A DNA stretch of 45,830 nucleotides from an uncultured Pseudomonadota bacterium (GTDB lineage: Bacteria; Pseudomonadota; Gammaproteobacteria; Burkholderiales; Eutrophovitaceae), in assembly GCA_913057675.1 (NCBI GenBank), contig CAJXOL010000004.1:1-45830 (forward strand), given 5' to 3'. The translations under genes and the position numbers were made by a program. The notes under the pieces were generated by a model. That model saw only the letters and a list, made by a program, of their open reading frames with translations, made no database searches and had not been told where the DNA came from. Position 1 is the stretch's first letter. Every line of letters starts with the position of its first letter. Positions 1-45,830 of the stretch are shown here, piece after piece.

Positions 1-39
1 TGCATATCGTCGGCAGCGTCAGATGTGTATAAGAGACAG
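1..39 (+). other. Illumina Nextera Read-1/Tn5 mosaic-end adapter (non-biological), preceded by the last 6 nt of an i5 index
   Basis: Positions 7-39 are TCGTCGGCAGCGTCAGATGTGTATAAGAGACAG, the Nextera Read 1 adapter; 21-39 is the 19-bp Tn5 mosaic end. Exact reverse complement is present at the other end of the window. Confidence 0.98.
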
Positions 40-976
40 CTTCATACCAATCTGAATCTGACGCAGGAATTGCATTGGCTATCAAGTGCTGACTCATTTC
101 GTCACCGCGAATTTCTACACCTTTTTTGGATAATATGCCTCCAATTTGTGGAAGAAATCTGTCCGCTATGTTTGCGTGAACTAATAAGGTCTCCATTGTG
201 TTGCAAGTCCCATAACGATGGGTTTTTGCATTGTCAGCAATATTTAAAGCTTTTTCTAAGTCAGCGTCTTCATCTACATAGACGTGACAGACCCCATCAA
301 GATGTTTAATGACTGGCACCTGAGCTTCTTTGGTAATGCGTTCAATAAGCCCCTTCCCACCTCTTGGGATAATGACGTCTATGTGATCCTTCATGGTGAT
401 TAGTTGCCCTACTGCATTTCGATCTGTTGTTTCCACCACTTGAACTATGCTTTGAGGAAGACCCGCTGCATTTAATCCTGCCGATATGCATTGCCCAATC
501 ACTTGGTTGGAGTGAATAGATTCGGAGCCACCTCTAAGGATGACCGCATTCCCGGACTTCAAACATAGCCCTGCTGCATCAGCTGTAACGTTGGGTCTCG
601 ATTCGTAAATAATGCCAACGACTCCAATAGGCACTCGCATTTTTCCCACTCTAATTCCGGAGGGCCTTGGTTGGATGTTGCTAATTTCGCCAATAGGGTC
701 AGGTAGCTTGGAGATTTGAATGAGGCCTTCGCCCATACTTGCTATGGTTGCGTTCGATAGGGTTAGGCGATCAATCAAGGCGTCGGTTAGGCCTCTTTGG
801 GTCGCGTCCTTAACGTCTATTTGGTTCGCTGCAATAATCTCTGATTTCTTCGCGGCAAGCTCGTCTGCAATAGCAGTTAACGCAGCGTTTTTGGTCTGCG
901 TGTCTGCTGAGGCTATGATTCGACTCGCTTTCCGAGCTTTTTCGCCTAAGGTGATCATGTCGTAACTTGAGTTCAT
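40..976 (-). CDS. proA: Gamma-glutamyl phosphate reductase, 3' end truncated at the adapter junction
   Basis: Continuous minus-strand frame from ATG at 976: [33 protein letters not shown]...[33 protein letters not shown]...[19 protein letters not shown]...; no stop before the adapter, so it is absent from the ORF track. Confidence 0.95.
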
Positions 977-1027
977 AACTAACTTTTTATTTTATCTTAT
1001 TATGTTACAGGTAAATAAAGCCAATCA

Positions 1028-2038
1028 TTAAGTCCGAGACGGCATGATTGAAAGCCCAAGCTCTAAAAAATTGGCCCATGCGTTGCCAGGCTGCAACCCT
1101 TTAATTTGTTTATCTATCTCTGACGCTAGGATTACCGCGTCAATTAGGGTCTCTCGCGTAAGTTTATGAACTATGTTTGGAATCAGCTTTTGCCTCAATC
1201 CCCAAACGCCCGCATCAGCGCATGCTGTGCGCATGTCTAGGCCTTCTGCTAATGCTGTCTTAACGCGAAGCAAAACTTTAGCCTCTTCTGCGATGACCCA
1301 TAATACTAGGGGTGGAGCTAAACCTTCTTTTTCTAGTCCGCGTAGGATTCTAATTAAATGTGCTTTATTCCCATTTAGAATTGCTGGGCCTAGATCGAAT
1401 GGATCAAATCGTGCCACGTCTACAACAGCGTTCCGAACATCCTTTGTTAGAAGGCGGCCTTCAGGCAGCAATAATCTTAATTTAAGAATTTCTTGATGTG
1501 CCGCGATAAGATTACCTTCGACGCGCTCGGCGATCAGTTGCAGTCCGCTCTGTTCCATCGTTTGATTTTGACGTTTGAGTCGATGTGCGATCCAGCTCGG
1601 TAGTTGTTCTCTATAGATTTTTTTAACCTCAACTGAGACGCCGGTACTCCGCAAGCCAGAGAACCATTTAGACGACTTGCTGCTTCGATCAAGCGTTGGC
1701 AAAGTAATCAGCGTGATCGTATTTTCGGGTAGATGTTTCACGTAAGTTTGAAGTGCGTCACTGCCCAATTTCCCCGGTTTTCCTGAAGGTATGCGTAAAT
1801 CAACAATTTTGTTTGATGAGAATAAGGAGACTGATTGGGACTGCTCTTTTAATTTGGACCAATCAAATCGATTTTCAGCTGCAAGAATGACGCGATCTTC
1901 AAAACCTTTCGATTTTGCAGTTCGCCGAATTAAATCAGCAGCTTCTAGATTTAGTAGAGCCTCATCACCGTGCACAATATATAGTGTGCTTAAGTGGCTC
2001 TTCAAATGATTGCGTAATTCAGCCGAATCAATTTGCAT
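1028..2038 (-). CDS. holA: DNA polymerase III subunit delta
   Basis: ORF 1028..2050; HolA-like sequence (LYIVHGDEALL, SLFSSNKIVDLRIPSGKPGK, QEILKLRLLLP, VARFDPFDLGPAILNG). ATG at 2038 (MQIDSAELRNHL) is the likelier start; located next to proA. Confidence 0.9.
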   Translation of the reverse strand: MQIDSAELRNHLKSHLSTLYIVHGDEALLNLEAADLIRRTAKSKGFEDRVILAAENRFDWSKLKEQSQSVSLFSSNKIVDLRIPSGKPGKLGSDALQTYVKHLPENTITLITLPTLDRSSKSSKWFSGLRSTGVSVEVKKIYREQLPSWIAHRLKRQNQTMEQSGLQLIAERVEGNLIAAHQEILKLRLLLPEGRLLTKDVRNAVVDVARFDPFDLGPAILNGNKAHLIRILRGLEKEGLAPPLVLWVIAEEAKVLLRVKTALAEGLDMRTACADAGVWGLRQKLIPNIVHKLTRETLIDAVILASEIDKQIKGLQPGNAWANFLELGLSIMPSRT

Positions 2039-2046
2039 CAGGCCGA

Positions 2047-3780
2047 TCAACTCTTTGCATTGAGCTTTTGAACTAGATGTTCAATTTTTTCAGGATGTTG
2101 AGTCCGTAAGATTTTTTTCGTGATCGCTATAGTCTCTCTCAAGTCAGAGGTAAGTATTTGTTGTTTTACGGTCAACAAGTGAGCTGGATGCATTGAGAAT
2201 GTGCGTAAGCCCATACCTAACAATAATCGAGTAATTGACGGGTCTCCGGCGATCTCGCCGCAAACAGCTACTGATTTTTTCGCTTGATTCGCGGCTGAAA
2301 TGATGTGTGATAGAAGTTGAAGTATTGCCGGATGCAAAGGGTCGTAGAGATGAGCTACCGCGTCATCAGTTCGGTCTATGGCTAACGTATATTGAATTAG
2401 GTCATTAGTGCCGATCGATATGAAGTCGAGTTTTTTAAGAAATGCCTTGATTGACAGTGCTGCTGCTGGCACCTCAATCATTCCTCCGATTTCTATTTTT
2501 CGGTCATACGCGATACCGTCAATATCGAGAGATTCCTTGGCCTCCGCGATCAGCTGTAACGCTTGATCGATTTCATGAACGTTTGAGAGCATGGGAATTA
2601 AGATCCGAATTTTCCCGTATTTAGATGCTCTCAGTATGGCTCGCAATTGATAGAGAAACAATTGGGGTTCTGCTAAGCAGAGTCTAATGGCACGCTGTCC
2701 CAGCGCTGGGTTCGGGGCGACGCGTGTATATCCCTCAGGCTGTTTGTCAGACCCTAAGTCAAATGTCCTAATTGTGATGCAAGAACTTTTCATGTTCCGA
2801 ACAACTTGCCTGTAAGCTTCAAATTGCTCGTTTTCCGATGGAAGATCGCCACGGTTTAAGAATAAGAACTCTGTTCTGAACAAGCCGACACCAGTAGCGC
2901 CATTCTGCTTTGCAGATGCGACATCGTCAGGCAGTTCTATGTTTGCATGTAGTTCAATTTCGGCGCCATCAATAGTGGTTGCTCGGTTACGTCTAAGTCG
3001 CTTAAGTTTTTGTTGCTCGAGTAACCATTGTTTTTGTAGTACTTCATATTCAGCAAGTATCACCTCATCTGGATCAACGATAACAAGCCCCGCTGTCCCA
3101 TCAACGATGATTGTTTCGTTCTCTCGAATTAGAGTCCTAGCCTGATGCAATGCGACCACAGATGGAATGTTTAGACTTCTGGCTACAATTGTTGTGTGCG
3201 ACGTGGCGCCACCCAAGTCAGTAATGAAGCCTGCAAATTTGTGTTGCTTAAAAAGTATGACATCAGTTGGTGATAAATCGTGGGCGACAATTATGGTGTT
3301 TTCCTCGGCGTTGTGTGTTGGGGCGTCACCTGGTCTTCCGAGTAAAGCCTTTAAGATTCTTTCTGCAACTTGGCGTACGTCCGCCTCCCTTTGACGCAGA
3401 TAGGAGTCATCGATCTTGGAGAATTGTTCAAGCAAATTGTCGAGTTGTACTTTTAGGGCCCATTCTGCATTGCAGCTCATCGACTCAATGATTTTTTTTG
3501 GCGCTTCTGAGACGGTTGAGTCTTCAAGAATCATTTTATGTAAATTAAGAAAAACTTCAAACTCTGCCTCAGGTATGTCCGAGGTCATTTGTTTTCTTAA
3601 GTCTTTGAGTTCTTTGTGAACACTCTTAACGGCACGATCAAAACGTGTTTTTTCACTTCTTATTTTTTTAGTTGTAATGTTGTAATGGGCGACCTCTAAA
3701 AGCGCATGGGACGCGAGTTGCGCACGCCCGATAGCAATGCCGCCTGAGACTCCAGCACCATGCATGGTAAAGCTCACCAA
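2047..3780 (-). CDS. ptsI: Phosphoenolpyruvate-protein phosphotransferase (PTS enzyme I)
   Basis: EI signatures GGATSHTTIVARSLNIPSVV (active-site His), GVGLFRTEFLFL, PALGQRAIRLCL, DFISIGTNDLIQYTLAIDR; adjacent to HPr gene. Confidence 0.96.
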   Translation of the reverse strand: MVSFTMHGAGVSGGIAIGRAQLASHALLEVAHYNITTKKIRSEKTRFDRAVKSVHKELKDLRKQMTSDIPEAEFEVFLNLHKMILEDSTVSEAPKKIIESMSCNAEWALKVQLDNLLEQFSKIDDSYLRQREADVRQVAERILKALLGRPGDAPTHNAEENTIIVAHDLSPTDVILFKQHKFAGFITDLGGATSHTTIVARSLNIPSVVALHQARTLIRENETIIVDGTAGLVIVDPDEVILAEYEVLQKQWLLEQQKLKRLRRNRATTIDGAEIELHANIELPDDVASAKQNGATGVGLFRTEFLFLNRGDLPSENEQFEAYRQVVRNMKSSCITIRTFDLGSDKQPEGYTRVAPNPALGQRAIRLCLAEPQLFLYQLRAILRASKYGKIRILIPMLSNVHEIDQALQLIAEAKESLDIDGIAYDRKIEIGGMIEVPAAALSIKAFLKKLDFISIGTNDLIQYTLAIDRTDDAVAHLYDPLHPAILQLLSHIISAANQAKKSVAVCGEIAGDPSITRLLLGMGLRTFSMHPAHLLTVKQQILTSDLRETIAITKKILRTQHPEKIEHLVQKLNAKS

Positions 3781-3834
3781 TCACTCCTCTTTTTTATGTC
3801 AGTTGATTGATTATGAATGTTGTATCTAGTCAAT

Positions 3835-4104
3835 CTACTGTCCCTCGCCAAATAAATCTAAGACTAGATTTTTGATGGCGACAATGGCTTTATCCTCATC
3901 TGAACCATTGACCTCTAAGTCCAACAATGCTCCTTTTGCCGCTGCTAACATCATGACGCCCATGATGCTTTTTGCGTTGACACGTTTCCCATCGCGGCTA
4001 AGCCAAATTTCTGATTGATACTCCCCTGCCAGCTGCGTCAGCTTTGCTGACGCTCTAGCATGTAGTCCTAGCCGATTAAGAATCTCTATTTTTTCTTTTA
4101 GCAT
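3835..4104 (-). CDS. ptsH: Phosphocarrier protein HPr
   Basis: 89 aa; GLHARASAKL phospho-His site and VNAKSIMGVMMLAA Ser-46-type motif. Confidence 0.95.
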   Translation of the reverse strand: MLKEKIEILNRLGLHARASAKLTQLAGEYQSEIWLSRDGKRVNAKSIMGVMMLAAAKGALLDLEVNGSDEDKAIVAIKNLVLDLFGEGQ

Positions 4105-4505
4105 AAGGGCCTCTTTTGTTTCAACGGTATCTGCATAACTCCCTCGTTGCCGCCAGAGAGAGCTTTCTCAACGAGGGTTTTTAAATCTTCTTCACGGTAG
4201 GTCAATACGCGAATTAACATCGGTAGGTTTACGCCTGAGATGCCGCAAACATTATTTATTTGCAGTAGCGTCTGGGTGATGTTGCTTGGGCTCCCGCCGT
4301 ACATGTCCGTGAGGACTAGAACTCCAGTGCCGTCGTCTAGCTTTGAGGTTGCTTCTATAGCCCTTTGCGACATGCTCTCAATCGAGCCGCCCCCATCCAT
4401 GCCAATCACAGCTACATTTTTTAATGCGCCTCCTATCACGTGTTCGGCGCAATCAATGAGACTACGGCCAAGAGATCCATGTGTGATTAATATAATGCCA
4501 ACCAT
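4098..4505 (-). CDS. PTS sugar transporter subunit IIA, EIIA-Man family
   Basis: MVGIILITHGSLGRSLIDCAEHVIG...VLVLTDMYGGSPSNI; typical EIIA-Man. ORF track extends to 4538, but ATG 4505 is the likely start. Confidence 0.92.
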   Translation of the reverse strand: MVGIILITHGSLGRSLIDCAEHVIGGALKNVAVIGMDGGGSIESMSQRAIEATSKLDDGTGVLVLTDMYGGSPSNITQTLLQINNVCGISGVNLPMLIRVLTYREEDLKTLVEKALSGGNEGVMQIPLKQKRPLC

Positions 4506-4518
4506 GCTGTTTATCTTT

Positions 4519-5472
4519 CTATCTGACTTTTGCCGCAATATTTTTTTCTAATGCGTCGATGAACATTCCTGGGACATCGCAACCGGTTTGATCTTGTATT
4601 TCACGCATACACGTCGGGCTGGTGACATTGATCTCGGTGAGATAGCCGCCAATAATATCTAATCCAACTAGCAATAACCCTTGCTCTGTTAATGTCGGAC
4701 CCAACGTATCTGCTATTTCTCTTTCTCGGTCCGTGAGTGGCATGGCCACACCACGCCCACCTACAGCGAGATTCCCGCGATGATCTGCTCCTTGGGGAAT
4801 CCGTGCCAGAGTATACGGTGCGGGCTCCCCATCGATGAGTAAGACTCTTTTATCTCCATCGCTGATATCAGGAATAAATTTTTGTACCATAATTGTCCGT
4901 TGACCCAACTGGGTGAGTGTTTCGATAATTACCCCTAAGTTTGGATCTTGAGATCTCGAACGAAACACAGATGATCCTCCCATCCCATCGAGGGGTTTCA
5001 ATACGACTTCGTTTTGTTCCGCAATAAAATCGTTTATCACGGAGACATCCGCAGCCACCAACGTGGGTGATATGAATTGTGGATATTTTGTAATTGAGAG
5101 TTTTTCGTTGAAGTCTCTGATACTTTGTGGGCGATTAAATACCAGGCATCCCTCTTGCTCAAGGCTCTCAAGCAAATAAGTAGTGTAAATGTACTCCATA
5201 TCGAATGGCGGATCCTTCCGCATCACGACGCCATCAATATTAGAGGCCGATATATCTTGTGATGTAACGACTTCATACCAAGTGTTAGGCGTTTCGGTAA
5301 GGATTAAGTGCTGCGCTCGGACAATCACTTTTCCAGATACGTTCTGAATATTGTGTTGCGTTGTCACCCAAATTTGGTGTCCACGACTTTGCGCCTCTCG
5401 CATCATCACGTAGGAGGTATCTTTCTCAATTTTGAGGGTCTCTAATGGATCAAGTACAAAAAGTAAGTTCAC
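4519..5472 (-). CDS. gshB: Glutathione synthetase
   Basis: FVLDPLETLKIEKDTSYVMMREAQSRGH, VMRKDPPFDMEYIYTTYLLE, VLKPLDGMGGSSVFR, EINVTSPTCMREI. Confidence 0.96.
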   Translation of the reverse strand: MNLLFVLDPLETLKIEKDTSYVMMREAQSRGHQIWVTTQHNIQNVSGKVIVRAQHLILTETPNTWYEVVTSQDISASNIDGVVMRKDPPFDMEYIYTTYLLESLEQEGCLVFNRPQSIRDFNEKLSITKYPQFISPTLVAADVSVINDFIAEQNEVVLKPLDGMGGSSVFRSRSQDPNLGVIIETLTQLGQRTIMVQKFIPDISDGDKRVLLIDGEPAPYTLARIPQGADHRGNLAVGGRGVAMPLTDREREIADTLGPTLTEQGLLLVGLDIIGGYLTEINVTSPTCMREIQDQTGCDVPGMFIDALEKNIAAKVR

Positions 5473-5578
5473 TGGATGCCTAAGACTTTCATTTGCAATA
5501 ATTATTCATATAGTGTTGTTCGGTTTGTTGAAGTAGATTCTAACAGACCACTTGAGACATATATTTATGGATATCCAT

Positions 5579-5603
5579 AAAAAAGGGCGCCATGTAGGCG
5601 CCC
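5579..5603 (-). terminator. Rho-independent terminator downstream of amtB
   Basis: On the minus strand: perfect 7-bp stem GGGCGCC-TACAT-GGCGCCC followed directly by TTTTTT, just 3' of the amtB stop. Confidence 0.88.
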
Positions 5604-5631
5604 ATAAGAGGAGATGAAACTTTAAACGTAT

Positions 5632-6924
5632 CTAGTTGTGATATGCAGCCTCTCCGTGCGATGTTGCATCTAAACCTTCGCGTTCTTCGTCCTCCGAAGG
5701 TCGGATTCCGACAATAGCGTCAACAATCTTAATGAGGATAAAGCTGGCGATGCCGCTCCAAAGCACAGTGATAACTACGCCCTCGACTTGAACTGCTACC
5801 TGAGAGGCCATGGTGACTCCTTCCCCATAGCCGGCTCCACCAAAACCTGGTGCGCACAATATGCCTGCGCCGACAGCGCCGATGATTCCGCCAATGCCGT
5901 GCACGCCGAAGACGTCCAGCGAATCGTCATAACCGAATGCAGACTTGATCTTAGTGCAGGCATAGAAACAAACGACACCGGTGATGAGGCCTAATACAAT
6001 GGCGCCCATTGGACCGACGAATGCGCATGCTGGCGTTATTGCGACGAGGCCAGCAACGGCGCCGGAGGCCCCGCCCAACATGGTCGGCTTGCCTCTGGCG
6101 AGCCATTCAATGAATAACCATCCTAATACCGATGCCGCTGCACACAGTTGTGTGTTGAGAAGAACCAAACCGGCCGTGCCGTCAGCAGCTAATTCACTGC
6201 CAACATTAAATCCAAACCAACCAACCCAGAGTAGGGCCGCTCCAATCATGGTGAATGGCAGGTTGTGCGGAGGCATAGCTTCTTTTCCGTAGCCTAAACG
6301 TTTTCCGAGCACCAAACAAATAACCAAGCCAGCAATAGCAGCGTTAATGTGAACGACGGTGCCACCAGCAAAATCAAGAGCTCCTTTAGATCCGAGGTAT
6401 CCACCGCCCCAAACCATATGGCAAATTGGGATGTAGCTCACAAAGAGCCAAAGTGCGGAAAACCAAAGAACGGCTGAAAATTTAATTCGCTCTGCAAAGG
6501 CACCAATAATCAGTGCGGGTGTGATGCAGGCAAATGTAAGTTGGAATGTGACAAAAACGTATTCCGGAATAGTCCCACTAAGTGTATCAGGAGTGATTCC
6601 GGCTAAAAATACTTTGTCGAAACCGCCGATAATGCTGTTAAAAGGCCCTTCTGTGAATGCTAGACTGTAGCCTGCTATAGCCCATAAAATTGACATTAAA
6701 GCAACAATGGCAAAAACCTGCATTAATACCGATAGCATGTTTTTAGTTCGAACGAGTCCCCCGTAAAACAGAGCAAGTCCTGGTATTGACATCATAATGA
6801 CCAGTACCGTTGCGACAATCATCCAGCTTGTATCGCCAGCGCTCAGCGTATCTTGTGCAAAAGTCGGCCCTGAGGTCGTGGTGAGGCCAAAAGCTGTGGC
6901 CCAAAACAATAGTTTCTTAAACAT
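5632..6924 (-). CDS. amtB: Ammonium transporter
   Basis: 430 aa; signal peptide then DTSWMIVATVLVIMMSIPGLALFYGGLVRTKN, GTVVHINAAIAGLV, DDSLDVFGVHGIGGIIGA; paired with PII gene. Confidence 0.97.
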   Translation of the reverse strand: MFKKLLFWATAFGLTTTSGPTFAQDTLSAGDTSWMIVATVLVIMMSIPGLALFYGGLVRTKNMLSVLMQVFAIVALMSILWAIAGYSLAFTEGPFNSIIGGFDKVFLAGITPDTLSGTIPEYVFVTFQLTFACITPALIIGAFAERIKFSAVLWFSALWLFVSYIPICHMVWGGGYLGSKGALDFAGGTVVHINAAIAGLVICLVLGKRLGYGKEAMPPHNLPFTMIGAALLWVGWFGFNVGSELAADGTAGLVLLNTQLCAAASVLGWLFIEWLARGKPTMLGGASGAVAGLVAITPACAFVGPMGAIVLGLITGVVCFYACTKIKSAFGYDDSLDVFGVHGIGGIIGAVGAGILCAPGFGGAGYGEGVTMASQVAVQVEGVVITVLWSGIASFILIKIVDAIVGIRPSEDEEREGLDATSHGEAAYHN

Positions 6925-6944
6925 CTTAGTTCCCTTTCTTAGGC

Positions 6945-7331
<387 letters not shown>

Positions 7332-7374
7332 TCACCAATTTTCGTTGTTGGATCGCAGCACTTACATAGTAATA

Positions 7375-7391
7375 AGCATTAATCGTGCCAG
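7375..7391 (-). promoter_or_regulatory. Putative sigma54 (RpoN) -24/-12 promoter for glnK-amtB
   Basis: Minus strand TGGCAC-GATTA-ATGC; consensus TGGCAC-N5-TTGC with one mismatch; located about 100 nt upstream of the glnK ATG. Confidence 0.75.
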
Positions 7392-7453
7392 GCTAAATAT
7401 GCTATTGATAAATATAATAGTTATTCGTAAGTTATAGTTTTTTGGCGCGAATA

Positions 7454-7470
7454 CGCACCAAGTCAGTGCA
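7454..7470. promoter_or_regulatory. Putative NtrC-type enhancer site upstream of glnK
   Basis: CGCACCAAGTCAGTGCA matches the GCAC-N7-GTGC dyad of NtrC sites; about 65-80 nt upstream of the sigma54 -24 element. Confidence 0.6.
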
Positions 7471-7629
7471 TATTTATTGTGTGCGTATAGTTATGGTGCG
7501 TTTCCTGAACAAATTTATGAGGGGCCTTGTAGCCTGACTTTGAAGGTAATATTTAGAGACGTATGCTGGTGCAGGATTTACAATTGCGCCTCAAGTTATT
7601 GTGGCAAGGCTAAGGTGAGGGTTAAATCA

Positions 7630-7866
7630 ATGGTGGATAAAAGTGCGTTAGATGAATTAATAAATAAAATTAATGATTTGGTGAAAAATAGTCCAATCCA
7701 GGATGTGCAATCCAACGCACGTGCGATTATCTCTGGGTGGTTTGCAAGTCACAATCTGGTAACGAGAGAAGAGTTTGACGCTCAAATCCAGGTTTTAAGG
7801 CGAACACAAGATAAGTTACGTCACCTGGAACAGCAGATGTCGGAATTGGAAAAAAAGAGTGATTAA
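7630..7866 (+). CDS. ubiK: Accessory factor UbiK family protein (YqiC/BMFP family)
   Basis: MVDKSALDELINKINDLVKNSPIQDVQSNARAIISGWFASHNLVTREEFDAQIQVLRRTQDKLRHLEQQMSELEKK; ORF track start at 7477 looks like an artificial extension. Confidence 0.85.
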   Translation: MVDKSALDELINKINDLVKNSPIQDVQSNARAIISGWFASHNLVTREEFDAQIQVLRRTQDKLRHLEQQMSELEKKSD

Positions 7867-7945
7867 TAATGATCAAACACACCAGCTGAATCACCGTATT
7901 TTTGATTGTCTATAAATGTTCCCCGTTGAGGCTATGCGGGGGCCT

Positions 7946-9025
7946 TCAATCGGCAAAAAATTCCGGCCATCTTCCTCGAACATAAATTTGAAATTTTTTA
8001 GATAGGCCTTGTGCTGTTAAATAACTGCTCGGTACCGGCATCTCCACTGGTTTGAAATTGGCATCTTGAAGGTATTTTTTAGGGAAGTCACACTCGAGCA
8101 TGGCTGCTCGACCCAGCATCACCCAGTCAACTCCGGCGTTCATTGCCGCTTCTGCATCCTGAGGCGTTCGAATTTTTCCTGCGACCCCCAGTTGAACATT
8201 TTTTCGTTCTAGGTTTGTAAAAAGACTGATCAGTGATCGTCCTTTAAAGTCCTCGTCGTCTGCTTGTTTGAAAATGTCCCAAAGTGACATATCTAAAAAA
8301 TCGATCACATCCTCATTCATTAATTTTCGAGCGGTTTCCACTGAGTCTTTGGTCCGCATGCCAAATTTTTCAGCGCTAAGTCTTACACCAATGATGAAGT
8401 CGCGATGACACTCATTTTTTATACCATCAATGATTTCACTCAGGATCCTTGCTCGGTTTTCAAAAGAGCCGCCATATTCGTCTTCCCGTTGATTAACTTC
8501 AGCGCTTAAGAAGTTACATAAAATATAACTATGTGCCCCATGTAATTCGACACCATCAAAACCAGCTTTTTCTGCGCGCTTAGCGCCTGCGATGAAGTCC
8601 TCAATGAGTTTTTTTACCTCTGAATGTGTGAGTCCGCGAGCTCCACTTTCTGCGTGATTAAAGGCAGTAACTGGCGTGCCACCAGTAATTTCCTTAGATG
8701 TTTTCAATCCCGCATGATGGAGTTGCACGATAGCAATGCTGTCTGCTTGTTTTATCCCATCAGCAAGTCGAGTGAGACCTTCTATGTGGTGGTCCGACCA
8801 GATACCCAATTGCCCTGGGAATCCCTTACCAATTTCTTGAACATGAGATGCACAGGTCATGGTCATCCCAAAGCCACCTTTCGCTCGCATGGTAAGCCAT
8901 TTATATTCGTCGTCGCTTAGCGTTCCATCTTCGAGGCTCTGTTGATTTGTAAGAGGTGCAAGAAAAAAACGATTTTTTATTTTAGGCCCACGTTTAAATT
9001 TAATAGCGTCAAGAAGATTTGGCAT
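7946..9025 (-). CDS. NADH:flavin oxidoreductase, Old Yellow Enzyme family
   Basis: FFLAPLTNQQSLEDGTLSDDEYKWL, IVQLHHAGLKTS, GFDGVELHGAHSYILCNFLSAEVNQREDEYGGSFENRARILSEI. Confidence 0.93.
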   Translation of the reverse strand: MPNLLDAIKFKRGPKIKNRFFLAPLTNQQSLEDGTLSDDEYKWLTMRAKGGFGMTMTCASHVQEIGKGFPGQLGIWSDHHIEGLTRLADGIKQADSIAIVQLHHAGLKTSKEITGGTPVTAFNHAESGARGLTHSEVKKLIEDFIAGAKRAEKAGFDGVELHGAHSYILCNFLSAEVNQREDEYGGSFENRARILSEIIDGIKNECHRDFIIGVRLSAEKFGMRTKDSVETARKLMNEDVIDFLDMSLWDIFKQADDEDFKGRSLISLFTNLERKNVQLGVAGKIRTPQDAEAAMNAGVDWVMLGRAAMLECDFPKKYLQDANFKPVEMPVPSSYLTAQGLSKKFQIYVRGRWPEFFAD

Positions 9026-9218
9026 GAGTAAGTCTCATTTGTTTTTTTATTAGGAATTAATCACAAGACAAGATGTAATTAATTTAATTTTAATGATAGC
9101 TGAAATTTTTCCGGGTAACTTTTGTTTTAATTTATATATTTTATCTTATGCTAATGTAATAAATAAGGATTCAACAATCTTCAGATGAACGTTTTTTATA
9201 TTTTAAGAAGAGGTCGGC

Positions 9219-10445
9219 ATGAAACGATATGGTGAATTTTTAACGTCAGAAGAAGATTTGATGTTTGTAGAAACAGTGCGCAAATATATAGAGAAAGAAG
9301 TTATGCCTGTTCGCTCGGCATTAGATCAGGATTATTCAGTTTTTGAAAGAATCAATAAAGGCTTGGTTGACCTTGGTATCCAGCGTCGAGGCTTTGCCGA
9401 GAGGCATGGCGGTTTAGGTATTCGGTCTGCTCCGACGGTGTGTGCCATCACCGAGGAAATTTCTAGGGGAGATGCGGGTTTATCTCTTCATTGTTTGCTC
9501 ACGCCATGGTCCCTTGCCGCTGCGATGGGTGCGCGAAATGAATATTTAATGGATAAATTTATTCCTATGTTCGCGTCTGATACACCTCGCGTAGGTTGCA
9601 TGGCCATTACAGAGCCTGCTGGTGGTTGCAACGTGGAAGATAGCGCTGAGAGAGCGAGAACAATACGTACTCGGGCGCGACGAGAAGGCGATGAATGGGT
9701 CATTAACGGAGAAAAAATGTGGCCTAGTGCGGCTGGTATAGCTGACTTGTATTGCGTAGTTTGTACTACTGAAGAGGATAATGATGAAGACAGTTTGGCA
9801 CTTATATATGTACCTAAAGATACCCCTGGACTGAGTTTTGGTAAACCAGAGCCGAAGATGGGTATGCGTGTCACAGACGTTAATGCAGCAATCTACTTTG
9901 ATGATGTTCGAGTGCCAGTTCAGCATCGAGCTGGTGGGCCTGGGGTCGATTGGCAATTATTTCGGGGTAATGTTGCTTGGGGGCGACTTACTAGTGCTCC
10001 AATGAGTTTAGGGTGCGCCCAAGCAGTTCTAGAGGAGGTCATTGAATACACAGGGACTCGAGCTTACGGGGGGAAGCCGGTTCGTAACCATTCGCTTCAA
10101 GGTGCGATGATTGCTGACATGGCCATCGGCATTGAAAGTGCCAGAGCCTATTATATGAGTGTTGCTAAAATGTTTGATAACCGCAAAGTTTATGGCGGTG
10201 TAAATGAGGATTTCTTGTTGGGTAAGGCTAGTGCCGCAAAGGTTTACGCGTGCGACGTGACAGAGATGGTTTGTGCAAAAGCGATGGAGCTTATGGGGTC
10301 TTACGGTTACAGCACGCAAGCGCCGATTGAGAAGTATCTTCGTGACAGTAAGATCATACAGTTATGGCTCGGTGGTTCGCAGTTAGGCCGACTCGATGCT
10401 GCCCAGAGCTTGTACCCATATAATCCAGCGCCTAAGAAGTCATAA
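9219..10445 (+). CDS. Acyl-CoA dehydrogenase family protein
   Basis: 408 aa; MAITEPAGGCNVEDSAERARTIRTRARREGDEWVINGEKMWPSAAGIADLYCVVC, YGGKPVRNHSLQGAMIADMAIGIESARA, AMELMGSYGYSTQAPIEKYLRDSKIIQLWLGGSQ. Confidence 0.95.
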   Translation: MKRYGEFLTSEEDLMFVETVRKYIEKEVMPVRSALDQDYSVFERINKGLVDLGIQRRGFAERHGGLGIRSAPTVCAITEEISRGDAGLSLHCLLTPWSLAAAMGARNEYLMDKFIPMFASDTPRVGCMAITEPAGGCNVEDSAERARTIRTRARREGDEWVINGEKMWPSAAGIADLYCVVCTTEEDNDEDSLALIYVPKDTPGLSFGKPEPKMGMRVTDVNAAIYFDDVRVPVQHRAGGPGVDWQLFRGNVAWGRLTSAPMSLGCAQAVLEEVIEYTGTRAYGGKPVRNHSLQGAMIADMAIGIESARAYYMSVAKMFDNRKVYGGVNEDFLLGKASAAKVYACDVTEMVCAKAMELMGSYGYSTQAPIEKYLRDSKIIQLWLGGSQLGRLDAAQSLYPYNPAPKKS

Positions 10446-10524
10446 AGTATTGCAAACCTATTTCGCTCTGTGTCAGCGCAGCGTGACTAAATGTGAGAAC
10501 TAAGCCTCTGATTAAAAGAATTTT

Positions 10525-10546
10525 CCTGCGAGTAAGGACTCGCAGG
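10525..10546. other. Perfect 8-bp inverted repeat (hairpin) just upstream of the MATE gene start
   Basis: CCTGCGAG-taagga-CTCGCAGG; about 11 nt before GTG 10558; no adjacent T-tract on either strand. Confidence 0.6.
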
Positions 10547-10557
10547 AGCTTACTGAT

Positions 10558-11901
10558 GTGGCTGTAGCGGGTTCGCCACTAGTAGGCGCACCGCTTTTTC
10601 CCACTTTGATGCGTTTGGCGGTGCCGGGGGTTATCGGCTCGCTGTTGCATATGTTGCTCATCGTATTAGAGATTTTCTTGCTAAACCGAGCGGGAATTAC
10701 AGCACTTGCCGCCATCGCCACAGTTTTTCCTTTGATTATGTTGGCGCACATGCTCTCGGCAGGTGCTATTGGTGGTGCAATCAGTGGTGCGGTGGCGCGC
10801 GCGTTGGGGGCAAACGATTTAATTAGGGCGCAAGCGATCTTGCGCAGCGCTATTTTTATCGCGCTATTTGGTGGCGCGGTGATGGCGGTGTTCGTTACGA
10901 TTTTTGGTTCAACATTTTTTTATTGGGTGGGGGCTCGTGATGACGTTCTGATAGCAGCTAATGAGTACGCACAAATTATTTTTTTTGGCGTACCGCTTTT
11001 GTGGCTATTCAATATGTTGTGCTCGGTATTGCGTGGTGCTGGAGCCATGACTCGGGCAGCACTAGCGATGGCTTCGATCGTAATTGTATATTCGATATTA
11101 GGTTTTTGGTTGATGCCAAGCCAGGAATCACTCGTAAATGTAAGCGATACGATGCGCGCTGCTGCTTATATTCTATTAGTGGCGTACGCGGCGGGTGTTG
11201 TGACGGTTTTAGCCTTGATTGTATGGTCTGATCAGCCGGTTCGTTTGAGTGGATATGGATTTGATGGGTCTACCGTGTTGGCGCTGTTGCGCTCAGGTTT
11301 GCTTGCGGGTACGCAATCGACAGCAACTATCATTTACGCACTCATTGCTACAGGACTACTCGGTAGGTTCGGCGTTGACTGGCTTGCCGGTTATGGCTTG
11401 GCTGTGCGTTTGGAGTTGGTGATGGTGCCTGTGGTTTTCGGTATCGGTGGCGCGTTGATAGCGATCGTGGGTGCTTACGCAGGAGCGGGAGAAAGAGCGC
11501 GAGCAATTGAAGTTGCATGGCGTGGAACGCTCGCTAATATTGTAATCGTTGGTGCGGTTGGTTTTATTCTTGGTTTAAACGCTGATTGGTGGTGTGATGG
11601 CCTTGGTAGTGGCCAGGAAGTAGTAGCACATTGCAGTATTACGTTGCAGATTTTAGGGCCTTTTTATGGCTTTTTCGCAGCGGGTCTTGGCCTTTATTTT
11701 GCTAGTCAAGGACTGAACACCTTAGCGTGGCCTGTTTTGGGCTCTTTATTGCGGACACTAATCGTTGCCAGCGGATTATTATTGTTGAAGTTTGACTGGT
11801 TTGGGACGCCCGAGGATATTTTATGGTTGGTTGCTTGTGCAATGGTGGTGTACGGGGTATTTGTTGTTGCAGGTTTAAGATTCCGAGCTTGGCGTACGTG
11901 A
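10558..11901 (+). CDS. MATE family efflux transporter
   Basis: 447 aa polytopic; PTLMRLAVPGVIGSLLHMLLIVLEIFLLNRAG..., GAIGGAISGAVARALGANDLIRAQAILRSA, VVFGIGGALIAIVGAYAGAGERARAIEVAWRGT; GTG start. Confidence 0.88.
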   Translation: MAVAGSPLVGAPLFPTLMRLAVPGVIGSLLHMLLIVLEIFLLNRAGITALAAIATVFPLIMLAHMLSAGAIGGAISGAVARALGANDLIRAQAILRSAIFIALFGGAVMAVFVTIFGSTFFYWVGARDDVLIAANEYAQIIFFGVPLLWLFNMLCSVLRGAGAMTRAALAMASIVIVYSILGFWLMPSQESLVNVSDTMRAAAYILLVAYAAGVVTVLALIVWSDQPVRLSGYGFDGSTVLALLRSGLLAGTQSTATIIYALIATGLLGRFGVDWLAGYGLAVRLELVMVPVVFGIGGALIAIVGAYAGAGERARAIEVAWRGTLANIVIVGAVGFILGLNADWWCDGLGSGQEVVAHCSITLQILGPFYGFFAAGLGLYFASQGLNTLAWPVLGSLLRTLIVASGLLLLKFDWFGTPEDILWLVACAMVVYGVFVVAGLRFRAWRT

Positions 11902-11982
11902 TAGAATTTTGAGTTCTATTATTTCTTTTCGACGTAAAGTTTTACTGATTCAGTAGGCTATACAAAATTTTATAGGACAATT

Positions 11983-13128
11983 ATGACCGCTTCAATTCCG
12001 GCTAAAGCGCTGCAATTACATTCTTTAATCCGTGCTGAAGGTGAGCTCGAAATATCGTTAGTTGATGTCGAGATTCCTGAGCCTGCCGCGGATGAGGTGC
12101 TGGTGCGTATTGAGGCCACACCCATTAACCCTTCCGACTTAGGCTTACTTTTTGGCGCTGCTGACCTTTCTACAGCCACTGTCTCTGGAACTAATGAATA
12201 TCCTGTGGTGAGTGCGAGGGTGCCCGAGAAAGCTATGAAGGCGATGGCTGGACGATTGGGCCAATCGATGCCTGTCGGTAATGAGGGTGCGGGAGTGGTC
12301 GTTAAAGCCGGCAGTTCAGCGGCGGCTCAACACCTGTTAGGTAAAAAAGTTGCGATGCTTGGTGGTGCGATGTATGCCCAATATCGATGTATCAACGTTG
12401 AACGATGCTTAAAACTGCCGGACGATGTGACGCCGGCAGAGGGTGCGAGTTGCTTTGTAAACCCAATGACCGTCCTTGGCATGGTTGAAACGATGCGTGG
12501 TGACGGACACAGTGCGTTAATACACGCCGCTGCCGCATCTAATTTGGGTTTAATGCTCAACCGCATTTGTATTAAGGACGAGATCCCGTTAGTTAATATT
12601 GTGCGAAAGCAAGAGCAGGTCGACTTACTCAAAGCTGAGGGCGCTAAATTTGTTTGTAATACTGAATCTCCTAATTTTTTAGCTGAGTTGACGGATGCCA
12701 TTGCGGCGACCAAAGCGACGGTCGCATTCGACCCTATTGGGGGGGGTAGATTGTCAGGGCAAATTTTAACTTGTATGGAAGCGGCTTTGAATCGAGATCC
12801 AAAGGAATATAGTCGCTATGGATCAACGACTCACAAGCAGGTATACATCTACGGCACCATGGATACTTCCAAAACAGAAATAGTTCGTAATTTCGGGTTT
12901 TCGTGGGGCATGGGAGGCTGGCTACTTTTTAACTTTTTAGCGAAGATTGGCTCAGCCGCAGAAGAGAAGTTGCGCCAACGTATTGCGAATGAATTAAAGA
13001 CTACATTTGCTAGTAACTACTCACACGAAGTCTCTTTAGCTGGTGCGCTTCAGTTGGATGCGATTAACGCTTATGTCAAAAAGTCTACTGGGACAAAATA
13101 TTTAATGAATCCGAATAAAGACATGTGA
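11983..13128 (+). CDS. Zinc-binding/MDR superfamily dehydrogenase (quinone oxidoreductase-like)
   Basis: ADEVLVRIEATPINPSDLGLLFGAADL, MPVGNEGAGVVVKAGSSA, GKKVAMLGGAMYAQY, AHuman-independent Rossmann-like region ALIHAAAASNLGLMLNRICIKDEIPLVNIVRKQEQVDLLKAEGAKFV. Confidence 0.87.
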   Translation: MTASIPAKALQLHSLIRAEGELEISLVDVEIPEPAADEVLVRIEATPINPSDLGLLFGAADLSTATVSGTNEYPVVSARVPEKAMKAMAGRLGQSMPVGNEGAGVVVKAGSSAAAQHLLGKKVAMLGGAMYAQYRCINVERCLKLPDDVTPAEGASCFVNPMTVLGMVETMRGDGHSALIHAAAASNLGLMLNRICIKDEIPLVNIVRKQEQVDLLKAEGAKFVCNTESPNFLAELTDAIAATKATVAFDPIGGGRLSGQILTCMEAALNRDPKEYSRYGSTTHKQVYIYGTMDTSKTEIVRNFGFSWGMGGWLLFNFLAKIGSAAEEKLRQRIANELKTTFASNYSHEVSLAGALQLDAINAYVKKSTGTKYLMNPNKDM

Positions 13129-13183
13129 TTCTGATGTGTGGATTGTGCACTATTGGTTGAATTAATTTAGGGTGGTGATTTGT

Positions 13184-13990
13184 ATGGATCTGTATGGATC
13201 TGCGTATTTTTATCGTATCTGCCGACCTCGTCAATTTGAAAGGCTACCATTGCAGCTCGGTTTTGCGGAATTGAAATTGACGTAGTCAAAGCTCATCATA
13301 GAGATTTGTCGCGATGGTTGTGAAATTTTGAGGCACATCTGATCACTGAATAGGAGCGTGAAGATCTTGCTCCGTTTTCACGACAGCCTCTTTTAGGTTT
13401 TGGCGGCGATGTCCTTCACAAAACTGACGGTTTTTTTTGATGCAAATTCATTTGGAACCATCCCGACAGCATTTAACCCAGACGGTTGTGGAGGAATATT
13501 TGAGTCAAACAGCATTATGCGATCTGTTGCAAGGCTTGGTTCGATTACGTGCTCACTGTATAGAGACGATGCGTACTCCGCATCTCGTATTGATAGCTTT
13601 CTTGATGCGACTCTGGTGTTTGCTTGCGACTCAAAGCTTTATTTGTTGTCCCTTTTGGAGGGCACTTTCACGAGTAATTTACATGAGACTGCGAAGCAGG
13701 CGTTATGCACCTATTTGAGCAGGCTTAATCGCGCGTTGTCACCTGATCGATCCTGTTTGGTGGGCGATACTTTTAGTATTGTCGATATATGCGTAATTGC
13801 CGAGCTCGCATTATTTTTTCGCGAGCGTGATTATGAGAAAATCCTCAGTGAGTTCCATCTTAGTCCCACCGCTGACGCTGAAATTAATGAATATTATCCG
13901 CTTATCGCTGATCATTTTCATAAGTTATGTGAGCATGAAGCATTTGTGCCAGACGTTCTTTCCCATATGGAGAAATTATTGTTAGGCTAA
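13184..13990 (+). pseudogene. Decayed glutathione S-transferase family gene (eEF1Bgamma-like GST)
   Basis: ORF 13400..13990 carries GST-like GGIFESNSIMRSVARLG...SRIDSFLD...CLVGDTFSIVDICVIAELALFF. Upstream N-terminal GST pieces MDLYGSAYFYRIC (from ATG 13184) and KATIAARFCGIEIDVVKAHHRDLSRWL (13240-13320) are in disrupted frames with stops. Confidence 0.6.
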
Positions 13991-14132
13991 CTGAATAATT
14001 TGTGTTTTTGATTAGAGGCGACTCTATGTTCATAGTAGGTACACTTCTGCATTAGGATAGGAACTTTCCAGTTAACAATTTCTCGTATTATTTTAAATTC
14101 AATCATGCGGTTTTCATGAGTTTGGAGTTTTA

Positions 14133-15572
14133 GTGCTTATTGCGACATTAAAAAAATCACATGGCGTTAAAGCTTTTTTAATTTGGCTTGGGTTAATTTG
14201 CGCCGTTGATGCGCAAGCTGACTACCGTTATCGAGTTTCTACAGGCTCTGATTTGAAAAAATTGACCGTCGAACTTTGTTTTGAAGGTCAGGCGCCAGAA
14301 AAGTTAGTTGCTGAGTCTCTAGACGCATCCGTTGCCTTGATCGGCGCTTGGCATGAGTCTGGTGAGCGGATAAATTTATCTGGATTTATTCCCACTGGTA
14401 GCGTTCCTGTAGGGGCTTGTATTCACTATCAAGTGGATATCTCTAGGGGAGTGCAGCGGCATGACATGACGGGACCTAAGGTCTACAGATCGATAGGTGC
14501 AACTGCTGTATCCAATGGCCTTTGGTTTTGGCGTCCTGAGGTTATTCCAAAAAGCCGTCGAGTCTTCGTAGAGTTTAAATTGCCTGCTGACTATTCTCTT
14601 TCAACTTCCTGGAACCTAACCGAAACTGATGGCGTGTTAGAGGTTCCTGCAACGCCCTTTGATTGGCCGTCTTGGATTGTGCTAGGTCGCTTTTTTAAAA
14701 AAGAAGTGATCGCCAATGGGACTCAATTCGATATCTCTATCCTAGACGGCTCACCTACGCCTGATGCTGAGGCATTGGCTAGTTGGATCGATAAGGAAGT
14801 GGCACATGTGCAATCCGCAATCGGAGAAATTCCATTTTCAAATGTTCAGGTGTTCATATTCCCTAATGCTAGGGCAAGGCAGCCGGTACCGATTGCTTAT
14901 GTTACCCGGGGAGGAAATCCAACTCTGCATTTAATGATTAATCAGCGGAGAAAAATGCAAGAGTTCTTAGATGATTGGACTGTCACTCATGAGTTATCGC
15001 ATTTATTCCTCCCGTTTATTTCGCCGGATGATGCTTGGCTTTATGAAGGGCTCGCGAGTTATTACCAATATGTGGTTCGTTCTCGTGAAGGATTGCTAAG
15101 TTCAGAGAAGGCTTGGTCGAATCTTATTTATGGCTTCCACAGAGGGACTCGCGAAGCGGAGGCAAGGGGTCTGACTTTACTCGAGGCGACTCAAAAGATG
15201 TATCAAGGAGAACCTTTCATGCAGGTTTATTGGGGAGGGGCGGCGATGATGTTGATTGCGGATGTTCAGTTGCGAAAGAGATCAAATGGAGCGTGGTCAC
15301 TTGATCGTGTGATACGGGAATTTAATTTATGTTGTATGGATAGAACACGAGCCTGGACGGCGCTCGAGGTACTTTCAAGTTTTGACGAATTGTGCGGTTA
15401 CTCCTTATTCGTTCCACTTATGGATCGTTATGCGAATACTAATGAATTCCCAGATCTAGCTAATACGTTCCAGTTGCTTGGTATGGTTGTAGAGCAAGCT
15501 GACGTGACGTTATTGGATGATGCCGACCAGCAATCTCTTCGAAATAAAATTATGCTTAGACCGAGCCTGTAA
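14133..15572 (+). CDS. Secreted/periplasmic gluzincin-type metallopeptidase, M61/MA-clan-like (paralogue 1)
   Basis: N-terminal hydrophobic segment; VTHELSHLFLPFISPDDAWLYEGLASYYQYVVRSREGLL (HEXXH-x14-E), VYWGGAAMMLIADVQLRKRSNGAWSLDRVI; GTG start. Confidence 0.75.
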   Translation: MLIATLKKSHGVKAFLIWLGLICAVDAQADYRYRVSTGSDLKKLTVELCFEGQAPEKLVAESLDASVALIGAWHESGERINLSGFIPTGSVPVGACIHYQVDISRGVQRHDMTGPKVYRSIGATAVSNGLWFWRPEVIPKSRRVFVEFKLPADYSLSTSWNLTETDGVLEVPATPFDWPSWIVLGRFFKKEVIANGTQFDISILDGSPTPDAEALASWIDKEVAHVQSAIGEIPFSNVQVFIFPNARARQPVPIAYVTRGGNPTLHLMINQRRKMQEFLDDWTVTHELSHLFLPFISPDDAWLYEGLASYYQYVVRSREGLLSSEKAWSNLIYGFHRGTREAEARGLTLLEATQKMYQGEPFMQVYWGGAAMMLIADVQLRKRSNGAWSLDRVIREFNLCCMDRTRAWTALEVLSSFDELCGYSLFVPLMDRYANTNEFPDLANTFQLLGMVVEQADVTLLDDADQQSLRNKIMLRPSL

Positions 15573-15705
15573 GAATTATTTGATTAACTTGCAGCGAACC
15601 GCCTGTGTGATTGATTTCTCTTAGACTTTCTGAAAAAGGTTTACGTATCAATATGCTAACTTAGGTTTTATAACCACTTGAAATCGAAAGTAGTAATTTC
15701 AAAAA

Positions 15706-17121
15706 ATGAGAAAAATATTTTATTTGGCGCTTTTTTTTTCGTTAATTTCGTTTGCAAAAGGTGAAGTACCGCCTCTAACGTATCAAGTAACTGTTGAGAA
15801 TGACCTCCGATCATTCGCGGTGTCAGCTTGTTTTAGCGGGAATCTCCCTGCGTTTCTATACGCAAATGACGCTTTCGGATCATTTGTGAGAAATGTGAGG
15901 CTTGATACTGGCGATATGCTGGAGTTGGACGTTGACTCAGTTGCTATTCCGCAAGACAACGCTGCGCGATGCATTTTTTACGATGTGTTTCTCCAACCAA
16001 GGAATCAAGGCGAGCAGCGCGGCGGCGCCGAAACGAGGTTAATAGAGGATCGAAATATGCTCACCTCAATTGGTGATTGGTTGGTGAGGCCTAAGCCGGA
16101 CGCTTTCTACGAGTCATTCGAGATTGGTTTTAGCGTCCCTGAGGACATTTTTGTTTCAACACCTTGGCGTCGAACTGGGAAGACGAGTTTCATTGGTGCG
16201 AATACCCCAATTTCGTGGGAAGGTATCGTGGCGCTGACAAATCGAGAACCCAATGTGATTGATGTTGCAGGGAGTATGTTTGAAGTCAGTATTTTGGGGG
16301 ACTTTGGGCGTACAAATCAAGAAGACTTGGTTCGCTGGGTTACGCGATCAGCGCAGGGCGTCTCTGGACTCATGGGGTTTTTCCCTAGTCCCCATGTGCA
16401 AGTGGTCGTTAGCCCTAGTGATAGAGGTAATGCTGTTGTTCCCTGGGCATATGTGACGCGTGGTGGTGGTGCGGGCATTCACTTGTTCGTTAATCGGGAT
16501 GCCAGCGTAGAGCAGCTCTTATGGGATTGGAGTCTTCCTCATGAGATGTCACATTTTTTGTTCCCACATATTAATACCAGTGATTATTGGGTTATCGAGG
16601 GATTACCAACTTACTTACAGCATCTTTCGATGGTTGAAAGTGGCGCTATAAGCGCGACGGAGTCATGGTCGAGGTTGTACCGAGGTTTTGTTGTAGGTGC
16701 TAAAGCGGGGCGAGGATTAACGGTGGCAGAGTCCGTAGGTCGCCTTTCCAAGAGGGGGACCTACCGACATATTTACTGGGGTGGGGCGGCATACTTTTTT
16801 GGTATCGATGTGGAGTTGAGACGTAAGTCTCAAGGAACGTTGACTTTGCTGGATGTGCTGATCAAATATTATGGATGCTGTTATGATGCAAAACGAAGTA
16901 TTCCTGGTGATCAATTGTTAGCTGATCTAGATTCGCTGTTAAATGATGATTTGTTTATTCGCCGAAAAAATAAAGAAATCATAGCTGAACAATTTCCTAA
17001 TTATATGGCTACATTTAAAGCGCTTGGCATTCAATTTTTGGGAAGTAACCCTGTATTTGATGAGGATGAGCAAAGTGGTATATCCAGTCAAATTATGAAG
17101 CATTCAGGGTCCCGTCATTAA
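15706..17121 (+). CDS. Secreted/periplasmic gluzincin-type metallopeptidase, M61/MA-clan-like (paralogue 2)
   Basis: Signal peptide MRKIFYLALFFSLISFAKG; LPHEMSHFLFPHINTSDYWVIEGLPTYLQHLSMVESGAI (HEXXH-x14-E), IYWGGAAYFFGIDVELRRKSQGTLTLLDVL; clear paralogue of the preceding CDS. Confidence 0.75.
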   Translation: MRKIFYLALFFSLISFAKGEVPPLTYQVTVENDLRSFAVSACFSGNLPAFLYANDAFGSFVRNVRLDTGDMLELDVDSVAIPQDNAARCIFYDVFLQPRNQGEQRGGAETRLIEDRNMLTSIGDWLVRPKPDAFYESFEIGFSVPEDIFVSTPWRRTGKTSFIGANTPISWEGIVALTNREPNVIDVAGSMFEVSILGDFGRTNQEDLVRWVTRSAQGVSGLMGFFPSPHVQVVVSPSDRGNAVVPWAYVTRGGGAGIHLFVNRDASVEQLLWDWSLPHEMSHFLFPHINTSDYWVIEGLPTYLQHLSMVESGAISATESWSRLYRGFVVGAKAGRGLTVAESVGRLSKRGTYRHIYWGGAAYFFGIDVELRRKSQGTLTLLDVLIKYYGCCYDAKRSIPGDQLLADLDSLLNDDLFIRRKNKEIIAEQFPNYMATFKALGIQFLGSNPVFDEDEQSGISSQIMKHSGSRH

Positions 17122-17146
17122 ATTTAATTGATATTTTAATAAACGT

Positions 17147-18559
17147 ATGAGTAAAGCAGATGTTTGTTTTCTTCCCGCCCACACTATGCTTGACTTGGTG
17201 CGTCAGCGGAAGATTTCCGCCACAGAGTTGCTAGATTGCCATTTGGACCAAATAGAAAATGTTAATTCGAAAATTAATGCCATTGTCACGTTAGACGAGG
17301 AGAGAGCAAGAGTTACTGCCAAGAATATCGATCAGCGGATCATGACTCAGGCTCCACTGGGGTTATTGGAAGGACTACCTGTTGCGCATAAAGATCTAAC
17401 TGTAACGAAGGGCATCAGGACGACTTTTGGGTCCCCGCTTTACGAGGACTTTATCCCCGACCAGGACGCTTTGATTGTTGAGCGGTTTCGCCACTCGGGT
17501 GCCGTTACTTTAGGGAAAACCAATACACCAGAGTTCGGTGCTGGAAGTCAAACTTTTAATAAGGTTTTTGGCGCTACTCGAAATCCATATGACTTAGATA
17601 AAACTTGCGGCGGTTCGAGTGGTGGGGCTGCTGCTGCACTTGCGTCTGGTCTCGTGCCCATTGCCGATGGATCGGACCTAGGGGGATCGCTAAGAAATCC
17701 GGCGAGTTTTTGTAATGTAGTTGGTCTTAGGCCGTCGACAGGTCTTATTCCAACCTGGCCAAACCCTTCAGCTTGGTTTCCGCTCTCCGTACTTGGCCCA
17801 ATGGCTAGGACGGTTAAAGATGTTTCACTGATGCTGTCTGCGATCGCTGGTCCAGATCCGCGTTGTCCACTGTCGATCGCACAGAGCCCGGACATTTTTC
17901 GACAAGATTTGGGCAGAGATTTTAGTGGTGTAAGAGTTGCCTGGAGCAGAACTCTGGGTGACTTGCCTGTAGACGATGAGGTACTTAAAGTCATTGAAAC
18001 AGCTGTTCATCGACTCGAAGACACAGGGTGCATTATTGAGGAGGTTGACCCAAATTTAACTGAAGCTGATGAGGTCTTCCACGTGTTAAGAGCGTGGCAT
18101 ATGGAGTCGGCACTTGGTGAGCTTTTAGCAGCGCACCCAGATCAGTTTAAAGATACTCTGATATGGAATATTGAGCAGGGAAGAACGCTTACAGGGCCTG
18201 ACGTAGCTCGAGCGGAGCGGCTAAGGAGCACGATGTTTGAGAGACTTAATCGATTTATGAATACATATGAGTTTATAATTTGTCCTGTAACGCAGGTCTT
18301 ACCATTTGATGTCGATCTCCCCTACGTCAGTAAAATTAATGGGAGCACCCTATCAAACTACCTTGATTGGATGAAATCCTGTTTTCGCGTCAGTGCCACT
18401 GGCCATCCCGCACTTTCGGTACCCGCTGGATTTTCGTCATCTGGATTGCCGGTTGGGCTTCAGATAGTTGGCCGTTTTAGAGATGATTTTGGTGTGCTGC
18501 AATTCGGGCATGCTTTTGAGCAGTTAAGTGAATTTTGGAAAGTTCGACCCAAAATTTAA
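17147..18559 (+). CDS. Amidase (amidase signature family)
   Basis: Ser-cisSer-Lys signature: LPVAHKDLTVTKG, TCGGSSGGAAAALASGLVPIADGSDLGGSLRNPASFCNVVGLRPSTGLIP. Confidence 0.95.
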   Translation: MSKADVCFLPAHTMLDLVRQRKISATELLDCHLDQIENVNSKINAIVTLDEERARVTAKNIDQRIMTQAPLGLLEGLPVAHKDLTVTKGIRTTFGSPLYEDFIPDQDALIVERFRHSGAVTLGKTNTPEFGAGSQTFNKVFGATRNPYDLDKTCGGSSGGAAAALASGLVPIADGSDLGGSLRNPASFCNVVGLRPSTGLIPTWPNPSAWFPLSVLGPMARTVKDVSLMLSAIAGPDPRCPLSIAQSPDIFRQDLGRDFSGVRVAWSRTLGDLPVDDEVLKVIETAVHRLEDTGCIIEEVDPNLTEADEVFHVLRAWHMESALGELLAAHPDQFKDTLIWNIEQGRTLTGPDVARAERLRSTMFERLNRFMNTYEFIICPVTQVLPFDVDLPYVSKINGSTLSNYLDWMKSCFRVSATGHPALSVPAGFSSSGLPVGLQIVGRFRDDFGVLQFGHAFEQLSEFWKVRPKI

Positions 18560-18582
18560 GACTATATTTGGAGGTGTAACTC

Positions 18583-19377
18583 GTGATTTTCAATTCCCTA
18601 TATCGTAATTCGCAGCTGATAAAGATATTGCTTACAGGCGCCTTGATGGCATCTATTTCTAATTCAAGCGCTAATGACCGAGTTTTCATTGATGATCTTC
18701 AAGGAATTTGGTTTGAGAAAACCTATCTTGAAGCGTTAAGGCAGACCAAGCAGCCGCATGAGGCAGAAAAACAATCTAAACCGGTATTGATTGCAATAAA
18801 AAAAGAAGGGCGTGCTTACCCCTATTTTGCGACAGATATGGTTAAGGCAACGCTGATGATTGTATTTGATGTGGAACCTAGCCAAGAGCCAAATACATAT
18901 CGATTGGTGCTGGGTGAAAGAAATGCGCCGACCTCTGCGGAAGATGTTGTTTACGTGTGGTTTAAAGGTGAAAAATCTCTAGATGGCCAATTTCGAAATC
19001 TTCAGATTCAAGAACCTCTTGTGATGGCTGGTAAGTGGGCCTCATACGAGCGCGTGGGGAAAGAGCTCGGTCCTATTATCAATAACATCGTTTTGAGTGG
19101 TCAGTATCTTGATGAGGCTGGAAAAAAATGGACGTTTACGGACGGCGGTAAGGCATCTTTTCCTGATAAGACTCCCTTTTATTACGAGATTTCTTTGGTA
19201 GCAGATGGTGCCACCTGTGATTATATTGAGGTTGAAGATTTGAAATCTGCTACAGGTTTGGCTTACTACGGCTTTAACTGGAACCAGTCCGGAGTAATGG
19301 AGCTTTATGAGGCTAATTTAGAAAGTGGAAACATTCAATGTCAGTCCAAGCCTTTTGTGGTGTTAACACCTATGTAG
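18583..19377 (+). CDS. Hypothetical exported protein
   Basis: 264 aa ORF; N-terminal hydrophobic segment ILLTGALMASISNSSAND resembling a signal peptide; no family recognised. Confidence 0.75.
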   Translation: MIFNSLYRNSQLIKILLTGALMASISNSSANDRVFIDDLQGIWFEKTYLEALRQTKQPHEAEKQSKPVLIAIKKEGRAYPYFATDMVKATLMIVFDVEPSQEPNTYRLVLGERNAPTSAEDVVYVWFKGEKSLDGQFRNLQIQEPLVMAGKWASYERVGKELGPIINNIVLSGQYLDEAGKKWTFTDGGKASFPDKTPFYYEISLVADGATCDYIEVEDLKSATGLAYYGFNWNQSGVMELYEANLESGNIQCQSKPFVVLTPM

Positions 19378-19430
19378 TGTTTTTTTTGGAAATTTTTTTA
19401 TTAATTCTTGAAGATCATTGAAGGTGCCTT

Positions 19431-20879
19431 ATGAGTGACGTCGAAAAAAAACATACTCAAAGTAGCATCGACACAGTCCGGCGATCTTTGGAAGATATCA
19501 AGGCAACGCTCGGAAAATATCAGCATATAGATGGCTTTTTAGGTGATCAGGTCGCATCTCGCCGAGATCTAGGTGATGAGTTTATTCAAGAAAAAAACCT
19601 AATCGGGCTGCAGGATAAGCTGGATGCGATGCATCCAGCGGATATTGCTGCCATCTTAGAGCAAATGCCTCTGGATGAGCGTTTGCTGGTGTGGAAGCTC
19701 GTCCGATCTAACCTAGATGGAGACGTGTTGCTTGAAGCGTCAGATGCTGTTAGACAAACGTTAATAGCGGATATGGATGTTCAAGAGCTCTTGGCGGCGA
19801 CGGAGCAGTTGGATGCTGATGAAATTGCAGATCTTGCTCCAGATCTACCTGAGGGAGTCATTGCTGACGTATTTCGATCTTTGTCAGAAACCGAACGATT
19901 ACAACTTAAAGCAGCCTTATCGTACCCTGAGGATACTGTCGGTGCATTAATGGATTTTGAAATGGTGACTGTTCGAGAGGATGTGTCGCTCGACGTGGTG
20001 CTGAGATATTTGCGTCGATTGGAAAAGCTGCCACCTAATACAGACAAGCTTTTTGTCGTTGATCGTCGTGAAATTTTAAAAGGTGCTTTATCCATTAGTG
20101 ACTTAATTGTTACTTCGCCTGAAACTAAAGTGTGTGATGTGATGTCCACTGCTGTTGTTAACTTCAACCCAGACCAGGAAGCAGAGAGTGCCGCACACGC
20201 TTTTGAACGCTACGACTTAGTATCAGCCCCTGTTGTTGACGCACACAATCGCATTGTGGGTCGGATGACGATCACTGATATTGTGGATTATATCCGGGAG
20301 GATGCTGAGCAAGAATCGTTAGGGAAAGTGGGGCTTCGGGATGAGGATTTGTTCTCCTCTGTTTGGAAGAGCGCTAAAAACAGGTGGCTTTGGCTAGCTG
20401 TGAATTTAGGGACGGCTTTCTTTGCGTCTCGAGTCATTGGTTTATTTGAGGACTCGATAGAACAGTTGGTTGCTCTGGCTGCGCTCATGCCTATTGTTGC
20501 CGCTATAGCTGGCAACTCAGGGAATCAGACGGTTACGTTGATTGTTAGAGCATTAGCCTTTGAAGAAATCAATAAAAATAATGCGAAAGGCCTCCTTCGC
20601 AAAGAACTTGCCATCGCACTTGTGAATGGTGTTTTGTGGGGTTCAGTCGCTGGTTTTTTTGCGTGGCTTCTTTACGGAAATATCGCTCTTGGCTTGGTCA
20701 TGTTGAGCGCGATGCTGCTTAATTTAATAGTCGGGGCTGCGGTGGGTATGCTAGTCCCATTATTTTTACAAAAGATGGGAAGAGATCCAGCTATTGGATC
20801 CTCAGTTTTATTAACGTTTAGTACTGATAGTATGGGATTTTTAATATTTCTTGGAATGGCGACTTTATTCTTAGTCTAA
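19431..20879 (+). CDS. mgtE: Magnesium transporter MgtE
   Basis: N-domain LHPADIAAILEQMPLDERLLVWKL-type repeat, CBS pair (VCDVMSTAVVNFNPDQ..., VVDAHNRIVGRMTITDIVDYI), TM region ALMPIVAAIAGNSGNQTVTLIVRALA...GRDPAIGSSVLLTFSTDSMGF. Confidence 0.96.
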   Translation: MSDVEKKHTQSSIDTVRRSLEDIKATLGKYQHIDGFLGDQVASRRDLGDEFIQEKNLIGLQDKLDAMHPADIAAILEQMPLDERLLVWKLVRSNLDGDVLLEASDAVRQTLIADMDVQELLAATEQLDADEIADLAPDLPEGVIADVFRSLSETERLQLKAALSYPEDTVGALMDFEMVTVREDVSLDVVLRYLRRLEKLPPNTDKLFVVDRREILKGALSISDLIVTSPETKVCDVMSTAVVNFNPDQEAESAAHAFERYDLVSAPVVDAHNRIVGRMTITDIVDYIREDAEQESLGKVGLRDEDLFSSVWKSAKNRWLWLAVNLGTAFFASRVIGLFEDSIEQLVALAALMPIVAAIAGNSGNQTVTLIVRALAFEEINKNNAKGLLRKELAIALVNGVLWGSVAGFFAWLLYGNIALGLVMLSAMLLNLIVGAAVGMLVPLFLQKMGRDPAIGSSVLLTFSTDSMGFLIFLGMATLFLV

Positions 20880-20935
20880 ATACTTATGAAATTTGTTGAT
20901 ATACCCATGTTCCTTATACGAGTTATTATTTATTT

Positions 20936-21886
20936 ATGAAAAACGCCTTTAGATCAGACATATCTCCTTCAGAAATCACATCAAGAACATTATTTGAGTC
21001 TAGACGGCGATGGATGCAAGGAAGCCTCGCCTCTTTAGCGACGATGGCCATCGCTCCGGCAAGTGCTAAGTCGCGCGATGGAAAAGATTTTCCTGTTGCA
21101 TTCGAGTCCGAAAAAAGTGAATTTTCGACTGCTGAGAAGCTAACAACCTATTCGGATGTGACTCGATATAACAATTTTTACGAGTTTGGCACAGGAAAAG
21201 AAGATCCAGTTGAACAGGCCCATAGATTGAAGACCGATGGGTGGACAATAAATATCATAGGTGAAGTTCATCGACCACAAAGGTTCGATATCGATCAACT
21301 CTTGCGGCTTGCGCCACTTGAGGAGCGAATTTATCGACTGCGGTGTGTCGAGGCCTGGTCCATGGTGATTCCATGGATCGGTTTCCCGCTGTCAAAATTA
21401 CTGGACTTGGTTCAGCCTACTGGAAATGCGCGTTATGTGGAGTTTATTTCTTTGTACGACCCAGAGCAAATGCCGGGTCAAAGGAGTGCCGTGCTTGACT
21501 GGCCATATAAGGAGGGGTTGCGATTGGATGAGGCCATGAATCCACTGACACTTTTGACGTTAGGTTTATATGGTGAAATTTTGCCTAATCAAAATGGAGC
21601 ACCTGTGAGGTTGGTGGTGCCGTGGAAGTATGGTTTTAAAAGTGCGAAATCAATCGTGACAATTAAATTGACCGAAAAGCAACCGGCTACCGCCTGGAAT
21701 GTTTCCAATCCTAGTGAGTATGGGTTTTATTCCAATGTAAACCCACAGGTCTCACATCCAAGGTGGAGTCAGCGGAAGGAGCGACGTATTGGAGAGTTTC
21801 TAAAACGAGATACGGAAATGTTCAACGGCTATTCCGAATGGGTTGCAGATTTGTATCGTGATTTAGATTTAAGCAAGCACTTCTGA
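20936..21886 (+). CDS. msrP: Protein-methionine-sulfoxide reductase catalytic subunit MsrP (YedY)
   Basis: Tat-like [81 protein letters not shown]. Confidence 0.96.
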
Positions 21887-21900
21887 CGCACGTCTCTTTT

Positions 21901-22515
21901 ATGCGCGATACTCCGCGACCGCAACGTTTAAGAGTGGGTATAGACACTCGAATTATTTGGTTAGTCAGTTTAATTCCGCTGATCACGCTGTGTGGGCGAG
22001 GCATGATGGGCGAACTAACAGCCAATCCAATTGAATATATTTCTAAATTTACTGGTTGGTGGACACTTTTTTCTCTTTTGCTGACCTTGGGTGTAACGCC
22101 TGCTAGATATTTTTTTAGCATGCCGATACTGTTTCCTCTAAGAAGAACATTTGGGCTTATTACTTTTGTTTACGCAACAATCCATTTTTTAACTTGGTTG
22201 GTTTTGGATCAATTCTTTGACTGGACGGAAATTGCATTAGATCTATCTGAGCGCCCATTTATTTATATTGGCTTCGTCGCTTTTCTTGGGCTTTGTATAT
22301 TAGCTCTGACATCAACCAATCGTGCAAAAGTGGTTCTCGGATCTGTGCGTTGGAGGCGGATGCACAAGAGTGTTTACCTCATTGCAATTTTAGGCGTGAC
22401 GCACTTTTATATTTTAGTTAAAAGTGACGTGTGGGAACCGTTAACGTTTGGAGCAGTGCTCTTTTTGTTGTTGGGATATCGACTGTTTCTCCGATTGTTG
22501 AACAATAGACGTTAA
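21901..22515 (+). CDS. msrQ: Protein-methionine-sulfoxide reductase heme-binding subunit MsrQ (YedZ)
   Basis: TGWWTLFSLLLTLGVTPARY, RRTFGLITFVYATIHFLTWLVLDQ, VRWRRMHKSVYLIAILGVTHFYILVKSD; directly follows msrP. Confidence 0.95.
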   Translation: MRDTPRPQRLRVGIDTRIIWLVSLIPLITLCGRGMMGELTANPIEYISKFTGWWTLFSLLLTLGVTPARYFFSMPILFPLRRTFGLITFVYATIHFLTWLVLDQFFDWTEIALDLSERPFIYIGFVAFLGLCILALTSTNRAKVVLGSVRWRRMHKSVYLIAILGVTHFYILVKSDVWEPLTFGAVLFLLLGYRLFLRLLNNRR

Positions 22516-22538
22516 TCACTCCGATACTTAATTGGTAT

Positions 22539-23435
22539 TCAACGTGTATTGCGGCGAATGGTTAAAAAAATTCCTAAAAGTATCCCTGAAAATCCCAGCA
22601 AACTGCTAAGCCCTACACTTTCATTAAGAATAACCCATGCGAGTGCAGATGCCGCAATTGGTTCTGCGAATATCATTGTGGAAACAAGTGTTGCTGGGAA
22701 TCGACGAACTCCCCAATTAAGAATTGTGTGCCCAATGAGTTGTGGGCCCAGAGCTAAACAGAAGATATATACCCAAGCCGCGCCAGGCATATTGAAAGCT
22801 AAATGTTCCATATTGGGCAGGTTATATAAAACTAGCGCCATCGCGGCGAAACTATATGTAAGAAAAACGTAGACTTTTAACTCAATGGCCTGTCGAAGCG
22901 TACGGCCAATGATGAGATAGGCTGCGATTGAGATTGCCCCTAAAGTTGCTAGCAGCTCACCTTTAATAGATCTTTGTGTTTGATTCATGAATATTTCTTC
23001 ATTAAGACTAAAAAGGAAGAAGGCGCTTCCTGTTGCAATGAGTATGCCGAAGAGCTGTTTTTTGCTGATTGTCTCGTTCAGAAAAATGAAGCTTAACAAG
23101 GCGACCCAAACCGGACTCGTTGTTACAAGAAATGTACTTTTGGCGACGGAAATATGTTCTAGGGATACGGTCCAGGTCATGAAGTGTGCGGCTAAAAAAA
23201 TGCCTGATAGCGCACTTTGAATAATTGTTTGGGCATTACACTGACGAATCGTTTCAATGATTGATCTAAAGGAAAGAAGACCAAGAAAGAATGATGCGAT
23301 GGCCAGTCGCAGGAATACGATAGTGTTTGAGGATGCCCCTTCGCTTTGAGCGCTACGGACAAGTATCGCTGCTGTGGAGATTACTAAAACAGCAAATACA
23401 AGTGGGAGGGTGTTCTGATGTGTTTTGTTTTTTAT
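22539..23435 (-). CDS. DMT superfamily (EamA) transporter; N-terminal extension lacks ATG/GTG/TTG start
   Basis: ORF track begins at internal Met 23180. Same frame continues upstream without stop to 23435 and encodes IKNKTHQNTLPLVFAVLVISTAAILVRSAQSEGASSNTIVFLRLAIASFFLGLLSFRSII..., a typical EamA N-terminus; TAG at 23444..23442 closes the frame. Confidence 0.8.
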   Translation of the reverse strand: MKNKTHQNTLPLVFAVLVISTAAILVRSAQSEGASSNTIVFLRLAIASFFLGLLSFRSIIETIRQCNAQTIIQSALSGIFLAAHFMTWTVSLEHISVAKSTFLVTTSPVWVALLSFIFLNETISKKQLFGILIATGSAFFLFSLNEEIFMNQTQRSIKGELLATLGAISIAAYLIIGRTLRQAIELKVYVFLTYSFAAMALVLYNLPNMEHLAFNMPGAAWVYIFCLALGPQLIGHTILNWGVRRFPATLVSTMIFAEPIAASALAWVILNESVGLSSLLGFSGILLGIFLTIRRNTR

Positions 23436-23450
23436 AACCGGCTAAGCCAA

Positions 23451-23897
23451 TTAATTCAGTTTATCAGGAGGAGTTGGCCCCGGTGGTAATGCGTACACGT
23501 CAATACCTTCGTCCTTTAATTCTTGCATGACTTCAACGGTAGCCTCACCGCGAATTGAGCGACTGTCAGATTCCCCATAAAAAATTTTTCTAGCTTCATC
23601 TGGGAACTCCGTACCGACATCTTCAGTATTTTTCGCGATATATTCGATAAACTGATCATGAAGTTGCTGGAGGTCTACCCCAGCTAGGGCCATTTCCTTC
23701 TGTTTGATTTTTGAAGCAGTCTTTTTGTCTGGCAATGTGTTGAGATAAGGGGCCGAGAGCTGTTTGGAAATAGTTGTCGAGCCACAAACTGGACATGATA
23801 ATTGTCCATTTGATATTTGCTTATCAAAATCGTCTTGAGAGGAAAACCAGCCTTCAAACTTATGTTCTTGGCCGCAAGCTAAATCGTAAACAATCAT
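23451..23897 (-). CDS. DUF1178 family protein
   Basis: MIVYDLACGQEHKFEGWFSSQDDFDKQISNGQLSCPVCGSTTISKQLSAPYL...; short N-terminal Cys-pair domain characteristic of DUF1178. Confidence 0.9.
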   Translation of the reverse strand: MIVYDLACGQEHKFEGWFSSQDDFDKQISNGQLSCPVCGSTTISKQLSAPYLNTLPDKKTASKIKQKEMALAGVDLQQLHDQFIEYIAKNTEDVGTEFPDEARKIFYGESDSRSIRGEATVEVMQELKDEGIDVYALPPGPTPPDKLN

Positions 23898-23995
23898 TAT
23901 TGGAACCTAAGTAAATCGAAAAATAATCATATTGGACTCTATTCTATCGCATTCACTTCATACGAAAAATGAGATAAAACTATACATACCAGCAG

Positions 23996-25249
23996 TTAGT
24001 GTGCATCGGGCGCAGTTTGTTCCTTTGAGAAAAGATCCTCGATGGTTTCGCGCTCACGAATCACATAGGTACGTTCATTACTGATCAGTATTTCAGGTGC
24101 TCTTGGACGGCTGTTGTAGTTGGAGCTCATGGTCATTCCGTATGCCCCAACAGAGTGAATAGCTAGAACATCGCCTTCATTGGCTGAAAGGTTACGGTCT
24201 TTTCCCAGAAAGTCCCCTGTCTCACAGATTGGCCCAACGATATCGTAAAGTTTTGCCGGATCTGAATTTTTATGAGTTATGTTGTCGATTTGATGATAGG
24301 CGCCGTAGAGTGATGGTCTTGCTAAGTCATTCATAGCCGCGTCGACGACAATAAAATTCTTATTGGATCCGTGTTTAAGGTATTCAATTGTGGTGAGTAG
24401 CACCCCAGAGTTGCCAACGATAGATCGACCTGGCTCTACAATAATTTCTTGTTTACGTCCGTTCATGACTTCGAGCAACATTGATACGAATTTTTCTTGG
24501 TCAATCGGAGTTTCATTTTCATACTGAATACCGAGTCCTCCCCCAAAGTCGATGTGTTTGATGAGGATGCTTTCATTTTCAAGCGCATCCACTAACTCGA
24601 CCATTTTTAATGCGGCATCTCGCATGGGCGCGATATCAGTTAATTGGGATCCAATATGGCAATCGATTCCAGTGGGGCTTATGTGTGGCAATTCGTTCGC
24701 TATTTTGTACAGTCTAGGAGCATCATTAACCTCCACTCCAAATTTATTTTCTTTTAGCCCGGTAGAAATGTAGGGATGGGTCTTGGCATCAACATCAGGA
24801 TTAACTCTGAAGCTGATATTTGCATCTTGATTTAATTCTTGTGCAACCGCAGCGATTCGATATAGTTCTGATTCAGATTCAATATTGAAACATTTTATTT
24901 TTTGTTTTAATGCATAACGAATTTCTTCCTGAGTTTTTCCTACACCGGAAAAAACCACTTTACTGGGGTCTCCGCCGGCGGCTAAAACTCTGGTTAGTTC
25001 CCCTCCGGACACAATATCGAAACCACTTCCGAGACGCGACAAAATGTTAATAATCGCAATATTTGAGTTAGCTTTTACCGCGTAGCAAATCAGGTGTTCA
25101 CGTTGATCAAAGGCATCTTTAAAACGATTGAAATTAGTTTCAATTGATCGTTTCGAATAGACATAACAAGGCGTTCCGAATTCCTTTGCGACCTCGATTG
25201 CTGATTTGTTTTCGATAAAGAGATGGCCTGACTTTCGGTTAATTGTCAT
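23996..25249 (-). CDS. lysA: Diaminopimelate decarboxylase
   Basis: AIEVAKEFGTPCYVYSKRSIETNF, YAVKANSNIAIINIL, FSGVGKTQEEI, HIGSQLTDIAP, DFGGGLGIQYENE, EPGRSIVGNSGVLLT; likely start ATG 25249 rather than 25300. Confidence 0.96.
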   Translation of the reverse strand: MTINRKSGHLFIENKSAIEVAKEFGTPCYVYSKRSIETNFNRFKDAFDQREHLICYAVKANSNIAIINILSRLGSGFDIVSGGELTRVLAAGGDPSKVVFSGVGKTQEEIRYALKQKIKCFNIESESELYRIAAVAQELNQDANISFRVNPDVDAKTHPYISTGLKENKFGVEVNDAPRLYKIANELPHISPTGIDCHIGSQLTDIAPMRDAALKMVELVDALENESILIKHIDFGGGLGIQYENETPIDQEKFVSMLLEVMNGRKQEIIVEPGRSIVGNSGVLLTTIEYLKHGSNKNFIVVDAAMNDLARPSLYGAYHQIDNITHKNSDPAKLYDIVGPICETGDFLGKDRNLSANEGDVLAIHSVGAYGMTMSSNYNSRPRAPEILISNERTYVIRERETIEDLFSKEQTAPDAH

Positions 25250-25406
25250 TATTATTCTCGCTTTGAGGATTTTGATCGACGTTTCTTGAGATATCTGCAT
25301 CTTCTAGGGTCGAGGATTCCGGAACGTAGAGTGGCCCAGTTTGTCCGCAACTTGATACAAGGAATAAACAAAATATCGTGATGGCTAGTTTTTCTAATTG
25401 ACTCAT
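25239..25406 (-). CDS. lptM: Small LptM/YifL-like lipoprotein
   Basis: 55 aa ORF absent from track: MSQLEKLAITIFCLFLVSSCGQTGPLYVPESSTLEDADISRNVDQNPQSENNNDN; lipobox LVSSC and CGQTGPLY-P motif; immediately upstream of and overlapping lysA. Confidence 0.85.
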   Translation of the reverse strand: MSQLEKLAITIFCLFLVSSCGQTGPLYVPESSTLEDADISRNVDQNPQSENNNDN

Positions 25407-25411
25407 TATAT

Positions 25412-26128
25412 TTATGGATATGAATGGGATATTGTGGTTTCGATCCAGTCCTCTACCTGCTTTGTTAGATCGGCGGGTGACTGATGTGCTGTTTTTATAG
25501 GTTTGCCGATTGTCACGGTAATTGTCCCTGGTTTTTTAAGTAACGCATTTTTTGGCCAGTATTCACCCGCATTATGAGCGACCGGTACAATATCTGATTG
25601 AAGCTGAGCTGAGAGCCATGCGCCTCCAATTTGATAGCTTCCGCGTTTGCCCGGAGCTATTCTAGTTCCTTCCGGAAACACAATAATGTACCAGCCGTTC
25701 TTAATTCTGTTTATGCCTTGAGTCCTCATTTGTTTTAATGCTCTAGGGCCGCTTGACCGGTCGATTGCGATGGGATTCATCATCGCAAGCCCCCAACCAA
25801 AAAACGGAACATATAATAGACTTTTCTTTAGAACCCAGACCTGAGGAGGGAAAATAGTTTGAAATGCAAACGTTTCCCAAGCCGATTGGTGTTTGGAGAG
25901 GATCACACAGGGATTATCTGGAATGTTTTCCAAGCCTTCGACGCGATACTTAATACCGCAAATATATTTAGCGAGAAAAGTGATGCAGTGAGACCATAAA
26001 GTGATGATCTGGTATCTCCGCATTGAAGAGAGGGGAAATGTTAAAAGAGCGACAACTGAAAAGATAACCGTAAGGACGAATCTTAATAATTCGAACATTA
26101 AGGACCGAGCTAAATTAATCACCATCAA
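25412..26128 (-). CDS. plsC: 1-acyl-sn-glycerol-3-phosphate acyltransferase (lysophospholipid acyltransferase)
   Basis: SKHQSAWETFAF (HX4D-type motif region), FFGWGLAMMNPIAIDRS, IIVFPEGTRIAPG. Confidence 0.92.
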   Translation of the reverse strand: MMVINLARSLMFELLRFVLTVIFSVVALLTFPLSSMRRYQIITLWSHCITFLAKYICGIKYRVEGLENIPDNPCVILSKHQSAWETFAFQTIFPPQVWVLKKSLLYVPFFGWGLAMMNPIAIDRSSGPRALKQMRTQGINRIKNGWYIIVFPEGTRIAPGKRGSYQIGGAWLSAQLQSDIVPVAHNAGEYWPKNALLKKPGTITVTIGKPIKTAHQSPADLTKQVEDWIETTISHSYP

Positions 26129-26661
26129 TGGGAAATGATATGTTTGACAGCGTCGTTTAAGTCAACAAACTGTATCGTACCTTTAGGTAGTCCTTGACCT
26201 GCATTCGTTTCTTCGCCTTTTCCAGTTCGTACTAAGATAGGTTTAGCGCCAACAGCCTGTGCTGCTTGAAGGTCTTTAAGTGAATCTCCAATGAAGGGCA
26301 CATTTTTCAAATTGACGTTAAAACGTTTTGATATATCTAGAAGCATGCCGGGTTTAGGTTTGCGACAGTCGCAGTTACACTCGTTTGTGTGGGGACAAAA
26401 AAACAAGGCATCGATGCGACCACCGACATTAGCTAACGCCCGATACATTTTTTCGTTGATTGCATTGAGTGTCGCCATGCCAAATAGCCCTCTGCCAACT
26501 CCAGATTGATTAGTGGCTACCACGACGCGATAGCCGGCATGATTTAGGCGAGCAATAGCCTCCAAACTCTGCGGTATTGGCTTCCACTCTGCCGGGGCCT
26601 TGATATATTGGTCGCTATCAAAATTGATTACCCCATCTCTGTCGATTATTACGAGCTTCAT
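26125..26661 (-). CDS. gmhB: D-glycero-beta-D-manno-heptose 1,7-bisphosphate 7-phosphatase
   Basis: IIDRDGVINFDSDQYIKAPAEWKPIP, VVATNQSGVGRGLF, FFCPHTNECNCDCRKPKPGML, FIGDSLKDLQAAQAVGAKPILVRTGKG. Confidence 0.95.
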   Translation of the reverse strand: MKLVIIDRDGVINFDSDQYIKAPAEWKPIPQSLEAIARLNHAGYRVVVATNQSGVGRGLFGMATLNAINEKMYRALANVGGRIDALFFCPHTNECNCDCRKPKPGMLLDISKRFNVNLKNVPFIGDSLKDLQAAQAVGAKPILVRTGKGEETNAGQGLPKGTIQFVDLNDAVKHIISH

Positions 26662-26676
26662 ATTTTATAATGTTGA

Positions 26677-28770
26677 TTAAATTGATAGTTCTGATAAATC
26701 CCCAACGCAGTTAAGTAGGTCTGAGAGTTGGCTCAAAAGGGCCAGTCTGTTTTCTTTCACATTCGGGTCATCTGATATAACCATTACTTTTTCAAAAAAA
26801 TGGTCAACAACAGTCCTTGCGGATGATAAAGCCTGGAGCGCATCAGCATAGCGAGAATTATCAACAGCTTGTTTCACTAAAGGCAATAAGGATTGAATTT
26901 TTTCGTAGAGCGATACTTCTTCTTCGGTAGTGAACAAATTTATATCCACCTCAGAATCATTCTTTCGCTTATTCTTTTTCAGAATATTTTTTATACGTTT
27001 ATTCGCAGTTGCTAGCGCTATGGAATCATCTGTTTGGAGGAATGCAGTGATCGCCTCAAGCCGAGGCAGCGCCAGGTGAAGCCTGTCTGAGTCGGTGGCT
27101 AGTATGGCTTCAACCTTGTCTACAGAGAAACCTTTGTCTTTTAGATGTCCTCTAAATCGATCAATGATGAAGTTTTTAATAACTGATTCCTCGATAGTTA
27201 AATTGAGGTTTTGGCTAAACGTTTGCGCCGCCCAGCTTATGAGCACGCTAAGATCTACATTAATAGAATTTTCTGTCAGGATTCGAATGATTCCGATGGC
27301 TTGTCGTCTGAGCCCGAAGGGATCTTTTTCGCCTGAGGGTATGAGGCCAACTCCGAAAATGCCGACAAGAATTTCGAGTTTGTCAGCTAGTGCGAGGGTG
27401 CTAGAGATGGAGCTGTTTGGGATGCTGTCGTTGGAGAATCTTGGTCGATAATATTGTTCTAGAGCATCAGCCACTTCAGGTGATTCTCCTTGAGCAATTG
27501 CGTAGTATCGACCCATTGTGCCTTGAAGCTCGGGGAATTCTCCAACCATGCCGGTAAGTAAGTCTGCTTTGCAAAGTTCTGCTGCCCTGGTGACTTTGGC
27601 GCTATCCGCATTGGTTTTTTCTGAGATTCTTCTAGCTAAGTCAATTAGTCGATCTACTCTATCCAGCTGAGATCCCAGCTGGTTGTGATACACAACATTT
27701 TTTAATTTTTTGGTTAGATCCTCAAGTGGGGTGTCAATGTCCCCTTGGTAGAAGAACTGAGCATCCGCAAGTCTTGGCCGCACAACTTTTTCGTTACCAT
27801 GAACGATGTTGCTAGGATCCTCAAGCTTCATATTGCTGACCAATAAAAATTTTTCCGCCAACGCCCCATTTTTGTTAAACAGGGGAAAGTATTTTTGATT
27901 GGTCTTCATCGTGAGTACCAGACACTCTGCTGGAATTGCGAGAAACTCTTCATCAAATTGTGCTGGATAAACTATTGGTAGTTCCACAAGTGAAGTTACC
28001 TCGTCCAGGAGTTCTTCGTCTTCTTGAAGTGTCAGGTTCATTTTTGTTGCTTGTACGTATAGTTGATCCCGAATATTCGATTTCCGTTTTTCGTAGTTTG
28101 GAATGATGAAGCCTAACTCTTCAAGAGTTGATTCGTATGATTTTGCATCTGGGATTGTGATGTCCCCATTTGCGTGAAATCGGTGTCCGAGCGTTTTATT
28201 TCCGCTGGTCAGTCCTAACGCTTGAATCGGAACTACATCGGGCCCATGCATCGCCATTAAGCGATGAGCGGGGCGTACAAAGTTAACACTTTGCAGCGTG
28301 TCTTGCGGCTGATAGTTCATGACTTTCGGTATCGGTAGCTTCGTGATGGACAGGTCTATAGCCCTTTGGAGGCCCGCCGAAAGTGTTACGCCATCTTTTT
28401 TTTGATGGAGATAAATAAACTCCATTTTGCCATCTGTCTGCAGTTCTACTTCTTCCGCGTGGCTCGGTTCAAGCCCAAGGGAGTTCAGTTTTTTTAATAA
28501 TGCGTCTGACGGGGTTCCATCCTCTTTAATGCCTACGTGTTTTGGCATCAATTTTAACCGCACAGATTCTACTGGCGATACGTTGCGCGCGCCATTGAGG
28601 AGGACCGCTAGCCTACGAGGCGTAGCGAATGTCTCATAGGACGCATTCTCTGGAATCAAATTTTGCTTAGATAAATCCTCAAAAATAGATGCGCCAAAAG
28701 ACAGCCCCAATTTTTTTAACGCTTTAGGAGGTAACTCCTCAGTCAACAATTCTACGAGTAAGGTCGCCAT
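26677..28770 (-). CDS. glyS: Glycine--tRNA ligase beta subunit
   Basis: MATLLVELLTEELPPKALKKLG..., FATPRRLAVL, GHRFHANGDI, VVRPRLADAQFFY, LALADKLEILVGIFGVGLIPSGEKDPFGLRRQAIGIIRI. Confidence 0.97.
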   Translation of the reverse strand: MATLLVELLTEELPPKALKKLGLSFGASIFEDLSKQNLIPENASYETFATPRRLAVLLNGARNVSPVESVRLKLMPKHVGIKEDGTPSDALLKKLNSLGLEPSHAEEVELQTDGKMEFIYLHQKKDGVTLSAGLQRAIDLSITKLPIPKVMNYQPQDTLQSVNFVRPAHRLMAMHGPDVVPIQALGLTSGNKTLGHRFHANGDITIPDAKSYESTLEELGFIIPNYEKRKSNIRDQLYVQATKMNLTLQEDEELLDEVTSLVELPIVYPAQFDEEFLAIPAECLVLTMKTNQKYFPLFNKNGALAEKFLLVSNMKLEDPSNIVHGNEKVVRPRLADAQFFYQGDIDTPLEDLTKKLKNVVYHNQLGSQLDRVDRLIDLARRISEKTNADSAKVTRAAELCKADLLTGMVGEFPELQGTMGRYYAIAQGESPEVADALEQYYRPRFSNDSIPNSSISSTLALADKLEILVGIFGVGLIPSGEKDPFGLRRQAIGIIRILTENSINVDLSVLISWAAQTFSQNLNLTIEESVIKNFIIDRFRGHLKDKGFSVDKVEAILATDSDRLHLALPRLEAITAFLQTDDSIALATANKRIKNILKKNKRKNDSEVDINLFTTEEEVSLYEKIQSLLPLVKQAVDNSRYADALQALSSARTVVDHFFEKVMVISDDPNVKENRLALLSQLSDLLNCVGDLSELSI

Positions 28771-28778
28771 ATTTTTTG

Positions 28779-29729
28779 CTAGGTCCTGGTGTAATTGCTT
28801 TTGCGAATATCGAGAACCTCGCTAATCTCTTCTTGGGGCAAGAATGCTTTAATCATGTCATCGGATGCGCGTTCAAACCCAAGAACTTTGCGCGAGGTTC
28901 GATACGCTTGGGCCGCCATTCTTGCCAATTTGCGCACGCGTCCAATATAGTTTGCTCGTTCAGTAACTGAGATTGCACCTCGCGCATCAAGGAGATTGAA
29001 TGCATGCGAACACTTCATGACGAGCTCATAGCCAGGTAGCGATAATTGTGCGTTAAACATGGCAGTTGCCTCTTTTTCGAACGCTGAGAAATTGGAAAAT
29101 AGTAAGTCGACATTTGCTTTCTCAAAGTTATAAGTCGATTGTTCAACTTCGTTTTGGTGAAACACATCTCTGTAGGTGATTCCTGGAGCCCAATCAAGGT
29201 CGAAAACGCTATCTTTTGCTTGAAGATACATAGCCAATCTTTCAAGCCCGTAGGTGATCTCTCCCATTACAGGTTTGCAACTGATGCCGCCAACCTCTTG
29301 AAAATAAGTGAACTGCGTAACTTCCATGCCGTTTAGCCAGACCTCCCACCCTAGTCCCCACGCGCCGAGTGTGGGCGACTCCCAGTCGTCCTCAACAAAT
29401 CTAATGTCGTGCTCAAGAGGGTTGATCCCAATTGTCTTAAGTGAGCCTAAATATAGGTCGAGAATGTTGGACGGAGAGGGTTTAAGAACCACTTGAAATT
29501 GGTAGTAGTGTTGTAGCCGGTTGGGATTTGCACCGTATCGACCGTCTTTTGGTCTACGAGACGGTTGAACATAAGCTGCTTTCCAAGGTTCTGGACCAAT
29601 CGCCTTGAGAAATGTGGCGGTATGAAAAGTTCCAGCACCCACTTCTAGATCATAAGGTTGTAGTAGGGCACAACCGTTCGAACTCCAATATTTCTGAAGT
29701 TCTAAAATCATATCTTGAAAGTAGTTCAT
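28779..29729 (-). CDS. glyQ: Glycine--tRNA ligase alpha subunit
   Basis: [77 protein letters not shown]. Confidence 0.98.
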
Positions 29730-29782
29730 CTATAAACCTAGGATCCGGGTGGCAAGAAATAATGTTCCTACATTTTACCTTT

Positions 29783-31345
29783 TTAAGTTTTTAGCCGAGC
29801 TGATGTTGATTTAACGCAAAACGCGAGGATGACGAGACATAGAATAACAAACGGAAGGTTCCCCCAGAGACTGTATGGTGTAGAGCCTTTCCGACCATAA
29901 ATTTCAGCGCGCAAGACAGTTTTTGAAAATTGAGGGACTTGATTGACGATATAACCTCTGTGATCAATGACGGCGGTGACACCTGTATTGGTTACTCTTA
30001 ATAGCTCTCTGCCTGTCTCAATTGATCTGGCTTGAGCAATTTGCAAATGCTGCTTTGGTCCCAGAGATTCACCCCACCATGCGTCATTTGTAAAGTTGGC
30101 CAGAACCGTTGCTCCCGGCAGCTGACGAATGATTTCCTCGCCGAAAACATCTTCGTAACAAATGTCAACGCCCAGAGATTGATTCCCCAAAATAAAGGGC
30201 GCTTGATTGCTCGGGCCGGCAGAGAAATTTGACATTGGAATCTTCAGATAATTAAGCAAGCCTGAAGTGATTGCCCGCATTGGAAAGTAGTCTCCAAACG
30301 GCACGAGATGGTGTTTTCGGTATCGTTGTATATCCTCTCCTCCGACTTGAATGACACTGTTATAAAATTTTCCGTCTTCGGACTGCTCTGGAATGCCCAA
30401 TAAGATATGGAGATTGTTTGTTTCCGCGTGTTTTTTTAAAGCTTCCCAATACCAATCTGGAACGTTTTTTTCCAGTAACGGAATAGCGGTTTCGGGTAAA
30501 AGGATGAGTTCGCTTTTTTCCTGAAGGATCATATTCAGGTATATCGTCATTGTCTCTTCAATCCACTCTGGGCTCCACTTAATATCTTGAGCAATGTTTC
30601 CTTGAAGTAATGAGACGGATGTGGTCTCGCGACTTATTTGCTGAGTCCATTTAGGAATGCCCAGGGCGATGGATAGTGCGATGACTAGAACTGGTACCGC
30701 AAAGCCTCGTTTTAATGTGGTTTTTAAAGATGATTGTGATTGAGTAGCACACCAGCTCTTAAAGAGAAAACCCATACTACCCGAACAAAACGTGCAGGCG
30801 AGGGTGACCCCGTAAATGCCCAGTACTGATGCATAGTTTGAAAAAGAGCTCAGGGGTATTTGTGAGTAACCGAGAGACAACCAAGGAAATCCTGTCAAAA
30901 ACCATCCACGACACCAGTCTGACAATGCGAGCCCAACCGGAAATACAGCCAATAGCCGAAGCGTTTGTGAGTGGACGAGCTTGGCGAGCAGGGCTTGAAT
31001 GACAGCAGGAGGTAGCGCAAAAGTTGCACTAAGTATAACGGTGGCTAGTGCGGCAAGAGCTGGATGCATCCCCCCAAAGTCGTGCAGGCTGACGTATATC
31101 CAACTGGTGCCGGTTATTAGCAGACCAAAGGTGAATGCAAATGAGGTTATGAATGTATTTTTAGGACTTTGTGCCTGCAAAATGAAGAACAGCAGTGCAC
31201 AGGTGAGGATTGGGACTAAAAAAAGTGAGAATGGAGCAAAGCCTAGAACTGTTGTCGCCCCGAGGATGAAGGCCCAAAGCGCAGATTTATCATGAAGCGT
31301 CTGTGCTAGGAGGCGAAAAATTTTAGGAGCTTCGCTCAATCTCAA
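29783..31345 (-). CDS. lnt: Apolipoprotein N-acyltransferase
   Basis: VLGFAPFSLFLVPIL, GFPWLSLGYSQ, LLQGNIAQDIKWSPEW, LILLPETAIPLL, YRKHHLVPFGDYFP, GVDICYEDVFGEEI, NFTNDAWWGES. Confidence 0.96.
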   Translation of the reverse strand: MRLSEAPKIFRLLAQTLHDKSALWAFILGATTVLGFAPFSLFLVPILTCALLFFILQAQSPKNTFITSFAFTFGLLITGTSWIYVSLHDFGGMHPALAALATVILSATFALPPAVIQALLAKLVHSQTLRLLAVFPVGLALSDWCRGWFLTGFPWLSLGYSQIPLSSFSNYASVLGIYGVTLACTFCSGSMGFLFKSWCATQSQSSLKTTLKRGFAVPVLVIALSIALGIPKWTQQISRETTSVSLLQGNIAQDIKWSPEWIEETMTIYLNMILQEKSELILLPETAIPLLEKNVPDWYWEALKKHAETNNLHILLGIPEQSEDGKFYNSVIQVGGEDIQRYRKHHLVPFGDYFPMRAITSGLLNYLKIPMSNFSAGPSNQAPFILGNQSLGVDICYEDVFGEEIIRQLPGATVLANFTNDAWWGESLGPKQHLQIAQARSIETGRELLRVTNTGVTAVIDHRGYIVNQVPQFSKTVLRAEIYGRKGSTPYSLWGNLPFVILCLVILAFCVKSTSARLKT

Positions 31346-32162
31346 TTTTTTCTACTAAAAGCGCATGAATTCTTCTTCTGTCAGATCGAGTAACAGTGAT
31401 GCTGAGTTCTCCAATCTTAAATTCTTCTCCAATTTCTGGCAGTTTTCCAAGGTGCGCGAGGACTAAACCGCCGACCGTGTCGAAATCCGTATCTGGAAAA
31501 TTCGTCCCAAAGTGTTCATTTATATCCGAAATTTCCGTTACGGCCTTAATTCTATAGCGGCCCGACTTGTCTTCTAGGATATTGGCCTCCGATTCATCAA
31601 AGTCATATTCGTCTTCAATTTCACCCACAATTTGTTCTAGGACATCTTCGATGGTGATCAGCCCTGCTACGCCGCTGTACTCGTCGACGACAATCGCCAT
31701 ATGGTTTCTATTGCTTCTAAAGTCTTTGAGAAGAACATTCAGCGGCTTCGACTCTGGTATGAAGACAGCAGGCCGTAACATATCTCTAAGGTCAAAGGAA
31801 TTCGGATCTTTGTAGTATCGTAAGAGATCTTTTGCCAGCAAAATGCCTAGAACTTCATCTTTACTGTTTTCGAAAACCGGGAAGCGTGAATGGTTGGTAT
31901 CAACGGCAAGAGAAATGATGTCTTCCATCGGGGATTTGATATCTGCCATGCAACATTGAGATCGAGGAATCATGATATCTCGAGCGGTCATCTCGGAGAC
32001 CTGCAATACGCCTTCAAGCATTGAAAGTGCATCAGAATCAAGAAGATTCTTTTCGAAAGATCCATGCAGTAGGTCAATGAGTTGTTCTTTATCTTCAGGC
32101 TCACGTTGTAACAGGTGCGCAAGTTTTTTTAACCAACCTGATTTTTTAATGAGTTTTTTCAT
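31323..32162 (-). CDS. corC: HlyC/CorC family transporter-associated CBS protein
   Basis: MTARDIMIPRSQ, CBS domains, MAIVVDEYSGVAGLITIEDVLEQIVGEIEDEYD, DTVGGLVLAHLGKLPEIGE. Confidence 0.95.
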   Translation of the reverse strand: MKKLIKKSGWLKKLAHLLQREPEDKEQLIDLLHGSFEKNLLDSDALSMLEGVLQVSEMTARDIMIPRSQCCMADIKSPMEDIISLAVDTNHSRFPVFENSKDEVLGILLAKDLLRYYKDPNSFDLRDMLRPAVFIPESKPLNVLLKDFRSNRNHMAIVVDEYSGVAGLITIEDVLEQIVGEIEDEYDFDESEANILEDKSGRYRIKAVTEISDINEHFGTNFPDTDFDTVGGLVLAHLGKLPEIGEEFKIGELSITVTRSDRRRIHALLVEKIEIERSS

Positions 32163-32170
32163 GTTTGATG

Positions 32171-32620
32171 CTAGGCGATTATTTGTTCGTAAGGATTAGG
32201 AATTCCCATTTTTTCAAGGATGTCGATTTCTAAATTTTCCATGAGTTCTCTATCAATTTTTTTTTGATGGTCAAAGTCCTGGAAATGAAGTGTTGCATGA
32301 ACACAGAGATGCGCGAAATGGTTACGCAGGGACTTGTGTTGAATTTTTGCCTCTTCCTTAATAACGGGGACGCATAGCGCGATATCTGCCGATAAAGGAG
32401 ATGAATCTGGATACGGAAAGGTAAGAACATTGGTTGCGTAATTTCGATTACGGAAGTAATGGTTCATTTCCACCCCTTCATCCTCATTGATCAGCCTTAC
32501 AGTTACTTGAGCGTCTTCTAACAGCGATGCGTCAATCCATCGGTAAATGTCATTTTTGGTAGGAAGTCCTCGCCAAGGCTCAGATTTTTGAACAGTTAAA
32601 ACTAGATTCGGTTTATTCAT
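32171..32620 (-). CDS. ybeY: rRNA maturation RNase YbeY
   Basis: NYATNVLTFPYP, ADIALCVPVIKEEA, HFAHLCVHATLHFQDFDHQKKIDRELMENLEIDILEKMGIPNPY; located between corC and phoH. Confidence 0.93.
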   Translation of the reverse strand: MNKPNLVLTVQKSEPWRGLPTKNDIYRWIDASLLEDAQVTVRLINEDEGVEMNHYFRNRNYATNVLTFPYPDSSPLSADIALCVPVIKEEAKIQHKSLRNHFAHLCVHATLHFQDFDHQKKIDRELMENLEIDILEKMGIPNPYEQIIA

Positions 32621-32629
32621 GCAGGACCT

Positions 32630-33574
32630 TTAATTATCTGGCCTTGCTGCTGCGTATGCGTTAACGATCCTTTGTACCAAAGGGTGTCTGACAACGTCTT
32701 CTGATTCGAAGTGTGTAAAAGCAATACCTTTGACCTGATTAAGAATTTTTGCAGCTTCATCTAATCCGCTTTTGTGTCCCTTAGGTAAATCAACTTGGGT
32801 GCTATCTCCAGTTACAACCGCTCGGCTACCAAACCCCATTCTTGTTAAAAACATCTTCATTTGTTCTGGGGTTGTATTTTGGGCTTCATCAAGAATTATG
32901 AAGGCATCATTTAAGGTTCTACCTCGCATATAGGCAAGAGGGGCAATTTCAATCGCGCTCCGCTCGAATAGTTTACCCACCTTCTCATAGCCCATTAAGT
33001 CATAAAGTGCGTCGTACAACGGGCGAAGGTAAGGATCAACTTTTTGCGCCAGATCTCCAGGTAGGAAGCCCAGCCTTTCGCCTGCTTCTACTGCAGGTCT
33101 TACTAGAACGATTCGTTTGACGCTTCCACGCTCAAACGAATCAACGGCTGAAGCCACTGCTAGGTAAGTTTTTCCTGTGCCAGCTGGGCCAATACCAAAG
33201 GTGACGTCATGTGACTGAATTTGGCTTAAATATTGAGTTTGGCGTGGCGTTCTGCCGCGTAGGTCATGGCGCCTTGTCCGCAATGTAACGGCATTCTGAG
33301 TTTTCGAATTAGTACTTCTGGTTATTTCAACGATTCCAAGTTGGACATCTTCCGTGTCGAGAGGTCTTCGGGAAGATTTGTATAGCAACGCCAGCGTGTC
33401 CGAACCAATTTGAATATTGGTGCTATCTCCGCTGAGCGTGAATGTTTCCCCGCGTCGGATAATTTTTATACTGAGTTCTTGCCCCATTTCCTTGAGGTTG
33501 ATGTCAAGTGCGCCACACATGTTTGCAAGCCTGACGTTATCAACCGGTTCAAACGCTGTTTCGGTGGTGTCCAA
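32630..33574 (-). CDS. phoH: PhoH family protein (PhoL/YbeZ-type)
   Basis: VTFGIGPAGTGKTYLAVASAVD, VRPAVEAGERLGFLPGDL, DAFIILDEAQNTTPEQMKMFLTRMGFGSRAVVTGD. Confidence 0.95.
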   Translation of the reverse strand: MDTTETAFEPVDNVRLANMCGALDINLKEMGQELSIKIIRRGETFTLSGDSTNIQIGSDTLALLYKSSRRPLDTEDVQLGIVEITRSTNSKTQNAVTLRTRRHDLRGRTPRQTQYLSQIQSHDVTFGIGPAGTGKTYLAVASAVDSFERGSVKRIVLVRPAVEAGERLGFLPGDLAQKVDPYLRPLYDALYDLMGYEKVGKLFERSAIEIAPLAYMRGRTLNDAFIILDEAQNTTPEQMKMFLTRMGFGSRAVVTGDSTQVDLPKGHKSGLDEAAKILNQVKGIAFTHFESEDVVRHPLVQRIVNAYAAARPDN

Positions 33575-33623
33575 TCTAAAATAACCTCTTATTAAGCTGA
33601 TTGTTCAGTATATCTGAAGAGCA

Positions 33624-34952
33624 CTATGCTCTGGTAACAACAATGCCGCGCAGCGAATTGGGTAGTGCTTCGGTCACCTGAATTTCGATTGTATGGCCAA
33701 TAAGGCGCTCTTGGCCTTCGAAGTTAACAACCTTATTGTTGTTTGTTCTCCCGGAGAGTTTTGACGAGTCTTTTTTAGACACACCTTCAACGAGGACATC
33801 AAATTTACCGCCAACCATTAGCTGGCTGTAGTGAGACGCGTTATTACTTAATTTAGTTTGCAGGCGGCTTAATCGCTGTTTTTTTGTTTCCAATGGCACG
33901 TGATTCGGTAGGCCCGCAGCTGGAGTCCCTGGCCTTGGGCTATACATAAAGCTGTAGCTGCCATCAAAGCCCACTTCGTCAACGAGACTCATCGTGTCTT
34001 CAAAGTCGGCATCCGTTTCTCCGGGAAAGCCAACGATGAAATCAGAACTGATAGAAACTGTACTGCGCGCCGCTTTCAGATCTTTAATGATTTTAATATA
34101 TTGCTCCCGGGTATAGCCGCGTTTCATTGCCTCAAGGATGTTGTTTGAGCCGGACTGAACGGGGAGGTGCACATGGTCTACTAATTTAGGTAGCGTGCGG
34201 TAACTGGAGATCAATGCATCTGAAAATTCTTTGGGGTGTGAGGTTGAAAATCTGATGCGCTCTAAACCTGGGATGTCTGATACATAGTCTAGAAGAGTTG
34301 CAAATTCAATAACTTCTGCGTCCTGCTCATAGCGGTAGGCGTTAACATTTTGTCCGAGCAAGGTTATCTCTTTGACACCTTGTGCTGCTAGCGTCGCCAC
34401 TTCTACTAAAACGTCCTCAAAAGGTCTTGAGATCTCCTCGCCCCGAGTGTACGGGACTACGCAGAACGTACAGTATTTGCTACACCCTTCCATGATAGAC
34501 ACCATTGCTGATTGACTGGTCGTTATCGGAGTAGGAAGATTGTCGAATTTTTCAACCTCGGGAAACGAGATATCCACTTGAGCTTTTTTCCCTGGTTTGC
34601 GGCGCTCTTTTAACATTGAGGGCAGACGATGAATCGTCTGGGGGCCAAAGACGATGTCAACATAAGGCGCCCTGGATATGATGCCTTTCCCCTCCTGGGA
34701 GGCAACGCAGCCGCCTACCCCTATCATTACATTGGGGTTTGCCTCCTTGAGGTGCCTAACGCGACCTAAATCACTGAACACTTTTTCTTGGGCTTTTTCT
34801 CGAACAGAACACGTATTGAAAAGGATTAGATCGGCCTCTTTGACATCTTCGGTTTTTTCATAACCGTCATGCGCGCGGAGCACATCAACCATTTTGTCTG
34901 AGTCGTACTCATTCATCTGGCATCCAAAAGTTCGGACATAAACTTTTTTCAT
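33624..34952 (-). CDS. miaB: tRNA (N6-isopentenyl adenosine(37)-C2)-methylthiotransferase MiaB
   Basis: [51 protein letters not shown] (radical SAM CX3CX2C), [15 protein letters not shown]. Confidence 0.97.
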
Positions 34953-35189
34953 AAGTTTTTTACTCTACCGTGTTAGGTTTTAGGTACATCATGATTTTAC
35001 AATGAAGCAGCAGGGGTGATGTTAAACAAATACGACGTGTGACGTGAATGTTAGCGTCTGTGGTCTAGGGTTTTTTCGCAATAGCCAAGAAATCGAACAT
35101 TTTTCAAAGGCAGGTTGATATAGACTATAAACATGACATAGGTGATCGGGTTAGATTGCTGAACATGAACAATGAGACCTTAAGGTTGG

Positions 35190-35888
35190 ATGGATTTTAG
35201 ACGGATTATACAATTTGCTTCCACGCTGAGACGAGCGTTCTTGTCGCCCACCAAAGTGAAGCGTTCTTATTCACAGTGTGCGGAAGACTTAATTGTGAAA
35301 ATGTTTTTGCAAGTTGACCGATCTTTGAGTCCAGGTTTTTATGTCGATGTAGGCTGCCATCACCCTCGACGCGGATCTAATACCTACGGATTTTATAAAT
35401 CTGGCTGGCGGGGCGTCTTGATTGACATGGAGGACGATAAAGTTCGCGTTGCTAAATGGGCGCGTAGACGGGATATCGTCGTGCAAGCCGCCGTCAGTGA
35501 TCGAGTTGAAAACGTGGATATATACAGCCCTGGCGATTTTTCTACTAACGCGACCATCGATGCGGAGGCCGCCGCGCATCATCCAGAATATCAACGCCTA
35601 CATCAGATTGAAACAGAAACCCTAACGGATGTGCTCGAACGGTGTGATTGTCCATCCGAATTTGATTTTCTAAACATAGATTGTGAGGGTAATGATTTTC
35701 GGGTGCTCAAGGGGTTAGTTTTGGATCGGTATGCTCCTAAGGTGATTTGTATTGAAATCTGGGAGTCAAAGCAAGGCCTCGATGGGCTCATGGCGAGCGA
35801 TATTCATCAGCATCTCCATGCTCATGAGTATGAGTTGAGAAGTTGGTCTATTTTTTCGGCTATTTACGTTAGAAGAGTCGCCCTGTAA
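35190..35888 (+). CDS. FkbM family methyltransferase
   Basis: SQCAEDLIVKMF, GFYVDVGCHHPRRGSNTYGFYKSGWRGVLIDME, TLTDVLERCDCPSEFDFLNIDCEGNDFRVLKGL. Confidence 0.9.
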   Translation: MDFRRIIQFASTLRRAFLSPTKVKRSYSQCAEDLIVKMFLQVDRSLSPGFYVDVGCHHPRRGSNTYGFYKSGWRGVLIDMEDDKVRVAKWARRRDIVVQAAVSDRVENVDIYSPGDFSTNATIDAEAAAHHPEYQRLHQIETETLTDVLERCDCPSEFDFLNIDCEGNDFRVLKGLVLDRYAPKVICIEIWESKQGLDGLMASDIHQHLHAHEYELRSWSIFSAIYVRRVAL

Positions 35889-36006
35889 GTAACTCGATTT
35901 GAGATTTATTTCACGTCGGCATTGCATGTTTTTGACTGAGGTCGCCGCTTACTTTTGCGCTTGAACCTGGTTTTTATTGAGATGCATCTGAAATTTAAGA
36001 TGCGAA

Positions 36007-36083
<77 letters not shown>

Positions 36084-36187
36084 ACATGTCTTACTTAGAG
36101 TAGGGCGGGCAGGTTACTGTCAAGCCTACGAATTGTCAAGAAAAGGTATTCTCAGCATGAATGCCGGATGGCCGGTAAACTTAAGTC

Positions 36188-37348
36188 ATGGTCAATTATG
36201 ATGTTTTAGTCGCAGGTGCAGGCACCGTTGGATGCGCAACCGCAGTTACCTTGTCAAGGCTGGGTCTTCGCGTAGCTATAATTGGGCCGAAAAGCCCTAT
36301 CGATGATGCAATGTCTGAGCCGCTTGCGGGGATGCCATATGACAACCGGGTGTTTGCGATACGACCATCAACTAAACAATTTTTGATGGAATCGTATTTT
36401 TGGGACGATCTTGCCTCGGAAAGAGCCCAGTCCGTCAGGCGTATACAAGTTGACGGGGCCTCTCGTCCAAGCCTTACCCTGGACGCCCATGATGCGGGCG
36501 TTCTTCAGTTGGCGTGCATTGTGGAGAACGATAACCTCAAACGGGCCATCGGAAGGCATGTTCGTTCTGAGCAATCAGTAGAGTTCCTTGGTGGCGAGAT
36601 TCTCTCTATTGAGCAGAAGCTACACTTTGTCAGAGTGGTTACGTCTTCCGGCGAAATGACCTGTAAGTTGTTAGTGGCAGCCGACGGTAGCGATTCGGTG
36701 GTCCGACAATTCTCCGGATTGAGCGTGGCAACGAGAGATTATGGGTGTACGGGCTTGGTAGCAAATTTTACGACTGCACTTGCACATCAAAATACGGCTT
36801 ACCAGTGGATGGGTCAAGATGGAGTGATTGCTTACTTACCGTTGCCGGGAAACTTGGTGTCGATGGTGTGGTCCGTAAGGAATGAGCTTGCGCAAGAGGT
36901 CAATGAGCACGTATTGTGCGATTTATTAGCGGAGCGTTATAACCCTCTAAAGATAACCAGCCTTAACAGCGCTATTGGACGTTTTCCTCTGCGCCGTACA
37001 TTACCTCAAAGCGTGTCGTTGGGGAGAGTGGTGTTGGTTGGCGATGCCGCGCATCAGTTTTTACCTTTAGCAGGACAAGGGTTAAATGTAGGTTTGAGTG
37101 ATACGGCGAAGTTGTGTTCGTTAATTAAAGCTTACGGGATGATCGATCCTGGGAGTCTGTCGGTGATCAATCGGTATCGACGAGCGAGAAAAGAAGAGAT
37201 TGAGAGCTTGACGTGGTTCACAGAGACCATACACGACATGGCCAGCGATGAGTCTCAGTTGTGTCGCTCGTTTCAAGACATCGGATTTGCTGCGGTTCGA
37301 GGGTCAAATATTTTCAGGCGGTTTTTTATTGATAAGGCTATGGGTTAA
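36188..37348 (+). CDS. UbiH/UbiF/VisC/COQ6 family FAD-dependent hydroxylase
   Basis: VLVAGAGTVGCATAVTLSRLGLRVAIIG, LLVAADGSDSVVRQ, GRVVLVGDAAHQFLPLAGQGLNVGLSDTAKL. Confidence 0.93.
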   Translation: MVNYDVLVAGAGTVGCATAVTLSRLGLRVAIIGPKSPIDDAMSEPLAGMPYDNRVFAIRPSTKQFLMESYFWDDLASERAQSVRRIQVDGASRPSLTLDAHDAGVLQLACIVENDNLKRAIGRHVRSEQSVEFLGGEILSIEQKLHFVRVVTSSGEMTCKLLVAADGSDSVVRQFSGLSVATRDYGCTGLVANFTTALAHQNTAYQWMGQDGVIAYLPLPGNLVSMVWSVRNELAQEVNEHVLCDLLAERYNPLKITSLNSAIGRFPLRRTLPQSVSLGRVVLVGDAAHQFLPLAGQGLNVGLSDTAKLCSLIKAYGMIDPGSLSVINRYRRARKEEIESLTWFTETIHDMASDESQLCRSFQDIGFAAVRGSNIFRRFFIDKAMG

Positions 37349-37373
37349 TTTAAATTGAGTGAGGGTTAAGAAA

Positions 37374-38093
37374 ATGTATAAGTGTTTGGTATTGTTGTTG
37401 ATTGGTGTGATGGGTAGCGCTAATGCGAATGAGTCGGCTTTGGAGGATCAAATCCGTGACCGCTTCCCAACAGCATCCATTGATTCAATTGTAGAGACAG
37501 AAATTATGGGACTCTATGAGATCATTGTCAGTGGTTCTATATATTACGTTGATGAGAACTTTACATATTTGTTTGATGGTAGTTTGATTGAACTGAGTTC
37601 GATGCGTAACGTGACGTCCGAGAGAACCTCCGAAATTGAGGCGGCAGAATTGCAAAAAGTTGCCATCCCTTTTCATGAATTACCACTTGAGATGGCTATC
37701 AAACGTGTTTATGGATCAGGAGAGAGAGAGTTCGCTTATTTTGCAGACCCCAACTGTGGATACTGTCGTAAGTTTGATAAAGAAACATTGGGAAACCTGT
37801 CGGATGCGACGCTGTATCTTTTTCTTTATCCTGTGATCACTGAGCAGTCGATCCCGATTTCTAAATCAATTTGGTGCTCTGCTAATGCTTCTTTAGCTTG
37901 GGATGCGTTCATATTTGATGGCGTTGCTCCTGAGGCTCAAGGTGACTGTGATAATCCTATCGATCAGATAGTGACGTTTGGCAAAAGGATGTCGGTAAGA
38001 GCGACGCCAACACTCTTTTTCAGTGACGGTTCACGAGCAAGTGGTGCGCTGAGTTTAGAACAGTTAGAGGCTCGTCTGACGCTGACTAAATAA
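37374..38093 (+). CDS. dsbC: DsbC family disulfide isomerase (thioredoxin fold)
   Basis: Signal peptide MYKCLVLLLIGVMGSANA; FAYFADPNCGYCRKFDKETL (CGYC active site); MSVRATPTLFFSDGSRASGAL. Confidence 0.93.
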   Translation: MYKCLVLLLIGVMGSANANESALEDQIRDRFPTASIDSIVETEIMGLYEIIVSGSIYYVDENFTYLFDGSLIELSSMRNVTSERTSEIEAAELQKVAIPFHELPLEMAIKRVYGSGEREFAYFADPNCGYCRKFDKETLGNLSDATLYLFLYPVITEQSIPISKSIWCSANASLAWDAFIFDGVAPEAQGDCDNPIDQIVTFGKRMSVRATPTLFFSDGSRASGALSLEQLEARLTLTK

Positions 38094-38121
38094 ATATTCT
38101 GAGAGGGTTTTTTGGTGGTGC

Positions 38122-39390
38122 TTATTTCTGGTTGTTAAAGGCAAGGAAAGTCTTGGGTATAAGTACCCACATCAAACCCGCCTGTTTCATTTTCCCTGCA
38201 TTGATGGCGGCCGATTCCCCGAAGCCCCAAAAGTAGTCTGCGCGAACGGCACCTTTGATAGCGCTACCCTTGTCCTGAGCGAACATTAATTGATTCAACG
38301 GATCTGCTGAATTTGGCCAGGACGTAGACAAATATACGGGAAAGCCTGATGGAATATACGTGTCATCGACCGCGATACTGCGGTTAGGGGTCAGCGGAAC
38401 GCCTAGCGATCCTATGGGTCCGGCAAGGTTTGCTGGTAGCGTTCTAAAAAAAACATACGACGGATTTTCCCTGAGGAGGGCGTCTATCTTGTCTGGATTG
38501 CGCTCCCCCCAGCGTTTGATGCCTTGCATGGAGGCTTGACTCAGTCTGAGCTCACCTTTGGAGACCAATGATTTGCCGATAGATCGATAGGGGTGGCCGT
38601 TAGACTTCGCAAATCCGAGACGAATGGTGCTGCCGTCTTTCAATTGAACGCGACCAGAGCCTTGGATTTGCAAGAAAAATAATTCGACTTTGTCTTTGAC
38701 CCATAGGATTTCTTTACCCTTGAGGCTTGCTAAGCCTTGGTCAATTTCTTCGCGCGTATAGTAAGGTATTAAGTCTGCTCCAGATCTCCGACCAACACCT
38801 CTGAATTCTTTAAATAAAGGGTATTGCTTGACGTCAACCGAAACTAAATCTTCGGGTACGCCGTAAGCCGGATAAGGGTATTCATGTGAGCGCTTTAAGC
38901 TCCCCCTCAGAAGTGGCTCGTAGTATCCCGTTACGATTCCCGATGGGGAATGATCCTGATTATTGACTTTGAATGGTACAAAATGAGTCTTATAGAATTG
39001 TCTTTGATTTGCTTCGGGGGTATGTGCTAAAGATTGAGCTTGCTGGCACAGAAGCGCCCATTCGCTATATTTGTCAAGCACGGTGCAAGATTGTAAGAGC
39101 GCCGATGTGCCGTCTGAGATTTGATCAGTGCTCCAATCTGGCAAATCTTCCCAGCTGGCAAAGGTCAAGTGATCTCTAGATTGGAGTTCAAATAAGTTAA
39201 ATAAACTTGGTTTGATCGTGGCTAGTGTAGTGCGCGAGCCTGAGGTCATTGACTCTTCAGTGATCGGCGCGGATACCTGCTCAGGAGGAGCGGGATCTTT
39301 TTTAAGTGGCGAAGAGGAGCAGGCGCTTAGGATGGCGATTAGGCACGCTTGAATCCAAATATTTACGTTCATGGCTGGTGTAGAATTCAC
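38122..39390 (-). CDS. mltA: Membrane-bound lytic murein transglycosylase A
   Basis: Lipobox ILSACSS; GIVTGYYEPLLRGSLKR, LPYYTREEIDQG-like, FFLQIQGSGRVQLKDGSTIRLGFAKSNGHPYRSIGK, FAQDKGSAIKGAVRADYFWGFGESAA. Confidence 0.96.
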   Translation of the reverse strand: MNSTPAMNVNIWIQACLIAILSACSSSPLKKDPAPPEQVSAPITEESMTSGSRTTLATIKPSLFNLFELQSRDHLTFASWEDLPDWSTDQISDGTSALLQSCTVLDKYSEWALLCQQAQSLAHTPEANQRQFYKTHFVPFKVNNQDHSPSGIVTGYYEPLLRGSLKRSHEYPYPAYGVPEDLVSVDVKQYPLFKEFRGVGRRSGADLIPYYTREEIDQGLASLKGKEILWVKDKVELFFLQIQGSGRVQLKDGSTIRLGFAKSNGHPYRSIGKSLVSKGELRLSQASMQGIKRWGERNPDKIDALLRENPSYVFFRTLPANLAGPIGSLGVPLTPNRSIAVDDTYIPSGFPVYLSTSWPNSADPLNQLMFAQDKGSAIKGAVRADYFWGFGESAAINAGKMKQAGLMWVLIPKTFLAFNNQK

Positions 39391-39417
39391 GTGTTTTAAT
39401 CAATCGGTATTTAAGCC

Positions 39418-39507
39418 ATGCTTTGGGCTATTTTTGAGATCTTATTGGGCCTCGGTTTATTCATTTTCATCATTTGGTGGACCGTACCTAAAGATAAAAA
39501 TAAGTAG
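39418..39507 (+). CDS. Putative 29-aa single-pass membrane microprotein
   Basis: ATG..TAG encoding MLWAIFEILLGLGLFIFIIWWTVPKDKNK; one hydrophobic helix with cationic tail; lies between convergent-facing mltA and apaG genes in otherwise unassigned DNA. Confidence 0.5.
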   Translation: MLWAIFEILLGLGLFIFIIWWTVPKDKNK

Positions 39508-39531
39508 GCAATGCGCAGTTTTCCATTGGGT

Positions 39532-39915
39532 TTAGTGTAATACCCTCGGAACGCTGAGCGTGAACTGTGAAATTTTTGCATCAAATTCAACGCCGTCAGA
39601 AGCCCGCATCTTATAGGAGCCCTCCATGAGCCCAACTGGTGTGTCAATCGAGGCGGCACTCGTGTATTCGAAGTATTCTCCAGGACCCAAGTTTGGGAAT
39701 TCCCCGACTACCCCTTCGCCCCGAACTTCTTCTACTTTTTCGTGGGCATCGGTGATGACCCAGTGGCGACTCAGCAACTGAGCTCGGACGGTCCCCGTAT
39801 TTTGAATGCGGATGCGATAGGCAAAAAAGTATCGCGATTGTTCGGTGTTAGATTGCTCGGGAATAAAAAAGGATTCCGTAGTGACGGTAATTTCATATTT
39901 TGTTTTTTCAGACAT
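39532..39915 (-). CDS. apaG: Co2+/Mg2+ efflux protein ApaG
   Basis: FFAYRIRIQNTGTVRAQLLSRHWVITDAHEKVEEVRGEGVVGEFPNLGPGEYFEYTSAASIDTPVGLMEGSYKM. Confidence 0.96.
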   Translation of the reverse strand: MSEKTKYEITVTTESFFIPEQSNTEQSRYFFAYRIRIQNTGTVRAQLLSRHWVITDAHEKVEEVRGEGVVGEFPNLGPGEYFEYTSAASIDTPVGLMEGSYKMRASDGVEFDAKISQFTLSVPRVLH

Positions 39916-40032
39916 AGTTCTTATTGTATCGGTAAATAGATCAAATTTAGTAATGGTTTGGTTCTCTTGGGGTCAGTATTTGTTGGGTGGTTCGGTGTTT
40001 CCGTTTAGAATAAACATAAAGGAACCCGCTAA

Positions 40033-40695
40033 ATGATGAAAGATATCCGCATAGCACCGAGTATTTTGTCTGCCGACTTTTCACGACTCGGGGAAGAAGT
40101 GCGTTCGGTCGAGGCTGCAGGCGCTGACCTCATTCATTTTGATGTGATGGATAATCACTACGTGCCTAATCTGACCTTTGGTCCTATCGTGTGTGCATCG
40201 ATTAGGCCGCACACAAAATTGCCTATTGATGTGCATTTAATGGTGGAGCCAGTAGATGCCTTGGCTATGGAGTTCGCTAAAGCGGGTGCTGATCTGATCA
40301 GCTTCCATCCGGAGGCAACACAACACGTGGATAGGACGATCAATCTGATCAAGGATTCTGGATGTAAGGTCGGCATGGCATTTAATCCTGCGAGTCCACT
40401 TCATGTGTTGGATTGGACGCTCGATAAGATCGATTTAATTCTGATCATGTCGGTAAACCCTGGATTTGGCGGTCAAAGTTTTCTTGAGCACTCACTAGAT
40501 AAAATTGCTGAGGTCCGTGATTTGATCGATCTGTCTGGCTGCGATGTTTGGCTAGAGGTCGACGGAGGAATCAAAGTCGATAACATTGCGTCAGTCGCCG
40601 AGGCGGGAGCGGACACGTTTGTGGCAGGTTCTGCTATTTTTGGTGGGACTGACTATAAAAACATCATCAGTCAGATGAAAAATCGGATTTCTTAA
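40033..40695 (+). CDS. rpe: Ribulose-phosphate 3-epimerase
   Basis: [81 protein letters not shown]. Confidence 0.97.
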
Positions 40696-40741
40696 TCGTG
40701 CAGATAATGAACATTTTTAACGCCACACCGAAGCTCCTTTC

Positions 40742-41440
40742 GTGACAGCTCAATCGGTAGTCCCTCCAGTTTTCTTTGAGGTCAGTGTTGTAGCTTTTGA
40801 CTTAGACGGCACCTTAGTCGATACGCTACCTGACTTGCATGCAGCAACTAACTTGACACTGCATGACATGGGGTATGAGGCGGTTAGCAGTCGTACTGTC
40901 CGACAGTATATTGGTCAAGGGATTGAGTACCTCTTGAAAGAACTCTTCACTGAATTAAACATCAGCCATACGGCGATTAATTTTGATGAGATCGCTCAAC
41001 AATTTAGGACTCATTATGCGCAACACGTGTGCGATCAATCGGCGCTGTTTCCCGGGATAGCAAATGCGCTAGAAGGTCTTAAGAGCTCAGGCATCGGCCT
41101 AGCTTGCCTTACCAATAAAAGTGAGCTGTTTACTCAGCCGATCTTGAAAAAACTAGAGATCTGGGATTATTTCCAAGAAGTGGTTTGTGGCGATACGTTC
41201 GCCAAACGAAAGCCGGATCCTTTGCCCTTAATTGAGCTTGCGGCTCGTTTTGATGTGGGGCCCAGTCGTGTTTTGATGGTGGGTGACTCGAAGACGGATA
41301 CAGCGTGTGCGCGTAATGCGGGTGCGCCAGTGGTGTGTGTCCCTTATGGGTATCGCTCAGGTATGGCGCTAACGGAGCTTGACTGCGACCTGATTCTCAA
41401 TGACGCTAACGATCTGCTCAGGCTTGTCAGGAAAGCGTGA
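40742..41440 (+). CDS. gph: Phosphoglycolate phosphatase
   Basis: VAFDLDGTLVDTLPDLHAATNLTLHDMG, LACLTNKSELFTQPIL, RVLMVGDSKTDTACARNAGAPVVCVPYGYRSG; between rpe and trpE. Confidence 0.95.
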   Translation: MTAQSVVPPVFFEVSVVAFDLDGTLVDTLPDLHAATNLTLHDMGYEAVSSRTVRQYIGQGIEYLLKELFTELNISHTAINFDEIAQQFRTHYAQHVCDQSALFPGIANALEGLKSSGIGLACLTNKSELFTQPILKKLEIWDYFQEVVCGDTFAKRKPDPLPLIELAARFDVGPSRVLMVGDSKTDTACARNAGAPVVCVPYGYRSGMALTELDCDLILNDANDLLRLVRKA

Positions 41441-41530
41441 ATATAAACAGCGTTTATAATAGATCAAAATGCACATCATAAAGGCACACGTTAAGTTGGC
41501 GGTGCTGACACCCAGATTGTTGAGCTCAGT

Positions 41531-43000
41531 GTGAATAAAGAAGATTTTGAGAGTTTGGCGGACCAAGGTTTCAACCATGTGCCACTGGTGGTGGAGTCGT
41601 TTGCTGATCTCGATACGCCCCTATCGATTTATTTAAAGTTCGCTAATAAGCCGTTTTCCTACTTATTGGAGTCGGTGCAGGGAGGCGAACGCTTTGGTCG
41701 CTACTCGTTTATAGGACTGCCTTCCCGTATTCGTTACGAGGTGCGTGACCACACGTGCCGCGAAATTCACGATGATGTTGTTGTTGCAGAGATTGAAAGT
41801 GAGGACCCTATTGGTTGGGTTTCAGAGCTGCAAACAAGGACAAAAGCCTATTACCGAGACGATCTGCCCCGATTTCTGGGTGGCTTGGTCGGTTACTTTG
41901 GTTACGAGACAGTGCATTTGATAGAAGAGCGTGTTGGCGGACCCGGTCAGAAACTGGATCCGATCGATTGCCCAGATATTCTCCTTCTCCATTCGGACGA
42001 GGTGATTGCTTATGACAATCTAGCTGGGAAGCTCTACTTTGTTGTGTTCGCTAACCCGCAGGAGCCTGATTCTTACGAGCGTGGCCAAAAACGGCTGGCC
42101 GAGTTATTTAGCGCTTTGCGTGAACCAGTGCCCGAGACGGTCGAGGTGAAGCGTGATTTAGAGGTGCCTCACGAGGAAACTCCTGAAGAAGTATTCACTG
42201 AGAGTGTCTTGCGTGCGAAACAGTATATTCATGAAGGGGACATCATGCAGGTTGTATTGTCTCAACGCATGTCGGTGCCTTTTCAGTCGCCACCATTGTC
42301 GCTCTATCGTGCCTTACGTGCGTTGAACCCATCGCCGTACATGTTCTATTTCAATCTCAAGGATTTTCACATTGTAGGCGCTTCGCCGGAAATTTTGGTG
42401 CGTTTAGAAAAAGGCATGGTGACACTAAGGCCGATCGCTGGGACGCGACCTCGCGGGGCTACGAGAGAGGAAGATTTAGCGCATGAGCGGGATCTTTTAG
42501 CTGACCCCAAAGAAATTGCTGAGCATGTGATGCTCATGGACCTTGGTCGAAATGATTTGGGTCGGGTGGCTGAGTTTGGATCAGTTAATGTCACAGACCA
42601 AATGATCATTGAACGCTACTCGCACGTCATGCACATTGTCTCTAACGTGGAGGGTTCCCTTTTGGAAGGGCTGTCTGCGATTGACGTGTTACGCGCGAGT
42701 TTCCCAGCAGGAACCGTGTCTGGTGCGCCTAAGGTGCGGGCAATGGAAATTATTGATGAGTTAGAGCCAAGTAAGCGGGGAGTCTATGCTGGAGCTGTCG
42801 GTTATTTGGGCTTTAACGGTGATATGGACTTGGCGATTGCTATTCGAACGGCCGTCATTAAAGACAATACGTTGTATGTACAAGCGGGTGCTGGAATTGT
42901 GGCGGACTCTCAGCCAGAAAATGAGTGGATTGAGACCAAAAATAAAGCTAAAGCAATTCTTAAAGCGGCAGAAATCGCCGAAGCAGGGTTGAATCGTTAG
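41531..43000 (+). CDS. trpE: Anthranilate synthase component I
   Basis: LESVQGGERFGRYSFIGL, IMQVVLSQRMSVPFQ, SPYMFYFNLKDFHIVGASPEILVRLE, RPIAGTRPRGATREEDL, DLGRNDLGRVAEFGSV; GTG start. Confidence 0.98.
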   Translation: MNKEDFESLADQGFNHVPLVVESFADLDTPLSIYLKFANKPFSYLLESVQGGERFGRYSFIGLPSRIRYEVRDHTCREIHDDVVVAEIESEDPIGWVSELQTRTKAYYRDDLPRFLGGLVGYFGYETVHLIEERVGGPGQKLDPIDCPDILLLHSDEVIAYDNLAGKLYFVVFANPQEPDSYERGQKRLAELFSALREPVPETVEVKRDLEVPHEETPEEVFTESVLRAKQYIHEGDIMQVVLSQRMSVPFQSPPLSLYRALRALNPSPYMFYFNLKDFHIVGASPEILVRLEKGMVTLRPIAGTRPRGATREEDLAHERDLLADPKEIAEHVMLMDLGRNDLGRVAEFGSVNVTDQMIIERYSHVMHIVSNVEGSLLEGLSAIDVLRASFPAGTVSGAPKVRAMEIIDELEPSKRGVYAGAVGYLGFNGDMDLAIAIRTAVIKDNTLYVQAGAGIVADSQPENEWIETKNKAKAILKAAEIAEAGLNR

Positions 43001-43069
43001 TACCATGCCTGATTTTTGTGTTGAGCTCGTTTAGTTAGAATGTTCCATTGAGACAATGAGATAAAGCCC

Positions 43070-43642
43070 ATGTTGTTGATGCTCGATAATTATGATTCGT
43101 TCACATTCAATCTCGTCCAGTATTTTGGGGAGTTGGGTGTTGAGGTGAAGGTGCTGCGTAATGATCAGACCAATGTTGCCGAAATTGAGTCACTGGCTCC
43201 AGAGTGGATCGTGATATCCCCTGGCCCATGCTCACCCAAACAGGCAGGGATATCTGTGGATGTCATTCAAGCGTTTGCCGGCAAGGTGCCACTTTTTGGT
43301 GTGTGTCTGGGACACCAATGCATTGGGCATGCTTTTGGTGGTGTGGTGACGTACGCGAAGCGTCTCATGCACGGTAAGACGTCACCTATTTTGCATGAAT
43401 CACAAGGCATTTTTCGCGCGTTGCCAACGCCTTTCACTGCAACTCGGTATCATTCATTGGCTGTTCAAAGAGAGACGTTGCCTGACTGTCTTGAGGTTAC
43501 TGCTGAGACTGAGGACGGCGAGATCATGGGATTGCGACATCGCTCAATGCCCATCGAGGGAGTGCAATTTCATCCTGAATCCATTTTGAGTGAACATGGG
43601 CACCGGTTATTGAAAAATTTTCTGGATCAAGCCAGCTCATGA
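43070..43642 (+). CDS. trpG: Anthranilate synthase component II (glutamine amidotransferase)
   Basis: [66 protein letters not shown]. Confidence 0.97.
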
Positions 43643-44658
43643 TCATTAAAGACGCTATTGAATGTTTTTATCGGCGGGTCGATTTGTCTCACGATGACAT
43701 GACCACACTCATGCGCGCGATCATGTCCGGTGAGGTCCCGCCCGCATCAATGGCAGCCTTCTTGGTGGGCATTCAGGTGAAGGGCCCTACCGTTGAGGAA
43801 GTGGCTGCAGCTGCTGCCGTGATGAGGGAGTTTTCGACTACTGTGCTCGTGGAGCGTCCAGAGCGGTTGATTGACACCTGCGGCACAGGCGGGGATGGCA
43901 CCAAAACATTTAATATCTCGACGGCATCTGCCTTTGTTGTTGCTGCCGCTGGTGGGGCTGTTGCGAAACACGGTGGGCGATCAGTGTCGAGCTCTTCGGG
44001 TAGTGCCGATGTGCTCGAAGCGCTAGGGGCACGTCTTGATTTGCCTTCTGAGTCTGTCACTTCGTGTATTGAAGAGGTGGGTATCGGTTTTATGTTTGCG
44101 CCAGCGCACCACGCCGCAATGAAATTCGCGGCACCGGTGAGGCGCGAGTTGGGTGTCAAGACACTGTTCAATGTGTTGGGTCCCTTGACCAACCCCGCCG
44201 GAGCTAAGCGGCAGGTCATGGGTGTTTTTGATCGGCGTCTATTGGTGCAGCAAGCTCAAGTCCTGCAGCGCTTAGGCAGCACGCGCGCGATGATTGTTCA
44301 CGGTGAGAACGGATTAGATGAAGTGTCTCCAAGCGGCTTGACGTATGTGGCTGAACTTCGAGACGGTACGGTGCGCGAGTACCAGGTGTCGCTGGAGGCA
44401 TTGGGCGTCACGCCTATAGAATTAGATGATATTAAAGTGCCGGACCTCGAGGCGGCGGTGCGCGTTTTTAGGGGTGCTTTGTCTGGTGGTCATTCCTCAG
44501 GTAAGACTGCCGTTGTGCTTAACGCTGGAGCCTCGTTTTATACGTTAGATATGGTTACGACCCTCGGTGAGGGGGTAGATCTTGCGGTCACAACGATTGA
44601 GTCCGGGGGCGCAGAAGCCAAACTGAATGAATTTATTGCATTCACTCATCGTGATTAG
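43639..44658 (+). CDS. trpD: Anthranilate phosphoribosyltransferase
   Basis: [94 protein letters not shown] overlap with trpG. Confidence 0.98.
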
Positions 44659-44690
44659 TGGGTCGCGATTTTGTATAAGGAGTTCTGATC

Positions 44691-45491
44691 ATGGGTTCTG
44701 ACACATCCAACATTCTCGATAAAATTCTTGAGACCAAGCGCGAAGAAATTCGATTGACTTCGGGGTATCGTTCGCTTGCGGAGTTAGAGCGTGAGTCCGA
44801 GTTCGCGCCGCCAGTGCGTGATTTTGAGTTAGCGATTAGGACCAAGATGGCTGCCGGTGGCTCTGCGGTCATTGCGGAAGTTAAGAAGGCAAGCCCAAGT
44901 AAGGGGGTCATTAGAGAACATTTCGATCCCATCGAGATTGCCCAGTCATACGAGCAACACGGCGCTGCGTGCTTGTCGGTCTTAACTGATCGAGATTATT
45001 TTATGGGCGCGGCTGAGTATTTAGTGGCTGCGCGCTCTGCTACACGACTACCCGTGCTGCGTAAGGATTTCATTATCGACCCATATCAAATATTTGAGGC
45101 GCGTTGCATGGGTGCCGACTGCATTTTGCTGATCGTGGCTGCCTTGAGTCATTCCCAGTTGGAGGAGTTGGAGCGCGTGGCGGTTCAGTTGGGAATGTCG
45201 GTGTTGGTTGAGGCGCACTCGAAAGAGGAGTTTGAGCGGGCGATTTGTTTACAAACATCGCTCATCGGGGTCAACAACCGTGACCTCAGAACCTTTGAGA
45301 CGTCCTTGCAAACCACGTTAGATCTGGTCAGCCAGTTACCAGAGAATCGAATCTTGATCACGGAAAGCGGGATTCATGCGCAGGAGGACGTAGTTTTGAT
45401 GCATGAGCATGGCGTATTTGCGTTCTTGGTGGGTGAAGCTTTTATGCGACAGGACGACCCAGGTGTAGCTCTAAAGTCGCTATTTCGTTGA
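44691..45491 (+). CDS. trpC: Indole-3-glycerol phosphate synthase
   Basis: VIAEVKKASPSKGVIREHFDPIEIAQSYEQHGAACLSVLTDRDYFMG, VLRKDFIIDPYQIFEARCMGADCILLIVAAL, LIGVNNRDLRTFE, LITESGI. Confidence 0.98.
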   Translation: MGSDTSNILDKILETKREEIRLTSGYRSLAELERESEFAPPVRDFELAIRTKMAAGGSAVIAEVKKASPSKGVIREHFDPIEIAQSYEQHGAACLSVLTDRDYFMGAAEYLVAARSATRLPVLRKDFIIDPYQIFEARCMGADCILLIVAALSHSQLEELERVAVQLGMSVLVEAHSKEEFERAICLQTSLIGVNNRDLRTFETSLQTTLDLVSQLPENRILITESGIHAQEDVVLMHEHGVFAFLVGEAFMRQDDPGVALKSLFR

Positions 45492-45701
45492 GTGGCTTAC
45501 ACCGTTTGAGTCGCGGGCTGCGCCAACCTCAGCTGGCGTAATAAATAATTTACTGATATAAATCATAGCTTTGCGGAAACCTAGGCGCTCTTGCGTCCCC
45601 TAAGCCGTGATAATTGTTGTATTTTCGCAACATTTGCTCATGTTTTAAGACCATGTAACTAGTAGTGGGGGGTGTAGTTAGGCATTATGATCTTAACTGA
45701 T

Positions 45702-45722
45702 CTCAAGTGAACCGAACTTGAG
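45702..45722. other. Perfect 7-bp inverted repeat in the noncoding tail (possible operator)
   Basis: CTCAAGT-gaaccga-ACTTGAG; no T-tract follows, so not an obvious terminator. Confidence 0.45.
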
Positions 45723-45786
45723 GCAATCGGGAACAACAACCGATCTTAAAACCATCGGGACCAAGCTAATCAAGCGTAGTCAGAGT

Positions 45787-45830
45787 CTGTCTCTTATACA
45801 CATCTGACGCTGCCGACGATATGCAGTGTG
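45787..45830 (-). other. Illumina Nextera Read-1 adapter plus i5 index ACTGCATA and P5 tail (non-biological)
   Basis: 45787-45819 is CTGTCTCTTATACACATCTGACGCTGCCGACGA; 45820-45827 is the reverse complement of ACTGCATA; 45828-45830 is the reverse complement of CAC. Confidence 0.98.

Follow-up and report, generated by a model that had tools for sequence, protein, structure and literature searches.

Tandem genes for two diverged, putatively periplasmic M61-like zinc peptidases in an uncultured member of the Burkholderiales

The window analysed here is a stretch of 45,830 nucleotides, contig C4 of a 2.13-Mb assembly from an uncultured bacterium of the family Eutrophovitaceae (Burkholderiales). 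It encodes, head to tail on the plus strand, two paralogous proteins, A (14133–15572; 479 aa, with a GTG start codon and GGAG before it) and B (15706–17121; 471 aa, ATG start), which are likely to be active, diverged single-zinc peptidases of the gluzincin type that reside in the periplasm and belong to an M61-like branch with altered specificity. Both products are predicted to be exported to the periplasm and to combine an M61/M1-like N-terminal β domain with a thermolysin-like catalytic domain. In the proposed mechanism, zinc would be bound by the two histidines of HExxH and by a glutamate 15 residues further on, water would be activated by the HExxH glutamate, and the transition state would be stabilised by the tyrosine of a YWGGAA segment. 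As the glutamate of the GGLEH (M61) or GxMEN (M1) motif is missing, the grip by which M61 and M1 aminopeptidases hold the substrate N-terminus would have been lost.

The two proteins share 29% identity over 448 aa (E = 2e-59), which is far above chance. A sequence-only reading of this DNA had described in both of them an export-type signal segment, a β-rich N-terminal region, an HE[L/M]SH-x14-E site, YWGGAA, a cysteine pair in the N domain and a vicinal CC near the C-terminus, and all of these were recovered. Judged by eye, each N-terminus consists of a short basic stretch followed by a hydrophobic run of the signal-peptide kind, and the β-rich region is seen in the predicted structures of both proteins. 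The layout of A comprises a signal-like segment (residues ~1–29), the N-terminal β domain (~30–205) and the catalytic domain (~206–474), and the chain ends about five residues past the last conserved residues, I473–M474. The putative zinc site of A, HELSH...E, lies at 14988–15047 on the plus strand (residues 286–290 and 305, spacing x14, H286 to E305), with E287 as the candidate general base; that of B, HEMSH...E, lies at 16540–16599 on the same strand (residues 279–283 and 298, H279 to E298, likewise x14). The YWGGAA segment of A (residues 366–371; 15228–15245, plus strand) places Y366 at the position of the catalytic tyrosine of M1 and M61 enzymes (YxKG), whose role has been described (PMC2241622), and YWGGAA of B places Y357 there. 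The N-domain cysteine pair is C49/C96 in A and C42/C89 in B, and the vicinal cysteines, also on the plus strand, are C400–C401 in A (15330–15335) and C391–C392 in B (16876–16881).

Relatives of A and B were drawn from scans that took in 120 relatives and genomes at three taxonomic ranks: 369 from the class, 399 from the order and 399 from the phylum. The HExxH-x14-E spacing is the same in all 81 of the 82 aligned relatives that cover the site, and H286, E287, H290, E305, G306, Y310, D281, P294, W302 and Y366 are invariant in 58 near-full-length homologues, in line with the earlier claim of retained catalytic residues. Among close relatives, dN/dS is 0.14 for A and 0.18–0.20 for B, compared with 0.08 for the amidase gene that follows, so that both genes are under purifying selection. 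The dN/dS values and this conservation rule out a pseudogene or a chance open reading frame.

Scanned against Pfam, A and B match the M61 model PF05299 at 18.4 and 16.1 bits, below its gathering cut-off of 22 bits, and give neither an M1 nor a PDZ match. Some of their relatives just pass that cut-off (22.0–24.3 bits), and 31 of 40 aligned family members match M61 at E values up to 0.1. While a phmmer search of the PDB with A alone returned nothing useful, so that a family profile was needed, the profile placed M61 structures first (4fgm, 4.6e-7; 7xyo, 3.4e-6; 8j9c, 1.3e-4). Profile–profile comparison of the A/B family with genuine M61s of relatives gave E = 1.7e-15 and matched YWGGAA to YYSKGS. 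AlphaFold models, built on alignments of the window and locus proteins, had a pLDDT of 91.6 for A and 89.4 for B and a pTM of 0.89 for each. Foldseek searches of the PDB with both models returned the same three M61 structures on top, followed by M1 enzymes; the M61 alignments spanned 430–520 columns (TMq 0.54–0.69, E about 1e-18 to 1e-20, best 6e-20) and covered nearly the whole chain of A and B, including the N-terminal β domain. The models thus give both proteins the two-domain M61/M1 fold, whereas a lack of the catalytic fold would have counted against the earlier reading, and the Foldseek and PDB profile matches, the sub-threshold Pfam scores and the x14 spacing together bear out the earlier remark that the proteins recall M61 in a compactly spaced form.

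The suggestion that the system may be undescribed stands in part. Neither Pfam nor NCBIfam lists the A/B family under a name of its own, no NCBIfam model for it was found, and a search of open-access papers yielded none on this branch; on the other side, the proteins are close to M61. Because some members just pass the Pfam M61 cut-off, A and B represent an uncharacterised M61-like side branch of a known fold, neither an unrelated family nor a wholly new one.

The cysteines are also highly conserved. Among the 58 near-full-length homologues, C96 and C400 are present in all, C49 in 57 (the remaining sequence is truncated) and C401 in 57; the one A copy with Cys-Gly for Cys-Cys (L166, 6218–7708) is the sole exception. 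C49 and C96 are present or absent together with the N-terminal domain. In three relatives that lack this domain (L151, L155, L177), CC provides the only mature cysteines, and CC is therefore independent of N-domain partners; these relatives make disulfides between an N-domain cysteine and CC unlikely. Another homologue, L158, has an extra N-terminal region and no CC. The simplest pattern, C49–C96 plus a vicinal C400–C401 pair, fits these sequences best, with the N-domain cysteines probably forming a structural disulfide and CC probably a vicinal disulfide or a redox-sensitive pair. Retention of a vicinal CC even as the only mature cysteine pair is unusual for a peptidase.

Maximum-likelihood analysis of 66 proteins groups the B sequences of this family with those of a second family of the order in a single clade (99/100), from which the A copies of either family are excluded. 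This topology points to one duplication that took place before the two families diverged, in support of the ancient tandem duplication proposed from the sequence, and it rules out independent recent duplications in each genus. Since that event, both copies would have been retained as diverged, non-redundant enzymes. A survey of co-occurrence found the pair held together in 14 sampled genomes from the two families, with the copies adjacent in all except G008, where the locus is broken by the assembly, and 14 of the 16 sampled genomes with B also have A. It found genomes with one copy as well: an A-type gene occurs alone in many genomes, the single-contig genome G011 has B alone, and all that the incomplete genome G005 shows is a fragment of B at the edge of a contig. 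The existence of A-only genomes and of G011 indicates that A and B are separable, and this evidence does not suffice for the proposed two-enzyme envelope system. The other family and one genus of this family have a gene for a DUF2214 membrane protein between A and B (L051, 9504–9962; also L050, L055, L165 and L166), which at times overlaps their ends. A search of a plasmid collection gave no match, and plasmid-borne spread was rejected accordingly.

Downstream of B, a run of plus-strand genes that is conserved with A/B within the order (17147–22515) encodes an amidase (17147–18559), a secreted 264-aa protein with no Pfam match (18583–19377), MgtE (19431–20879), an MsrP-like protein (PF00174; 20936–21886) and, closing the run, an MsrQ-like protein (PF01794; 21901–22515). 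The intergenic gaps from B onward are 14–56 bp in the window, and the order A (B)–amidase–264-aa protein–MgtE–MsrP-like–MsrQ-like recurs within the taxonomic order, which suggests co-transcription; a scan for consensus promoters and terminators found no more sites than in shuffled sequences. The exported 264-aa protein recurs at this position in 22 loci from the order (cluster 2) and represents an uncharacterised conserved family. In relatives outside this genus, MetH is encoded upstream of A, and in this genus it is absent from that place; in the window, the corresponding segment (10558–13990) has MATE, alcohol-dehydrogenase-like and GST genes. One family of the order has a lone CbiM-type membrane gene (PF01891) between MetH and A (L054, 8914–9633; also L056, L167 and L175). 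Outside the order, the A/B gene arrangement was not seen in the loci examined, where the neighbours differ. With gene order conserved only within the order, the neighbourhood was judged not decisive for function.

Besides A and B, this genome codes for a genuine M61 protein with GGLEH (L005, 919–2739; 606 aa), and the motif is present, some 35–41 residues before HExxH, in all 12 M61s examined (this protein and eleven from relatives). In A, its place, and that of GxMEN, would be taken by RGG (residues 259–261; 14907–14915, plus strand), as judged from the order of the segments and from the location of RGG ahead of the edge strand and HExxH, the profile alignment with M61 spanning only the part after HExxH. 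No acid is conserved at this segment across the A/B family alignment. In M1 and M61 aminopeptidases, the glutamate of GxMEN or GGLEH binds the substrate amino terminus. Without this residue, a classical aminopeptidase is a less likely assignment, and as far as the sequences can tell, A and B are more likely to be endopeptidases, or to have some other end preference, than to be glycyl aminopeptidases. The lack of GxMEN alone does not settle specificity, because some M1 relatives have an altered GxMEN with parts missing (PMC2241622). Such relatives lend something to the alternative that A and B are aminopeptidases in which another acid, for example the invariant D281, or a main-chain group grips the substrate N-terminus. 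The top structural neighbours of both proteins are annotated as aminopeptidases, and D281, five residues before HExxH, is present not only in the 58 near-full-length homologues but also in 22 of the 24 that are shorter or partial. However, D281 is on the zinc-helix side and not on the edge strand, and the constancy of GGLEH in genuine M61s stands against the lack of any conserved acid there in the A/B family, so we regard this alternative as rather unlikely.

B might instead have lost its activity, or have come to bind or regulate A in a heterodimer of enzyme and pseudoenzyme. The longer stem branch of B in this genus (1.91 changes per site vs 1.18 for A), its somewhat higher dN/dS and the presence of A in most sampled genomes with B are what such a partnership would lead one to expect, but B retains HExxH, E298, Y357 and all other core residues and occurs by itself in G011, which leaves the proposal with a low probability. 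Still less probable is a role of A and B, together with MsrPQ and MetH, in an operon for the maintenance of methionine and methionine sulfoxide that acts on damaged periplasmic proteins. Although four families share the gene order from MetH (outside this genus) through A (B) to MsrQ, that order is limited to one taxonomic order, MetH is not upstream in this genus, and common neighbours may reflect plain synteny. We would give equally little weight to a separate M61-like peptidase family of the proteobacterial envelope in which the conserved vicinal disulfide would turn proteolysis on or off with redox state and the paralogues would split substrates beside the periplasmic MsrPQ repair system. 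The reading of A and B as two active, diverged peptidases of an M61-like branch would make them members of a proteobacterial group of the M61/M1 fold that retains the catalytic machinery and is missing the feature that defines aminopeptidases, and hence a test case for what determines exo- versus endopeptidase specificity in enzymes of this fold.

The short catalytic-only cousins of A and B (~300–370 aa; for example L036, L064, L155 and L160) share HExxH-x14-E, YWGG and D281 with them but lack the N-terminal β domain, and the CC pair is missing in most and retained in few. Homologues without the N domain that have CC (L151, L154, L155, L177) are intermediate between the long family and these cousins; one short cousin (L062, ~4080–4940; G009:C5) has an in-frame TAG, which probably marks either a disrupted gene or an error in the sequence. 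With M1 enzymes, such as LTA4 hydrolase, aminopeptidase N and the two-domain Deinococcus enzyme (6a8z/6ifg), A and B have in common the two-domain core, the zinc triad and the catalytic tyrosine; M1 enzymes differ in having HExxH-x18-E and GxMEN, in contrast to x14, no GxMEN and no Pfam M1 match in A and B. The likeness to M61 (PF05299, glycyl aminopeptidase; 4fgm, 7xyo, 8j9c) extends to the β N-domain and thermolysin-like catalytic domain, the HExxH...E zinc site with its catalytic tyrosine, and the segments W..EG..(S/T)Y, Y..(K/G)G and LR......SL. Unlike M61, in which the second histidine and the glutamate are ~29 residues apart (read from the sequences of the 12 proteins above) and GGLEH precedes the zinc site, the A/B family has x14 spacing and no GGLEH, its chain stops soon past the catalytic domain without a C-terminal PDZ domain, and it has four conserved cysteines.
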